Position numbers and translations under genes: made by a program
Shown: piece by piece, positions 1-53,287 of the stretch
Numbering within the stretch: position 1 is the stretch's first letter
Layout: every line of letters begins with the position of its first letter
From: Anaerolineales bacterium
GTDB lineage: Bacteria; Chloroflexota; Anaerolineae; Anaerolineales; Villigracilaceae
NCBI GenBank assembly: GCA_030680795.1
Contig: JAUXUL010000014.1
Span: forward strand, 1 to 53,287
Reading direction: 5' to 3'
Length of the DNA stretch: 53,287 bases
Notes under the pieces: model-generated
Database searches by the model: none
What the model saw: the letters and a program-made list of their open reading frames with translations, nothing else
Told to the model about the DNA's origin: nothing

Positions 1-202
1 GTTCCTCTATCTTATAGAACCCTGTAGCTTTGTGCTAGTTATTCCCCCACTTTTTCGACAGTTTCAACGGCTCGCGTTACCCGCTGGTGGGTGGGACGAG
101 ACAACGCCATTTTGACGGAACCAATTTCAAGCCATGCAAACTGCCTGAAAACGCGCAGACTCCCACAAGTAAGGTGCCCTCTTTGTTGGGCGTTTTTTCA
201 TT
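1..202. other. Intergenic DNA at left edge, possible integron cassette tail
   Basis: No convincing gene. Read on the minus strand, this is the 3' flank of the PIN-domain gene. A GCCCAAC heptamer at about 186-192 fits the integron R'' consensus RYYYAAC and is followed by an imperfectly palindromic stretch. I could not find a matching GTTRRRY box at the far side, so an attC site is only a possibility. The neighbouring integron-type integrase is the reason for raising it. Confidence 0.25.
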
Positions 203-781
203 TTACAGTACTTTGTTGTTTATATATTCTTCCAATGTCATTACTTTTATTTTCCATTTTGAAAACAGAATTTCGCGCGACAAAATAATTTTCTCGTCCG
301 AAGTTAAAAACACATCGCGGTTTGCTACTTTATGAGCATAAAGTTGTAATGCATCTTTTTTATACGAGGGGAACTTTTTATGTTCGGGCTTTGCACCAGG
401 AAATACATCATTGAGAATGGAAAAAACTTCATCTTCATCCAGAAGAACAAAAGGAAGCATCATGGGGAGAGTCGAGATGCTTGGCAAGACATAGGAGACA
501 TGCGAGCCTATCATTTCATTTATAAACGTAGGGAGTTCATTCCAATCTTTTTCAAAATCTGTACATATTTGGTTGGTAATGCCGATTTCACAAATTCCTT
601 CATCTCGAAGTTTTGTCAATTTTGAAAAGAGAATCTTTAGACTCTCTCGTTTGCTGGGATCATCGTTGTATCTTTTTTCAAGAATTTTGCCCTCTACCCA
701 AGACCAATCCCTTAATACATTTGTGTCCAATGTCAATTTGTCCAATTGTCCCTCACATATTTCTTTTTTGTAAACCCCCAA
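203..781 (-). CDS. PIN-like domain protein
   Basis: A 192-residue protein with the acidic layout of PIN-domain ribonucleases: LTLDTNVL near the N terminus (Asp19), an Asp at 143 in KKDALQLYAHK, and Asp162 in LTSDEK. PIN proteins cut RNA with Mg2+ held by these acids. No small antitoxin gene is visible next to it. The start is uncertain: the longest frame begins with TTG, and further TTG codons follow at residues 13 and 16 with no ATG. The gene is visibly AT-richer than its neighbours. It is transcribed away from the broken integron-type integrase, which is where the first gene of an integron cassette array would lie. Function as a solitary toxin, or as a cassette-borne nuclease, is inference. 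Confidence 0.65.
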   Translation of the reverse strand: MGVYKKEICEGQLDKLTLDTNVLRDWSWVEGKILEKRYNDDPSKRESLKILFSKLTKLRDEGICEIGITNQICTDFEKDWNELPTFINEMIGSHVSYVLPSISTLPMMLPFVLLDEDEVFSILNDVFPGAKPEHKKFPSYKKDALQLYAHKVANRDVFLTSDEKIILSREILFSKWKIKVMTLEEYINNKVL

Positions 782-865
782 ATTGGAGTCTTATACGGCT
801 GTTTGGCTGTACAATGCCTTATAACTTCAACATTCATTATACAGTCCCCTGTTCTTCGAGGCAAG

Positions 866-1927
866 ATGATGAACCAGATAGCAAAACCCAAAAAACTACT
901 CGACCAATACCGCGACCAAATCCGCCTAAAACAGTACTCGCCGCGCACCGAAAAAACATACACCCATTGGGTTCGCGAATATATCCTCTTTCATAACAAA
1001 CGCCATCCGCGTGAGATGCGTGTCGCTGAAATCAACCAATTCATCACCCATCTCGTCGTCGAACGCAAAACCTCCGCCTCCACTCAGAATCAAGCCATAA
1101 GCGCCATCCTCTTCCTCTATCGCAACCTCCTGAATATTGAGTTGGACAAAACCTTCCTTGAATTCATCAGACCCAAAAAAGCAAACGCGTCCCCACCGTA
1201 CTTTCAAAAGACGAAGCCCGCTCTATCATTACCAGCCTTACAGGCGCATTCAAGATCATGGTTCAGATCATGTACGGCAGTGGACTCCGCCTCATGGAAT
1301 GTTTACGGCTTCGAGTTAAAGACATTGACTTTGAAAATCATCGCATCCTGGTCTATGACGGGAAAGGCGGCGACGACCGGGTCACCATGCTCCCCGACAG
1401 CCTCATCGCCCCCCTGCGCGAGCATCTCACGCAAACAAAAGCTATTCATCAAAAAGACCTGGCCGCGGGGTTTGGCTCAGTTTAAATGCCCTTCGGATTG
1501 GACAAAAAATTTCCCGCCGCCCACAAACAGTGGATCTGGCAATATGTCTTCCCCGCCTCCACCCACAACCCAGACCCTGAAACAGGCCTGATGCGTCATC
1601 ATCATATTCATGAAACCGCCCTGCAAAGAGCTATCAGGGATACAGCCCGTTCCGTAAAAGTAGATAAGCGTGTCACTCCTCATACCTTCCGTCATTCCTT
1701 CGCGCCTCCTCCCGTCCTCCCCCAAATTCGACCACGATGGATACATCGAACTTGGGAGCGCCTCATTAATAGAATTTGGGGGAGGTGGCGAAGCCGGAGG
1801 GGGCTATGACATCCGCACCGTTCAGGAATTGCTCGGCCACAAAGACGTAAAAACCACCATGATCTACACTCATGCGCTTCGCGTACAGCGCGGCGGACTC
1901 GCCGTCAAATCCCCCCTCGACTCATAA
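866..1927 (+). pseudogene. intI: Integron-type tyrosine recombinase, inactivated
   Basis: A tyrosine recombinase of the IntI type. The N-terminal SAM-like domain (LKQYSPRTEKTYTHW) and the catalytic core ([38 protein letters not shown] with the Tyr nucleophile) can be followed. So can the region typical of integron integrases (HQKDLAAGFG ... MPFGLDKKF ... WQYVFPAS). Three lesions break it. Near 1182-1186 one base is missing: adding an A restores RPKKAKRVPTVLSKDE. At 1483-1485 a TAA replaces an expected Tyr codon between FGSV and MPFGL. At about 1704-1802 a palindromic repeat sits between HSFA and GYDIRTVQ and replaces the usual THLLEA. The start is the ATG at 866 or 869. The gene cannot make a full protein by normal decoding. 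Confidence 0.85.
1704..1802 (-). repeat. Palindromic element of the CTCCCCCAAAT family, inside intI
   Basis: About 100 bp with a perfect 14-bp inverted repeat, CCTCCCCCAAATTC at 1716-1729 and its complement at 1772-1785. A small outer hairpin, GGCGAAGCC, lies at 1787-1795. Flanking coding sequence is integrase on both sides, so this is an insertion. A second copy in the opposite orientation lies at 16019-16091. Confidence 0.8.
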
Positions 1928-2025
1928 CCACGAACCCACTAATTCTCTACTCCTCCAATCCTCACGCGAAGAGTCCATTCTCCATTCTCCAATTACCACT
2001 CCCCATTCCCCACTCCTTTATCCTT

Positions 2026-2031
2026 TATAAT
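2026..2031 (+). promoter_or_regulatory. -10 element of a possible leaderless promoter
   Basis: TATAAT ends only six bases before the ATG at 2038. Transcription would start at or next to the start codon, giving a leaderless mRNA. No Shine-Dalgarno sequence is present in this gap. No clear -35 is seen. Confidence 0.5.
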
Positions 2032-2037
2032 ACCCGC

Positions 2038-2391
2038 ATGGAATTTTTCTTCCCCGAAGACAAACTCACCCGCGCTGTTCCCGAAGAAACCAAGATCAGC
2101 TCACTTTCCGCCCAGCCCTATCCCGACGGCTATCGTTTGCGAGTCAATATTGAAATCACGCCCTTTCAAAAACGCCCTTACATCGAAGTCATCCTCAAGG
2201 ACTCAAATGGCGATGAAGTCGCCTCCACCAGCATCGTCGAACCGCTCTCGTGGAAACTCGAATTCACCCTGCACATCCGCGGAGAACTCATGAATCCATA
2301 TACGCTCCATGCGCGCCTGTATTATCCCGATGGACCCTCCGCTGAGCCTCTCTCTTTTTCTTTTGATGTGGAACCGCCCGCGTCCGCGTGA
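2038..2391 (+). CDS. Conserved hypothetical protein
   Basis: A 117-residue soluble protein with no signal peptide or membrane segment. I do not recognise the family. The alternating hydrophobic pattern (YRLRVNIEITPF, YIEVILKD, WKLEFTLHI, LHARLYYPDG, LSFSFDVEPP) suggests an all-beta sandwich. The ATG sits six bases after a TATAAT box, so the message may be leaderless. It is followed closely by a lipoprotein gene on the same strand. Codon use resembles its neighbours. Confidence 0.7.
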   Translation: MEFFFPEDKLTRAVPEETKISSLSAQPYPDGYRLRVNIEITPFQKRPYIEVILKDSNGDEVASTSIVEPLSWKLEFTLHIRGELMNPYTLHARLYYPDGPSAEPLSFSFDVEPPASA

Positions 2392-2428
2392 CGACCCTCA
2401 GTCTGATTCCGATTAATTGACATTATCC

Positions 2429-4306
2429 ATGCCTTTGCATTCATCTGCTCTCTCACCGAGAATAATAACTGTTTTAACCCTGACAGTCCTCCTGCTCTTT
2501 GGCTGCTCGCAAACCACCCCGGAAATATCCGCGCCGCAGAATTCTCCTCAACCTGGTATTGAACTCACCAGCACACCTCCCGCCGTCCCTCTTGGTGGGG
2601 AGGAGCACATCCTTTTTCTCTCGATTGAAGAGCATGGGTATGCTCACCTTTTTACGCGCAGCGAACAATTACAAAATTTACCATTAACCCGCATCACGGC
2701 CGGCCAGTGGAATGACATCGCCCCCGCCCTCAGCCCGGATCGCAGGCAGCTCGCCTTCGCCTCCGACCGCAATGGTTATTGGGACTTGTACATCATGGAT
2801 TTGCAAACGGGGAATGTGACCCAGATCACCGACTCACCTGAATATGATTCCGCTCCCTCCTGGTCGCCGGATGGGCAATGGCTGGTTTTTGAAACATACA
2901 TCAATGAGAATCTTGAGGTTTCGCTGGTGTCGGTCAATGACCGTTCGCAGGCCGTCATTCCCCTTACACAGCATCCCGCCTCCGACCATTCCCCCGTCTG
3001 GGCGCCGGATGGCAGGCATGTGGCCTTCATTTCCACCCGCGCCGGCGATAGTGACGTCTGGCTTGCCAGCCTCGACCTGGCCGCGGATGAGCGTTATCAG
3101 AACCTCAGCAACACCCCTTCTGCCTCTGAGAATCGTCCTCTTTGGAATTATGACGGCTCGCAATTGCTTTGGGCTTCCATCAGTCAAACGGTGGGTTATA
3201 GCGGGTTATACATTTGGGATGCAGCCGATCCAAACCGCAGCGCGCGCTGGGTCGGTGATGGGGTCATGGGAGCCTGGGATGAAACCGCTCAAAAGATCAT
3301 GGCCGTGACCAGCGCCCCCAATAGGTATTATCTTACTTCCTATGATGTTCAAGGGGACTTACTGCTCTCTCCCACACCCCTAAGCGGGGCTGTGCGCGGA
3401 CTCACCTGGGGCTTTGCTGAGCTGCCGAATCCCACCCCGAATTCATTCGCGCAAGCGTCCGCAGTTGAGCCGACCGCCTTGTGGTCGCCAGTCATTACAC
3501 CTGGACCTGATGTGCCAAACCAGCGTTGGGTTCTTGTCCCGATTGAGGATGTGCAAGCGCCCTATCCGCAGCTGCATGATCTGGTGGATGAATCCTTTAA
3601 TGCCTTCCGCAATCGCATCATCCTTGAAACAGGCTGGGATGCGCTGGCAAGTTTGGAAAATGCCTTCGTCCCATTAACAACCAGCCTTGAACCCGGACTG
3701 GAGCAGGATTGGCTGTACACCGGCCGCGCCTTTGCCATCAATTCCCTCATGGCAAATGCAGGTTGGCTGGTGGCATTACGGGAGGATTTCGGCGCTCAGA
3801 CCTATTGGCTGGTTTATATCCGCGCTGGGATTCAGGATGGCTCGCTGGGTGAGCCGATCCACAATTCCCCCTGGAATTTGAGCGCCCGCTACGAACTTGA
3901 TCCGCGGGCATATGAGCAGGGCGGTGAATACGCGCCTGTGCCTTCCGGCTATTGGGTGGATATCACCGCTCTCGCCTCTGCCTACGACTGGGAACGCCTG
4001 CCGGCCCTGCCAAACTGGCGCACCTATTACAACGGCGCGCGTTTCACTGAATTTGCATTGACCAATGGCTTGAACTGGTACTCAGCCATGCAGGAACTAT
4101 ATCCTGTGGACGCGCTTGTCACCCCCACCCGCGTCTTGGCTCCCACGCTTACGCCGACCCCTACATTTACAGCAACGCCTACGAAACGTCCCACCCGCAC
4201 GCCGCGCATGACGTTCACGCCCTCGTCAACGCCCACGCCCTCCTCTGTGCCCACGCTTACACTTCCGCCATCCTCCACTCCCACGCCGCCGACGGTAATT
4301 CCATAG
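2429..4306 (+). CDS. Lipoprotein with TolB-like beta-propeller repeats
   Basis: Begins with a signal peptide ending in a lipobox (VLLLFGC), so the mature protein should be lipid-anchored outside the cytoplasmic membrane. Residues of about 60-330 hold repeats of the WD40-like/PD40 type found in TolB: DIAPALSPDRRQLAFASDR, APSWSPDGQWLVFET, SPVWAPDGRHVAFIST and a weaker PLWNYDGSQLLWAS. A middle region of about 200 residues follows with no family I recognise. The last 60 residues are Thr/Pro-rich low complexity, like a wall or surface spacer. I chose ATG 2429 over TTG 2417. The function is unknown; it may be a binding or scaffold protein. A minus-strand Val/Gly-rich frame over the tail is only its shadow. 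Confidence 0.8.
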   Translation: MPLHSSALSPRIITVLTLTVLLLFGCSQTTPEISAPQNSPQPGIELTSTPPAVPLGGEEHILFLSIEEHGYAHLFTRSEQLQNLPLTRITAGQWNDIAPALSPDRRQLAFASDRNGYWDLYIMDLQTGNVTQITDSPEYDSAPSWSPDGQWLVFETYINENLEVSLVSVNDRSQAVIPLTQHPASDHSPVWAPDGRHVAFISTRAGDSDVWLASLDLAADERYQNLSNTPSASENRPLWNYDGSQLLWASISQTVGYSGLYIWDAADPNRSARWVGDGVMGAWDETAQKIMAVTSAPNRYYLTSYDVQGDLLLSPTPLSGAVRGLTWGFAELPNPTPNSFAQASAVEPTALWSPVITPGPDVPNQRWVLVPIEDVQAPYPQLHDLVDESFNAFRNRIILETGWDALASLENAFVPLTTSLEPGLEQDWLYTGRAFAINSLMANAGWLVALREDFGAQTYWLVYIRAGIQDGSLGEPIHNSPWNLSARYELDPRAYEQGGEYAPVPSGYWVDITALASAYDWERLPALPNWRTYYNGARFTEFALTNGLNWYSAMQELYPVDALVTPTRVLAPTLTPTPTFTATPTKRPTRTPRMTFTPSSTPTPSSVPTLTLPPSSTPTPPTVIP

Positions 4307-4311
4307 TCACG

Positions 4312-4373
4312 ATTCTGGAGTTCATCAGCTTGCTGATGAACACATCGGGCAGCAAGCTATCTAACTCCAGAAT
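4312..4373. repeat. Inverted repeat, CTGGAGT family
   Basis: A perfect 11-bp terminal inverted repeat, ATTCTGGAGTT at 4312-4322 and its complement at 4363-4373. An inner hairpin CATCAGCTTGCTGATG is present. It lies directly between two lipoprotein genes and could end transcription of the first. Related copies are at 6811-6896 and 27575-27631. Confidence 0.75.
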
Positions 4374-4391
4374 TTTATACAAATACTACCA

Positions 4392-5468
4392 GTGAAATTC
4401 AAAAGAACAATTATTCCGGTATTATTGCTAACACTCTCTGCCTGCTCGAGCGCATTAGGTGGATCAACCCCAACGCCCGTAATTGCCGAAGCGGTAGACC
4501 AACCCGAGGCGGGGAGCGAAGCGCTCTTAACTCCATCGCCAGCCCCGTTCCGGTTCAGTCTTCCCACCCCGGGCGCGGAGCCAGTCTCTGCCTGGCGTCC
4601 ACCGCTTTACCCAATTCCCTGGGCCGTTTCTCCTTATGATCATTTCTATTTTGCGCGCCCGATTGCCGCCGACCAGGTCAATTGGCCGATTCCAGATTAT
4701 CGTTATGGCGGCGTCTTCTTTGGTCCGAACATCGTGCACACCGGTGTGGATATTCCCACTCCCGCAGGCACACCGATCATGGCGGCTGGTGCAGGGACTG
4801 TGGTTTGGGCAGGCTGGGGGCTGTTCACTGAAACGCCGTGGAATGATAAAGACCCTTATGGGCTGGCAGTTGCCATCCGCCATGATTTTGGTTACAACGA
4901 CCAGCAGCTTTTTACGATTTACGCGCACATGAGCAAAGTGGATGCCATCGTTGGACAGCATGTCGAAACCGGGGAAGTGATCGGCTTCGTCGGCTCAACC
5001 GGCGCAGCCACCGGTCCGCATGTTCATTTTGAGGTGCGCTTTCCCTTGAATTCTTTCTTCTATACCTATAACCCGGAGTTATGGATCGCCCCGCCGCAGG
5101 GCTGGGGAGTTCTTGTCGGGCGTGTGCTGGACACAAGAGGAAAAACCTTGCAGCGAGTGGAGGTGACCCTTCGTTCCGTCGAAACCCAAAAGGCTTACCT
5201 TGTTAAAACCTATAGTGACCAGGGCGCTATAAACCCTGACCCATATTACAATGAGAACCTTGTGCTTGGCGATTTACCAGCCGGGCTTTACAAGGTAACG
5301 CTTCGCTATGAAGATAAGAATCAACAGACCTGGGTGGAGATTTTCCCCGGACAGGTTTCCTACTTCACATTCACCGGGATTAATGGCTTCAGCACAGTCC
5401 GTCCGCCTGCCCTTGCTCTGGATTTTGTGCCGTCTAACCTGCCATCCACCCCCATGCCTTCCCCCTGA
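4392..5468 (+). CDS. M23 family metallopeptidase lipoprotein
   Basis: A 358-residue exported protein with a signal peptide and lipobox (LLTLSAC). The LytM/M23 zinc peptidase domain covers about residues 105-225. Its metal ligands are visible: His116 and Asp120 in HTGVDIP, and His210/His212 in GPHVHFEV. M23 enzymes cut peptide cross-links of cell-wall peptidoglycan. A C-terminal region (about 240-345; LVGRVLDTRGKTLQRVEVTL) resembles a carboxypeptidase-regulatory or transthyretin-like beta domain. Start is GTG 4392; no ATG precedes the signal peptide. With a complete HxxxD/HxH set it is probably active, although some Chloroflexota have little peptidoglycan and the real substrate is uncertain. 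Confidence 0.85.
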   Translation: MKFKRTIIPVLLLTLSACSSALGGSTPTPVIAEAVDQPEAGSEALLTPSPAPFRFSLPTPGAEPVSAWRPPLYPIPWAVSPYDHFYFARPIAADQVNWPIPDYRYGGVFFGPNIVHTGVDIPTPAGTPIMAAGAGTVVWAGWGLFTETPWNDKDPYGLAVAIRHDFGYNDQQLFTIYAHMSKVDAIVGQHVETGEVIGFVGSTGAATGPHVHFEVRFPLNSFFYTYNPELWIAPPQGWGVLVGRVLDTRGKTLQRVEVTLRSVETQKAYLVKTYSDQGAINPDPYYNENLVLGDLPAGLYKVTLRYEDKNQQTWVEIFPGQVSYFTFTGINGFSTVRPPALALDFVPSNLPSTPMPSP

Positions 5469-5530
5469 CACTTCGACGCCGCTCAGTGCAAGCCTGACAC
5501 CCGATACCTCGCACCTGACACCTTCCCCCC

Positions 5531-5558
5531 TTGACTTACTGAACATCTGTGCTATACT
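5531..5558 (+). promoter_or_regulatory. recA promoter with SOS-box-like operator
   Basis: TTGACT (5531-5536), a 16-base spacer and TATACT (5553-5558). The spacer contains GAACATCTGTGC (5541-5552), two mismatches from the Gram-positive LexA/DinR box GAACATATGTTC. A LexA dimer there would block the promoter, as expected for recA. Confidence 0.65.
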
Positions 5559-5578
5559 CTCGCAACACAAAATCCTAT

Positions 5579-5674
5579 GTCATTGCGCGGGCGATGGTTT
5601 TCGCCCGAAGCAATCCCCAACTCTTTGAGGAGATTGCTTCGTCGCAAAGAGCAAGTGTGCTCCTCGCAATGACA
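5579..5674. repeat. Inverted repeat, TGTCATTGCG family, in recA leader
   Basis: Perfect 10-bp ends, TGTCATTGCG and CGCAATGACA. Inner inverted segments GAAGCAATC and GATTGCTTC are also present. It lies between the recA promoter and the start codon, so it is transcribed as a structured 5' leader. Related copies lie at 39259-39387 and 49485-49526. Confidence 0.8.
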
Positions 5675-5702
5675 TAATTGAACATTATTGGAGAACCAAA
5701 TA

Positions 5703-6812
5703 ATGGCTAAAAAACCTACCCGCTCCGCAGAAGCCGCACAAACTCAAAATCTGAATAATGCCAAACAAGCCGTGCTCGATAAAGCCGTTGGCGATATTTT
5801 AAAACGCTATGGCGATGGTTCGATCATGCGCCTCGGCGAAGCCCATACCATGAAGACCGAAGCCATTCCCACAGGTTCACTTTCCCTTGATATTGCCCTC
5901 GGCATCGGCGGCATTCCGCGTGGGCGTGTCATCGAAATCTACGGACCCGAGTCATCGGGTAAAACCACGCTCTGCCAGCACATCGTTGCAGAAGCGCAAA
6001 AGATGGGCGGCACGGCCGCCTTCATTGACATGGAACACGCGCTCGACCCCGGCTATGCCGCCAAACTTGGCGTGGATATTGAAAACCTGCTCGTCTCACA
6101 ACCCGATACCGGCGAGCAAGCCCTTGAGATCGCAGAAACCCTCGTGCGCTCTGGCGCAGTGGATGTTGTTGTGATCGACTCAGTGGCTGCGCTCGTGCCC
6201 CGCTCCGAGATCGAAGGCGATATGGGTGATGCGCAGATGGGTATGCAAGCCCGCCTCATGTCTCAGGCGCTTCGCAAACTTTCAGGTGCGATCAGCCAAA
6301 CCAAGACCTCCGTCATCTTTACCAATCAACTGCGCCAGAAGATCGGCGTCATGTTTGGCAATCCTGAAACCACCACAGGCGGACAAGCCCTCAAATTCTA
6401 CGCCTCCGTGCGTCTCGATGTACGCCGTATTCAATCCATCAAAGTCGGTGAGGAAGTCATCGGCAATCGCACACGTGTCAAAGTCGTCAAGAATAAAATG
6501 GCGCCTCCTTTCCGCACCGCCGAGTTTGACATCATGTTCAACGAAGGCATCTCGAAGGCTGGCGATGTGCTTGACCTGGCCACCAAGTTCGAAGTTCTCA
6601 CCAAGCGTGGCGCCTTCTTCTCTTACGGCGATATCCGCATCGGACAGGGACGCGAGAACGCCAAAGATTTCCTGCGCGGCAACCCGGATATGATGAACGA
6701 GATCGAAGGCATCATCCGTCAGAAAGCCCTCAGCGGCGAGATCGCCCTTCCGCTTGATATCGGCGCTGAAGGTGGCGTAGCAGATGTTGGCGGCGCGGCC
6801 GAAGAAGTATAG
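5703..6812 (+). CDS. recA: Recombinase RecA
   Basis: A 369-residue RecA, the usual length. It forms ATP-dependent filaments on single-stranded DNA for strand exchange and stimulates LexA self-cleavage. Visible motifs are the Walker [10 protein letters not shown] (residues 81-89), the acidic stretch [24 protein letters not shown], and the L2-region [22 protein letters not shown]. The start chosen is ATG 5703, with GGAG about ten bases upstream, instead of TTG 5688. The promoter carries a LexA-like operator, and a palindromic repeat occupies the leader. A strong terminator follows at 6903-6931. Confidence 0.97.
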
Positions 6813-6896
6813 CTCTGGAGTTGAGCTCTGGAGTCGGGCTCTGGAGTCGGACAGCTTGCTGTCCGAAATATCAGGAGCAAGCTCCTGTATTCCAGG
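6811..6896. repeat. CTGGAGT-family repeat with tandem units
   Basis: Three tandem GCTCTGGAGT units begin right at the recA stop codon. They are followed by two hairpins, GGACAGCTTGCTGTCC and AGGAGCAAGCTCCT, and a closing TTCCAGG. The order matches the copies at 4312 and 27575. It looks like a repeat inserted or expanded between the recA stop and its terminator. Confidence 0.65.
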
Positions 6897-6902
6897 TTAA
6901 CT

Positions 6903-6931
6903 AAAGTCACAGAGAATTTCTCTGTGACTTT
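6903..6931. terminator. Terminator hairpin after recA
   Basis: A perfect 13-bp stem, AAAGTCACAGAGA and its complement, with a 3-base loop and TTT at the 3' side. It ends recA transcription and can work on either strand. Confidence 0.75.
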
Positions 6932-6947
6932 ATGGTTTAATCAGGAC

Positions 6948-7496
6948 ATGTTTCGCCTCACGCTTCACGTCCGCCCTTGCCTGATTCTGCTCCCAATCAT
7001 ATTCTTCGCTCAAGCCTGCGCGCCTCAACTCACATCCACACCCTTCCGTCCACCGACAGCATTGCCGCCCGCTCAGCTGCTTGCCACAACCACGCCTGTG
7101 CCGGCACTGTTTACACCCCCGCCCGCGCTGACCGCCCCCGCAACCACCACAGCAGGAGTCTGCACGAACGATCTCACTTTTGTTGATGATATTACCATTG
7201 CAGACAACACCTCCGTTTTACCCAATGCAAGCATTGATAAGCAATGGCTGGTGCAAAACAGTGGCACCTGCAACTGGGATGCATCCTATCGTTTGAAGTG
7301 GGTGGCAGGCAGTCCTCTCGGCGCGGCAGAAGAACAGCTTCTTTACCCCGCCCGCGCCGGGGCTCAAGCCATGCTTAGTATCCACTTCATCGCACCCGCC
7401 GAAGCAGGCTTCTTCGAAAGCGCCTGGCAAGCCGTTGACCCGCACGGGAATATTTTTGGCGAATTGATTTTTATGAAAATAGTCGTTACCCCTTAG
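6948..7496 (+). CDS. Lipoprotein with NBR1-Ig-like domain
   Basis: About 182 residues from ATG 6948. A signal peptide ends in a lipobox-like FFAQAC. A Pro/Thr/Ala-rich linker follows (about 25-70). The C-terminal half (CTNDLTFVDDITIADNT ... KQWLVQNSGTCNWDASYRLKW ... GFFESAWQAVDPHGNIFG) matches the Ig-like beta-sandwich named after NBR1. That domain is frequent at the surface of Chloroflexota cells and is thought to be a protein-binding module. Two cysteines in the domain may form a disulfide. An upstream extension to 6924 lacks a ribosome site. It may be co-transcribed with the permease gene five bases downstream. Exact role unknown. Confidence 0.75.
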   Translation: MFRLTLHVRPCLILLPIIFFAQACAPQLTSTPFRPPTALPPAQLLATTTPVPALFTPPPALTAPATTTAGVCTNDLTFVDDITIADNTSVLPNASIDKQWLVQNSGTCNWDASYRLKWVAGSPLGAAEEQLLYPARAGAQAMLSIHFIAPAEAGFFESAWQAVDPHGNIFGELIFMKIVVTP

Positions 7497-7500
7497 GAGG

Positions 7501-9294
7501 ATGGCATTGACAATTGAACAATGGATTATCTTTGCAACGCTTTTATTAACTCTGATTCTGTTCATCACAGGACGCTGGCGTTTTGATGTGGTTGCCCTGC
7601 TGGCTTTACTGATCATCACATTAACGAAACTTATTCCTGTTGAGCAGGCTTTTATCGGGTTCAGTAACCCAGCTGTTATCACGGTTGCGGCGGTGCTTGT
7701 CCTCAGCCGCGGCTTGCAAAACTCAGGGATTGTTGATCTGCTCGGTGATTGGTTGTCGCGCCTGAAGGGAGGAATAACCATCCAATTAGCGGCTCTTACG
7801 AGTATTGTGGCATTACTATCCGCATTCATGAATAATGTGGGCGCGCTAGCTTTGTTATTGCCTGTTGTGCTTCAACTTGCGAGAAGAAAGAAAATTCCTG
7901 CTTCATCTCTGCTGATGCCGATTGCCTTTGCCTCGCTTTTGGGTGGCATGACGACGTTGATCGGCACACCGCCAAACATCATTGCGGCCTCTTTTCGTGA
8001 ACAGACGGGCGCAGCTCCATTTAGCATGTTCGATTTTGCTCCTGTTGGAGTCGGGGTTGCGCTGGCAGGTTTGTTGTTCATTATCTTAATCGGGTGGAGG
8101 ATGATCCCTGTTCGCAGCGGCAAATCATCGTCTGATGGTCTGTTCGATATTGAGAATTATCTTATTGAAGTGCGGGTATCCAAAAGTTCAAATTTGATTG
8201 GGAAACGATTACGGGAGATTCCTGATTTCGCCAAAGAGGAAGTGATCGTCGTCGGATTGGTACGCGGTAGTGAGCGGCGCATGGAGCCGTCTGCGCATAC
8301 GAAATTGATCGAGAGTGATATTCTCATCGTCAGCGCGGATACGGAAAACATCAAAAAACTAGTGGAAATTTCCGGGCTTGAACTGGTTGGAGATGAAAAG
8401 ATCCACCAGGAAGATTTGGAGTCGGACAATGTTACTCTTGTGGAGGCAGTGGTCATGCCCAACTCGACGATGGCAGGGAGCACTGCTCGGAGCTTGAACC
8501 TGAGGTCGAGTTATGGAGTGAACCTGCTGGCGATCTCGCGTCAGGGAAAACTGCAGAGGGCGCGGTTGGACAGTACCCGTTTTCAAAACGGCGATGTGTT
8601 GCTCCTGCAAAGCCATGTGGAGACCCTAAAAAAGGTTGTGGAAACTCTAGGATGTCTGCCGCTGGCTCAGCGAGATTTGCGAATCGGACAACCCCGCGGT
8701 CAATTGTTGATTGCGCTTGCCATTTTCATTTCCGCTCTTGTGATCTCTGCATTAGGACTGATTGCAGTGCAGGTTGCTTTTACCGCCGCGGTGGTGCTCA
8801 TGGTGATTTTTAGAATTGTCTCCTTGCGGGAAGCCTATGAGAGTGTGGACTGGCCCATCATCATTTTGCTGGGCGCAATGATTCCAGTCGGCGCGGCACT
8901 GGAGATAACTGGCGGAGCCCAATTGATCGCAGAATCTATTTTGCAGATCTCCAGCCAAATGCCGCCTGTTGGCGTATTAATTATAATTTTGGTGATAACC
9001 ATGTTCCTCTCGGATTTGGTGAATAATGCTGCTGCTGTCGTATTGATGGCTCCCATTGGGATTAGCATTGCTCAGGGAATGAACGTATCCGTTGACCCGT
9101 TTCTCATGGCAATCACCATTGGCGCCTCCTGCGCGTTTCTTACTCCCATTGGACATCAATCCAACACGCTGGTAATGGGACCTGGCGGCTATAAGTTTGG
9201 TGATTACTGGCGCATGGGGGTTCTTCTGGAAGTTATTGTTGTTCTTGTTGCCATTCCGCTTATCATGATTTTCTGGCCGCTTGCCAATCCATAG
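7501..9294 (+). CDS. SLC13-family permease with TrkA-C (RCK_C) domains
   Basis: A 597-residue membrane transporter. Hydrophobic segments at the N and C termini (residues 1-205 and 400-597) belong to the SLC13/DASS or ArsB-NhaD ion transporter superfamily, with NNVGALALLLPV and DLVNNAAAVVLMAPIG as the paired Asn-containing helix breaks. Between them are two soluble RCK_C modules (about 215-300 and 305-385; LIESDILIVSADTENIKKL, FQNGDVLLLQSHVETLKK) that bind regulatory ligands in related proteins. The substrate, a dicarboxylate, sulfate or similar anion with Na+ or H+, cannot be read from sequence. GGAGG ends one base before ATG 7501, so TTG 7507 with better spacing may be the true start. Confidence 0.85.
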   Translation: MALTIEQWIIFATLLLTLILFITGRWRFDVVALLALLIITLTKLIPVEQAFIGFSNPAVITVAAVLVLSRGLQNSGIVDLLGDWLSRLKGGITIQLAALTSIVALLSAFMNNVGALALLLPVVLQLARRKKIPASSLLMPIAFASLLGGMTTLIGTPPNIIAASFREQTGAAPFSMFDFAPVGVGVALAGLLFIILIGWRMIPVRSGKSSSDGLFDIENYLIEVRVSKSSNLIGKRLREIPDFAKEEVIVVGLVRGSERRMEPSAHTKLIESDILIVSADTENIKKLVEISGLELVGDEKIHQEDLESDNVTLVEAVVMPNSTMAGSTARSLNLRSSYGVNLLAISRQGKLQRARLDSTRFQNGDVLLLQSHVETLKKVVETLGCLPLAQRDLRIGQPRGQLLIALAIFISALVISALGLIAVQVAFTAAVVLMVIFRIVSLREAYESVDWPIIILLGAMIPVGAALEITGGAQLIAESILQISSQMPPVGVLIIILVITMFLSDLVNNAAAVVLMAPIGISIAQGMNVSVDPFLMAITIGASCAFLTPIGHQSNTLVMGPGGYKFGDYWRMGVLLEVIVVLVAIPLIMIFWPLANP

Positions 9295-9299
9295 GAAAA

Positions 9300-9680
9300 A
9301 TGATGTCATCTCAAACCGAATTTCCCCTTGTTTTTGAAAGCCTTAAATCCATCCTCAAACCCTATGCTAAAAAACTTACCGTCAAATCGGATATGAGTGA
9401 AGTTTATTACCTCGATGGCGCGTACAGCAAGAAGTGGCAGAAGGATTTGTTTTTCGCCTCGGCGCAGGTAAAAAAGAATTACGTCTCTTTTTATCTCATG
9501 CCAGTTTACATGTACCCTGACCTGCTCAAGTATATTTCGCCCGAATTAAAGAAACACATGCAGGGAAAATCCTGTTTCAACTTCAAGAAAATCGAATCGC
9601 CCCTGTTCGCTGAACTTACCCAACTCACCAAACAGGGATTCGAACGATTTATAAATGAAGAGTATTCCCGAACCCGTTGA
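9300..9680 (+). CDS. Small conserved protein, DUF1801/YdhG-like
   Basis: A 126-residue soluble protein. The pattern resembles the DUF1801/YdhG alpha-beta fold: an N-terminal helix (LVFESLKSILKPYAKKL), YYLDGAYSKKW, then VSFYLMPVYMYPDLL, KHMQGKSCFNFKKI and a final helix. The biochemical role of that family is not established. Its start lies six bases after the permease stop, so it is probably translated from the same message. ATG 9300 and ATG 9303 are equally possible starts. Confidence 0.65.
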   Translation: MMSSQTEFPLVFESLKSILKPYAKKLTVKSDMSEVYYLDGAYSKKWQKDLFFASAQVKKNYVSFYLMPVYMYPDLLKYISPELKKHMQGKSCFNFKKIESPLFAELTQLTKQGFERFINEEYSRTR

Positions 9681-9681
9681 T

Positions 9682-10173
9682 TTAGTTCATACTCATAAAT
9701 CCGAACATGCGCCATAATCCGCGCATCATTCCATGACCGAAATCCGGCTTTAAAAACTGATTTGGACATGACCCCGGAATGACCGCGATGCCATTTGCCT
9801 TGCATAGCTCCACCGCAGATTGTGAGACGCTGGTCATGCCCGCCGCGAGACCGGGCTTCGTGCCCATCATGCAATGCATCCACACGTGCTTGATTCCCAA
9901 ATCCACGCACTGCTGGACGATTTGCTCGGTTACTTTAGGATTGGTGAGCATAAACACCGCATCAGGTTTTTCTGTGATGGATTTCAAATCAGGATAGCAC
10001 CGCGCGCCATCATAAGTGGATATGCGCGGGTTGACCGCGTACACTTGATAGCCCGCCTCCTTGAATTTTTTATAATTCAAATTACAGCCTGTCTCCCGTT
10101 TATCAGATACACCAACAACAGCGATCTTTTTTTGCGCGAGGAAATCCTGCACAAGATTTTCGAGTTTTGACAT
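9682..10173 (-). CDS. CoA-binding domain protein (YccU-like)
   Basis: A 163-residue Rossmann-type protein of the CoA_binding family related to the N-terminal domain of succinyl-CoA synthetase alpha. The start IAVVGVSDKRETGCNLNYK and later VYAVNPR, PDAVFMLTNP and HVWMHCMMG are typical. It ends with IPGSCPNQFLKPDFGHG. Binding of CoA is known for the family; the physiological role is not. The start at 10173 has AAGGAG upstream; the longer frame to 10242 reads through a hairpin and was not used. It converges with the gene ending at 9680, with one base between stop codons. Confidence 0.8.
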   Translation of the reverse strand: MSKLENLVQDFLAQKKIAVVGVSDKRETGCNLNYKKFKEAGYQVYAVNPRISTYDGARCYPDLKSITEKPDAVFMLTNPKVTEQIVQQCVDLGIKHVWMHCMMGTKPGLAAGMTSVSQSAVELCKANGIAVIPGSCPNQFLKPDFGHGMMRGLWRMFGFMSMN

Positions 10174-10193
10174 AAGAATTCTCCTTAATGAAA

Positions 10194-10217
10194 ATTCGGA
10201 GCCGTAAGGCTCCGAAA
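10194..10217 (-). terminator. Hairpin in 5' flank of CoA-binding gene
   Basis: TTCGGAGCC and GGCTCCGAA form a 9-bp stem with a GTAA loop about 20 bases before the minus-strand start. On the minus strand it is followed by TTTTC, so it could be an attenuator. On the plus strand an A-rich tract follows, which does not fit a terminator. Confidence 0.4.
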
Positions 10218-10325
10218 AAAACACAACAAAAGGGTTGACCAAAGATCATCAAAAAGATTATATACGTTTTCATGGAATTAACAAGATGACGAATATCACC
10301 TCAAAAAGTCAGCAGCTTGCACAAA

Positions 10326-10496
10326 TGAGTCTACTGCAATAACTATAAACTTAATGCGAAGGCGCAAAGACGCAAAGAATCTGAAATACGGTTTGAAAAT
10401 CTTGCAAAATTTGCTATCAAATAGCGCAGAATCTATTTGCGACTTTGAATCTTGGCGGCTTTGCGTTATGCTCTTGACCTTTTTGCAGTGTAGTCA
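10326..10496. repeat. MITE-like element with TGAGTCTACTGCA ends
   Basis: Ends are TGAGTCTACTGCA (10326-10338) and TGCAGTGTAGTCA (10484-10496), complementary apart from two positions. Inside are the inverted segments GGCGCAAAGACGCAAAG and CTTGGCGGCTTTGCGTTA. A second member lies at 42538-42686. It fills the middle of a 458-bp gap; the rest of that gap shows no gene, only a -10-like box at 10616. Confidence 0.75.
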
Positions 10497-10615
10497 AATG
10501 CAATGCAGGACTTTTATGAAAGAAGCGTATACGTGAACCTGAGCGCGCCGCACTCTCAGCATGGTTGGTTTTGTGATATTTGAGGACATGCCTCCTGTCT
10601 TGAAATCAGACATGA

Positions 10616-10621
10616 TAAAAT
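10616..10621 (+). promoter_or_regulatory. -10 element for deoxynucleoside kinase gene
   Basis: TAAAAT ends ten bases before ATG 10632. There is no Shine-Dalgarno sequence in the gap, so the transcript is probably very short-leadered or leaderless. Confidence 0.4.
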
Positions 10622-10631
10622 ACCCTTCACA

Positions 10632-11282
10632 ATGGCGAAGCATTTGGTTTTGGTGGCAGGTAACATTGGCGCGGGCAAGACCGCTCTGACGGAGCGCATT
10701 GGCGCCTGCCTCGGCTGGTGGACCGGGTTTGAGTCTGTTGCCAATAACCCCTACCTTTCCGATTTTTACGGGGATATGCATGTCTGGTCCTTCCATTTGC
10801 AAATCTTCTTTTTGGGGCATCGCGCAGATCAGTATCTTGAAGCCGCCCGCGATGCGCGTTCCGCCATTCTGGATAGAAGTATCTATGAAGATGCGCATAT
10901 CTTTGCGCGTGCCCTGCATCACATGGGCAATCTGGGTGAGCGTGATTATTCGGCTTATCGCAGGTTGTTTGATGTGGTTGTGAATGGACTGCCGCGTCCC
11001 GATCTGTTAATCTACCTCAAAGCGCCGATAACGGTCTTGATGGAGCGCATCCGCCAGCGCGCCCGCAATATTGAAACGGGCATTACGCCCGAGTATCTGG
11101 CTTTGTTGGATTCCTTTTACGAGGACTGGCTCGGTTCTTTCGACATTTGCCCTGTATTGACCGTTCAGACAGATGACCTTGATTATGTCAACCATCCTAG
11201 CCATCTTGATCTCGTGACCCAACGCATACACGATAAACTGGCAGGCAAAGAATTGCTTGATCTAACCAATAAGCAAGCATAA
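10632..11282 (+). CDS. Deoxynucleoside kinase
   Basis: A 216-residue cytoplasmic kinase of the dNK/dGK-dCK family, which phosphorylates deoxynucleosides with ATP for salvage. It shows the P-loop GNIGAGKT (residues 10-17), the glutamate-containing FESVANNPYL, the DRS motif with IYED (81-87) and the lid arginines in LMERIRQRARNIE. Length fits the bacterial deoxyadenosine/deoxyguanosine kinases. The exact base preference cannot be assigned. The stop codon is two bases from the start of the next gene, so the two are probably one transcript. The upstream -10 box suggests leaderless initiation. Confidence 0.88.
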   Translation: MAKHLVLVAGNIGAGKTALTERIGACLGWWTGFESVANNPYLSDFYGDMHVWSFHLQIFFLGHRADQYLEAARDARSAILDRSIYEDAHIFARALHHMGNLGERDYSAYRRLFDVVVNGLPRPDLLIYLKAPITVLMERIRQRARNIETGITPEYLALLDSFYEDWLGSFDICPVLTVQTDDLDYVNHPSHLDLVTQRIHDKLAGKELLDLTNKQA

Positions 11283-11284
11283 AT

Positions 11285-12562
11285 TTGACCCATAACCTTC
11301 TTTCCCAAATCCCTTTGTTTACCGGTTTGCCTCTCCATGAACTCGATGAGTTGGTTGCCGCATTGGACGTGACTGAATTGGAAGACCACCAGATCCTTTT
11401 CCGCGAAGGGGATCCGGGCGAGCATCTTTTTATCGTATTGCATGGTGTTTTGGAAGTGCTGTTGGCGGAAGATACGCCCCAGGAACACCTGCTCAATATG
11501 TTGCACGAAGGGGAATATCTCGGGGAAATGAGTCTCATCATACCCGGCGGACATCGCACAGCCAGTGTTCGCGCCAGGGGAAAATCCACCCTGCTTTCGA
11601 TGAGCCGCGCCCAGTTCATGGATATGACCAAAGGACATCCCGAACTTGCTGTTTCCATGGTGCGGGTGCTAAGTCAGCGCCTGGATGCCACCAACACCTC
11701 AACATTCCGTGACCTCAACGAAAAGAATCGTCAATTACAAAGTGCGTATGATGAGTTGAAAGCCGCGCAGGCGCAGTTGATCGAAAAGGAGCGCCTCGAG
11801 CGTGAACTGCAGGTTGCGGCCGATATTCAATTAAGTATCCTGCCCGATGAATTGCCTCAACTGGATGAATTTGGTTTTGGCGCGCGCATCCTGCCCGCGC
11901 GCCAGGTGGGAGGCGATTTGTATGATGTCTTTACGCTTAAGGACAATCGCGTGGGTGTGTTGATCGGGGATGTGGCCGATAAAGGCGTGCCCTCGGCCTT
12001 ATTCATGGCGCGCGCTCATGCCTTCATCATGGCGCAAGCCGATATCGGGCTGACTGCCGGGGATGTGCTTCGGGTTGTTAACAAGCACATCACTCGTCTG
12101 CAAAAATCAACCCAATTCGTCACTGTGCTGTATGGAATTCTGGATTTAAAAACCCGCGTATTTTCCTTTGCGCGCGCCGGGCATGAGCCGCCCCTGCTTT
12201 TACATACCGACGGCAGTGTTGAGCGCGTCCCTCACAGCACCGGTATGGCTCTCGGGCTTTGGGATGCGATCACGCTCGACGAACGAACCATTGAACTGCT
12301 TCCCGGTGAAACCCTGCTTCTTTATACAGACGGCATGACAGATTGCCGCAGCCCCAAAGGTGAGCCTTTCGGTTTGGAACGTATCAAGAATAAATTGAGC
12401 GGCTTTACAAACTTAAACGCCCAAAAAGTGTGTGATAACTTACTGGAAACATTGATCAATTATCAGGACGGCTCCCAGCAGGATGATGATGTTACACTGG
12501 TTGCAGTTGCTGCTGCAAGTGATGGTTTCACATTGCGGGTAAAGAAAACCCAGGGTAAATAG
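11285..12562 (+). CDS. Cyclic-nucleotide-binding / SpoIIE-type PP2C phosphatase
   Basis: A 425-residue signalling protein. Residues of about 5-125 form a cNMP-binding domain (FREGDPGEHLFIVLHGVLEV, GEYLGEMSLIIPGGHRTASVRA). A coiled coil follows (about 138-180; RQLQSAYDELKAAQAQLIEK). The C-terminal part is a SpoIIE/RsbU PP2C-type Ser/Thr phosphatase with metal-binding acids in VGGDLYD, GDVADKGVPSALFMA, YTDGMTD and QDDDVTLV. Such proteins dephosphorylate anti-sigma antagonists in partner-switching control; no antagonist or anti-sigma gene is seen nearby. The likely start is TTG 11285, directly after the kinase stop codon. Confidence 0.88.
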   Translation: MTHNLLSQIPLFTGLPLHELDELVAALDVTELEDHQILFREGDPGEHLFIVLHGVLEVLLAEDTPQEHLLNMLHEGEYLGEMSLIIPGGHRTASVRARGKSTLLSMSRAQFMDMTKGHPELAVSMVRVLSQRLDATNTSTFRDLNEKNRQLQSAYDELKAAQAQLIEKERLERELQVAADIQLSILPDELPQLDEFGFGARILPARQVGGDLYDVFTLKDNRVGVLIGDVADKGVPSALFMARAHAFIMAQADIGLTAGDVLRVVNKHITRLQKSTQFVTVLYGILDLKTRVFSFARAGHEPPLLLHTDGSVERVPHSTGMALGLWDAITLDERTIELLPGETLLLYTDGMTDCRSPKGEPFGLERIKNKLSGFTNLNAQKVCDNLLETLINYQDGSQQDDDVTLVAVAAASDGFTLRVKKTQGK

Positions 12563-12564
12563 AA

Positions 12565-12588
12565 AAGACCTCCTCAACGGGAGGTCTT
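12565..12588. terminator. Bidirectional terminator
   Basis: AAGACCTCC and GGAGGTCTT, a 9-bp stem between two convergent genes. It sits three bases after the phosphatase stop and four before the minus-strand stop. Confidence 0.7.
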
Positions 12589-12591
12589 CGT

Positions 12592-13728
12592 TTATCTCAA
12601 AGCCTGTTCGATATCTGCGATCAGGTCGTCCACGTTTTCAATACCAACTGAAAGTCTCACCAGCCCAGGGTCTACTTCCAACGCCGAGCCGGCCACAGAT
12701 AAATGTGTCATTGCGGCAGGGACTTCGATCAGCGATTCGACGCCTCCGAGCGACTCTGCCAGCGTAAATATTTTTGTGGACTCCGCGGCTTTGACAGCTG
12801 CATCCTTCCCACCTTTCATCACGAACGAGATCATGCCTCCGCCATTTTTCATTTGGCGCTTCGCGATCTGGACCTGTGGATGGCTCTCGTGAAATGGGTA
12901 GATCAGCCGTTTGACATTTTTTTGCTTATCCAGAAATGCCGCGATCTTCTCCGCGTTCTGTGCGTGCCTGTCCATGCGGATGGGCAGGGTCTTGATTCCG
13001 CGTAAAACGAGGAACGAATCCATGGGACCTTGAATTCCGCCAATGGCATTTTGTAAATAAGCCAGTTTTTCGCCTACTTCTTTGTCCTTGCCGACGATTG
13101 CACCGCCAACTACATCGGAATGCCCGCCGAGATATTTTGTCGTCGAGTGGACGACCAAATCCGCGCCCAGTTCAAGCGGACGTTGAAGATAAGGTGTGGC
13201 GAAAGTATTATCCACAACCAGCAAGGGTTTGCTCGCATGATTTTTCACCATCTCTGCCACAGCGCGAATATCAGTGACTGCCAACAATGGATTGGTGGGA
13301 GTCTCCAGCCACACGATGCGCGTGGACGGGGTTAATGCCTCGGCCAGATTCTCTGGATCGGTTGTGTCGGCAAATGTAAAGTCCAGACCGAAGCGGCGCA
13401 GGATTTTGTCAAATAAACGGAAGGTGCCGCCGTATACATCATTGCCCGCCACAACATGGTCTCCGCTGGCAAGCATTCGTAGAACCGTGTCCGTTGCCGC
13501 CATGCCGGATGCGAAGGCTAAACCAAATGTTCCGCTTTCCAGTTCTGCCAGACAATCCTGTAATGCCTTGCGTGTGGGGTTGAGCGTGCGCGAATATTCA
13601 TATCCCTGGCGCGGCCTGCCAATCCCATCCTGCATATAAGTGGACGTGAAATACACGGGAGTCATTACCGCGCCGTTGTTCGGGTCGGGTTCCTGCCCCG
13701 CGTGAATGGCGAGTGTTTCAAATTTCAT
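12592..13728 (-). CDS. Cystathionine gamma-synthase/lyase-type PLP enzyme
   Basis: A 378-residue enzyme of the Cys/Met metabolism PLP family (fold type I). The Schiff-base lysine is Lys198 in HSTTKYLGGHSD. Other family signatures are YSRTLNPT, FASGMAAT, WLETPTNPLL and VVDNTFATPYLQ. Members do gamma-replacement or beta/gamma-elimination on cystathionine, homocysteine or methionine. Gamma-synthase, beta-lyase and gamma-lyase cannot be told apart with confidence here. I placed the start at 13728, where AAAGGAG precedes the ATG by six bases; the longer frame to 13758 lacks such a site. It converges on the phosphatase gene and shares its terminator. Confidence 0.88.
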   Translation of the reverse strand: MKFETLAIHAGQEPDPNNGAVMTPVYFTSTYMQDGIGRPRQGYEYSRTLNPTRKALQDCLAELESGTFGLAFASGMAATDTVLRMLASGDHVVAGNDVYGGTFRLFDKILRRFGLDFTFADTTDPENLAEALTPSTRIVWLETPTNPLLAVTDIRAVAEMVKNHASKPLLVVDNTFATPYLQRPLELGADLVVHSTTKYLGGHSDVVGGAIVGKDKEVGEKLAYLQNAIGGIQGPMDSFLVLRGIKTLPIRMDRHAQNAEKIAAFLDKQKNVKRLIYPFHESHPQVQIAKRQMKNGGGMISFVMKGGKDAAVKAAESTKIFTLAESLGGVESLIEVPAAMTHLSVAGSALEVDPGLVRLSVGIENVDDLIADIEQALR

Positions 13729-13789
13729 TCCAACTCCTTTGAACTTCTCTTCTTCCATGATGTAAATTTCACAGATTATGTGTTGTCTT

Positions 13790-13812
13790 AATACTGATTA
13801 CAATACTGATTA
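13790..13812 (+). repeat. Tandem AATACTGATTA repeat before PIG-L gene
   Basis: AATACTGATTA occurs twice with a 12-bp period, within the 95-bp divergent region between the PLP-enzyme and deacetylase genes. It overlaps A/T-rich -10-like sequence and could be a direct-repeat operator. No known regulator motif is recognised. Confidence 0.4.
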
Positions 13813-13823
13813 TACGAGGAAAA

Positions 13824-14669
13824 ATGACAAAAACACTTTTAGCAGTTTTAGCGCACCCGGACGATGAATCTTTTGGCTTGGGCGGTACACTGGCTTTGTA
13901 TGCCAGCAAAGGCTACGATACATATTATGTCTGCGCCACGCGCGGCGAAGCCGGCACTGTGGACGAGGTGCATTTGAAAGGCTTCAAGGATACAGCCGAA
14001 ATGCGTACCGCTGAACTCTTGCGCGCCGCAAAAGAACTTGGCTTGAAGGAAGTTTTTTTTCTTGGCTATCGTGACTCGGGCATGCCCGGCATGGAAGCCA
14101 ACCAACATCCCGACGCGCAGATCAAACATCCCATTGATGAAGTGGCAGGGCGCGTGGTCAAATATATCCGCGAACTCAAGCCCGATGTCGTCATCACCTT
14201 TGACCCGGTCGGCGGCTATAAACATCCTGACCATATTCATATTCACCAGGCAACTGTGCTCGCCTTCACGAATGCAGATGACGGTTCTTTCCACCCCGAA
14301 GCTGGTGACCCTTTCATGCCACAAGCGCTATACTTTCAGGTTTTTCCGCGCTCGTTCCTTAAGTGGCTGACGCGTTTGATGCCGCTCTTTGGCAAAGACC
14401 CAACAAAATTTGGGCGTAACGGTGACATCAACTTAAAAGAATTAGCCGAAGTGGATTTCCCGGTACATGTCCGTTTGGATATTCGCTCAGTTGCAGATGT
14501 CAAGCGCAAGGCGGGGGCGCAACATGCCTCACAGGGTGGCGTGCAAATGCGGCGTGGACTGATGGGGTTTATTATCAAAGTATTTGGCGAGAAGGAAGAT
14601 TATATGCGCGCCTATCCGCCCATTGTCGGAAGTTTCAAAATGACCCACGATCTCTTCGATGATGTGTGA
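13824..14669 (+). CDS. PIG-L (LmbE-like) deacetylase
   Basis: A 281-residue zinc-dependent N-deacetylase. The signature AHPDDE is at residues 10-15 and the second zinc motif HPDHIHIH at 134-141. TRGEAGT (39-45) is also typical. Family members remove acetyl groups from GlcNAc-containing compounds such as mycothiol or bacillithiol precursors and glycolipids. The substrate here is not evident, and no thiol-biosynthesis partners are adjacent. The GCS2-M20 fusion gene lies 3.6 kb downstream, but a link is speculative. The ATG at 13824 follows an AGGA site. Confidence 0.87.
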   Translation: MTKTLLAVLAHPDDESFGLGGTLALYASKGYDTYYVCATRGEAGTVDEVHLKGFKDTAEMRTAELLRAAKELGLKEVFFLGYRDSGMPGMEANQHPDAQIKHPIDEVAGRVVKYIRELKPDVVITFDPVGGYKHPDHIHIHQATVLAFTNADDGSFHPEAGDPFMPQALYFQVFPRSFLKWLTRLMPLFGKDPTKFGRNGDINLKELAEVDFPVHVRLDIRSVADVKRKAGAQHASQGGVQMRRGLMGFIIKVFGEKEDYMRAYPPIVGSFKMTHDLFDDV

Positions 14670-14802
14670 ATCCATCCACGCAGTTATTTGTGGAAATGAA
14701 CTTCGAAGTGAAGAACAAGCATGCGAGGGCTGACCAACTTCTCCTAGAGGGTGGAGGCGTTGCCTGGATTTCATCCCAAGATATAGGGTAGAGCCTGGAA
14801 AA

Positions 14803-14831
14803 TTGACAACATCTGGGGCTTGCATTAATAG
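14803..14831 (+). promoter_or_regulatory. Promoter for VOC gene
   Basis: TTGACA (14803-14808), a 17-base spacer and TAATAG (14826-14831). It stands 55 bases before the ATG at 14886. Confidence 0.55.
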
Positions 14832-14885
14832 AAAAAATGTTCTAAAATAACTCCACTTTATCCTATTAGTCCTGAGGAGATTATA

Positions 14886-15257
14886 ATGTCCAAAAGAAAT
14901 GTGGTTCATATTGAGATCCCTGCCGCGAACGTGGAAGGCGCTGGAAAATTCTACGCTGATTTGTTTGGCTGGAAGATCCAATCCATGCCTGAGATGAATT
15001 ACACCATGTGGGAAGCGGGCGACGGTACGGGCGGGGGATTCCCCGGGGTCTCGGAAGAAAGTCCTGCCGGGCAGGTGCTGGTCTACATTGACAGCGACGA
15101 TATCGAAGCGGACTTGAAGAAGGTGGAGAAACTCGGCGGCAAGATTTTGCGCCCCAAGTCCGAAATCCCGCAAATGGGTTGGTTCGGAATCTTCCAGGAT
15201 CCGACGGGAAATGTGTTGGCGCTTTATACCAGTATGCGTCCGGACTTCAATAAATAG
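14886..15257 (+). CDS. VOC family protein (glyoxalase-like)
   Basis: A 123-residue single-unit vicinal-oxygen-chelate protein. It has two beta-alpha-beta-beta-beta halves: [24 protein letters not shown] at the N terminus and [36 protein letters not shown] at the C terminus. The fold includes glyoxalase I, dioxygenases and antibiotic-binding proteins; metal ligands cannot be assigned reliably. It has its own sigma-70-like promoter and a GAGGAG ribosome site. A second VOC gene follows, so the two may form a small operon. Confidence 0.8.
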
Positions 15258-15315
15258 GGGTGGCGGGGTAGGACAAAATCTGTGCCCCACTTTTTATTCC
15301 ACAGGAGAGACTCAT

Positions 15316-15771
15316 TTGAAAAAAATCACCCCGTTCTTATGGTTCGATACGCAGGCCGAAGAGGCGATGAATTTTTACGTTTCCATTTTTAAAAATTCGA
15401 AGATATTGGGCGTTACTCCAGGTCCGAACGGAACGGTCATGATGGCGACGTTCCAACTCAACGGACAGGAATTTTATGCCCTGAACGGCGGCCCGGAATT
15501 CATATTCACGGAAGCCATCTCGTTCTTTGTGGATTGCGAGACACAGCAGGAAGTTGACGACCTTTGGGAAAAACTTTCGGAAGGCGGAGAAAAAGGAAGG
15601 TGCGGTTGGCTCAAAGACAAATTTGGCCTGTCATGGCAAATCATCCCGTCCGCTTTGGGTGAGTTGATGAGCGATAATGACCCTGCGAAAGCAAACAGGG
15701 TCATGCAGGCAATGCTTCAAATGGACAAGATTGACATTGAAGGTTTAAGGCGGACATACGAAGGGGTGTAA
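15316..15771 (+). CDS. VOC family protein, PhnB-like
   Basis: A 151-residue protein of the PhnB/3-demethylubiquinone-methyltransferase-like VOC group: [18 protein letters not shown], the central INxG-like [10 protein letters not shown], and [19 protein letters not shown] near the end. These proteins are common, and their reactions are mostly unknown. The start is TTG 15316, twelve bases after AGGAGAG; the frame extends upstream but overlaps the preceding gene. A GC-rich hairpin around 15260-15297 (GTGGCGGGG ... CCCCAC then TTTTT) separates the two VOC genes and may partly terminate transcription. Confidence 0.8.
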
Positions 15772-15824
15772 ACTTCGGAAGCCCAGGGAATGCAAATGCC
15801 AGGCTGTGCGTTCTTGAAATTTTC

Positions 15825-15853
15825 TTGACGCGCCTTTCCCGCGGTGGTATCCT
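15825..15853 (+). promoter_or_regulatory. Promoter before aminotransferase leader
   Basis: TTGACG (15825-15830), a 17-base spacer and TATCCT (15848-15853). It is followed about 135 bases later by a strong terminator, before any long gene. Confidence 0.5.
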
Positions 15854-15859
15854 TGCACG

Positions 15860-16014
15860 TAATGTTCAGCCAATTCGTTTTCGATACTAATAATACCAAT
15901 CGTACTACTCGCACTCATGCAGTGACGAGGCGTTGGTATTCATCAGGTGAACATGAACAAGTCTATTCATCCTAGATAAGGAAACCAAACGCCCCAATTT
16001 TCGGGGCGTTTTTC
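15860..16014 (+). ncRNA. Candidate small RNA or attenuated leader
   Basis: The stretch lies between a promoter and an intrinsic terminator (AACGCCCC, loop, GGGGCGTT then TTTCTT; 15988-16014). It contains a possible 8-codon leader ORF at 15953-15979 (MNKSIHPR) with AGGTGA upstream, ending eight bases before the terminator. This could be a small RNA or a leader-peptide attenuator for the aminotransferase gene downstream. No known RNA family is recognised. Confidence 0.35.
15988..16014 (+). terminator. Intrinsic terminator
   Basis: An 8-bp GC-rich stem AACGCCCC / GGGGCGTT with a 7-base loop, followed by TTTCTT. Confidence 0.75.
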
Positions 16015-16018
16015 TTAA

Positions 16019-16091
16019 CCCCCACCGTCCTTCGGACACCTCCCCCCAAATCCGACGTATCCCAGTCGGATTTGGGGGAGGCAGGGAGGGG
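16019..16091 (+). repeat. Palindromic element of the CTCCCCCAAAT family
   Basis: CTCCCCCCAAATCCGAC (16040-16056) pairs with GTCGGATTTGGGGGAG (16065-16080). The outer hairpin GTCCTTCGGAC (16027-16037) replaces GGCTTCGCC of the copy in intI with compensating changes. It ends just before the aminotransferase ribosome site. Confidence 0.8.
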
Positions 16092-16112
16092 TAAATAAAT
16101 AAAGGAGCCACC

Positions 16113-17417
16113 ATGTCCATTTCAAACACCACCCCTGTCTTTGCCGTTGACAAAAAGAATCTCATTCCCGTCAGCGAGCATCTCAAGCAAATGGTGGACA
16201 TTCCGCCTTCGCGCATGTTCCTGATCAACAAATCGTTGAAAGTGTATGTAGAGAAGAATCCGGATGCAAAAATATTTGACGCATCGCAAGGCGACGGCGG
16301 CGCGTCTCTGCCCGGTGTACCCAAGGCGATTCTCGAACGTGCTTCACAACTTCAAATTGAACATGGTACGGCTTATGATATGCCTTTCGGCACCGACGCA
16401 TATCGCAAGGCGGTATTTGAGCAATATTGGAAACTAGATTCCGGTTCTGGCTGGGGACCTGCGAACGTACTCGGCACCGCGGGCGGACGTGATGCGCTCA
16501 TCAAAGCCTATCAAGCCATGCTTGCATTGGGCCATGGACGTCAAGGCGACCTGATCATGGTCTCACGTGTCCCGTGGATTTCCTACAACTGGGGCCCGTA
16601 CGGAGTCGGCGCGAATGTTCTTTGGGCTCCAGGCGACCCCGCGCAAGGTTGGGCATATTCCGAAGACGCGATTCGCGAAAGTGTGAAGTTTGCCGAATCA
16701 CCGGGACGAAAAATTGCAGGTCTCGTTATCACCAACCCCGATAACCCCACAGGGCTGACGATTTCAGTCGAAAAGCAAGCCTCACTCGCCAAAGCCGCAT
16801 TGGAAGCGGGCGTCGCCTTTGTGCTCTTCGATTGGATGTATCACTACGTCACTGATGAATCACCGATGGATTTGAACTCCTTCCTCAATTTCTTCACCCC
16901 CGAAGAACGCAAGCGCTTGATGTTCCTTGATGGCATTACAAAATCACTTGGAGGCTCCAATATCCGCAACTGCCATTTGATCGCGGATGAAGCCGTCATC
17001 AAATTCATTACGGCGCGCGCTTCGCATGGGGTCATCCCGCCGTTCTATTCTCTCGCTGTTGCAATGGCCGCCTACGAACTGGGTTACGCTGAAGCCGCCA
17101 AAACCATCATCAAGCCGACCAATGCCAGCCGCGTGGTCTTGACGAAATTGCTTGCTGAAAGCGGAACGCAGCACATCATCGGCAAAGGCTATTACGCCTT
17201 TATGAATGTCGGTGAATTTATCAAAGCAAAAGGCTGGGTGGATGGCGAACCGCTCGGACAATATCTCGCCGAAAATCATGGCGTAGCCATTGTCCCTGGC
17301 GCGTTCTTCTCTCCCTTCGGCAATGACTGGATACGCTTCTCGTATGCCACGCCCGCTGAAAAAACCGAAGGCGCGTTCAAGAGGTTGGTGGAAGGATTGG
17401 AGAGTTTGAAGAAGTAG
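16113..17417 (+). CDS. Class I/II PLP-dependent aminotransferase
   Basis: A 434-residue fold type I aminotransferase. The PLP lysine is probably Lys277 in DGITKSLGGS. Supporting motifs are VITNPDNPTGLT (the Asn-Pro that contacts PLP) and FVLFDWMYHYV (Asp and Tyr of the cofactor site). The protein has a longer N-terminal region than aspartate aminotransferases (about 60 residues before DASQGDGG). The amino acid substrate is not clear. AAAGGAG precedes ATG 16113. The gene lies downstream of a terminator and a palindromic element, so expression may depend on read-through of that leader. Confidence 0.82.
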   Translation: MSISNTTPVFAVDKKNLIPVSEHLKQMVDIPPSRMFLINKSLKVYVEKNPDAKIFDASQGDGGASLPGVPKAILERASQLQIEHGTAYDMPFGTDAYRKAVFEQYWKLDSGSGWGPANVLGTAGGRDALIKAYQAMLALGHGRQGDLIMVSRVPWISYNWGPYGVGANVLWAPGDPAQGWAYSEDAIRESVKFAESPGRKIAGLVITNPDNPTGLTISVEKQASLAKAALEAGVAFVLFDWMYHYVTDESPMDLNSFLNFFTPEERKRLMFLDGITKSLGGSNIRNCHLIADEAVIKFITARASHGVIPPFYSLAVAMAAYELGYAEAAKTIIKPTNASRVVLTKLLAESGTQHIIGKGYYAFMNVGEFIKAKGWVDGEPLGQYLAENHGVAIVPGAFFSPFGNDWIRFSYATPAEKTEGAFKRLVEGLESLKK

Positions 17418-17428
17418 AGAATAGAAAG

Positions 17429-17465
17429 AAGAAAGAGGAAAGAATTTGCATCTTTCCTCTTTCTT
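17429..17465. terminator. Bidirectional terminator
   Basis: A perfect 15-bp purine/pyrimidine stem, AAGAAAGAGGAAAGA and its complement, with a 7-base loop. It separates the aminotransferase from the convergent toxin gene. Confidence 0.75.
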
Positions 17466-17487
17466 GGTTGAAGAAAATTTGTATAAG

Positions 17488-17859
17488 TTATTCGATAAAG
17501 GATAAAACATCCGCCAATACTTGTGGAATATCCACTGGCGGATTTGCCTTGACCTTTTCCCCAAGATGCAAATGGTCAGGATGGGTCTTGACTTCGGGAT
17601 GATGTGCCGCGTTGTCCCACCTGGCGACCAACTTATTGTCTGAACTTTGCAGGTGATAGCGATATTTCAGTCTCTTGATTTGTGGCTCAGTAACGACATA
17701 TTCCGCGATGTGAAGTTCGTAACCTCCGTTGAGCGAAAGCATGCCTCGGATGTAACATTCCTCCTCGGAAACCTCGTCGAAAGAAATATCAGATTGGATC
17801 ACATGCGGCGCGGCAAGGATAGCCGTTTGCACACTGGCGTAATACTCACGGGAATTCAC
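17488..17859 (-). CDS. TumE-type toxin (DUF6516)
   Basis: A 123-residue protein matching the TumE/DUF6516 toxin family in length and motifs: CYIRGMLSLNGGYELHIAEYV, KYRYHLQ, RWDNAAHHPEV and HPDHLHLGEKV. The His-rich WDNAxHHPE...DHLH stretch is the best conserved part of the family. Its start overlaps the stop of the upstream gene by four bases (ATGA), a usual toxin-antitoxin arrangement. The cellular target is not known from sequence. The family assignment rests on pattern recognition. Confidence 0.7.
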   Translation of the reverse strand: MNSREYYASVQTAILAAPHVIQSDISFDEVSEEECYIRGMLSLNGGYELHIAEYVVTEPQIKRLKYRYHLQSSDNKLVARWDNAAHHPEVKTHPDHLHLGEKVKANPPVDIPQVLADVLSFIE

Positions 17860-18149
17860 ACAGAGACTCCCGAAAGGATTTCATAACGCTCACGCCATAA
17901 ATTCACTCCGCGAACAGCCGCATACCAATCGAAATAATCCTGCTCGTCGCCAAGTGAACCTGCGTCAAATTGCTCCATGAATTTTTCGGAAGTCATGTTG
18001 TATATTTTTTCAAAATTTTTGCAGGTTGAGAAATAATGCTCAAAGCGCTGGCGCGCATGAGACGCGGCGCTGTTCAGCGCAAATGAAACCGCGTTACGGA
18101 TACTGCCTTTTTCGTAGTGTGAATTATCTGTTTTCAATGCAAGGTTCAT
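17856..18149 (-). CDS. TumA-type antitoxin
   Basis: A 97-residue protein directly upstream of, and overlapping, the TumE-like gene. The C-terminal MTSEKFMEQFDAGSLGDEQD and DWYAAVRGVNLWRERYE resemble TumA antitoxins, which keep a helix and a short acidic loop contacting the toxin. The N-terminal 55 residues are helical and basic. It is the first gene of the pair, as usual for an antitoxin that is made first. A small inverted repeat 13 bases before its start may be its own operator. Confidence 0.65.
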   Translation of the reverse strand: MNLALKTDNSHYEKGSIRNAVSFALNSAASHARQRFEHYFSTCKNFEKIYNMTSEKFMEQFDAGSLGDEQDYFDWYAAVRGVNLWRERYEILSGVSV

Positions 18150-18161
18150 AATTTACCTCTA

Positions 18162-18175
18162 TACAATAAATTGTA
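18162..18175 (-). promoter_or_regulatory. Inverted repeat before the TumA-like gene
   Basis: TACAAT, two bases, ATTGTA, centred 19 bases before the antitoxin start. It overlaps -10-like sequence on the minus strand (TACAAT, TATAGA). This is a plausible autoregulatory operator. Confidence 0.4.
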
Positions 18176-18253
18176 GCACAATCTCTTTTCTTCTTTCCTC
18201 TATTTCACGTATCACTCATTACTCATCACCCCACTAAACCTTAGGACTGGCTC

Positions 18254-21106
18254 ATGCCCTCACGAAAATTTCCCGAAAAATACCTCCTCGCAATGGAACA
18301 AGCCGCCAGGGAAAAACCCCAAGGCGGACTCAACGGCTTCGAGCAGGAATGGAACCTGCTTGATGAAAAACTGCGTCCCTTGCTCACTGTGGGCGCAGGA
18401 CCCAGCCAGCAATCCTTTGTGGATTACCTGCGCGCCGAATGTATTCCGCCGTGGCTCGCGCAATTCAGCCAACTCGAAGTCTTTCACTGGATGATCGAAT
18501 GGGCCACGCGCCCGTATTACACACCGCGTGGAACAATTTATGAAGCGCGTCTCATGGAAGCCTCGCTTGTGAATGCGCTTCATCGCGCGGGCCTTAACTT
18601 TGGCGAACGGCTGTACCAATGGCACGGCAATCTTTTGTTCCTGACGGACATCAACCCTCATTCCATCCCTGGAAATTGGAACATTGCCAAGCGCCGCTAC
18701 CTTGAAAAATGCGTTGACCTCTACGGCGATACCCTTGCCACGGCGGGCATTCACAGCAACCTCTCTTTACCCGATCCGCTCTTTGCATGGGACTTCATGC
18801 ACCTCCCCGCAAGCGAACGCGGCGACAAACATCTCGATGAATTCAAATCTGAATTTTATATAACCGCCACGCGCCTCCTGCGCGCTTTCGCATCTCTCTT
18901 TATCGCCACCACTGCGTCCACACCGATGCAGGCTCAGGTCAGGGATGGACGCGCTGTCGTTGTCCTGACCGAGCATGATTCGATTCGCAATCTCACTTTC
19001 CCGAATCCAGCCGCCATTGATCTTCCCGACCTCTATCGTTCGTACAATGATTATCTGCAAATCTCTTATGATCTTGTGCGCCGCGGCGTTCGTTTTGGAA
19101 ACAACAACTGGACGCCTGTTCGCGCACGTTCATTTGCGGAACCTGTTGAACGATTGATATCCACCACAAGCGACGAACTCACGCATCTTTACACCCGCGG
19201 CTTGTTCGCCGTCGGTCAGGCGACTCCACCCGAGGAGATGGCTCTGCAAATCGAAAAGCAGAATCTCATGGCGCGCATCAACCTGCCCATGGGACGTGTC
19301 GAAGTCCGCGTGGATGACGGGGGACACAGCCTCGACATTGATATCGCGAATCTAACTCTCAAACATCTCCTGCTTCTCCGCATCTATTCGGACCCTCAAT
19401 TTGCGCGCGGCTTCCGATATGACCGCGAAGACATCAGCCGCGCCCGCGTCAACGAGAATCTCGCCGCGAAATTCAGTATGCGAGCCGAGATAGAGAATCC
19501 ACTGACGGGCAAACCGATCCCCATGCGGGATTTCCTCAAGTGGACTCTCAACGAAGTGCGCCCGCTCGCTGAAGCATTGAACGTGTGGGACGACTTAAAT
19601 CCATTGGTCGAAATCTCCGAAGGCGGACGGAACACCGCCGAGAAAATGCGTGCCCGCTTGCACGCTTCGCGCGATTTGGACAATAACAACGAAGTGCCCT
19701 TTGAAGTTTTGAAGGACTTACTCTTTGAACGTGAAGCACAAGTTAAAGGCGACGTGGAACGTATTGCCTCAGAATACACATCTCTTGGCGATGATGCTTC
19801 CAAGATCGGTGAATTCCTGCAACGTGGGCGTGACGCTGCGCGTGCAGACAATGGTCAGAGGCCACTGTCTAACAACCCAGCGCCTGCTCCCATCCAATTC
19901 CGTCCACGCCCACAGGCTGTGATCGAAGTTGCTTATCCTGATAAAACCAGCGAAATTCTTGATTTTGCTCAACAACTAATCCGCATTCCGTCTGTTACGG
20001 CCTGTCCCGCTGAACGCTATGATGAAGTCCACCGCGCTGGTTCTTTAATTGATGATTATTTGCGAAATGCAGGCTTGGATGTGAAATTCTTCGACGGAAA
20101 ATATCCGGCCATCTACACCACTTTCCCAATTACCGATTCCCAAATACCAATCTCTAATCCCCTGTCTCCAATCCTCCTCACAGGTCATTTCGACGTAGTC
20201 GAACCTGAACCCGATGATTCCCAATTCATTCCACGAATCGAAGGTGATTATCTCTGGGGTCGCGGCGCAGCAGATATGAAAACCGTCGTTGCGACGTATA
20301 TGGTGTGGATGAAAGACAGGATGAAATCGGGTGCGCCATATCCCAATATTGCGTTGATGTTGGTTGGCAACGAAGAGAATGGCGAAGCCGAAGCATGGGG
20401 TACGCCTTTTGTTTTGAAAGAATTGGGTATCACGTCATCTCTCTTTATCGCAGGTGAGCGCACAGGCGAAAAGGGGGACGAACTCTTTGGCGAGATATGT
20501 GTTGAGAATCGCGGCGTGATGCGTTTTGACGTGGTCGCGCGTGGTGCGAAAGGTCATTCGGGCGTGGCAGGCACAGGCGATTTGAGTGAGAAATTAATTT
20601 CTGCGCGTTCTGCCTTGAATGAAATCTTTGCCAAACACCTCACATTGAAATCATCCGATGGCTGGCAGTCGCAAGCCAGGTTCCCATTTATCAATGTGGG
20701 CACGGTTGGCGTGTACAACGTCACTGCAGCGGAAGGAATCCTGGGTGTTGAGATCCGTCCCATTCCGCAGGATGATACATCCGCATTGAGGAAGGAAGTG
20801 GAAACCTATTGCGCCAAAAATAATTTGGAGGCCAAATTCTCTGTCATGGAAAACGGCGTGGCGTGCGACGCGAATAATCCAGCGTTGAAAGCGCTGATCG
20901 AAGCAGTCAAACAGGCGTCGGCGGGGAGTGAACCGCGCATCGGGAAGAAACTCCCGGGCACAAGCGCGAGATTCGCTCCGGGCGGTCAGGCTGTTGTTTG
21001 GGGTCAGTCTGGTTTGGGTCCACATGCAAAAGACGAACGGCATTACATCCCCAGCATTGAGCCGTATTACAAATCATTGAATGAACTAGCGAAGTTGTGG
21101 AAATAA
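18254..21106 (+). CDS. Fusion of GCS2-like ligase and M20 metallohydrolase
   Basis: A 950-residue two-enzyme protein. Residues of about 10-470 resemble the GCS2 carboxylate-amine ligase (glutamate-cysteine ligase-like) group: GGLNGFEQEWNLLD, IYEARLMEASLVNAL, WHGNLLFLTDINPHS and GIHSNLSLPDPLFAWDF. After a linker (470-570) comes an M20 peptidase/deacylase (ArgE/DapE/carboxypeptidase type): His645 in TGHFDVVEPE, Asp675 in GRGAADMK, the Glu707-Glu708 pair in GNEENGE, and a late His in GPHAKDERHY. The first enzyme would make a peptide or gamma-glutamyl bond, the second break one. Around residue 630 a stretch rich in Ser/Pro/Ile (SQIPISNPLSP) is encoded by C/T-rich low-complexity DNA. No frameshift is seen. 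Confidence 0.82.
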   Translation: MPSRKFPEKYLLAMEQAAREKPQGGLNGFEQEWNLLDEKLRPLLTVGAGPSQQSFVDYLRAECIPPWLAQFSQLEVFHWMIEWATRPYYTPRGTIYEARLMEASLVNALHRAGLNFGERLYQWHGNLLFLTDINPHSIPGNWNIAKRRYLEKCVDLYGDTLATAGIHSNLSLPDPLFAWDFMHLPASERGDKHLDEFKSEFYITATRLLRAFASLFIATTASTPMQAQVRDGRAVVVLTEHDSIRNLTFPNPAAIDLPDLYRSYNDYLQISYDLVRRGVRFGNNNWTPVRARSFAEPVERLISTTSDELTHLYTRGLFAVGQATPPEEMALQIEKQNLMARINLPMGRVEVRVDDGGHSLDIDIANLTLKHLLLLRIYSDPQFARGFRYDREDISRARVNENLAAKFSMRAEIENPLTGKPIPMRDFLKWTLNEVRPLAEALNVWDDLNPLVEISEGGRNTAEKMRARLHASRDLDNNNEVPFEVLKDLLFEREAQVKGDVERIASEYTSLGDDASKIGEFLQRGRDAARADNGQRPLSNNPAPAPIQFRPRPQAVIEVAYPDKTSEILDFAQQLIRIPSVTACPAERYDEVHRAGSLIDDYLRNAGLDVKFFDGKYPAIYTTFPITDSQIPISNPLSPILLTGHFDVVEPEPDDSQFIPRIEGDYLWGRGAADMKTVVATYMVWMKDRMKSGAPYPNIALMLVGNEENGEAEAWGTPFVLKELGITSSLFIAGERTGEKGDELFGEICVENRGVMRFDVVARGAKGHSGVAGTGDLSEKLISARSALNEIFAKHLTLKSSDGWQSQARFPFINVGTVGVYNVTAAEGILGVEIRPIPQDDTSALRKEVETYCAKNNLEAKFSVMENGVACDANNPALKALIEAVKQASAGSEPRIGKKLPGTSARFAPGGQAVVWGQSGLGPHAKDERHYIPSIEPYYKSLNELAKLWK

Positions 21107-21109
21107 ATC

Positions 21110-21136
21110 GTAGAGCGAGATACTATCTTGCTCTAC
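21110..21136. terminator. Hairpin between convergent genes
   Basis: TAGAGCGAGATA and TATCTTGCTCTA pair with one mismatch just after the fusion-gene stop. There is no good T tract, so termination strength is uncertain. Confidence 0.4.
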
Positions 21137-21138
21137 TC

Positions 21139-21393
21139 CTAAAACTTAAAGTGGATAAATATCCGCCCGAAGTTTTTGTCGTCCTTCTCGACGCGGTGAT
21201 ACAGCTTCTTGATATGCCCCTGATTCAAAAAGCGCAGCACCTTTTTCTTGAGCTGCCCGCTGCCTTTGCCGGGGATGATCTCAACAAGATTGATTTTTTT
21301 GTCAATCGCTTCTTCGACAATGCGATTTAACTCTGCGTCGATTTCCTTGCCGCGGTTGTAGATGTCGTGTAGATCCAGTTTGAGTTTTGCCAT
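21139..21393 (-). CDS. Stand-alone Smr domain protein
   Basis: An 84-residue protein that is almost only an Smr (small MutS-related) domain. It has LDLHD at the N terminus and the loop PGKGSGQLKKKVLRFL, the GxGxG-like and helix part that defines the fold. Smr domains bind or nick nucleic acids, and some cut RNA in ribosome rescue. It is the last gene of a tight minus-strand series (rarA, small protein, nucleotidyltransferase, phosphatase, GNAT, Smr). The final Asp in LDLHD replaces the more common Gly. Confidence 0.8.
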   Translation of the reverse strand: MAKLKLDLHDIYNRGKEIDAELNRIVEEAIDKKINLVEIIPGKGSGQLKKKVLRFLNQGHIKKLYHRVEKDDKNFGRIFIHFKF

Positions 21394-21397
21394 GTTG

Positions 21398-21916
21398 TTA
21401 TTTTCTGTTGATGGAATAGATCAGTGTCGGGAAATTATCGCCGGCTATGCCATCCACTTTTCTTTCCAGTGTCATTCCAATCCATTCTGCGACTCTTTGT
21501 GATGCGATATTCTCGGGGTCGATCAAGCATATCAGGCGGGATAAGTTCAGCTTCTCAAATCCATACTTCAAAATACCTTGCACTGCTTCTGTCGCCAACC
21601 CCTGATGCCAAAAAGACTCATCGAGCAGATAGGCAATTTCCACTTCCAACCTGTCATCAATTTCCCACGGCAACAGACCGCACCGCCCAATGAACCTTCC
21701 CGTTTTTTTATGAATGGTCGCCCAAAGTCCCAGCTCGGGATATCGTGGATGCCCATTCATGTGCCATTCCAGTTCTTCCTTTGTCTCTTCAAGGTTCAAA
21801 ACACCCTCAGGAAAATATTTGCGAATTTCAGGATCGCGATATAAAACGAAAAGTTCGTTCAGGTCATCCAAAACAAGATGTCTGAGGAGCAGTCTGTCCG
21901 TTTCCAGAATGACCAT
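21398..21916 (-). CDS. GNAT family N-acetyltransferase
   Basis: A 172-residue acetyltransferase of the RimJ/RimL-like GNAT group. ETDRLLLRHLVLDDLNEL at the start, IGRCGLLPWEIDDRLEVEIAYLL in the middle, and HQGLATEAVQGILKYGF as the acetyl-CoA pyrophosphate loop are all visible. It moves an acetyl group from acetyl-CoA to an amine; the substrate is unknown. Its ATG shares one base with the stop of the upstream phosphatase gene, indicating translational coupling. Confidence 0.85.
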   Translation of the reverse strand: MVILETDRLLLRHLVLDDLNELFVLYRDPEIRKYFPEGVLNLEETKEELEWHMNGHPRYPELGLWATIHKKTGRFIGRCGLLPWEIDDRLEVEIAYLLDESFWHQGLATEAVQGILKYGFEKLNLSRLICLIDPENIASQRVAEWIGMTLERKVDGIAGDNFPTLIYSINRK

Positions 21917-22551
21917 TATAATTTTTTCTTTTCTTTTGGCAGAAACTCGAACAGCGGGCGTTGGTTGAGCTTGATCAAATTTGCACCCATCTCGCTGACA
22001 TGGATCGCCGTAAGAGAACCAGTGTCGCAGCTCAAACGCTGAAAATGATCGAGCGGCAAGCCAAGAAAATGTGACACAGCGAGCTTGATCGGGTCCGCAT
22101 GAAAGAGGACCACGACAATATCCTGCGGCTTGTTATGCTTCTTAATAATGCGTTCAAGCGCGTTTGCAATACGCGTTTGCATCTCGGGGAACGACTCGCC
22201 ATCAGGAAAGCGAAATCGAGAAGGGGAATTTTGCACGATCTTCCATACTTTTGTTAATCGCAAAACCTTCCATGATTTGCCCTGCCATTTGCCGATGTCT
22301 GCATCCATCACATCGGGTTCCTGAATGATCTGCAATTTGCGTGCGGATGCAATCGGCATGGCAGTTTCCATCGCCCGCTCCAGTGGACTCGAATAAACGG
22401 CTTTGATCGGGACATCCTTCAACGCCTCGCCCAATGCCTGGGCCTGCTTCTGTCCCCGTTCATTTAGGTGTACCCCGGGCAGTCGTCCTGCCATTTTCCC
22501 TGTTTTGACATAATCATTTTCGCCGTGCCGGATGAGAAGCAAGAGGGGCAT
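21916..22551 (-). CDS. Histidine phosphatase family protein
   Basis: A 211-residue phosphoglycerate-mutase-like phosphatase. The catalytic LIRHGEND motif has its nucleophile His near residue 9, followed by the second arginine region SSPLERAMETA, an acid in MDADIGKWQG, and the second histidine in VLFHADPIKLAV. It resembles the MSMEG_4193-type subgroup. The substrate is not predictable. It is tightly coupled to GNAT downstream and the nucleotidyltransferase upstream (two bases between genes). Confidence 0.85.
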   Translation of the reverse strand: MPLLLLIRHGENDYVKTGKMAGRLPGVHLNERGQKQAQALGEALKDVPIKAVYSSPLERAMETAMPIASARKLQIIQEPDVMDADIGKWQGKSWKVLRLTKVWKIVQNSPSRFRFPDGESFPEMQTRIANALERIIKKHNKPQDIVVVLFHADPIKLAVSHFLGLPLDHFQRLSCDTGSLTAIHVSEMGANLIKLNQRPLFEFLPKEKKKL

Positions 22552-22553
22552 TG

Positions 22554-23180
22554 TTATTCCTTGTTGGAATCTTTCTTTGCATCTGATTTAATTTTTTGCC
22601 AGAATTGATTGGTTTCTTCCCCTAATGTTTTGGCTATATGATCAATCTTTTCTTCGAGAGGGCTGTCTTCCGGTTCATTGAGAAAATGAAAGATCATCAT
22701 CTCGAAAATATCCGTCTCATGCTTGCGGGAGCGGCCTTCTTTCCATGCGAGAAGTTTTCCGTGAATTACATCTTCGGGGCGGGCGCACCAAATTTCAAAC
22801 GGTTCTGCGCCTGGGATTTCCACCAATTGTCTGACGCGTCTTTCAAAAGCGGGGCGATAATCAAGCGATCCACTTAACGGAACTAAATCCGCTTTTTCTC
22901 CGCGTTCCGTATCAATGATGTTGAACATAATGCCCATTTCAATCGAATCGCGGATCATGACCGGGTCTGCATAATAGCGCGGGAGTGGATATGACTCTGA
23001 AAGCGCGTTAATATGTTCTTCGGACAGTTCGACAATAATGTCAATATCGTAGGTAACGCGGCTGATTCCATAAACGGTTGCGGCGAAAGCGCCAATGACC
23101 ATGTACGGCGCGTTAATTCTTTCGAGAAGTTGAAGAATATCCAGGAACAGGCTGAAATCGGGTCTTCGTTCAACTGGCAC
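22554..23180 (-). CDS. Nucleotidyltransferase-fold protein, possible toxin partner
   Basis: A 208-residue protein with a nucleotidyltransferase fold of the DUF6036/AbiEii-like type. YMVIGAFAATVYGISRVTYDIDIIVEL carries the G-(A/S) helix and the DxD metal pair. HGKLLAWKEGRSRKHETDIFEM gives the usual C-terminal helix with basic residues. Relatives act as toxins or tRNA-modifying enzymes. Its start overlaps the stop of a 68-residue upstream gene by 11 bases, as in toxin-antitoxin pairs. The family match is by motif only. Confidence 0.72.
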   Translation of the reverse strand: MPVERRPDFSLFLDILQLLERINAPYMVIGAFAATVYGISRVTYDIDIIVELSEEHINALSESYPLPRYYADPVMIRDSIEMGIMFNIIDTERGEKADLVPLSGSLDYRPAFERRVRQLVEIPGAEPFEIWCARPEDVIHGKLLAWKEGRSRKHETDIFEMMIFHFLNEPEDSPLEEKIDHIAKTLGEETNQFWQKIKSDAKKDSNKE

Positions 23181-23376
23181 GCGCCAATTCCTCCAGAACT
23201 TTCAGGTTGAGCATATTAATGGACAGGTTGGGATATTTCCGCCGTAATCGCCCGCGAATTAAACCGACCGCCAATTCACGCGCGTCCAGCATGGCGCGTA
23301 CGCGTTTATGCGGAGGAATTTTTGCAAGCAATTTTATTTGCTCAAGATGATCGGGACGAAATGCGCTTTTTTGCAT
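23170..23376 (-). CDS. Small protein upstream of nucleotidyltransferase
   Basis: A 68-residue basic helical protein (PPHKRVRAMLDARELAVGLIRGRLRRKYPNL split over two helices). I do not recognise a family. Overlap with the nucleotidyltransferase start suggests the first gene of a two-gene module, perhaps its antitoxin. It lies 17 bases downstream of the rarA stop codon, so it may be read from the rarA promoter. Confidence 0.6.
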   Translation of the reverse strand: MQKSAFRPDHLEQIKLLAKIPPHKRVRAMLDARELAVGLIRGRLRRKYPNLSINMLNLKVLEELARAS

Positions 23377-23393
23377 GGAGTAATTATACTCGT

Positions 23394-24803
23394 CTACTTT
23401 ATCTTCCGTTTCATTTCAACAATCTGCTCTTCGCTCAAAGCTGGGACATCTTCCCTGCGTTCTATGCCCAATGCTTTGCGTTGTGCTTCGCGCCACATTT
23501 CCAGCCTTGCAGTCACTTGTGATTCATATCCCTCTTGTGATGGCGCATAAAAATATGTGCCGAGTAATCGCTTTGGCAAATATTGCTGCGGCGTGAAGTG
23601 ACCTTCTTCACTGTGCGGATAAACGTAATCCTTGCCTTGTCCCGTTGCGGCGGCGTCGCGGTTGCCATCCTGCAAATGGCGCGGCACGGATATTTGTCCC
23701 TCGGCCTCGATTTTCTTCATCGCTTTAAAGTACGCGCCCGCACTATTGGATTTGGGCGCAGTGGCCAGATAGAGCGTGGCTTCGGCGATGGGGTAGATGC
23801 CTTCGGGCAAGCCGATATAGTCAAAAGCCTGGGCTGCGGAAGTTGCAACGACAAGTCCCATCGGGTCTGCAAGTCCGATGTCTTCACCTGCCAGAATAAT
23901 TAATCGGCGAATAATAAATTTCGGGTCTTCGCCTGCATAGATCATTTTTGCGAGCCAGTATAAAGCCGCATCCGGGTCAGATCCGCGCACAGATTTGATG
24001 AAAGCGCTGATGGTGTCGTAGTGAGCATCGCCGTCCTTGTCATATAAAACCGCGCGGCGCTGAATCGATTCCTGAGCAACATCCAGAGTGATGTGAATGA
24101 TTCCATCTTTATTGGGCGCAGTGGATTCAACTGCAAGTTCAATGGCATTTAGGGCGTTACGCGCGTCGCCGCTGGAAACTTCAATTAAATGAGAGCGAGC
24201 CTCCAGGTCAAGTGTGATGCGTTTGTCCCCGTAGCCGCGTTCTTTGTCTGTCAGGGCGCGGTCAATTAATATCCCGGTTTCGGTTTGATTCAAGTTGCGG
24301 AGTTGAAAGACGCGCGAGCGTGAGATCAAGGCTTTGATAACTTCAAAATATGGATTCTCGGTCGTTGCGCCGATCAGGGTAAAGGTCCCGTTTTCAACGT
24401 GAGGCAGAAGCGCATCCTGTTGGGCTTTGTTCCAGCGGTGGACTTCGTCAACAAAAAGAATGGTGCGAATGTTGTGTAGCCTTCGGCGTTCAAGCGACTC
24501 GTCAATGATGACGCGCAGATCTGCTTTGCCTGCAAGGATGGCGGAAATCGTAGTGAAATGACTCCTGGTGGTGTTGGCAATGATTTGCGCGAGAGTGGTC
24601 TTGCCTGTGCCGGGCGGTCCCCACAAAATGATGGATGAAAAAAGTTTATCCGCTTCGATGGCGCGGCGCAGGAGTTTGCCCTCGCCGACGATATGTTCCT
24701 GCCCGACGTATTCTTCCAATATGCGCGGACGCATGCGCGCGGCGAGCGGCGCTTCGCTTTTCAACCGTTCGTGCATGGCGTGATCGAAGAGGTCTTGAGG
24801 CAT
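23394..24803 (-). CDS. rarA: Replication-associated recombination protein RarA (MgsA)
   Basis: A 469-residue clamp-loader-like AAA+ ATPase, somewhat longer than E. coli RarA. Walker A is GPPGTGKTT, Walker B FVDEVHRWNK, sensor 1 LIGATTENPYFEV. The C-terminal tetramerisation part starts near IRRLIILAGEDIGLADP. RarA acts at stalled replication forks. It heads the minus-strand series that runs to 21139. An early N-terminal LARRMRPRtL-like stretch (PLAARMRPRILEEYVGQ) is intact. Confidence 0.93.
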   Translation of the reverse strand: MPQDLFDHAMHERLKSEAPLAARMRPRILEEYVGQEHIVGEGKLLRRAIEADKLFSSIILWGPPGTGKTTLAQIIANTTRSHFTTISAILAGKADLRVIIDESLERRRLHNIRTILFVDEVHRWNKAQQDALLPHVENGTFTLIGATTENPYFEVIKALISRSRVFQLRNLNQTETGILIDRALTDKERGYGDKRITLDLEARSHLIEVSSGDARNALNAIELAVESTAPNKDGIIHITLDVAQESIQRRAVLYDKDGDAHYDTISAFIKSVRGSDPDAALYWLAKMIYAGEDPKFIIRRLIILAGEDIGLADPMGLVVATSAAQAFDYIGLPEGIYPIAEATLYLATAPKSNSAGAYFKAMKKIEAEGQISVPRHLQDGNRDAAATGQGKDYVYPHSEEGHFTPQQYLPKRLLGTYFYAPSQEGYESQVTARLEMWREAQRKALGIERREDVPALSEEQIVEMKRKIK

Positions 24804-24841
24804 GGCAGGGATTATAGCAGGAAGACAAAAAGAAGAAGACT

Positions 24842-24965
24842 ACTCACCTTACGCACCATGCATGATTCCCTGAGCGGAGCGAAGGGTCACTAAGATAGTC
24901 GTAGAGACCTTCGCTGTCGCTCAGGGCGACATCTCTATAAAAACGTGAAAGTGCGTAAGGTGAGT
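24842..24965. mobile_element. MITE-like element with 15-bp perfect inverted ends
   Basis: ACTCACCTTACGCAC (24842-24856) and its exact complement (24951-24965) enclose 94 bp. Inside is a second inverted pair built on CCCTGAGCG / CGCTCAGGG, shared with the repeat at 33159-33257. It has no coding capacity. It lies upstream of rarA in an otherwise empty 240-bp gap. Confidence 0.75.
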
Positions 24966-25044
24966 TAATACTTGCGAGGTTGAAGAGGAATTGACTGCCT
25001 TTGAGATGTTGTCCCGCAATTTTCAGTTTGATCGTGAATATTAC

Positions 25045-25935
25045 TTAAGCGTTTGGTGTCTTTTGTCGGCTTGGCCTATGAGATTGATTCACGATGTAAA
25101 TTCCCGCCAGTGCAATCACGCCGCCGATCCATTGTATGGTGTTGGGAATCTCGCCAAGCATGGGAATGGCTAAAATGGCAGTCAGGATGGGTTGGCCGAT
25201 AAGCGTGGGTGACACAATGGAAGCAGGCAGATGCCCCAACGCATACGAGATGGCGAGATAGCCGATCATTTGTGAGACGATGGCAGTGGCAAAAAAGATA
25301 ACCCACGTTTGTGCGGGATAATTTACAAGTTGATTTCCTAAAACAAGATTCATGATCAACATGCCGATGGTTGCACTGACCCCAACCATCCATATATAAC
25401 GAAGCGGGTCAATATGTTTTCGTCCGCGCTGGGTGATGAGTTGGTAGGATGCGTAAAAGATCGCCGCTGTACTTGCCATCAAGTCGCCGATGCCGAGGGT
25501 GGGATGAGTTAGGAAGTCACTACCCATAACAAGCGCCGCGCCTGCAAGCGCAATAACAAGTCCAAACCAAAAAATGCCGCGTAATTTTTCGCGAAAGATG
25601 AAGAGCGCAAATAATGCGACCCACAATGGCGCTGTGTTGCCGAGCAAGGTGGCATTGGCGGCAGTTGTATATTTCAAGGACGAATTCCAAAATGCAAAAT
25701 CGAAGGCGGTAAAAATACCCGCAAGTAAGGGAAAAAGCAGGTACCTGCGGTCAATCGGTTCGAGTCTTTTTTGTTGCCGAATAAAAAGAGGCGTGAGAAA
25801 CATTGTGGAAATAAGTAAACGATAGAAACCGGTAACTGTGCCTGGCGCATCTGCCCAGCGTACGAACATGGCTGAAAGACTCAACGCGCTAATGCCAATC
25901 GCAAGAGCAAGGTATGGGAAAAATTTATTTTGCAT
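25045..25935 (-). CDS. EamA/DMT family transporter
   Basis: A 296-residue integral membrane protein with ten predicted helices in two EamA repeats (about 5-140 and 150-285). Recognisable parts are MFVRWADAPGTVTGFYRL, AFWNSSLKYTTAANATLLGNTAPLWVALFA and AISYALGHLPASIVSPTLIGQPILTAILA. Family members export metabolites or amino acids; the cargo is not known. It is followed downstream on the minus strand by the MITE. Confidence 0.87.
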   Translation of the reverse strand: MQNKFFPYLALAIGISALSLSAMFVRWADAPGTVTGFYRLLISTMFLTPLFIRQQKRLEPIDRRYLLFPLLAGIFTAFDFAFWNSSLKYTTAANATLLGNTAPLWVALFALFIFREKLRGIFWFGLVIALAGAALVMGSDFLTHPTLGIGDLMASTAAIFYASYQLITQRGRKHIDPLRYIWMVGVSATIGMLIMNLVLGNQLVNYPAQTWVIFFATAIVSQMIGYLAISYALGHLPASIVSPTLIGQPILTAILAIPMLGEIPNTIQWIGGVIALAGIYIVNQSHRPSRQKTPNA

Positions 25936-25961
25936 TGCGGAATTGTATAAGAGTGCGACAT

Positions 25962-26714
25962 TTATGTTGCATGGCGCGTGAGGTTGATCCGCTCAAGGGT
26001 GGGCATAAGCTCACTAAGATTGCGCAGGCTGAAGTCAGGTTTGATGCGGCGCATGTCCTCATCCTTGAATTGCGCGCGGCGCGTGATCCAGATCGTTTGC
26101 ATTTTTATTTTTTTTGCGCCGTAAATATCCGCTTCGAGGCTGTCGCCGATCATGACTGCTTCATGGGGTGAGATATTCCATTGCGCCAGCGCGATCTCAA
26201 ATGCGCGCGGGTGCGGTTTGCGATAATAGCAAGCGGCCGAGGTGAGCACAAAATCAAAGGATGAACGAATGCCAAAATTTTCAATGAGTTCCTGCACATC
26301 CTTGTCATCGCCCGCGTTGGAAAATATGCCAAGCTTGTAATTTTTGGATTTTAATTTTTGAAGGGTGGCGACTGTGTCATCTTCAAGCTGCCAGTTGGTT
26401 TGTGTGACGGAGTACATCGCATCCAGCGCGGACCTGAGAACTGGTTCGGCGACTTCGGCATCCCCCAACTCTTTGAGCAGTTCGCGTAAAACGAAGTGAT
26501 AGGTGGTTTCCTGAAAAACCTGATCGCGTAGTTCATAATATTTGTGCAGGCGCGCGCGAAAGATTTTCGGTTCCAGCTTGATGTTATGTTCAAGTAATTT
26601 ATTGCCAAGCGCCTGGTCTGCGCGTTCCAGAATTGGAGACCAATCCCCGCAAGCGTGCATGAGCGTGCCGCCGAGATCAAACAGGATATGGCGAATGGGT
26701 GTGGCGTTCATCAT
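25962..26714 (-). CDS. HAD family hydrolase
   Basis: A 250-residue HAD phosphatase of the subclass with a helical cap. Motif I is ILFDLGGTL (nucleophile Asp13), motif II GIFSNAGDD, motif III Lys in YYRKPHPRAFEIAL, and motif IV MIGDSLEADI. Position +2 after the nucleophile is Gly, not the usual Asp, which is also seen in some HADs. The expected substrate is a small phosphorylated metabolite. Lies 26 bp from the transporter gene. Confidence 0.83.
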   Translation of the reverse strand: MMNATPIRHILFDLGGTLMHACGDWSPILERADQALGNKLLEHNIKLEPKIFRARLHKYYELRDQVFQETTYHFVLRELLKELGDAEVAEPVLRSALDAMYSVTQTNWQLEDDTVATLQKLKSKNYKLGIFSNAGDDKDVQELIENFGIRSSFDFVLTSAACYYRKPHPRAFEIALAQWNISPHEAVMIGDSLEADIYGAKKIKMQTIWITRRAQFKDEDMRRIKPDFSLRNLSELMPTLERINLTRHAT

Positions 26715-26777
26715 CTTTGGTATACCCTTTCTGCCGTTTTGCGTAAAGGGGAATTTTATGGGATAGAGATATTGAAG

Positions 26778-27554
26778 TTAGGCGGCGCCCTTAAGATAGA
26801 TTCCGGTTGGGTCAAGTTCTTCCTGCAAAATTTTCAGTTCTTTTTTTGTAATTGGCTCGGTGACCTTAACCTGCCCAGCAACTTTCAAATCCCAGCCAGT
26901 GTTGGTTTTGGCTTCTTCCACTGTTTTCCCGGGATGCAGGGCAGTCAGGAGCATTTCGCCTGTTTTATCAGGAGCCATCATGCCAATATCAGTTACCACG
27001 CCGACCATGCCGCCGCCGCGTAGTCCTGCATTTTCGCGATCACTGCCTCCGCCCATAAATCCGGCGGAGGTCATGAATTCCACTTTTTCGGGGAAGCGGC
27101 GTTTTTGATGCGGGGTCATGATGTAACAACGGTTTGCCCAGGCGGCAATTTCCTGCGAGCCGCCCGAACCAGGCAAACGGACTTTAGGATGTTCATATCC
27201 GCCGATCACAGTTGCATTGATGTTGCCGTATCTGTCAATTTGTGCGCCGCCCATGAAGCCCACATCCACGTTGCCGCGCTGCAGGTAGTTGGCGAATATA
27301 TCGTACATACTCACCACTGAAAGCGCACCGCTCACGAGAGTTGGGTCGCCGATGGAGAGCGGCAGGCGTTCAGGTTCAGCGCCGATTACGCCGGCTTCGT
27401 AAATCATCACCAGGTTTGGCGCATGTGTGCGTTTTGCCAAGTTGCAGGCCAAATTGGGCTGGCCTACGCCGACAAATACAACGTCACCATCTTTGAGCAA
27501 ACGCGCGGCATTGACAATCATCAATTCAGCTGAGGAATATTTAAGCTCGGGCAT
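26778..27554 (-). CDS. CoA-transferase subunit B (glutaconate-type)
   Basis: A 258-residue beta subunit of a family I CoA-transferase. The probable catalytic glutamate is Glu53 in MIYEAGVIGAEP, in the same place as that of glutaconate CoA-transferase. GGAQIDRYGNIN and LPGSGGSQEIAAWANR are further family marks. It forms a heteromer with the alpha subunit encoded upstream on the same strand. The acid used is not known. The two subunit genes are normally adjacent; here 252 bp with a repeat and a hydrolase fragment separate them. Confidence 0.85.
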   Translation of the reverse strand: MPELKYSSAELMIVNAARLLKDGDVVFVGVGQPNLACNLAKRTHAPNLVMIYEAGVIGAEPERLPLSIGDPTLVSGALSVVSMYDIFANYLQRGNVDVGFMGGAQIDRYGNINATVIGGYEHPKVRLPGSGGSQEIAAWANRCYIMTPHQKRRFPEKVEFMTSAGFMGGGSDRENAGLRGGGMVGVVTDIGMMAPDKTGEMLLTALHPGKTVEEAKTNTGWDLKVAGQVKVTEPITKKELKILQEELDPTGIYLKGAA

Positions 27555-27574
27555 GGATTCTCCTGTACTATAAA

Positions 27575-27631
27575 TCTGGAGTCAGGGGGCTTGTTCCCTA
27601 AAGACTCGACAGCAAACTGTCGGACTCCAGA
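27575..27631. repeat. Inverted repeat, CTGGAGT family
   Basis: CTGGAGTC (27576-27583) and GACTCCAG (27623-27630), with inner hairpins AGGGGGCTTGTTCCCT and CGACAGCAAACTGTCG. It lies at the downstream end of the hydrolase fragment. Confidence 0.7.
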
Positions 27632-27637
27632 GTCTCT

Positions 27638-27769
27638 TTAAGAGACGTGATATTGTTTTTGTAAGAGTTCAAAGGATGGTTTGTAACATTCAGGCGGGTA
27701 GTGGTTCGCGTGAAGAAAGTGAAGCGGTGCGCCGGAACCGCCATAATCAAAGTGTGGAATATTGTTCAC
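27638..27769 (-). pseudogene. N-terminal fragment of alpha/beta hydrolase
   Basis: A 43-codon frame (GTG start at 27769) reads NNIPHFDYGGSGAPLHFLHA and then NHYPPECYKPSFELLQKQYH before TAA. This is the usual start of an alpha/beta hydrolase up to the oxyanion-hole HANxYPP region. The catalytic rest is missing. The frame stops a few bases from the CTGGAGT repeat, so the rest of the gene was probably lost there. No other part is seen nearby. Confidence 0.7.
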
Positions 27770-27806
27770 GTTTCTACTTGTTTACCTGTGTACTTGTCTA
27801 CTTTTA

Positions 27807-28709
27807 CTAATACTGCCCGTAATTGATTCTCTCACTATAACGCGCCTTCACTTTCAGCCGCTTGTGGGTTTTCTCGCCGAGTTTTTTCCAATAGGCGCTG
27901 CGGTCTTTCACGCCATACACCCATTCATCAAGATACTTCCTGACGCTTTCCCGCGATTCGCTGATCTTATCCCATGCCAGGTAAAACTCATTGTCGCGGT
28001 CATAATATCCCTGCGAATAGGATGGGTGACTCGCAAACGGGACGTGGCAGACGGCGCTGACCACAATGCCGGGAATCATCGTGCGGTTCGGGTCTGACCT
28101 GATGACTGATTCGTCCACGATCTCTTCTGCGGTGAGGATGACTTCCCTCGCGGCGAAGGCGGCTTCCTTTTGTTCGCCGATGATGCCCCACAATTGCGCA
28201 TTTCCGTTTTTATCCGCGCGCTGGACGTGGACAATCGCTACATCGGGATTCAATGCAGGTACAACGATTACATCCTTGCCGCCGTATGGGTCAGGGATGC
28301 GTTTGATCTGCAGATTGGATTTTTCCAGGTCGGTGGCGCCTGTTTGATTCATGGGAAGGAAAGGTAGGCCAGATGCGCCCGCCTGCAAGCGTGTGATCAT
28401 GCCGAAGTGGGAATATTCCTCCCATTCAAGTTCGCCTTTTTCGATGGCGGCGCGTACGATACGCAGCGAGCCGACGCCAGGATTTCCCATGTATGAAAAG
28501 ATGACTTTCCTGGCGCATCCCGCCGCGACCATTTGGTCATAGATCAAATCTGGTGTGGCGCGTGCGAGAGTGAGATTTTTCCTGCCTTGGCGGATGATCT
28601 CATGTCCCGCCGCAAATGGGATGAGATGCGTAAATCCCGCCGCGTAGACGGCATCACCGTCATTTACAAATTCTGAAATTGCTTTTTTAAGTGTAATGAG
28701 TTTGGGCAT
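27807..28709 (-). CDS. CoA-transferase subunit A (glutaconate-type)
   Basis: A 300-residue alpha subunit of a family I CoA-transferase: AVYAAGFTHLIPFAAGHEIIRQ at the start, FSYMGNPGVGSLRIVRAAIE, PALNPDVAIVHVQRADKNGNAQLWG and a final helical tail. Together with subunit B it would move CoA between short carboxylic acids. An ATG at 28709 lies two bases from the stop of the upstream small gene. Between the A and B genes lie a hydrolase remnant and a palindromic repeat, so coupling of the two may be weakened. Confidence 0.86.
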   Translation of the reverse strand: MPKLITLKKAISEFVNDGDAVYAAGFTHLIPFAAGHEIIRQGRKNLTLARATPDLIYDQMVAAGCARKVIFSYMGNPGVGSLRIVRAAIEKGELEWEEYSHFGMITRLQAGASGLPFLPMNQTGATDLEKSNLQIKRIPDPYGGKDVIVVPALNPDVAIVHVQRADKNGNAQLWGIIGEQKEAAFAAREVILTAEEIVDESVIRSDPNRTMIPGIVVSAVCHVPFASHPSYSQGYYDRDNEFYLAWDKISESRESVRKYLDEWVYGVKDRSAYWKKLGEKTHKRLKVKARYSERINYGQY

Positions 28710-28711
28710 GT

Positions 28712-28984
28712 TTATTCTTTTTTGGGATTGGATTTTTCTGCTCTTTTGTTTTTTGCGTTTTCGCGCAAATTCCTTATGGATGCAAAACGCCCGGCCGGCG
28801 GGGACGGCGCTTTTTTACGACGGAAGTTCCAGCCAATGAAAATAAGAAGCAATGCGACAAACAGGTAATTAAAATCAACCTGGTCAGCGATATCCGATAT
28901 TACAAAGAGGATGAACACTCCTCCGCCCATAATCATAAGGAATGTTCCCACGCGAACGATAAAGGGGTCTTCATTTTCTTCCAT
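28712..28984 (-). CDS. Small two-helix membrane protein
   Basis: A 90-residue protein with two hydrophobic segments (VGTFLMIMGGGVFILFVISDI and FNYLFVALLLIFIGW) followed by a basic, Lys/Arg-rich tail. No family recognised. The stop is two bases before the CoA-transferase A start, so the two genes may be co-transcribed. Confidence 0.65.
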   Translation of the reverse strand: MEENEDPFIVRVGTFLMIMGGGVFILFVISDIADQVDFNYLFVALLLIFIGWNFRRKKAPSPPAGRFASIRNLRENAKNKRAEKSNPKKE

Positions 28985-29014
28985 GCCTTTATTTTACCTT
29001 TGGAGGGGGGAGTG

Positions 29015-29090
29015 AACAAGTAGACACGTACACAAGTATAAAAAAGAGAGTCTCCATGGTTAGGCTCTCTTTTTTACGTGTCTACTTGTT
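29015..29090. terminator. Bidirectional terminator inside a longer palindrome
   Basis: The inner stem AAAAAGAGAG / CTCTCTTTTT (29041-29050, 29065-29074) is a typical terminator. It is enclosed by a perfect 16-bp inverted pair AACAAGTAGACACGTA (29015-29030) and its complement (29075-29090). Similar ACTTGT/TCTACTT units recur at 27770-27805. Confidence 0.7.
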
Positions 29091-29105
29091 TCCGTGTCTA
29101 CCTTC

Positions 29106-30680
29106 CTACTTCACCAATGTCCGTATCTGCTCGTGCATATAGAGCGGGAGATAGTAATGGCCGCCCGCGTTCTTGCCGCTGGAGCCGGAGCCTTTCCATC
29201 CACCGAATGGTTGGAAGCCAGGCCATGCGCCAGTGGTTGCGCCTTGCGGACGATTCGCATACGTCACACCTGCTTCGATCTTATCGAAGAACCATTCGGT
29301 TTCCTCTGCTGAGCCGTAGAAACCGGCCGTGAGGCCGTAATTCACGTCATTGGCGATCTTCATCGCGTCGTCAAGATTCTTTACTTTGCCAATCGTGGTG
29401 ATCGGCAGGAACATTTCTTCTTTCCACAAGTGATGGGTGAAAGGCAGGTCAGTGACGAAGGTGTTTTCGCAGTAATACCCTTTATCGAATAAGCCGCCAG
29501 TTTTCACATGGCCGCCGGTGAGGAACTTACCGCCACCCTGGTTGACCTCTTCGCAAAAGTTCTTGAAATCATTGTAGGATGATTTGTTGATGACGGGGCC
29601 ATTGTAAGTATTTTTCTCTGTCGGGTCACCGATGACAAGTTTTTCAGCAGTATCTTTCAGGCGGGCAACCAGTTCATCGTATACAGAATCCTCTACCAGC
29701 ACGCGTGAAGCGGCGGAGCATTTCTGTCCCTGTAAACCAAATGCCGAGCGGATGATCCCGATCGTGGCGCGTTCCAGATCGGCATTCTTGGAAACGATGA
29801 CAGGATTTTTGCCGCCGAGTTCCAAAATGATCGGGCGCACGTAATTACGTTTGCCGAAATCCTGGAACATTTTCATGCCCACATCGAAGGAGCCTGTGAA
29901 GGTTACGCCGTCCACTTCGGGGCTGTCTACAAGCGCCTGACCCAATGTAGAGCCGGGTCCAGTGACGAAGTTCACCACGCCATCGGGGATACCCGCATCG
30001 CGGAAGCAATCCACAAGCAGGCGCACGATCCAGGCGGTATCGGTGGCGGGCTTGATCACAAGCGTGTTACCAGCAACAAGCGCCGCGCCGGAAGGTCCGC
30101 CGGTCAAAGCGAATGGGAAATTGAACGGGGAAACAACCAGCCATACGCCATATGGGCGGAGCACAGATACATTGCGAGCCTCATAGCCCACGAGCGGATC
30201 TTTGCCCATCTCGACAATATAGCCGTTGTTCTTTTCCATTTGGTAGCATGAGTAATAAATCAGATCGGCAGTCTCCTGCACGTCGCCCAAAGACTCCATG
30301 CGGTTCTTGCCGACCTCCAACGCCATAGCCGCACCTAATTCAAAAATACGTTCTTCGATTAACGAAGCGGCTTTGCGTAGCAATTCCACGCGCTTCTGCC
30401 AGGGAGTGTGACTCCAACCTGGAAAAGCCGCGCGCGCCGCAGCCAATGCTTCCTGCGCATGTTTGGCATTGCCTTTTTGCATCTTCGCGAGCACCCAATC
30501 TGTGTTGACGGGGGAGTGATCATCGAACTTCACGTCGGCTTTCACTTCCTGGCCGTTGATCAACATGCCATATTCCTGTCCCATATTTTTTTTGATTTTT
30601 TCCACAGCCTGATCGAAGCCAGTGTGTAACTCTTCGGGCGAGTTGAACATGGTCGCGTACGTGAGTTTAAAGTCTGCCAT
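29106..30680 (-). CDS. 1-pyrroline-5-carboxylate dehydrogenase
   Basis: A 524-residue NAD-dependent aldehyde dehydrogenase of the P5C dehydrogenase (PruA/RocA) type, which oxidises glutamate semialdehyde to glutamate in proline and arginine breakdown. Catalytic Cys321 is in QGQKCSAAS and the general base Glu287 in LELGGKNP. FTGSFDVG and SPFNFPFALTGG also fit. The proline dehydrogenase gene is not in the window. It has 302 bp of empty upstream sequence shared with a divergent lipoprotein gene, and ends at a strong terminator. Confidence 0.9.
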   Translation of the reverse strand: MADFKLTYATMFNSPEELHTGFDQAVEKIKKNMGQEYGMLINGQEVKADVKFDDHSPVNTDWVLAKMQKGNAKHAQEALAAARAAFPGWSHTPWQKRVELLRKAASLIEERIFELGAAMALEVGKNRMESLGDVQETADLIYYSCYQMEKNNGYIVEMGKDPLVGYEARNVSVLRPYGVWLVVSPFNFPFALTGGPSGAALVAGNTLVIKPATDTAWIVRLLVDCFRDAGIPDGVVNFVTGPGSTLGQALVDSPEVDGVTFTGSFDVGMKMFQDFGKRNYVRPIILELGGKNPVIVSKNADLERATIGIIRSAFGLQGQKCSAASRVLVEDSVYDELVARLKDTAEKLVIGDPTEKNTYNGPVINKSSYNDFKNFCEEVNQGGGKFLTGGHVKTGGLFDKGYYCENTFVTDLPFTHHLWKEEMFLPITTIGKVKNLDDAMKIANDVNYGLTAGFYGSAEETEWFFDKIEAGVTYANRPQGATTGAWPGFQPFGGWKGSGSSGKNAGGHYYLPLYMHEQIRTLVK

Positions 30681-30983
30681 TGGGCGTCTCCTTATTTTGT
30701 TACATAGTTGCGTAGTTTTGTCTTTACGTAACCAACTAAACTACCTGACTAAACCCAGTATAGCGTAGGATTTCACAACCGTCAAAGTAATGCGGCTGTT
30801 ATTCAATATGACGTATTTCCTGCTTACAGAGTGCCGCATAAATAGCTAAACCAGAATCATCATTATTAATCGTGATTTATCCAAAATTTAGTAATTTATG
30901 AACAAGCGGTAAGAGTCTGATGAGCTGGCGTAAGAAGATGCTGAAAAAGACTATCATATAAAGGTATGAATAGGAGAAATATC
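30681..30983. other. Divergent intergenic region
   Basis: 302 bp between two divergent genes. No gene or known RNA is seen. It has an A/T-rich centre, several short GTAGTT/AACTAC-like units at 30700-30750 and a TATAAA-like box near 30955. The promoters of both genes must lie here, but I cannot place them reliably. Confidence 0.5.
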
Positions 30984-31541
30984 ATGAAATCCCGCTTCTT
31001 TTTCTGGATACTTCGACGCGCTCAGTACACCGCCGTAAGCCTGATTGCCCTTTTAGTGGCATCTTCCTGCGCCCCGGCCGCTACCAACGCCTCCGCCTCG
31101 CCGACAGTGGAATCTGTCCCTGCCACCGCCGCGCAAGTTGACTCTTCCTCCGCAGGCCTAGCTACTCTTGTCCCTCCTCAAATTGTGGAGGTTCAAGCCA
31201 TCGCCACCTCACGTGGACCCAACCTCGAAGCCACAGACCCGGCCACGGTTACGCTGGCTTCAGGTCAATTTCAACTGGTGGAATTCTTCCGCTTTACCTG
31301 AAGTACCTGCCGCGCAATGGCGCCCATGGTTCATGGGCTTGAAGCGGAATATTCTGGCAAAATCAAGTTTACCTATCTTGATGCAGACGATCCCAGCACC
31401 GATGTTTTCCAGCGTGAATTGGGTTTCTACTACCAGCCCGAGTTTTATCTGCTGGATGCAAATGGGAAAGTCTTGAAAAAACTTGTTGGTATCGTCTCGG
31501 AAGATGAATTTAGAAGTTTGTTCGATGCGAACCTGCGATAA
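30984..31541 (+). CDS. Thioredoxin-like lipoprotein, candidate selenoprotein (UxxC)
   Basis: Begins with a signal peptide and lipobox (ALLVASSC). A Ser/Ala/Pro linker follows, then a thioredoxin fold: GQFQLVEFFRFT, STCRAMAPMVHGLEAEYSG, FTYLDADDPSTDVFQ, PEFYLLDANGKVLKKLVG. At 31299-31301 an in-frame TGA stands exactly where the first Cys of CxxC belongs (T-UGA-S-T-C). The frame is intact for 80 codons after it. GCCCATG (31322-31328), loop GTT and CATGGGC (31332-31338) make a perfect 7-bp hairpin with its loop 27 bases past the UGA, the distance of bacterial SECIS elements. The start is ATG 30984 with AGGAG upstream. An alternative is a nonsense mutation. No sel genes are in the window. Confidence 0.65.
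31302..31345 (+). promoter_or_regulatory. Candidate bacterial SECIS hairpin
   Basis: Perfect 7-bp stem GCCCATG / CATGGGC with a GTT apical loop, starting 20 bases after the in-frame UGA. A G opens the loop, as in many bacterial SECIS elements, which recruit SelB to the ribosome. It lies inside the coding sequence. Confidence 0.5.
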
Positions 31542-31580
31542 CAGGAACAACAGCCTGAAAAAGAAAAGACGGCATTAAAT

Positions 31581-31616
31581 AAAACCAGCGCGGCGATTTT
31601 CACCGCGCTGGTTTTG
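31581..31616. terminator. Bidirectional terminator
   Basis: A perfect 13-bp stem AAAACCAGCGCGG and its complement with a 9-base loop, between convergent genes. Confidence 0.8.
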
Positions 31617-31633
31617 TATCTAAAAATATTATT

Positions 31634-32998
31634 TTACTGGTTTCCGTCGTACTTCTTGGCGTCTGCGATGGCTTTGTTCACATTCACAAAGGGTAGCAGG
31701 ATCAAGCCCATGATGAAAAAGAAGATCAACGAAAGGATGGCATAGCGCAGATTTCCGAACCATTGATTCGCGAGTCCGAATATCAGCGGACCGATCCACG
31801 ACGTGCCGCGTTCGCTGATCTCGTAAAACGAGAAGAATTCCGCTTCCTTGCCCTTGGGAATCATCTGCGCGAACAGACTGCGGCTGATGGCTTGCGAACC
31901 GCCCAGCACGAGTGCAATGAAAATACCGAGGACGAAGAATTGCGCAGTTGCGGTTGGGCCTTTTAATCCGCCATACGCGTAGATCACCACCGCTGACCAG
32001 ATCACCAAACTGACAACCACTGATTGTTTCGCGCCGATCCAGCCTGCAAGTTTGCCCCAGAACAAGGCTCCGAAGAAAGCCACGAATTGGATCATCAAAA
32101 TAACGGCGATTAAGGTTTGTTGTTCAAGTTCCAGCCCGCCCTGAATCAGAGGCGCGGCGGCAAATGTAGAAGCCACAGCGATAACAGTCTGAATTCCGTC
32201 GTTATACAGGAAATAGGCGATCAGGAATCTAATGGTTTCGGGAAAATGCTTGACTTCACTGATCGTCTTACGAAGCTGTTTGAATCCAATACTTACATAG
32301 GTTTCCCCAACAGGGAGTTGACGAGCCGCATGACGTGGGCGCAGTCTTTTCCATGTCAGGAAGGAAAATCCAAGCCACCATATACCTGCGGATGCAAGGT
32401 TGATGCGAACCGCCAAGTCGCCGGGTACACCGAGAGCGTCGCTAAAAGTGAAGAAAGCCAGGTTGAGCGCCAGCAAAATGCCGCCGCCCATATAGCCCAT
32501 TGCCCAGCCGTACGAAGAAACACGGTCTCTTTCATCTTCACTTGCAATATCAGGCAGGTAGGCATTATAGAAAACGATCGCCGCGCCAAAAGCGAGATTG
32601 GCAACGATAAAAAGCAATCCACCCAGCCACCATAATCCACCAGTGACGAGGAACATCAGAATGGTCGCCAGCGCGCCGATGGTGGCAAATATTTGCATCA
32701 TGCGTTTTCGTAAATGCGAATAATCTGCGATCGCGCCAAGAATGGGTAGGAACAAAACCTGCATGCCCACGGAAAATGAAATACAGTAAGGAAGGAATGA
32801 ATCAGGCGCAACAGGAATTCCAAAAAATGAAACTGTTGCCGACCCCGCCGCTTCCGCCGCAGTGCGCGCCAGTGACGCCACGTACGGCCCAAGAAATACC
32901 GTGCCAACCGTTGTGCTAAATGCCGAGTTGGCCCAGTCGTACATGGCCCAGCCGAAAATCTCTTTCCTATCGTTTACCATTGGTTTCTCAGTTGCCAT
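31634..32998 (-). CDS. UMF1-family MFS transporter
   Basis: A 454-residue integral membrane protein with about twelve helices. WAMYDWANSAFSTTVGTVFLGPYV at the start is the signature of the UMF1/Atg22-like major facilitator group. ISRSLFAQMIPKGKEAEFFSFYE and GTSWIGPLIFG are its conserved second-half motifs. Bacterial members are uncharacterised exporters or nutrient transporters. It converges with the thioredoxin-like lipoprotein and shares its terminator. Confidence 0.87.
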   Translation of the reverse strand: MATEKPMVNDRKEIFGWAMYDWANSAFSTTVGTVFLGPYVASLARTAAEAAGSATVSFFGIPVAPDSFLPYCISFSVGMQVLFLPILGAIADYSHLRKRMMQIFATIGALATILMFLVTGGLWWLGGLLFIVANLAFGAAIVFYNAYLPDIASEDERDRVSSYGWAMGYMGGGILLALNLAFFTFSDALGVPGDLAVRINLASAGIWWLGFSFLTWKRLRPRHAARQLPVGETYVSIGFKQLRKTISEVKHFPETIRFLIAYFLYNDGIQTVIAVASTFAAAPLIQGGLELEQQTLIAVILMIQFVAFFGALFWGKLAGWIGAKQSVVVSLVIWSAVVIYAYGGLKGPTATAQFFVLGIFIALVLGGSQAISRSLFAQMIPKGKEAEFFSFYEISERGTSWIGPLIFGLANQWFGNLRYAILSLIFFFIMGLILLPFVNVNKAIADAKKYDGNQ

Positions 32999-33104
32999 AA
33001 CGCCTCCGTGAGATGAAACAGGATGAAAGCAAGAACACGCGCCAGTATAAGTAGTTTCGCCTTCAGTGTAAAGAAATATTTAACGTTAAAGCCTCACCTC
33101 TTCC

Positions 33105-33133
33105 TTGACCCTCAACCTGCTACGCGCTAAAAT
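33105..33133 (+). promoter_or_regulatory. Promoter for ffh
   Basis: TTGACC (33105-33110), a 17-base spacer and TAAAAT (33128-33133). The message then passes through the repeat at 33159-33257 before reaching the ffh start at 33272. Confidence 0.6.
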
Positions 33134-33158
33134 GCTGTTCCTGCGCTGAAAAGGAATC

Positions 33159-33257
33159 GTGTCGCCCTGAGCGAATGCGAAGGGTCTCTGAGAAAATCGT
33201 AGAGATTCTCACCTGCACTGGCGTGCGGCGTACGTGTCGCTGCGCTCAGAAAGACAC
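33159..33257. repeat. Inverted repeat, GTCGCCCTGAGCG family, in ffh leader
   Basis: GTGTCGCCCTGAGCG and CGCTCAG ... GACAC form imperfect inverted ends. The inside (GCGAAGGGTC ... TCGTAGAGA) matches the core of the MITE at 24842-24965. It ends 14 bases before ffh and would be transcribed in its leader. Confidence 0.65.
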
Positions 33258-33271
33258 AATAAAAATAACCT

Positions 33272-34603
33272 ATGTTTGAAACCCTCACTGGACGACTTAA
33301 TCAGATATTCGATCAACTGCGCCGCCGCGGCAAACTCACCGAAGCGGATGTGGATGCCGCCATGCGTGAAGTTCGCCTCGCGCTGCTCGAAGCGGATGTG
33401 CATTTTAACGTAGTCAAAACTTTCATAATGCGTGTGCGTGAGCGTGCTGTAGGCGCAGAAGTATCGAAAGCGCTGAACCCCGGTCAACAAGTGATCAAGA
33501 TCGTCAACGAAGAATTGATCGCGTCGCTTGGAGAACCTGTCGCGTTGAATCTGACTGGTCCGAAACCGCGTGTCATTATGATGGTCGGTTTGCAAGGCAC
33601 CGGTAAAACGACAGCCTCAGGCAAACTTGCGCGGTTGATGAAATCAAAAGGGGAGCGTGTCCTGCTGGTTGCAGGCGACCCGTACCGTCCTGCGGCTGTC
33701 AAGCAATTGCAACAACTCGGCGAACGGCTGGATGTTGAAGTCGAAACCGACGCGTCTCTCACGCCGCCGCAACTCGCCAAACGGGCCTTCGAGAAAGCTG
33801 AAAAGGGTGGATTCAGCCTCGTGATCGTGGATACAGCCGGTCGGTCGCAGATGGATGCGGGTCTGATGGACGAGTTAAAAGCCATTGCCGCGAACGTCAA
33901 CCCAGTGGACATCCTGCTCGTGGTCGACTCCATGATCGGTCAGGAAGCGTTGAACATCGCGCAGGGATTCAAAGATGCGATCAATCTCACTGGTCTCATC
34001 CTCACAAAAATGGACGGTGACTCACGCGGCGGCGCGGCCATCTCAATCCGCTCAGTGACGGGCATTCCCATTAAATTTATCGGCACAGGTGAAAAACTCG
34101 ACGCGCTTGAAACGTACGACCCCTCGCGTTTGTCTTCCCGCATTTTGGGTATGGGTGACATGATCGGCTTGATCGAAAAAGCCGAAGCCGCCTATGATGG
34201 GCAGGATATGGAGAAGCAGGCCGAGCAGGCTCAGAAAATGATGAAGGGCCATTTCTCTTTGGTGGATTGGCTCGAGCAAATGAAACAAATGAAGAAGATG
34301 GGCCCGCTCTCTCAAATTATGGATATGCTCCCCGGGCAAATGGGACAAGCTGCGCGCGGCATTGACCCAACCGACGTGGAAAAATCATTCAAGCAATCGG
34401 AAGCGATTATTAATTCGATGACGTTGAGAGAACGGCGTGACCCTGACCTGCTCAACGCCTCACGCCGCAGGCGCATCGCCGCGGGTTGTGGCATGGAAGT
34501 GCAGGATGTGAATCGCTTATTGAAACAATTCCGCGAAGCGCAGAAGATGATGAAGATGTTGCAGAAGACGGGCGGCAAGGGTTTGGGCAGGATGTTCGGG
34601 TAA
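33272..34603 (+). CDS. ffh: Signal recognition particle protein Ffh
   Basis: A 443-residue SRP54 GTPase that binds signal sequences and 4.5S RNA and delivers ribosomes to FtsY. The N domain is residues 1-95, with G motifs GLQGTGKTT (106-114), DTAGR and TKMDGDSRGG. The M domain follows with Met-rich helices (MEKQAEQAQKMMKGHFSL, QMKQMKKMGPLSQIMDMLPG) and the RNA-binding SRRRRIAAGCG. The partners rpsP, khpA and rimM, with which it is often clustered, lie 4.3 kb downstream, after an opposite-strand block. Confidence 0.97.
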   Translation: MFETLTGRLNQIFDQLRRRGKLTEADVDAAMREVRLALLEADVHFNVVKTFIMRVRERAVGAEVSKALNPGQQVIKIVNEELIASLGEPVALNLTGPKPRVIMMVGLQGTGKTTASGKLARLMKSKGERVLLVAGDPYRPAAVKQLQQLGERLDVEVETDASLTPPQLAKRAFEKAEKGGFSLVIVDTAGRSQMDAGLMDELKAIAANVNPVDILLVVDSMIGQEALNIAQGFKDAINLTGLILTKMDGDSRGGAAISIRSVTGIPIKFIGTGEKLDALETYDPSRLSSRILGMGDMIGLIEKAEAAYDGQDMEKQAEQAQKMMKGHFSLVDWLEQMKQMKKMGPLSQIMDMLPGQMGQAARGIDPTDVEKSFKQSEAIINSMTLRERRDPDLLNASRRRRIAAGCGMEVQDVNRLLKQFREAQKMMKMLQKTGGKGLGRMFG

Positions 34604-34623
34604 GTTAGATTGCTTAAAAATTA

Positions 34624-36582
34624 TTACTTTAATTTTTTCACCACCGATAATAAAACCCCGTCTTTTCTAACTTCAAAGACAGTTTCGGCGTTCTGGAAAA
34701 GGAAGAGATGGTTATCAAATCTGGTGGTGATTACAGCGTAATCATAGACTTCTGGAATATCGTCCGATGAAAAATCCCAGACAATAAGATGCACAAGAAG
34801 ATCTTCGCGGGCATGGTCGGCAATATTGGAGCTTGCTCCCCACGCCAGGATGCTGGCGCTTGTGGGAGCATTTTCATTCAGGTAAACTGCGGCCTCACGA
34901 TAGGAGGTCAACCAATAATCGGTTTCAAAATTACCTGCTGCCCCTCGTAAGCCCCCAATAAAACGATTGTAATAAATATATTGATAAGGGTGTAATGATA
35001 TGATGCCGATCAATCCTGGAGCCAAAAACAAAATTGACAAGGCAATGTTGATCAGCCTGTGGTTTATCCGTTTAAGAATTGTTTCCAATGCCATCCCTGC
35101 CAGAATAAAAATGGGCGGCAGGATAAACAGGAATTGTCGAAAATTATCATAAACGCTTGAATGTAAAATAATTTGCAGCCCAACGGGCACAAGGAGCCAG
35201 GAATAAATCACGAGAAACTTCCCGCCCTCGCCGGGGGTTTTTATGGATTTCCATAATGAAATGATAAAGCCAATCAGACTCAGAATTATTACCGGCGCGG
35301 TTATTTGAATGGACACGAGGGTTGGAATATATGTCCATGGCAGATTTGAAGAAGCAAAGTTGTCTCCCATAAATCTGACCGCCCCGTTAAAAGGAAAACT
35401 CCGCATCACCTGAAATGACTCGATGAGATGATAAATCGGCTTATCCCAAAGAAAAGGCCATGTCAGGTAGGTTATTAATGCCGCTATCGAAAAATAATAG
35501 ATCAAGCTTGGTAAGGATTTTCTACCCGATGTGAGCAGGGAGTACCCCAGTATCAAAAGACCGGCAAAGGGGGCTAATAATCTGATGGATGTTGCCAATC
35601 CGAGCACAACACCTGCCATTAATATTTTGAAAATGAGTTGCAAGTCAATCTGGTAAAAAAATTTTGAGAAAAAATCCTTGTTGTTTTGTTTGTATCCGCT
35701 TATGATTTTATTGGCGGTTATTAAAATGAAAACTGCCACGATCAAAATTTGCTCGATTTTGCTGTTGACCGCTTTGTGTATATAACTTTCAACCGGAAGT
35801 TGATCGGCTCGGTTGGCAAGCATGGAAAACAGCCTGCTCCAGGTTGAATCGGGGGGCGAATTGTATACGAAGGAGACCGCCCATCCTATGGGGGCTGCGA
35901 TCACATCTTTTCCCACGATTGAAAAAACGAACAAACCAAATAGTATCGCTGCAACCAAATTGTATCGAACAGCCAGGTTTGATGCCTGAAGTTCTGTGCC
36001 GGCGCTGTCTATTGTTCGATTTTTTCCTGCAAAAGATTCCACCATGATGAAGCCGCATGCGATACTGGCAAGGAAAAAGGTCATGAAAGGAATGTCTTTT
36101 GGGTTTATGAAGGCATGTCCAAATAGCAAGGGCTGGGTGGAAAACAGCAGTACGATTCCAAATGCCGCCCAGCTATTCATAAATCTTTTGGCTACACTGT
36201 ATAAACTTATCAGCGCGGCTTGAAAGAAACTAAAATTAACAAAATGCCAAATATCCGCATATGACCAACTCTTGAAAACAAATGTCAGGGTGTCTGTCGT
36301 TAACTTTCCCACAACGGCATAAAATGGACCGTAGTATCTTAAATCTATAAAGTAGATGTGTTTTTTAGGAATTAAGTCGAGCCCGGAGAGGCCGCGGATA
36401 TAAGCATCAAGCGATCTTTCCCCGTAAATATAGTAGGAAGGCTCGTCCCACGCTGCGCCGAAATTATCCCCGATCAAAGCGGCAATCAAGAGGTTGAATA
36501 GAATTAGAGCGGCCAGGGCGTGCCAGGGTTTTATAAACGAAAGCCGTTTGTTGTTTATGGGTCTATTCAATATAATATCCAC
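34624..36582 (-). CDS. GT-C type membrane glycosyltransferase
   Basis: A 652-residue polytopic membrane protein with eleven or more hydrophobic helices. The first extracytoplasmic loop has an acidic pair in AAWDEPSYYIYGERSLD, the mark of GT-C lipid-phosphate-sugar transferases (ArnT/PMT/GT39-like). LWDKPIYHLIESFQVM and the C-terminal soluble part (NENAPTSASILAWGASS) also fit. It would add a sugar from a polyprenyl phosphate to a protein or glycan outside the membrane. The best start is GTG 36582, but GGAG is very close, so TTG 36570 is possible. The DNA is visibly AT-richer than flanking genes, suggesting acquisition. Confidence 0.75.
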   Translation of the reverse strand: MDIILNRPINNKRLSFIKPWHALAALILFNLLIAALIGDNFGAAWDEPSYYIYGERSLDAYIRGLSGLDLIPKKHIYFIDLRYYGPFYAVVGKLTTDTLTFVFKSWSYADIWHFVNFSFFQAALISLYSVAKRFMNSWAAFGIVLLFSTQPLLFGHAFINPKDIPFMTFFLASIACGFIMVESFAGKNRTIDSAGTELQASNLAVRYNLVAAILFGLFVFSIVGKDVIAAPIGWAVSFVYNSPPDSTWSRLFSMLANRADQLPVESYIHKAVNSKIEQILIVAVFILITANKIISGYKQNNKDFFSKFFYQIDLQLIFKILMAGVVLGLATSIRLLAPFAGLLILGYSLLTSGRKSLPSLIYYFSIAALITYLTWPFLWDKPIYHLIESFQVMRSFPFNGAVRFMGDNFASSNLPWTYIPTLVSIQITAPVIILSLIGFIISLWKSIKTPGEGGKFLVIYSWLLVPVGLQIILHSSVYDNFRQFLFILPPIFILAGMALETILKRINHRLINIALSILFLAPGLIGIISLHPYQYIYYNRFIGGLRGAAGNFETDYWLTSYREAAVYLNENAPTSASILAWGASSNIADHAREDLLVHLIVWDFSSDDIPEVYDYAVITTRFDNHLFLFQNAETVFEVRKDGVLLSVVKKLK

Positions 36583-36669
36583 TCCACAATGTAGATTAAA
36601 TCAAAGGGGATTATAAACCGTCTAAGGGAAAACAGAAATTCCCAGTGGTGAGGAGGAAAATATTAGAAT

Positions 36670-36848
36670 GGCAGGCACTTTACTTTATGCGAAAATTCGG
36701 AGCGAGTGGATTTTTGTGATTAATCAGGAGAACTCATCCGCCAGGTGCGACTCACTCTCCACGATGCCAAAATGATGTGAGCGATTGAATTACTCGGGAC
36801 TAAGGTCGCACCTGTGGTGAGGAAGGAGATTTCGGGGTGAGTGGGTAA
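36670..36848. repeat. Direct repeat, left flank of VapBC
   Basis: Two blocks. Block B (about 36674-36753) includes CGAGTGGA, GATTAATCAGGAGAA and CAGGTGCGAC. Block A (36786-36847) includes GAATTACTCGGGAC, AAGGTCGC and GGGGTGAGTGGGTA. Both recur in the same strand sense at 37627-37773 in the order A-B. The rest of the 306-bp gap holds no gene. Confidence 0.75.
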
Positions 36849-36889
36849 ATTGTAGGGACACGGTGACGCTGAGTCCCTACAATTTATTT

Positions 36890-37324
36890 TTATATTTCAA
36901 AATCTCCGATCCAAATTGCCCAATCTACTGCTTGCGCTAATGGAGCATCTGCTGTTATCAATGGGAATTCTAGTTTTTGCGCTAGAACAGCATAGCATGC
37001 GTCGTAAGCAGTTAGATTTTTTTCGTTTGCAAGTAGTAGCGCATCCTCGATCAAATCTGCTGTAGATGTGGATTTAAGGGCTAGTTTGTTTAAGTCTTCA
37101 AGGTCAGCCAGTGAATCCTCAAGTGGGCGTTTGTATCGCCGCGTATACTTAAGCAGTATATTGGCGCATTCGATATAAAACAAGTCGGGTACCTGAATTT
37201 CTGATTGAGGATCTTCTGCCAGCTTTAAGAATAAGTTTTGAACTTTGTCTGAAAACTCCTCCTCGATAAACAATTTAATACCAACGCTTGCATCCAGCAC
37301 GCAGCGAAGAATAACATCGCTCAT
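36890..37324 (-). CDS. vapC: VapC-type PIN-domain toxin
   Basis: A 144-residue PIN ribonuclease with the complete acidic set: Asp11 in VLDASVGIKLF, Glu52 in YIECANILL, Asp108 in TAYDACYAVLA and Asp126 in LITADAPLA. VapC toxins cut tRNA or rRNA when free of their antitoxin. The start overlaps the antitoxin stop by four bases (ATGA). Both genes lie between direct repeats in the block that separates ffh from rpsP. Confidence 0.88.
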   Translation of the reverse strand: MSDVILRCVLDASVGIKLFIEEEFSDKVQNLFLKLAEDPQSEIQVPDLFYIECANILLKYTRRYKRPLEDSLADLEDLNKLALKSTSTADLIEDALLLANEKNLTAYDACYAVLAQKLEFPLITADAPLAQAVDWAIWIGDFEI

Positions 37325-37563
37325 CGTGTGCGATCCTCTTTTAGTAGAGCCAGAGTTGAAAGAGCGTTCTGGGGCGCTTTGAATCGTCTGCGTTGAATGG
37401 AGCTTAATGTTTTTGACTGACTCTTGCGGCGCTCTTCATCTTCTATGGCTTGGGCGAGCATGGTGATTACCTGCGCGCTCAAGGAACGATTTCGCGTATT
37501 GGCTAATTTCTGGAGTCGGTTATATAAATCATCAGGCACACTGCGGACATGTAAAGTGTTCAT
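37321..37563 (-). CDS. vapB: FitA/VapB-type ribbon-helix-helix antitoxin
   Basis: An 80-residue protein. LHVRSVPDDLYNRLQKLANT followed by SLSAQVITMLAQAIEDEER is the Arc-like ribbon-helix-helix of FitA antitoxins. A basic C-terminal tail would wrap around the toxin. The ATG at 37563 was chosen: the longer frame runs through the promoter and operator. Expression is probably autoregulated through the inverted repeat at 37600-37616. Confidence 0.85.
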   Translation of the reverse strand: MNTLHVRSVPDDLYNRLQKLANTRNRSLSAQVITMLAQAIEDEERRKSQSKTLSSIQRRRFKAPQNALSTLALLKEDRTR

Positions 37564-37585
37564 GCTGTTATTTCCTTTCCCTAAA

Positions 37586-37616
37586 AGTATAGCATGGATG
37601 GTTGCATTGTGCAACC
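37586..37616 (-). promoter_or_regulatory. VapBC promoter and operator
   Basis: On the minus strand: TTGCAC (37614-37609), a 17-base spacer and TATACT (37591-37586). The inverted repeat GGTTGCA, three bases, TGCAACC (37600-37616) overlaps the -35 element, which fits repression by the VapBC complex. Confidence 0.7.
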
Positions 37617-37626
37617 ACTTTATGTT

Positions 37627-37773
37627 CTGTCGAATTACTCGGGACAAAGGTCGCGCCTGTGGTGAGGAAAAAGATTTTGGGGTGAGTGGGTATGCGTCGC
37701 ACCTTACTTAATGAGAAAATGCGAATCGAGTGGACTTTGCTGATTAATCAGGAGAATCCACCCGTCAGGTGCG
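37627..37773. repeat. Direct repeat, right flank of VapBC
   Basis: Block A (37627-37691) followed by block B (about 37701-37773), in the same direction as the copies at 36670-36848. A copies directly bracket the VapBC module, with one on each side. Confidence 0.75.
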
Positions 37774-37796
37774 ACGCATTCTCCGATATGTAAAAG

Positions 37797-38645
37797 TTAG
37801 GCGTTCGCCGCCAAATAGATTAAGCGTGCAACCTCTGTTGCTCCTTTACCCCACTGTACTGCGACTTTATTAGCGAGGCTTGGGCTATAGGAGTAAATGT
37901 CTTCGCGCGATACATTGCACCAAATCGGCAACACAACGTTAGCTTGCTCTATGAGTTCTCTTGTGAAGATTGAGTTGAATTCCGTTTTTGTCCAACTTTT
38001 ATTCATTAAGAAATTCTTAGTGAGCACTAGAACGCACTTCTTGCATTCCTTCAAACCCTTTTCGATGCTCTCTCGAAGGTTGTCCCCGACCTTTAGTGAG
38101 TACTCATCATACCAAACTGTGCATCCCGGAAAGCGCAGCAGTTCCGCAACCAGTGGTTTCGCGATGCTATCCTTGTCGCGGCTATCGTGGGAGATAAAAG
38201 CCATGGGCTGTTCCAACTGAGCTCGTTGGGCCGCCCAATCAGGGCTGTAGTACTGGACTTGCAGACCTTTCTGCTTTGCCACTTGAAGCAGCTTGGCAAA
38301 GTCGCCGTCTGACAGCGCGTTGTCTGAGTAAAAGTAGACATGCCCACAAAATTTCAGGTCGGCCGCTTTGATCGGATTTATCTCCGGGTATCCGTCAGCA
38401 ATTTCGAAGCCCCCGGTTACCCCGAGAACAGCTGTTACGGCGTTACCCGTGACTAGATTTATGCAGAGTTGCAGTGGATCAGATACGGGTTCTAAGTAAT
38501 AGGCCAAATAAATCGATCCGGAGGCAAAATCGAGAAACATTTGCACCGGAATTCTTAGTCCGTTGGGCGTGGTGATCTCAGTGGTTTGAGTCACCTTCAT
38601 CTCGTGATTCTTATCAGTGAGGAAGTAGTCTCTGAGTGTGGCCAT
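37797..38645 (-). CDS. TIR-domain protein, putative NADase
   Basis: A 282-residue protein. The C-terminal half (about 145-280) is a TIR domain: PMAFISHDSRDKDSIAKPL, a BB-loop-like TVWYDEYSLKVGDNLRES, CVLVLTKNFLMNKSW and the likely catalytic Glu222 in WTKTEF. Bacterial TIR domains break down NAD+ or make signal nucleotides in antiphage defence. The N-terminal half (1-140) is a region I do not recognise and may be the sensor. No partner effector or nuclease is adjacent, so it may act alone. It sits in the accessory block between ffh and rpsP, next to VapBC. Confidence 0.8.
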   Translation of the reverse strand: MATLRDYFLTDKNHEMKVTQTTEITTPNGLRIPVQMFLDFASGSIYLAYYLEPVSDPLQLCINLVTGNAVTAVLGVTGGFEIADGYPEINPIKAADLKFCGHVYFYSDNALSDGDFAKLLQVAKQKGLQVQYYSPDWAAQRAQLEQPMAFISHDSRDKDSIAKPLVAELLRFPGCTVWYDEYSLKVGDNLRESIEKGLKECKKCVLVLTKNFLMNKSWTKTEFNSIFTRELIEQANVVLPIWCNVSREDIYSYSPSLANKVAVQWGKGATEVARLIYLAANA

Positions 38646-38747
38646 GGTTGCAAGAGCCTAACGATAACCAGACGGATTTCTGCATAATCTCCTATGTAGA
38701 GATTATACGCCCTCAAACCCCGAAACGGTAATTTTCTTTTTCTCTGG

Positions 38748-38880
38748 TAAAATATGCCCCTGTGATTTCAGCCCGCAATCCCTCTCCTGCCTGTCTGGAA
38801 CGCAAAACATTCCATCGTGTAGCTGGCATTCTCTGATGCCAAGGAGACGTTAGACGCCTTCGGCGCGTCTCCTACGCGAC
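38748..38880 (+). promoter_or_regulatory. rpsP promoter -10 and structured leader
   Basis: TAAAAT (38748-38753) starts a leader of about 145 bases with two hairpins: TGGCAT / ATGCCA (38824-38841) and GGAGACG ... CGCC TTC GGCG ... CGTCTCC (38843-38872). It may be a ribosomal-protein leader. No conserved motif of a known family was recognised, and SRP-RNA motifs are absent. Confidence 0.4.
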
Positions 38881-38905
38881 AAATAATTTAAGGAGTAAGT
38901 TCAAC

Positions 38906-39250
38906 ATGGTTCGTATTCGTTTACGTCGTATTGGTCTCAAAGGCCAACCCACGTACCGCATCATCGCCGCGGACAAAGAATCTCCCCGCGATGGCCGCTT
39001 TTTGGAAATTTTGGGCGTGTATAATCCGCGCACCGATCCCGCCACAATTCATATCAAAGAAGACCGCGTATTCCATTGGGTGAAGAACGGCGCCCTGCCG
39101 ACCGAATCTGTGGCGCAGATCTTCAAGTCCGCTGGTACGCAGGATCGTTTTGAGCGCTTCAAGAAGGGCGAGGCCGTTGAGGCTCTCACAGCCGAAGCCG
39201 CCGAAGCCGAAGTCAAGCGCGCTGCGCCCGCCAAGACCCGTAAGGATTAA
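38906..39250 (+). CDS. rpsP: 30S ribosomal protein S16
   Basis: A 114-residue S16: MVRIRLRRIGLKGQPTYRI, SPRDGRFLEILGVYNP and VFHWVKNGALPTESVAQI are the usual conserved parts. The acidic/basic C-terminal extension (KKGEAVEALTAEAAEAEV) is longer than in E. coli. AGGAG precedes the ATG. It begins the rpsP-khpA-rimM group. Upstream, opposite-strand genes cut it off from ffh. Confidence 0.96.
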   Translation: MVRIRLRRIGLKGQPTYRIIAADKESPRDGRFLEILGVYNPRTDPATIHIKEDRVFHWVKNGALPTESVAQIFKSAGTQDRFERFKKGEAVEALTAEAAEAEVKRAAPAKTRKD

Positions 39251-39258
39251 TTGCATAT

Positions 39259-39387
39259 GTCGTTGCGAGGAGGCGTTGGTTGAGTTGCCCCGTGTTCATC
39301 GGGGTGTATCGAAACCAAGCCGACAAAACAATCTCCTACTCAGAAGAGATTGCTTCGGGCGGAACGAACACCGCCCTCGCAATGACG
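39259..39387. repeat. TGTCATTGCG-family repeat with a nested second repeat
   Basis: Ends TGTCGTTGCGAGG and CCTCGCAATGACG. Inside, 39278-39318 holds a different small palindrome (GCCCCG ... CGGGG, flanked by GGTTGAG and TATCGAAACC) that also occurs inside trpE at 52566-52609. It separates rpsP from khpA. Confidence 0.75.
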
Positions 39388-39401
39388 GAAAAGAAATTAT
39401 T

Positions 39402-39632
39402 ATGAAAGACCTCATTGAATACATCGCCAAATCCCTTGTAGAACATCCCGAAGAAGTGGATGTGAAACAAAGCGGCGGCAGCCGTGTCCGCATTGAGTTG
39501 AGCGTTGCAAAAGATGACATGGGGCGTGTCATTGGCAAGGGCGGCAAGGTCGCGAACTCCATTCGCACATTGCTGCGAGTGGCGGCTGAACGCGCAGGCA
39601 AGCAAGCCACGCTCGATGTGATGGAACCCTAA
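39402..39632 (+). CDS. khpA: KH-domain RNA-binding protein KhpA
   Basis: A 76-residue KH-domain protein of the KhpA (YlqC) family: DLIEYIAKSLVEHPEEV then VAKDDMGRVIGKGGKVANSI, with the GxxG loop as GKGG. KhpA binds RNA with KhpB and affects cell division and elongation in Gram-positive bacteria. Its stop overlaps the rimM start by one base. The ATG at 39402 follows the repeat; the longer frame upstream is repeat DNA. Confidence 0.93.
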   Translation: MKDLIEYIAKSLVEHPEEVDVKQSGGSRVRIELSVAKDDMGRVIGKGGKVANSIRTLLRVAAERAGKQATLDVMEP

Positions 39633-40165
39633 TGACCACACACAAGCAATCAGGCTCGCCGCCAGGCGAGTCTATTTATTTAGCGATCGGGTACCTGCGC
39701 CGCCCGCATGGCGTCAGCGGCGAGATCATCATGGACCTGCATACTGATTTCCCGGAACGCATCAAAGCTGGCAGAAAAATTTACATCGGCGACAAACATG
39801 AAGCGGCAACATTTGACAGTGTTCGTGTGCATGGTGATGGTTTGCTGGTCAAACTGCGCGGATATGATACGCCTGAGACTATTGGACGATTTCGCAATCA
39901 GTGGGTGTATGTCAAAACCAGGGAAGTCCCGCCGCTTCCTGAAGGTCAATATTACAAATATGAATTAATTGGGGTGGATGTCGTGGACGATAATGGCAAT
40001 GCGCTTGGCAAGATTGTTGAAATTTTGGAAACAGGCGCGAATGACGTGTACGTCGTCAAAGACGATTCCGGCAAAGATATTCTTCTGCCCGCCATACCCT
40101 CAGTCATCTTGAATGTGGATATGACCCAGCGCTCCATGAAGGTTCACCTGCTCGAGGGACTATAA
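39632..40165 (+). CDS. rimM: Ribosome maturation factor RimM
   Basis: A 177-residue RimM with N-terminal RimM domain (YLAIGYLRRPHGVSGEIIM) and C-terminal PRC-barrel (YKYELIGVDVVDDNGNALGKIVEI, DVYVVKDDSGKDILLPAIPSVI). It helps 30S head assembly and binds S19. It starts on the last base of the khpA stop, so it is translated with it. trmD, which often follows, is not next: dprA is. Confidence 0.95.
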   Translation: MTTHKQSGSPPGESIYLAIGYLRRPHGVSGEIIMDLHTDFPERIKAGRKIYIGDKHEAATFDSVRVHGDGLLVKLRGYDTPETIGRFRNQWVYVKTREVPPLPEGQYYKYELIGVDVVDDNGNALGKIVEILETGANDVYVVKDDSGKDILLPAIPSVILNVDMTQRSMKVHLLEGL

Positions 40166-40243
40166 TACTTGCTCAAGGCGCCGTCACTTCGACAGGCTCA
40201 GTACAAGCCTCGGCGGCGAGGACGGCGGCAGGAGCATATTGAC

Positions 40244-41350
40244 GTGGACGACAAAAAATACTGGATCGGTTTCAACTTAATCAAAGGCATTGGCGCAGTC
40301 CGCATGCAGGGACTGGTCGCTTATTTCGGCGAGCTTGAATCTGCCTGGAATGCTGATTCTGATTCTTTGGCAGAGGCAGGTTTGGGCGCGAAAGTGATCG
40401 AAAGAGTCCTCGCGGCCAGGGAAACTGTCAGCCTGGATAAAGTCTGGGAGAAGATCGAGTCGCAGGGAATTAAAATCCTGACATGGGGTGATGAAGAATA
40501 TCCCGCTCGTTTAAAAGAGATTGATCAGCCGCCTCCCGTTTTATACATTCGCGGCGAATATTTGCCCGATGATTTGTTTGCCGTGGCGATCGTTGGCACA
40601 CGCAAGGTAACGCCTTACGGCAGGCAGGTGACGGAAGAGATTGCTTCTTTTCTTGGCGCGAATGGCATGACAGTCATCAGCGGACTCGCGCGAGGCGTGG
40701 ATGCGATCGCGCATCAATCCGCGCTGAAAGCTGGCGGGCGCACGATAGGCATTCTCGGCTGTGGAGTGGATAAGATCTATCCGCCTGAACATCGCGGGCT
40801 GGCTGAGCAAATGATGGAGCGCGGCGCGATCATCAGTGATTTTGCGGTTGGCACGCCGCCAGACGCTTCTAATTTCCCGCCGCGCAATCGAATTATTTCT
40901 GGTTTATCATTGGCGGTCGTCGTCGTTGAAGCAGGTGAGACCAGCGGCGCGTTGATCACTGCAGAATTTGCGGCAGAACAGGGGCGTGAAGTTTTTGCTG
41001 TGCCGGGCAGTATTCTGGCTCCGCAGAGCAAAGGCACGAATCGATTAATTCAGAAAGGCGCCCAACCCTTGTTGACTCCCGCCGATCTGATGCAGGCTTT
41101 GGATCTGACTCGCGTGGGTGCGCAAAAATCTGCGCGAAAGATTTTACCCGCCGATGAAACCGAAGCGCGTGTGTTGAATGTGCTGGGCAGTGAGCCGCTG
41201 CATGTGGACGAAATTCGGGCTCAAGCCGACTTGCCAATTGAAAAAATATCCGCTACCCTTGCGCTGATGGAATTGAAAGGCATGGTGCGGCAGGTGGGCG
41301 GCATGAATTACGTTTCCATGCGTGAGGCACAATCAGACTATAACGTTTAG
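40244..41350 (+). CDS. dprA: DNA processing protein DprA
   Basis: About 368 residues. The Rossmann-like DprA core is clear: VAIVGTRKVTPYGRQV, SGLARGVDAIAHQSAL, GCGVDKIYPPEH, FPPRNRIISGLSLAVVVVEA and VFAVPGSI. N-terminal helix-hairpin-helix-like and C-terminal winged-helix (HVDEIRAQADLPIEKISATLALMELKG) regions flank it. DprA loads RecA on incoming single-stranded DNA. I chose GTG 40244, ten bases after AGGAG. The longer frame from TTG 40169 is translated repeat DNA (CTTCGACAGGCTCAGTAC). Confidence 0.93.
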   Translation: MDDKKYWIGFNLIKGIGAVRMQGLVAYFGELESAWNADSDSLAEAGLGAKVIERVLAARETVSLDKVWEKIESQGIKILTWGDEEYPARLKEIDQPPPVLYIRGEYLPDDLFAVAIVGTRKVTPYGRQVTEEIASFLGANGMTVISGLARGVDAIAHQSALKAGGRTIGILGCGVDKIYPPEHRGLAEQMMERGAIISDFAVGTPPDASNFPPRNRIISGLSLAVVVVEAGETSGALITAEFAAEQGREVFAVPGSILAPQSKGTNRLIQKGAQPLLTPADLMQALDLTRVGAQKSARKILPADETEARVLNVLGSEPLHVDEIRAQADLPIEKISATLALMELKGMVRQVGGMNYVSMREAQSDYNV

Positions 41351-41359
41351 GAGAGATAA

Positions 41360-42463
41360 ATGGCTGTGGATTTTTCACATACCTATGCAGTGATCATGGC
41401 GGGCGGCGGCGGGACACGCCTCTGGCCTGTTTCAAGGAAAGAAAGACCCAAGCAGTTACTGCCTTTGCTGGGACAGGAAACTTTATTTCAAAGCACCGTA
41501 AAACGCTTGGAAGATTTATTTCCACCGGAGCGAATAATAGTGGTGACGGTTGAAGAGCAGGCGCGTGAGATGAAACAGCAGGCGCTTGTAATTCCTGCAG
41601 AGAATTATTTGATCGAACCCGCACCGCGAGGCACGGCTTCGGTTGTTGGGTTGGCGGCGACGGTTTTGAAAAAGCGCGATCCGAATGCATCCATGGCGAT
41701 CCTGCCATCGGATCATTTCATCCGCAATGTGGATTTGTTCCATTATTTGCTTAAAGCCGCGTTTGAGGTTGCGGATAATGGCTATCTTGTAACGCTTGGC
41801 ATTACACCCACGGCTCCGTCCATGGCGTATGGATATATTCAACAAGGCAGGTCTGTGGATGGTGACTACAAGTATCCTGTTTACACGGTCAAGAGTTTCA
41901 AGGAAAAACCAGACGAGCAGACCGCCCAGCAATTACTGCGTGCCGGCGATCATTCATGGAACAGCGGTATGTTCATCTGGCGCGCTGATACGATCATGAA
42001 TGAGATCAACAAACAAATGCCGCAGCTGGGCGCTGAGTTAAAGGTCATTGGCGAGGCCTGGGGAACCGCCAAACAAAATGAAGTCTTGAACGAGCGCTGG
42101 TATGACTTGAAAAATGAAACGATTGATTATGGCATTATGGAGAAAGCAGAAGGTGTGGCAGTTTTACCTGCTGGCGGTTTGGGCTGGAGCGATGTAGGCA
42201 TGTGGTCTTCCTTATTTGAGGTGCTGCTGCCGGATATGGATGGTAATATTGCCACCAATTCCAGTTTCCATCTTGCGCATGAGACCCATAACACTCTAAT
42301 CTATGGTGGTTCAACAGAGCGTTTGATCGTCACGATTGGTGTGGATGACATGGTGATCGTGGATACCGGCGATGCCTTGTTGGTCTGCAAATCTGACCAG
42401 GCTCAAAAAGTGAAGGAAGTGGTTGAGCATTTAAAGAAACACAGGCAGGAAAAGTATTTGTAA
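41360..42463 (+). CDS. Mannose-1-phosphate guanylyltransferase
   Basis: A 367-residue GDP-mannose pyrophosphorylase. Nucleotide-binding signature is AGGGGTRLWPVSRKERPKQLL. FKEKPDEQTAQQLL is the sugar-binding loop, and WNSGMFIWRADTIM and MEKAEGVAVLPAGGLGWSDVG are conserved. It lacks the C-terminal isomerase of bifunctional ManC, ending after VEHLKKHRQEKYL. GDP-mannose would serve glycan or glycolipid synthesis, possibly for GT-C enzymes such as the one at 34624. Ten bases separate it from the dprA stop. Confidence 0.9.
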   Translation: MAVDFSHTYAVIMAGGGGTRLWPVSRKERPKQLLPLLGQETLFQSTVKRLEDLFPPERIIVVTVEEQAREMKQQALVIPAENYLIEPAPRGTASVVGLAATVLKKRDPNASMAILPSDHFIRNVDLFHYLLKAAFEVADNGYLVTLGITPTAPSMAYGYIQQGRSVDGDYKYPVYTVKSFKEKPDEQTAQQLLRAGDHSWNSGMFIWRADTIMNEINKQMPQLGAELKVIGEAWGTAKQNEVLNERWYDLKNETIDYGIMEKAEGVAVLPAGGLGWSDVGMWSSLFEVLLPDMDGNIATNSSFHLAHETHNTLIYGGSTERLIVTIGVDDMVIVDTGDALLVCKSDQAQKVKEVVEHLKKHRQEKYL

Positions 42464-42508
42464 AATTGGCATTTGTAAAAAAATGGAAAATTGCGTAGAA
42501 TGAACGCG

Positions 42509-42532
42509 CTATCCCGTACTCTTACGGGATAG
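42509..42532 (+). terminator. Hairpin after mannose-1-phosphate guanylyltransferase
   Basis: A perfect 10-bp stem CTATCCCGTA / TACGGGATAG with a CTCT loop, followed by ATTTGTG instead of a clean T tract. Weak terminator or stem of a repeat. Confidence 0.4.
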
Positions 42533-42537
42533 ATTTG

Positions 42538-42686
42538 TGAGTCCGTTGCATAAGTCAATTTTTTAACGCAAAGGTGCAAAGTCGCCATGATTTTATAAAA
42601 GATATATTATCTTTGCGCGAAAACTTTATTTTTCTTTGCGACCTGGCGTCTTTGCGTTAAGGTTAGGTTTTTTTGCAGTAGAGTCA
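42538..42686. repeat. MITE-like element, second member of TGAGTCTACTGCA family
   Basis: Ends TGAGTCCGTTGCA (42538-42550) and TGCAGTAGAGTCA (42674-42686). Inverted inside: AACGCAAAGG and CTTTGCGTTAAGG. It matches the member at 10326-10496 in ends, internal AACGCAAAG arms and size. It sits upstream of topA. Confidence 0.75.
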
Positions 42687-42732
42687 TTTGTGTTACTCTT
42701 ACAAAATTCGCGCGTTATGCGCTGGAGGATTG

Positions 42733-45042
42733 ATGGAAGCATATTGTATGAAGTGCAAAGCAAAGCGAGAGGTAAAAGACCCTCTTGCAGGTTTTAATGC
42801 CAGAAGCTCTGCTGTAACCACTGGTATTTGTCCCGTGTGCGGCACAAAACTATATCGCATGGGAAAGACAGAAGCCCATACTGGTTTGATTCCGCCGCCA
42901 AAGCCTGAAAAGGTGGAAGTGCGTGAAGGGAAATTGGTGATCGTTGAATCGCCCGCAAAGGCAAAGACGGTCGGGCGTTTTCTTGGCAAAGGATATACAG
43001 TCCGCGCTTCGGTGGGGCATGTGCGCGACCTGTTGAAATCGCAGCTCTCTGTGGATGTGGATAATAATTTTGAGCCGAAATACCGTGTCCCGAATGAAAA
43101 GAAGGAAGTTGTAAAAGAACTCAAGAAACTTGCGAAGAAATCCGAGCAGATATTCCTCGCAACCGATCCTGACCGTGAAGGTGAATCCATTTCGTGGCAT
43201 TTGATGGAAGCCGCCGAGATTGACCCCGAGCGCACCAGGCGTGTTGTTTTTCATGAGATCACAGCGCCTGCGGTGGCCGAGGCCTTTTCACATCCGCGCA
43301 GTATCAATATGGATCTGGTGAACGCACAGCAGGCGCGCCGTGTCCTGGATCGTTTGGTGGGGTATAGCATTAGTCCCATTTTGTGGGAGAAGGTGCGCGG
43401 AAGACTGTCAGCGGGGAGGGTGCAATCGGTGGCTCTCAGGCTGATCGTTGATCGTGAGCGCGAGATAGATGATTTTATTCCTGTCGAATATTGGTCGGTC
43501 CACGCTGAGTTCAAACCAGATCGTCTCAAATCCACATTTATTACCAAACTGGCGCGTATAGACGACAAGGAGTTGGGCTTTTCCAATGAAGGCCAGGTGA
43601 AACCTGTTCTCATTGATATGGAAACCGCTGCATACTCCGTCACAAAAGTGAAACGCGGCGAACGCAGGCGTAAACCATCCGCGCCATTTACTACTTCCAC
43701 GTTACAGCAGGAAGCCTCGCGCAAACTTGGTTTCACTGCCAAACGTACGATGGGCCTGGCGCAGGGGTTGTACGAAGGCCAGGATGTGGGAGAGGGCGGC
43801 ACAACAGGTTTAATCACCTACATGCGTACCGACTCGATGAATGTTGCTGGGTTTGCTCAAAATGACGCGCGTGAATATGTCACCGGAAAATATGGCGCGG
43901 ACTATCTGCCTGCTGAAGCGCCGGTTTATAAAACCAAATCTGCGAATGCGCAGGAGGCACATGAGGCCATCCGTCCAACCTCCGCGCTGCGCGACCCTGA
44001 GAAAGTAAAAGATTTTCTCGACCCCGCCATGTTCAAGTTATATCGTTTGATCTGGCAGCGTTTTGTGGCCTCTCAAATGGAATCAGGCATTTATGATACT
44101 TTGCAGGTGGAAGTTACAGGCAAAACGAATGAACATGAATATCTCTTACGCGCTTCAGGCTCTGCGGTGAAGTTTCCCGGCTTTTTGGTTGTGTATGAAG
44201 AAGCCAAAAATGAGGACTTGAAAACAAACGACGACGAGGAGAATGTAAAGATGCCTGCAGGTATTGCTGAGGGACAAAAACAGGAATTGATCCGTTTGAT
44301 CCCTGAACAGCACTTTACACAGCCGCCCCCGCGTTTTTCAGAAGCCTCGCTTGTGCAGGCGCTTGAAGAGAATGGCATTGGTCGTCCATCCACTTATGCG
44401 CCGACGATTTCCACCATTCAACAGCGTGGATATGTGGAACGTGTGGATAAGCGCTTGATCCCCACAGACACTGGCATCCAGGTCAATGACTTGATGATGC
44501 AATATTTCCAGGAAGTTGTGGATTTTAATTTCACCGCGCACATGGAGGAAGACCTCGATAAGATCGCATCTGGTGAAATGTTGTGGACTGACGCGATACG
44601 CGAGTTCTACGAGCCGTTTTCAATAGATGTAAAAAAAGCGCAGGCTGAAATGCCAGTTACAAAATCAGGGCCTGAGCCGATTGGGCGGATTTGTCCTGAG
44701 GATGGCGGTGAACTTGTCATTCGTTATGGCCGCTTTGGAAAATTTATCTCTTGTGCAAACTTTCCAACCTGCCGCTACACTGAACCCTGGCTGGAAAAGA
44801 TCGGCGTGTTATGCCCGACCGATCAGGGTGAACTTGTGGAACGAAAAACCCGCAAGGGACGCACTTTCTTTGGTTGCATCAATTACCCAAATTGCGAATT
44901 TACCTCATGGAAGAGACCGCTCCCCAAGCCTTGCCCGAAATGTAACGGCTTGCTGGTTGTTGCGAACAAACGTGAAGCGCAATGTATCAACTGCTCCGAA
45001 TCTTTCCTGATGGAAGAGATCGTCTCTGAAACCATAGAGTAG
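42733..45042 (+). CDS. topA: DNA topoisomerase I with N-terminal zinc ribbon
   Basis: A 769-residue type IA topoisomerase that relaxes negative supercoils. The Toprim domain starts at about residue 63 (KLVIVESPAKAKTV; LATDPDREGESISWHL). The active Tyr363 is in GLITYMRTDSM. Three C-terminal zinc-finger units follow (CPEDGGELVIRYG...C..C, CPTDQGELVERK, CPKCNGLLVV). Unusually, the first 50 residues form another four-Cys ribbon, YCMKCKAKRE ... CPVCGTKLYRM, like the DUF5679 family. GGAGG precedes ATG 42733. A 14-bp palindrome covers its stop codon. Confidence 0.95.
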   Translation: MEAYCMKCKAKREVKDPLAGFNARSSAVTTGICPVCGTKLYRMGKTEAHTGLIPPPKPEKVEVREGKLVIVESPAKAKTVGRFLGKGYTVRASVGHVRDLLKSQLSVDVDNNFEPKYRVPNEKKEVVKELKKLAKKSEQIFLATDPDREGESISWHLMEAAEIDPERTRRVVFHEITAPAVAEAFSHPRSINMDLVNAQQARRVLDRLVGYSISPILWEKVRGRLSAGRVQSVALRLIVDREREIDDFIPVEYWSVHAEFKPDRLKSTFITKLARIDDKELGFSNEGQVKPVLIDMETAAYSVTKVKRGERRRKPSAPFTTSTLQQEASRKLGFTAKRTMGLAQGLYEGQDVGEGGTTGLITYMRTDSMNVAGFAQNDAREYVTGKYGADYLPAEAPVYKTKSANAQEAHEAIRPTSALRDPEKVKDFLDPAMFKLYRLIWQRFVASQMESGIYDTLQVEVTGKTNEHEYLLRASGSAVKFPGFLVVYEEAKNEDLKTNDDEENVKMPAGIAEGQKQELIRLIPEQHFTQPPPRFSEASLVQALEENGIGRPSTYAPTISTIQQRGYVERVDKRLIPTDTGIQVNDLMMQYFQEVVDFNFTAHMEEDLDKIASGEMLWTDAIREFYEPFSIDVKKAQAEMPVTKSGPEPIGRICPEDGGELVIRYGRFGKFISCANFPTCRYTEPWLEKIGVLCPTDQGELVERKTRKGRTFFGCINYPNCEFTSWKRPLPKPCPKCNGLLVVANKREAQCINCSESFLMEEIVSETIE

Positions 45043-45066
45043 GTCACGCTTTAAGCGTGACCTACT
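45038..45066. repeat. Palindrome over the topA stop codon
   Basis: AGTAGGTCACGCTT and AAGCGTGACCTACT form a perfect 14-bp inverted repeat around one base. The TAG stop of topA lies within it. No T tract follows, so it may be an mRNA-end stabiliser or a repeat. The unit CTACTGGAG then occurs twice before the next gene. Confidence 0.6.
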
Positions 45067-45089
45067 GGAGGCCTACTGGAGAATAAAAT

Positions 45090-45272
45090 ATGCACTTTTC
45101 ACCCCTTCCTTATTTAGACCCCGGCTCTGGAAGTTTAATTATTCAGATACTGATTGCCGTCCTTTTGGGTCTCGGTGTGGCCCTGCGCGCTTCCTGGGGG
45201 AAAATAAAAGGATGGTTTGGAATCAAGCCCAAGCCGGAAGAAGAGGACGAATCGAATCATGACCAGAGTTGA
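45090..45272 (+). CDS. Small single-helix membrane protein
   Basis: A 60-residue protein. YLDPGSGSLIIQILIAVLLGLG is one hydrophobic segment, followed by a Trp/Lys-rich part and an acidic tail. The LDPGSGS motif before the helix is seen in many bacterial proteins next to glycan-related genes. The function is unknown. It overlaps the following methyltransferase start by 14 bases, so the two are coupled. Confidence 0.7.
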   Translation: MHFSPLPYLDPGSGSLIIQILIAVLLGLGVALRASWGKIKGWFGIKPKPEEEDESNHDQS

Positions 45273-46641
45273 GAAGCTCCCCGCTTCTTTCCGCGACCCA
45301 AGCGGGTTTCTGTTTTCTCGAAACGGAGTCTTGTACCGGCAGATCAACCGCGCCTATGAAAAAGATTATGCGCAGTTAATGGATTCTGGGTTGTATGAGA
45401 TGCTGGTCAAAACCGGGTTGTTGATTCCGCATGTTGAGTCAGATCAGTTACCAGCGGAGTCAGAAGCGGCGTTCAAAGTCATCCAACCCGAACGTGTCCC
45501 CTTCATTTCATATCCGTATGAATGGTCGTTCAGCCAGTTGAAAGATGCCGCGCTTGCGACACTTTCCATTCAGAAGCGCGCGCTGAAGCATGGCATGTCG
45601 CTCAAGGATGCGAGTGCGTATAACATTCAATTTGTGCGCGGCAAAGCGGTTTTGATAGATACTTTGTCTTTCGAGGTTTACAAGGAGGGCGAGCCCTGGG
45701 CGGCATATCGCCAATTCTGCCAGCACTTCCTTGCGCCGCTGGCCTTGATGAGCAATTGCGATGTGCGCTTGAATCAATTGCTGCGTGTTTATATTGACGG
45801 AGTGCCGCTTGACCTTGCAAGCGGTTTATTGCCTGCCAGAACGAAATTCAATTTTGGTTTGCTGACGCACATCCATATCCATGCCGGCGCGCAAAAAAGA
45901 TATGCCGATAAAGCTGTTGCGCCGCGAAAAGGCGCGCTGCGCGTGAGTCAACCGGCCATGATCGGGTTGATCGAAAGTCTGGAGGGTACTGTCAGGAAAT
46001 TATCATGGCAGCCTGCCGGCACGGAATGGGGCGCGTACTACGAAGCCACAAATTATTCCGATTCAGCATTTGAGCATAAAAAACAATTGGTGCGTGAGTG
46101 GTCTGCTGGACAGATGCCGGCACTGGTCTGGGACCTGGGCGGCAACACAGGTGTGTTCAGCCGCGAAGCCGCCGCCTCGGGCGCATTTACCGTTTCGTTT
46201 GATCTTGACCCTGCGGCTGTCGAACAAAATTATCAGGTTGTAAAAAAGAATAAAGAGCAAAACCTTTTGCCTTTGGTTTTAGACCTGACAAATCCCAGCC
46301 CAGCCATTGGATGGGACAACCAGGAGCGCGACTCAATCAGTGCGCGCGGCCCGGCGGATCTGGGGCTTGCGCTGGCGGTCATTCACCATCTTGCAATTTC
46401 AAACAATCTGCCCCTGCCGCAGATAGCTGATTTTTTTGCGGCGCGCTGTAAAACGCTGGTGATTGAATTTGTTCCCAAAACCGATTCACAGGCGCAGAAA
46501 CTTCTCGCCTCTCGTCAGGATATTTTTCCCAATTACACCCGTGAGGGGTTTGAAGCCGCTTTTGCTGAGCGCTTCAAAATCCACAAAACTGAGCCTATCC
46601 GCGATTCGGAACGCATGCTTTATTTTATGGAAAGGCGCTAA
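45259..46641 (+). CDS. Class I SAM-dependent methyltransferase
   Basis: A 460-residue protein. The C-terminal part has a methyltransferase fold: VWDLGGNTGVFSREAA (motif I), FDLDPAAVEQNY (motif II), ADLGLALAVIHHLAIS and CKTLVIEFVPK. The N-terminal 280 residues have no fold I recognise, but YPYEWSFSQLKDAALATL and SAYNIQFVRGKAVLIDTLSFE look kinase-like or phosphotransferase-like and are common in this family (NoeA-like). The target may be a glycan or lipid. Start ATG 45259 overlaps the small membrane gene. Confidence 0.8.
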   Translation: MTRVEKLPASFRDPSGFLFSRNGVLYRQINRAYEKDYAQLMDSGLYEMLVKTGLLIPHVESDQLPAESEAAFKVIQPERVPFISYPYEWSFSQLKDAALATLSIQKRALKHGMSLKDASAYNIQFVRGKAVLIDTLSFEVYKEGEPWAAYRQFCQHFLAPLALMSNCDVRLNQLLRVYIDGVPLDLASGLLPARTKFNFGLLTHIHIHAGAQKRYADKAVAPRKGALRVSQPAMIGLIESLEGTVRKLSWQPAGTEWGAYYEATNYSDSAFEHKKQLVREWSAGQMPALVWDLGGNTGVFSREAAASGAFTVSFDLDPAAVEQNYQVVKKNKEQNLLPLVLDLTNPSPAIGWDNQERDSISARGPADLGLALAVIHHLAISNNLPLPQIADFFAARCKTLVIEFVPKTDSQAQKLLASRQDIFPNYTREGFEAAFAERFKIHKTEPIRDSERMLYFMERR

Positions 46642-46713
46642 TCAATCTGCCATGCAAGGGATAAAAAATAGGATGTATAATCAGGTTCAAGTTTTCAAGC
46701 AAAGGAGTCTTGT

Positions 46714-47715
46714 ATGCAGTTTATCGTCGCCTGGTTGAAAAAACTGCCCATCCTCCCGATTGCCCTTTTTATTGGAGGGCTGCTATTGGGATTGTTGATC
46801 GGTTGGATCGTTGCGCCTGTGAAGTTTGTAGATGCAACCCCGGCCTACCTGCGAGCGGATTTGCAGGAGGATTATCTGCGCATGGCAATAGACTCCTTCC
46901 GCCTCAACTCGAACCCGGACCTGGCTGTCCAACGTTGGCAGAATCTCGGCTCGGGCGCCCAGCCAGCCTACAACAATATCCAGGCCGACCCGAAAGGTGC
47001 AGATCCAAACGTCATCAAGGCTTATGGTGATCTAATAACCAGCGTTCTTTCGGCGGGCGGCAGCCAACCAGCGGCGGATGTGACAGGCGGTTTATCCTCA
47101 GGCATGAAAATAGCAGTTATTGGGATTGGCATTGTTTTGTTATTGGGTGTGGTTGCGGGGGTTGGCATATACTTTTTCCGCCTGTTTGGTAATCGCGGCA
47201 GGGGTGAGGTAACCGCTGTGATGCATTCCTCAGAGATCAGCCGCAAAGCTGAAAAGACCAATTTTGAAGACCTTGGGCTTGCTCCTCCGATCACACAGAC
47301 CATGACAACTTACGTCCTGGGGGATGATCTGTATGATGAATCTTTCAGCATTGATACACAGGCTGGGGAATTCATGGGCGAATATGGGGTGGGTGTTTCA
47401 GAGGCCATTGGGGTGGGTGATCCGAAAAAGGTAACCGCGCTGGAGATCTGGCTTTTCGATAAGAACGATATCAAGACTGCGACAAAAGTACTAATGTCCC
47501 GCCATGCATTTGAAGATCCTGGGATCCGCTCCCGCCTGGAGCCGAAAGGCGAGCTCGTAGTGGTCGAACCGCAAGGTCAAATCCTGCTTGAGACTGCCAC
47601 CCTGCAATTGCTGGCAACCGTGGTCGACCTTGAGTATGGTAAAGGCCCATTGCCGCCCGATAGCTATTTTGAACGCGCCACTCTTGAATTGGCGATCTGG
47701 CCAAGACAAGGATAA
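46714..47715 (+). CDS. Two-helix membrane protein of unknown function
   Basis: A 333-residue protein with a hydrophobic helix near the N terminus (ILPIALFIGGLLLGLLIGWIV), an outside-facing helical region of about 100 residues, a second helix (about 130-155; MKIAVIGIGIVLLLGVVAG), and a C-terminal soluble domain of about 170 residues (DDLYDESFSIDTQAGEFMGEYGVG ... LEIWLFDKNDIKTATKVLM). I do not recognise the domain; relatives are common in this phylum. AAAGGAG precedes ATG 46714. Confidence 0.7.
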   Translation: MQFIVAWLKKLPILPIALFIGGLLLGLLIGWIVAPVKFVDATPAYLRADLQEDYLRMAIDSFRLNSNPDLAVQRWQNLGSGAQPAYNNIQADPKGADPNVIKAYGDLITSVLSAGGSQPAADVTGGLSSGMKIAVIGIGIVLLLGVVAGVGIYFFRLFGNRGRGEVTAVMHSSEISRKAEKTNFEDLGLAPPITQTMTTYVLGDDLYDESFSIDTQAGEFMGEYGVGVSEAIGVGDPKKVTALEIWLFDKNDIKTATKVLMSRHAFEDPGIRSRLEPKGELVVVEPQGQILLETATLQLLATVVDLEYGKGPLPPDSYFERATLELAIWPRQG

Positions 47716-47719
47716 TAAT

Positions 47720-47745
47720 AAATCCCGTCCGAATGGGCGGGATTT
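47720..47745. terminator. Bidirectional terminator
   Basis: AAATCCCG and CGGGATTT enclose a GC-rich loop, with ATTTATT downstream. It separates the membrane-protein gene from greA. Confidence 0.7.
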
Positions 47746-47755
47746 ATTTATTGGA

Positions 47756-48220
47756 CTACTCAATTTTTACGACTTTGAATTTGATCTTGCCGCCGGGAGT
47801 TTCCGCCTCTGCGAAATCGCCAACCTTCTTATCCATTAAGGCGTTTCCTATGGGGGATTCGTGTGAGATCTTTCCATTACGTGGATCTGCTTCGGCAGGA
47901 CCGACAAGATGATAGGTTTCAGGATCGAAATCATCTTCCTGAATGGTGACATGAGAGCCAATTGAGACAACTCCCCGCGCCTGTGTTTGTTCAATGATGA
48001 CCGAGTTGCGAAGGATTGCGTCAATCTCCTGAATGCGGCCTTCGAGGAAGCCCTGGTCTTCCTTAGCTTTGTGATAATCCGCGTTCTCTGAAAGGTCGCC
48101 CATTTGGATGGCAGCGCGAAGTCTCAGCGCCAATTCGTCGCGGCGAGGACCTTTCAGGGTTTCCAGTTCGGCTGTTAGTTTTGCCTCGCCTTCCGGGGTT
48201 AAATAGTTGGGTTTGGACAT
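47756..48220 (-). CDS. greA: Transcription elongation factor GreA
   Basis: A 154-residue GreA. The N-terminal coiled coil (TPEGEAKLTAELETLKG ... MGDLSENADYHKAKED, with the DLSENADYHKAKE tip) stimulates cleavage of backtracked RNA by RNA polymerase. The C-terminal FKBP-like part has IGSHVTIQED and HESPIGNALMDKKVGD. The tip acids Asp and Glu are present, so it should be active. Confidence 0.95.
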   Translation of the reverse strand: MSKPNYLTPEGEAKLTAELETLKGPRRDELALRLRAAIQMGDLSENADYHKAKEDQGFLEGRIQEIDAILRNSVIIEQTQARGVVSIGSHVTIQEDDFDPETYHLVGPAEADPRNGKISHESPIGNALMDKKVGDFAEAETPGGKIKFKVVKIE

Positions 48221-48313
48221 GGCTTGCTCCTTTCTGATTGTGATTGATATAAAACTGTTTATCGGAAATGGGGCAAAAGAAATGGTATGCGCCCCCTTTC
48301 AAAGTAAAACCAA

Positions 48314-49465
48314 TTAAGGTTTTTCGAAGGGATTGAACAGTTTTTGATGCTCTTCTATTGCGTAACGATCTGTCATGCCTGCAATGTAATCACAGATTGT
48401 GCGTTCCAGTCCGCGCTTTTCGATGAAGAATTGAACGTGATCGGGCAGCATGGCTGGTTCAGTACGATAGGCGTGGAAGAGATCTGAAATAATTCGCTCG
48501 GCTTTGACCTGCATGCGTACCACCCGGTAATGGCGATATAGTTTTTTATAAAGCAGGTCTTTCAACTCGCGATTGCGGCGCTGCATGTCTTCGCTATAAC
48601 CGATGATATTATGCTTTAATTTTTGTATATCCAACGACGATTTTACTTTGCTTTCTTTGATGCGGTTCTCGGTTGCCTGGAGCATATCGGTGACCATGAT
48701 GCCCACGAGTTGGCGGATCATCCGATGTCTTTCCATGTCATCCAGGATTGCGCCGCGCCAGTTGAAGGTCTCGCGCAATATTTCCCAAAGCGCTACACCT
48801 TCAAGAAGTTGCGGGCTGATCATGCCTGAGCGCAGACCGTCATCCAGATCATGTGTCGTGTAGGCAAGCTCGTCAGCAACGTTGGCAATCTGTGTTTCAA
48901 GGTTGCCGCGCAGGTCGGGGTTGAAATCGCGCGCGTCAGATATATCGTATTCAGACTCGTGTTTTACCATGCCCTCACGGACTTCCCAGGTCAGGTTCAA
49001 ACCGGGGAAATCCGGGTAGCGCTGTTCCAGTTCAGTGACGATGCGCAGGGATTGTTTGTTGTGGTCAAATCCGCCAAAGTCTTTCATCAACCGCGCCAGT
49101 GCGATCTCTCCAGAATGCCCGAAAGGAGAGTGTCCCAAATCGTGCGCGAGGCAAATGGTTTCGACCAGGTCTTCATTCCCGCCCAAAGCGCGGGCCAATG
49201 TCCGGCCGATCTGGGCAACTTCCAGCGTGTGGGTGAGGCGGGTTCGGAAGTAGTCGCCTTCGAAATTGATGAAGACTTGCGTCTTGTATTCCAATCTGCG
49301 AAAGGCAGTGGTATGCAGGATGCGGTCACGGTCGCGCTGAAAAGAAGTGCGATACTCAGGTTCGCCGTCAAGATAGGCGCGTCCCTTTGTATCCTGGCTG
49401 CGTGTGGCGTAAGGGGCAAGGCTTTTATCTTCGAGCTCTTCAAGCTGCTGGCGGGTAAAAAACAT
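48314..49465 (-). CDS. dGTPase-like HD-domain triphosphohydrolase
   Basis: A 383-residue HD-domain enzyme of the dGTP triphosphohydrolase family, which removes triphosphate from dGTP or other dNTPs. Metal ligands are His79 in RLTHTLEVAQIG, His108-Asp109 in CLAHDLGHSPFGHSGE and a late Asp in DELAYTTHDLDD. RDRDRILHTTAFRRLEYKTQ is the usual N-terminal block. Its length suits the Dgt type-2 subfamily. It is near the tRNA-Leu gene on the same strand. The deoxynucleoside kinase at 10632 acts in the same nucleotide pool. Confidence 0.9.
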   Translation of the reverse strand: MFFTRQQLEELEDKSLAPYATRSQDTKGRAYLDGEPEYRTSFQRDRDRILHTTAFRRLEYKTQVFINFEGDYFRTRLTHTLEVAQIGRTLARALGGNEDLVETICLAHDLGHSPFGHSGEIALARLMKDFGGFDHNKQSLRIVTELEQRYPDFPGLNLTWEVREGMVKHESEYDISDARDFNPDLRGNLETQIANVADELAYTTHDLDDGLRSGMISPQLLEGVALWEILRETFNWRGAILDDMERHRMIRQLVGIMVTDMLQATENRIKESKVKSSLDIQKLKHNIIGYSEDMQRRNRELKDLLYKKLYRHYRVVRMQVKAERIISDLFHAYRTEPAMLPDHVQFFIEKRGLERTICDYIAGMTDRYAIEEHQKLFNPFEKP

Positions 49466-49484
49466 GTCTGCCTTTTGATGAATT

Positions 49485-49526
49485 TGTCATTGCGTGTTTG
49501 GGTTTTCCCAAACCTGCGCAATGACA
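49485..49526. repeat. Short TGTCATTGCG-family palindrome
   Basis: TGTCATTGCG and CGCAATGACA, with an inner hairpin GTTTGGG TTTT CCCAAAC. It forms one 42-base fold-back, six bases from the 3' end of the tRNA-Leu gene, and may act as its terminator. Confidence 0.75.
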
Positions 49527-49531
49527 TGCTG

Positions 49532-49615
49532 TGGGGCGAGAGGGGGTCGAACCCTCACGGTATCACTACCGACGGATTTTAAGTCCGTTGCGTCTGCCGA
49601 TTCCGCCATCGCCCC
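49532..49615 (-). tRNA. tRNA-Leu (anticodon UAA)
   Basis: An 84-base tRNA on the minus strand. The acceptor stem is GGGGCGA / TCGCCCC with discriminator A. The anticodon stem-loop is ACGGA CTTAAAA TCCGT, giving UAA. The long variable arm and the GGTTCGACC T arm are typical of tRNA-Leu. The CCA end is not encoded. Confidence 0.95.
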
Positions 49616-49699
49616 AACGAACGTAATTCTACTATAATTTATAACTCTTTTGGATTGTCATGAGAATGGGGAGGCGGATCTTTTTTAACTAAAAGAGAT

Positions 49700-49860
49700 G
49701 GCTCTATAGTTTCGGCGGACTAAAGTCCAGCCTCAGTTCGTGGAAGTCGGATAAATCCGATCCGTTGTGTCAGCCTGAAGGCGGTGGATTGAGCTGGTAG
49801 GTTGAGCCTGTCGAAACCCTGTCGAAATCACTTCCATATACGGAGCGCGGGCTTTAGCCT
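49700..49860. repeat. Intergenic repeat debris
   Basis: Part of a 425-bp gap between tRNA-Leu and the next gene. It contains GGCGGACTAAAGTCC with CGGGCTTTAGCC, a GTCGGATAAATCCGAT hairpin, and two TCGAAA-type units (GAGCCTGTCGAAACC, CTGTCGAAATC) of the CTTCGACAGGCTCAGT type. No gene seen. Confidence 0.5.
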
Positions 49861-49889
49861 TAGCGATCCTGACAGGTGCCAACCCTAAC

Positions 49890-49929
49890 CCTCGCGCGGA
49901 CATGTAACTCGCAACGCAAGCCTTTCGCG
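49890..49929 (+). repeat. Direct repeat copy 1, left of second PIN pair
   Basis: CCTCGCGCGGACATGTAACT followed by CGCAACGCAAGCCTTTCG. Two further copies, differing at a few bases, lie right of the PIN pair at 50751-50790 and 50831-50870, all in the same orientation. Confidence 0.75.
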
Positions 49930-49993
49930 AAGACATGTCGGGATTTATGTGGCGCGCCTGTTTTGTTGTACGTCCACAATTCAGAAATCTTGT

Positions 49994-50029
49994 TTGACAG
50001 CCGTACAAAATTATGCTATTCTGTACGGC
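49994..50029 (+). promoter_or_regulatory. Promoter and operator of second PIN toxin pair
   Basis: TTGACA (49994-49999), a 17-base spacer, TATTCT (50017-50022). The inverted repeat GCCGTACA (50000-50007) and TGTACGGC (50022-50029) spans the spacer and overlaps the -10. It is probably bound by the antitoxin. Confidence 0.8.
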
Positions 50030-50040
50030 AAGAGGCTGCC

Positions 50041-50286
50041 ATGCAAGAGACAAAATTAACCATCCGCCTGCCGCGCAAACTGCTTGAAAATGCCAAGCGA
50101 TATGCGCGCCAGCAAAATACTACCCTGACCCAATTGATTAACGAATACCTGTATCATATCCCCGTGCCAATCAGTGTGCTGGAAAATGCCCCAATTGTTC
50201 GCAGACTTTCTGGCACGCTCTCAAAGAATGTTTCGATTGCAGATTATAAGAAACATTTGGAAGAAAAGTATGGCGCAAAAAATTAA
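50041..50286 (+). CDS. Antitoxin, ribbon-helix-helix type
   Basis: An 81-residue protein: TKLTIRLPRKLLENAKRYARQ followed by NTTLTQLINEYLYHI, a DUF6364-like ribbon-helix-helix, then a C-terminal tail (LSGTLSKNVSIADYKKHLEEKYG) that would bind the toxin. Its end overlaps the PIN gene start by 17 bases. Start ATG 50041 follows directly on the promoter/operator; the longer frame runs through them. Confidence 0.82.
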   Translation: MQETKLTIRLPRKLLENAKRYARQQNTTLTQLINEYLYHIPVPISVLENAPIVRRLSGTLSKNVSIADYKKHLEEKYGAKN

Positions 50287-50689
50287 AGTTCTGTTTGACC
50301 TGAATATCATATTGGATGTTTTGCAGGAACGCGAGCCGTTCTATGAGATGTCCGCTCAATTGCTTGCCTATGCCGAGACTGGAAAAATACAAGGGTTTAT
50401 CGCATCACATTCGCTAACCACCCTGTTTTATTTGATTCAAAAAGGCAAATCCACCGCTTATGCAAAAGTGACCATCACAAACCTTCTGCAAATTCTTAAA
50501 GTTGCATCCGTTGACCAATCCACGATTGAACAGGCATTAAGCCTGCCCTACAAAGATTTTGAAGACGCGGTGCAAATGATGGCGGCAGTGCAGTGCAAAG
50601 CAGATTATCTCGTCACGCGCAACGTAAAGGATTTTCAACCAGCGCCGCTGTCAGTGATACAACCAAGCGAATTGCTCTCGTTGATATAG
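50270..50689 (+). CDS. PIN-domain toxin
   Basis: A 139-residue PIN-domain ribonuclease of the PIN_3 type: KVLFDLNIILDVLQEREPF (first acid Asp10), IASHSLTTLFYLI, and late acids in PYKDFEDAVQMMAAVQ and KADYLVTRNVKDF. The start ATG 50270 lies inside the antitoxin gene. It is flanked by direct repeats on both sides of the module, as is VapBC at 36890. Confidence 0.85.
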   Translation: MAQKIKVLFDLNIILDVLQEREPFYEMSAQLLAYAETGKIQGFIASHSLTTLFYLIQKGKSTAYAKVTITNLLQILKVASVDQSTIEQALSLPYKDFEDAVQMMAAVQCKADYLVTRNVKDFQPAPLSVIQPSELLSLI

Positions 50690-50720
50690 AGACTTTGGAA
50701 GATTTCAGACCCGCCGAAGG

Positions 50721-50870
50721 TGTCTCATCGTGACGCCTGTTGATCACACTCCTCCCGCGGACATGTGACTCGCAACGCAAGCCTTTTGCGGATACATATC
50801 ATGTCTCATCGTGACACGTGTCAACCACACCCTCGCGCGGACATGTGACTCGCAACGCAAGCCTTTTGAG
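50721..50870 (+). repeat. Tandem direct repeats, right of second PIN pair
   Basis: Two units of 81-bp period, each with TGTCTCATCGTGAC and CGCGGACATGTGACTCGCAA (starts 50721 and 50802). The second half of each unit is the repeat also found at 49890. No gene lies in the 300-bp gap. Confidence 0.75.
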
Positions 50871-50990
50871 AACGTGTGCTTGTTAGTAGACATGCCAAGC
50901 CTTATTTTGGCGTCCATGTGATATGCCCTTTTTGTCGTATACTGTTGGTAACAATCGATCTATTGTTTATCGAATATAAGGATGTAAATT

Positions 50991-51584
50991 ATGCTTCTTG
51001 ATAAATGCCCACACTGCGAAACGAGTCATGTTCAGACTTCACCTAGATTTGAAGAGAGTTTTGATGCAGAAACCAATGAATTAGTATGGGGAGTTATACG
51101 GTGTCAAAACCCAAAATGTCATCGTTTAATACTTGTTGTAACGAGCAAGGGGATAGTTCAATATATATATCCTGTTGGTTCGTTTCAGTTAGATCCTAAA
51201 GTTAATATATCCCAAGAAATTCGCGATGATTTCAGAGAAGCAGGACTTTGCCTATCTGCGGGCTGCTATAAAGCATCAATGGTTATGAGCCGCAGGGTTT
51301 TGCAAAGATGTTTGAAAGAACAAGGAGCTTCGCAACGTCAACTTGTGGATGCAATAGACTATGTTATGAAAGAAGGCATCCTAAGAAAGCCCTTCCATAA
51401 GGTAGCTACGGAAATTAGGCAATATGGAAATTTGGGGGCACATCCAGATGATGACCAACTTGTTAATGTAAATGAAAAGAACGCCAAGCAAGTGCTTGAT
51501 TTTGTCAGACTACTTATCCATGATTTTTATGAAGTGCCAGCAGCTGCTGAAAATTTACGTCAAGAACGTGAAGGTAGTAAATAG
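50991..51584 (+). CDS. DUF4145 domain protein
   Basis: A 197-residue soluble protein. A zinc-ribbon-like N terminus (CPHCETS, CQNPKCHRL) is followed by the DUF4145 helices: AGLCLSAGCYKASMVMSRRVLQRCL, LVDAIDYVMKEG and IRQYGNLGAHPDDD. The domain is often found in or near defence and restriction systems, but its function is unknown. The gene is AT-rich compared with its surroundings and follows the PIN pair and its repeats, so it may be part of an acquired block. Confidence 0.75.
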   Translation: MLLDKCPHCETSHVQTSPRFEESFDAETNELVWGVIRCQNPKCHRLILVVTSKGIVQYIYPVGSFQLDPKVNISQEIRDDFREAGLCLSAGCYKASMVMSRRVLQRCLKEQGASQRQLVDAIDYVMKEGILRKPFHKVATEIRQYGNLGAHPDDDQLVNVNEKNAKQVLDFVRLLIHDFYEVPAAAENLRQEREGSK

Positions 51585-51650
51585 GAAAAAATACTCCTGT
51601 TGTTGCTGTAACTACATTTTGAAGATTATCAGCCCAAAGTAGAATCCCCC

Positions 51651-51679
51651 TTGACACGAATCCCTCTCCGTCATAGAAT
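51651..51679 (+). promoter_or_regulatory. Promoter of the trpE leader
   Basis: TTGACA (51651-51656), a 17-base spacer and TAGAAT (51674-51679), close to consensus. Confidence 0.75.
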
Positions 51680-51686
51680 ATCGCCC

Positions 51687-52060
51687 AACATCATACATAA
51701 AACGCTGACGAGGACGAGTAGGCTTCAAAGCGATTACCAGAGAGCCGAGCAGAAGTGATGCAAGCAAGGCAAAAGCGCAGAAGTCGAATGGCCCTCCGAG
51801 TACGAAGAGAAAGTCTGATAGTCGCTAGTCACATAGTCGGCTGGTCAGAGCGAGTACCAGAGTCGGGAACTGCACCCGTTACAACGCAGAGTCACTTAGC
51901 GACTAGTAGACCACGAGACTAGCGACTAGCTGACTAAATAGTGAAGCTGGCTTCTGGATCTCTGTTGCTCACAACAGAGATTTTTTGTTAAGACACTTCA
52001 AACCTGGGTTGGCACCACGGGAATCCCCTCTCGTCCCTATGGACGGAGGGGATTTTGTTT
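51687..52060 (+). promoter_or_regulatory. T-box riboswitch leader of trpE
   Basis: Has the marks of a T-box that senses uncharged tRNA. Stem I begins GACGAGGACGAGTAGGCTTC and has an AGAGAG bulge (51741-51746). Stem III is CTCTGTTG / CAACAGAG (51959-51980). The T-box core is TTGGCACCACGG (52009-52020). Two UGG triplets (51948, 51955) near the base of stem I are candidate Trp specifiers. Uncharged tRNA-Trp would favour the antiterminator and allow trpE expression. Stem I is unusually long: it includes GTCGCTAGTC and GACTAGCGAC units (51820-51935) and a second TACCAGAG about 113 bases after the first. Confidence 0.75.
52022..52060 (+). terminator. T-box-controlled intrinsic terminator
   Basis: AATCCCCT ... 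CGTCC and GGACG ... AGGGGATT form the stem (52022-52054), followed by TTTTGTTTT. It competes with the antiterminator built on the T-box core. Confidence 0.8.
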
Positions 52061-52068
52061 TAATCATG

Positions 52069-52135
52069 CGTAGGGGCGGGGTCTCCCCGCCCAATCTCGT
52101 CCGATGAAACGGGGCGAGAGGACCTCGCCCCTACG
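52069..52135. repeat. GC-rich palindromic repeat between T-box and trpE
   Basis: CGTAGGGGCG (52069-52078) and CGCCCCTACG (52126-52135) form perfect 10-bp ends, with inner GGGG/CCCC pairs. It separates the terminator from the trpE ribosome site and would fold in the read-through message. Confidence 0.75.
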
Positions 52136-52158
52136 TCACCAAAAAATTAGGAGCAACC

Positions 52159-53287
52159 ATGCTGCTAGAATCAACCACCGTAACCACCATCATCCGCGAA
52201 GTCTCAGCGGACCTTGAAACCCCCGTCAGTTTGTATCTCAAACTGAGCGGCGACGGCGCGTCCTTTTTATTGGAATCCGTTGAAGGCGGGGAAAGAATTG
52301 CGCGTTATTCGTTTATCGGTGTCCAGCCGCGGGCGGAATATATTCTGCGCGATGGTCAGGTCGAGATCAAGGAAAACGGCGAAACACGAATCGTTCAACT
52401 CAATGATGCTGACCCGACAATATTTTTGCAAAATGAAATGAGCCGCTTTCCCGCCCTCAGCTTGCCGAACGCGCCGCGCTTCACAGGTGGGTTGGTGGGC
52501 TACCTCGGGTATGAGTCTGTTCGTTATTTTGAACCAACTCTCAGCAGGAAAATGAACCGCGCTCGTGGGTCGAGTAGCCCCGTGCGCGTCGGGGCGTATC
52601 GAGACCAAATCCCTGATGGAATATATTTACTCGCTGACACCATCGTCGCATTCGATCATGCGCGCCGCACCATTTTCCTCATCGCAAATGTTTTGGATGG
52701 CGATACACAAGTCGCCGAGGATAAACTTGATTCAATTGCCGCGCGAATTCATGAGCCTTTGCCGCCCACGCAGAATATAAAAGTCACATCGTCAAAGGTC
52801 ACGGCGAATCACACGCAGGGAACCTATGAAGATATGGTTCGCGCCGCCAAAGAGCACATCGCCGCGGGCGACATTTTTCAAGTAGTTCTTTCACAATGCT
52901 TCAGCCGCGAAACGAATGTCCAGCCTTTCGATGTCTATCGCGCCGTGCGCCGCCTCAACCCTTCGCCGTACATGTTCTTTTTTGATTTCGGAACCGTGGA
53001 CGGCGAGCCGCTGTATCTGTGTGGATCGTCGCCTGAGATGTTCGTGCGTTTGGAAGGAAATACCGCCTCTCTCCGCCCGATCGCTGGGACACGACCCCGA
53101 GGAGCAGATGCCAACGCTGATGATTCTCTCGCCAAAGACCTGCTTGCCGACCCGAAGGAACGCGCGGAACATGTCATGTTGGTTGACCTGGGTCGCAACG
53201 ATCTGGGACGCGTGTGCGAATATGGCACGATCAAAGTTTCTGATTTCTTCACCGTTGAAAAATATTCACATGTCATGCACATTGTCT
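52159..53287 (+). CDS. trpE: Anthranilate synthase component I (partial)
   Basis: The first 376 codons of a TrpE that runs past the window end. The N-terminal domain has the Trp-binding LLES region (SFLLESVEGGERIARYSFIG). The chorismate-binding domain has YEDMVRAAKEHIAAGDIFQV, PSPYMFFFDFG, GSSPEMFVRL, RPIAGTRPRG and DLGRNDLGRV. It makes anthranilate from chorismate and glutamine or NH3. The ATG 52159 follows AGGAG by seven bases. Residues of about 137-151 (around GSSSPVRVGAYRD) are encoded by a palindromic repeat at 52566-52609, inserted in frame in a surface loop. A T-box leader controls expression. Confidence 0.93.
   Translation, partial: MLLESTTVTTIIREVSADLETPVSLYLKLSGDGASFLLESVEGGERIARYSFIGVQPRAEYILRDGQVEIKENGETRIVQLNDADPTIFLQNEMSRFPALSLPNAPRFTGGLVGYLGYESVRYFEPTLSRKMNRARGSSSPVRVGAYRDQIPDGIYLLADTIVAFDHARRTIFLIANVLDGDTQVAEDKLDSIAARIHEPLPPTQNIKVTSSKVTANHTQGTYEDMVRAAKEHIAAGDIFQVVLSQCFSRETNVQPFDVYRAVRRLNPSPYMFFFDFGTVDGEPLYLCGSSPEMFVRLEGNTASLRPIAGTRPRGADANADDSLAKDLLADPKERAEHVMLVDLGRNDLGRVCEYGTIKVSDFFTVEKYSHVMHIV
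52566..52609 (+). repeat. Palindromic repeat in frame within trpE
   Basis: GGGTCGAGTAGCCCCG and CGGGGCGTATCGAGACC form a hairpin with a CCCCG/CGGGG core. It matches the nested repeat at 39278-39318 at most positions. It adds about 15 residues to TrpE between YFEPTLSRK and IPDGIYLLADT without breaking the frame. Confidence 0.75.

Follow-up and report, generated by a model that had tools for sequence, protein, structure and literature searches.

A probable selenothioredoxin, predicted to be exported and lipid-anchored, in Anaerolineales

We analyzed a 53,287-nucleotide stretch of DNA from an Anaerolineales bacterium of the Villigracilaceae (Chloroflexota; assembly GCA_030680795.1, contig JAUXUL010000014.1, positions 1 to 53,287 of the forward strand), hereafter the window, and found a gene that very probably encodes a membrane-anchored thioredoxin with selenocysteine (Sec) as its reactive residue. 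On the comparative criteria applied below, this is almost certainly a genuine selenoprotein gene, and an exported, lipid-anchored selenothioredoxin would be the best explanation of it. The open reading frame, 30984-31541 on the + strand, begins at an ATG at 30984 with an AGGAG located 7 nt upstream and ends at a TAA at 31539-31541: 105 codons, a TGA, 79 codons and the TAA, or 185 codons with the TGA read through. The TGA at 31299-31301 is the only one in frame and forms codon 106 in the context ...EFFRFT-U-STC.... An earlier reading made from the letters of the sequence alone (the sequence-only reading) had placed it exactly where a thioredoxin CxxC has its first Cys codon, and we find it there too. 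The same reading was right that the frame stays open past the TGA; its length of 80 further codons was not borne out, as the TAA follows after 79. The features of the locus are as follows.

30984..31541, + strand: coding sequence of a predicted 185-residue thioredoxin-like selenoprotein with TGA codon 106 as Sec (PF00085 match; purifying selection past the TGA)
30984..31070, + strand: predicted lipoprotein signal peptide with lipobox ...LLVASS-C, the predicted lipidated Cys being codon 29 at 31068-31070 (motif present in 59 of the 63 distinct homologues with TGA)
31071..31262, + strand: Ala/Pro/Thr-rich, low-confidence linker from the anchor to the thioredoxin domain, end approximate (block pLDDT 54-75 to residue 80)
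31263..31538, + strand: thioredoxin domain, residues 94-185 (PF00085 over residues 94-178, AlphaFold2, Foldseek and invariant columns over 33 sequences)
31299..31301, + strand: TGA codon, predicted Sec, the U of U-S-T-C (TGA in 77 of 88 loci; a Cys codon, TGC or TGT, in all 17 strong homologues without a stop)
31308..31310, + strand: putative resolving Cys (TGC) of UxxC (Cys in 63 of 63 distinct TGA homologues)
31322..31338, + strand: candidate bacterial SECIS hairpin GCCCAUG-GUU-CAUGGGC, inside the coding sequence (core intact in 63 of 63 TGA sequences but disrupted in 16 of 17 Cys homologues; both sides changed in 4 of the 7 pairs)

Orthologues were surveyed in 61 genomes, the genome of the window itself and 60 relatives (37 in the genus and 24 at order level). 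A close orthologue with an in-frame TGA was present in 31 of the 37 genomes of the genus, its own included, with one TGA in each and two in G017, and 8 of the 24 order-level genomes had a strong match with one TGA. The six genus genomes in which no close orthologue was found (G002, G006, G012, G013, G020 and G024; 79-97% complete) held weak thioredoxin matches only. A scan of named genome contigs gave 46 loci, 38 of them close; these were labelled as Chloroflexi/Chloroflexota, Anaerolineae or Anaerolineales MAGs or carried names such as Villigracilaceae, Anaerolinea, Brevefilum and Herpetosiphon. When the codon was read in 88 loci, it was TGA in 77, Cys in 10 and obscured by a frame shift in 1. 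Eight of the ten Cys loci (L091-L098) were distant thioredoxins from other phyla or archaea, and the 77 TGA loci collapsed to 63 distinct downstream sequences. Comparison with homologues had been proposed as a check, and at this codon they had either TGA with an open frame beyond it or Cys; the outcome that was to speak against a selenoprotein, stops or frameshifts elsewhere in the gene in all close homologues, did not occur.

The in-frame UGA has a conserved frame on both sides. Past the TGA, comparison with the window sequence gave a mean pN of 0.165 and a mean pS of 0.619 (pN/pS 0.27) over 41 homologues, namely those of the 62 other distinct homologues that have equal downstream length, whereas the two shifted frames gave pN/pS of 1.02 and 1.72 over the same 41. 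On these sequence comparisons purifying selection acts on the frame downstream of the TGA, which argues that it is translated. One locus, L110 in G050, was entered neither as TGA nor as Cys: it has a TGA and, by eye, an intact hairpin core in the neighboring frame, with an apparent frame break just after the motif. The selA gene of G050 is likewise split in two pieces, and this suggests that both breaks are assembly errors.

The sequence-only reading had also described a perfect 7-bp hairpin with its loop 27 bases past the UGA and had proposed it as a bacterial SECIS. On the sequence the stem is exact: GCCCATG at 31322-31328 pairs with CATGGGC at 31332-31338 around a loop at 31329-31331, and the spacing from the TGA to the 3-nt loop is 27 nt, which becomes 26 nt when the closing G-C pair is assigned to the loop. 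The bacterial SECIS model given in PMC13188914 has a stem of 4-16 bp, a loop of 3-9 nt with a G in its first two positions, and a distance of 16-37 nt from the UGA. Compared by hand and with the energy criterion left aside, the hairpin fits this geometry, with a 7-bp stem, a loop of GUU (or the 5-nt GGUUC) and 26-27 nt of spacing. Its five-pair core was intact in all 63 distinct TGA sequences, and over 62 distinct rows 95.9% of the cells were paired, a share that fell to 48.6% or less once the partner strand was slid along. Both sides had changed at 4 of the 7 pairs, in 22 cells compared with a shuffle mean of 3.1, and the compensatory changes were C-G to U-A at two pairs, A-U to G-C and G-C to A-U. 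With its core kept, its pairs covarying and its geometry in keeping with the published model, the proposed role as a SECIS stood up well.

Support was uneven along the structure. RNAalifold, working from the alignment alone, returned the same stem minus the innermost pair, which fails in 16 of 62 rows, where the loop reads CGUGC and not GGUUC. The outer SECIS helix of the single-sequence fold was rejected, as just 72% of its cells were paired. Given these failures, full support is confined to the middle of the apical stem. Synonymous codons in or beside the hairpin were near-fixed (GCG for 59 of 61 Ala, GAA for 61 of 63 Glu, CCC for 46 of 52 Pro), and within it some amino-acid changes were matched by silent changes opposite, such as Met-Val with CAT-CAC. 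The folding energy was ordinary for the composition (z = -0.80, with 40 of 200 shuffled sequences folding equally well), and the case for this putative SECIS is one of conservation, not of stability. A whole-genome search with a SECIS model built partly from the window's own sequence scored the window site at 83.6 bits, followed by nine weak matches at 20.7 bits and below, the two best of which (L112 and L113) fell within normal reading frames that have no Sec TGA. Rfam models gave just three matches over 29000-33000, all far below their gathering scores, and a promoter and terminator scan showed nothing above chance. At a separate locus, L104:1128-2417 (G041:C719), we observed two tandem selenothioredoxin copies with TGA at the UxxC position in both; the second copy also has the CCCATCGTGCATGGG hairpin.

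Decoding of UGA as Sec calls on the sel genes, and the sequence-only reading had staked its claim on their presence. All four were found in the genome (G000; 97% complete): selA (543.8 bits, cut-off 268), selB (349.5 bits, cut-off 242), selC (64.9 bits, cut-off 47; typed by ARAGORN as tRNA-SeC with anticodon TCA) and selD (361.6 bits, cut-off 125). The selD gene, L051:1501-2433 (G000:C5:9855-10787), has an in-frame TGA of its own in SACAG-U-ASK, which fits the UxxK motif given for SelD selenoproteins in PMC13188914; the 60 nt from this TGA fold into stem-loops at -17.2 kcal/mol (a value with no shuffle control). The genome also encodes RF2 (prfB), and the frames of selA, selB and prfB run without an internal TGA. 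In seven homologues (L010, L016, L026, L027, L058, L066 and L074) TGA terminates the selenothioredoxin gene itself after the standard tail of 79 codons, at the position that TAA or TAG occupies in most other homologues.

To follow the exchange of Sec and Cys, we used a search of 151 genomes of the order, which returned a strong TGA-type match in 45 and a strong no-stop match in 17. A match was called strong when the best match had an E value at or below about 2e-35, and weaker ones (G109, G103, G178, G171, G050 and others) were left out; for genomes covered only by this search the in-frame TGA was counted by program, with the exact codon read in G121 and G088. Each of the 17 strong no-stop homologues carried a Cys codon here, TGC or TGT; Cys in place of the UGA is found both at order level and in the distant L091-L098. 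The hairpin core was broken in 16 of the 17, in L130 at one pair only. In the remaining one, L133 of G150 (TGT), the five-pair core is still intact, and L133 is apparently a recent Sec-to-Cys change with a remnant SECIS of the kind described in PMC1794560. By hand count, selA was found in 43 of the 45 TGA-type genomes versus 8 of the 17 Cys-type genomes, at an E value of 1e-40 or better, a threshold too strict to pick up badly fragmented copies. All nine Cys-type genomes in which selA was not detected are members of one genus (g9). Because the genomes are related, the association of selA with the codon is a consistent pattern, not nine independent events. Among TGA-type genomes, selA was not found in G042 (91% complete) and G169 (79% complete), and a selA match was absent from the genus member G034 (95% complete, about 700 contigs); gaps in the draft assemblies might explain all three.

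Two paralogues were seen in the same material, the second copy of L134 (G088) and L135 (G154), with Ala/Ser or Ser/Ser at the catalytic positions and a broken hairpin; they are thioredoxin-fold copies without redox residues. A broader picture, which we hold with slightly more doubt than belief, is that of an exported selenothioredoxin lipoprotein family across the order in which Sec is usual and perhaps ancestral, and in which Cys forms are secondary; in one genus the Sec machinery would have been lost alongside and the SECIS would have decayed. Such a family may have a dedicated extracytoplasmic reductive role that favors selenium, for example on substrates oxidised by peroxide or metals or as sulfenates.

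The standard ORF call stops at 31301 (111 aa from an ATG at 30966), as would be expected of a pseudogene in which a nonsense mutation had turned this codon into a real stop and left the frame beyond it decaying. We rejected this explanation given the conserved TGA, kept in 63 distinct homologous sequences, and the purifying selection on the frame beyond it; Cys, moreover, is the only other residue at the position in the 17 strong no-stop orthologues, and the probability of a pseudogene is vanishingly small. Reassignment of TGA to an ordinary amino acid (Trp, Gly or Cys, not Sec) in a variant code has practically no chance of being correct either. In a first set of 13 window genes TGA was never the terminator, which is the pattern that a variant code would give; in a wider set, 15 of 96 mechanical ORFs of at least 150 aa ended in TGA, a weak count because the ORF finder assumes that TGA is a stop. 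RF2 is present, however, selA, selB and prfB have no internal TGA and relatives use TGA as a gene end, and reassignment was rejected on these grounds. The full Sec machinery likewise stands against it, as does the tie between the TGA and a hairpin whose pairs covary and whose core almost no Cys homologue keeps intact.

It is also very improbable that the UGA mostly terminates and that the 105-residue N-terminal product is the functional lipoprotein, or that a regulated mixture matters, with Sec read-through when selenium is available. Decoding of UGA as Sec generally competes with RF2, and what precedes the UGA would by itself make an exportable lipoprotein. Yet this part is mostly variable linker, the sequence becomes better conserved in the thioredoxin domain near and past the UGA, and the Cys homologues have the full-length frame without a stop. 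In reaching the Sec reading, we counted against it the z of -0.80, the failures of the outer helix and innermost pair, the TGA genomes without selA, the six genus genomes without an orthologue, the intact core of L133, the one-pair break of L130 and the eight Cys-type genomes with selA.

The domain that would carry the Sec residue is clearly of the thioredoxin type. PF00085 matched residues 94-178 with 37.8 bits (gathering score 23.5; E 2.1e-9), and the TrxA equivalog TIGR01068 was missed by a wide margin (34.9 bits, cut-off 96.8), so this is a thioredoxin-domain protein, not TrxA. Nine NCBIfam models matched the protein up to E 0.1; the best were plain thioredoxins, and no selenoprotein model was among the nine. 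AlphaFold2 gave block pLDDT values of 92-97 over residues 81-185 and 54-75 up to residue 80, and the top Foldseek matches were thioredoxins or thioredoxin fusions (best E 9.9e-8). Q151-P152, which we take to lie at the place of the cis-Pro loop, is invariant in 33 sequences. By a simple motif rule, 59 of the 63 distinct TGA homologues have a hydrophobic N-terminus followed by a lipobox-like Cys, in agreement with the exported lipoprotein that had been proposed from the window alone. Four did not conform: in L020, L082 and L103 a contig end truncates the sequence, and in L023 (G017, 78% complete) the upstream frame is disrupted. The lipobox of the window protein, A-S-S-C, departs from the canonical L-A-G-C. 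From these motifs we predict an extracytoplasmic, membrane-tethered selenothioredoxin. Three of four DsbD_TM/CcdA matches in the genome scored over the cut-off, and one homologue (C11:40259-40909) lies about 2 kb from another thioredoxin-like gene (C11:43135); these homologues are candidate electron donors.

Set beside the gene structure, sel genes, conserved and covarying positions and Cys/Sec exchange observed here, established knowledge of Sec insertion, export, lipidation and reductase chemistry would give the following route. Sec-tRNA(Sec) would be made on the selC RNA by SelA with selenophosphate from SelD, and SelB carrying it would bind the hairpin just downstream of the UGA, so that Sec is inserted at codon 106 in place of termination by RF2. 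The signal peptide would then export the protein and the lipobox Cys is predicted to be lipidated, which would leave the C-terminal thioredoxin domain outside the cytoplasmic membrane, tethered by some 50-65 residues of flexible linker. In that location U106 may attack a disulfide or other oxidised substrate and C109 may resolve the selenenylsulfide, with electrons probably returning through a membrane protein of the CcdA/DsbD type.

Near relatives share the gene order CoA-transferase, aldehyde dehydrogenase, selenothioredoxin gene, MFS transporter and ffh. All four neighbors were present in L054, L055, L057, L058, L060, L061, L068, L069 and L072, and many other loci were too short to include all of them. 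Since both genes flanking the selenothioredoxin gene are on the opposite strand, the shared order appears to be synteny that independent units have kept by descent and not the sign of an operon. A conserved operon partner was rejected, as the neighbors in 22 distant loci fell into small differing groups, the largest common to 5, and no redox partner was found among the Pfam-scanned neighbors in the window. A 652-aa ORF at 34624-36582 of the window (- strand) adjoins ffh and has no Pfam match at E 0.001.

Sec-containing formate dehydrogenases have been reported in Chloroflexi (PMC5736913), so the use of Sec in the phylum is not new. The main text of the review PMC13188914 contains none of 'chloroflex', 'lipoprotein', 'periplasm' or 'signal peptide', and the open-access literature on selenoproteins in Chloroflexi, Chloroflexota or Anaerolineae yielded, among the papers listed, none evidently on an exported selenothioredoxin; the exported version appears to be undescribed in the open-access literature that can be searched. 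Our data add a well-supported selenoprotein, predicted to be exported, in Anaerolineales, uncultured Chloroflexota on which the open-access literature that we found offers few selenoprotein studies other than those of formate dehydrogenases. Where TGA is read as a stop, the called product ends just short of the active site, and the gene is therefore probably misannotated across relatives. Moreover, Sec-to-Cys switches with hairpin breakage, together with one genus without detectable selA, make the family a compact natural experiment on selenium dependence.

Thioredoxins of the ResA/TlpA/CcmG type are membrane-anchored and use CxxC. The window protein would share with them an extracytoplasmic thioredoxin domain tethered to the membrane and plausibly reduced by CcdA; unlike them, it resembles classical thioredoxin most closely in both sequence and fold, with just a sub-cut-off match to DsbE. 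Other selenoproteins of the thioredoxin fold are listed in PMC13188914, namely a TlpA-like protein (UGC), a thiol:disulfide interchange protein (PF13098, UxxC), SaoT (NF040730) and a HUIPC-motif protein (NF047660). A thioredoxin fold (going by name or model), a Sec residue within the redox motif and probably thiol-disulfide chemistry are common to these and to the window protein, whose nine NCBIfam matches, in contrast, include no selenoprotein model.

The closest counterpart is Sec-thioredoxin (PF00085, UxxC), which a table in PMC13188914 places among the experimentally verified prokaryotic selenoproteins; thioredoxin selenoproteins also appear in PMC1794560 and PMC1088965. Both have the PF00085 domain, Sec for the first Cys of CxxC, a SECIS directly downstream and Cys homologues. 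The window protein has a predicted lipoprotein signal and a long Pro/Ala/Thr linker and is predicted to be extracytoplasmic, in which it may differ from the published proteins. It differs in belonging to a family found across Anaerolineales, with the common motif EFFxFxUxxC...MAPxVHGLE, and in scoring far below the TrxA equivalog cut-off. UxxC thioredoxin selenoproteins are already known in bacteria, and what is new here is a predicted exported member that is widespread in Anaerolineales.
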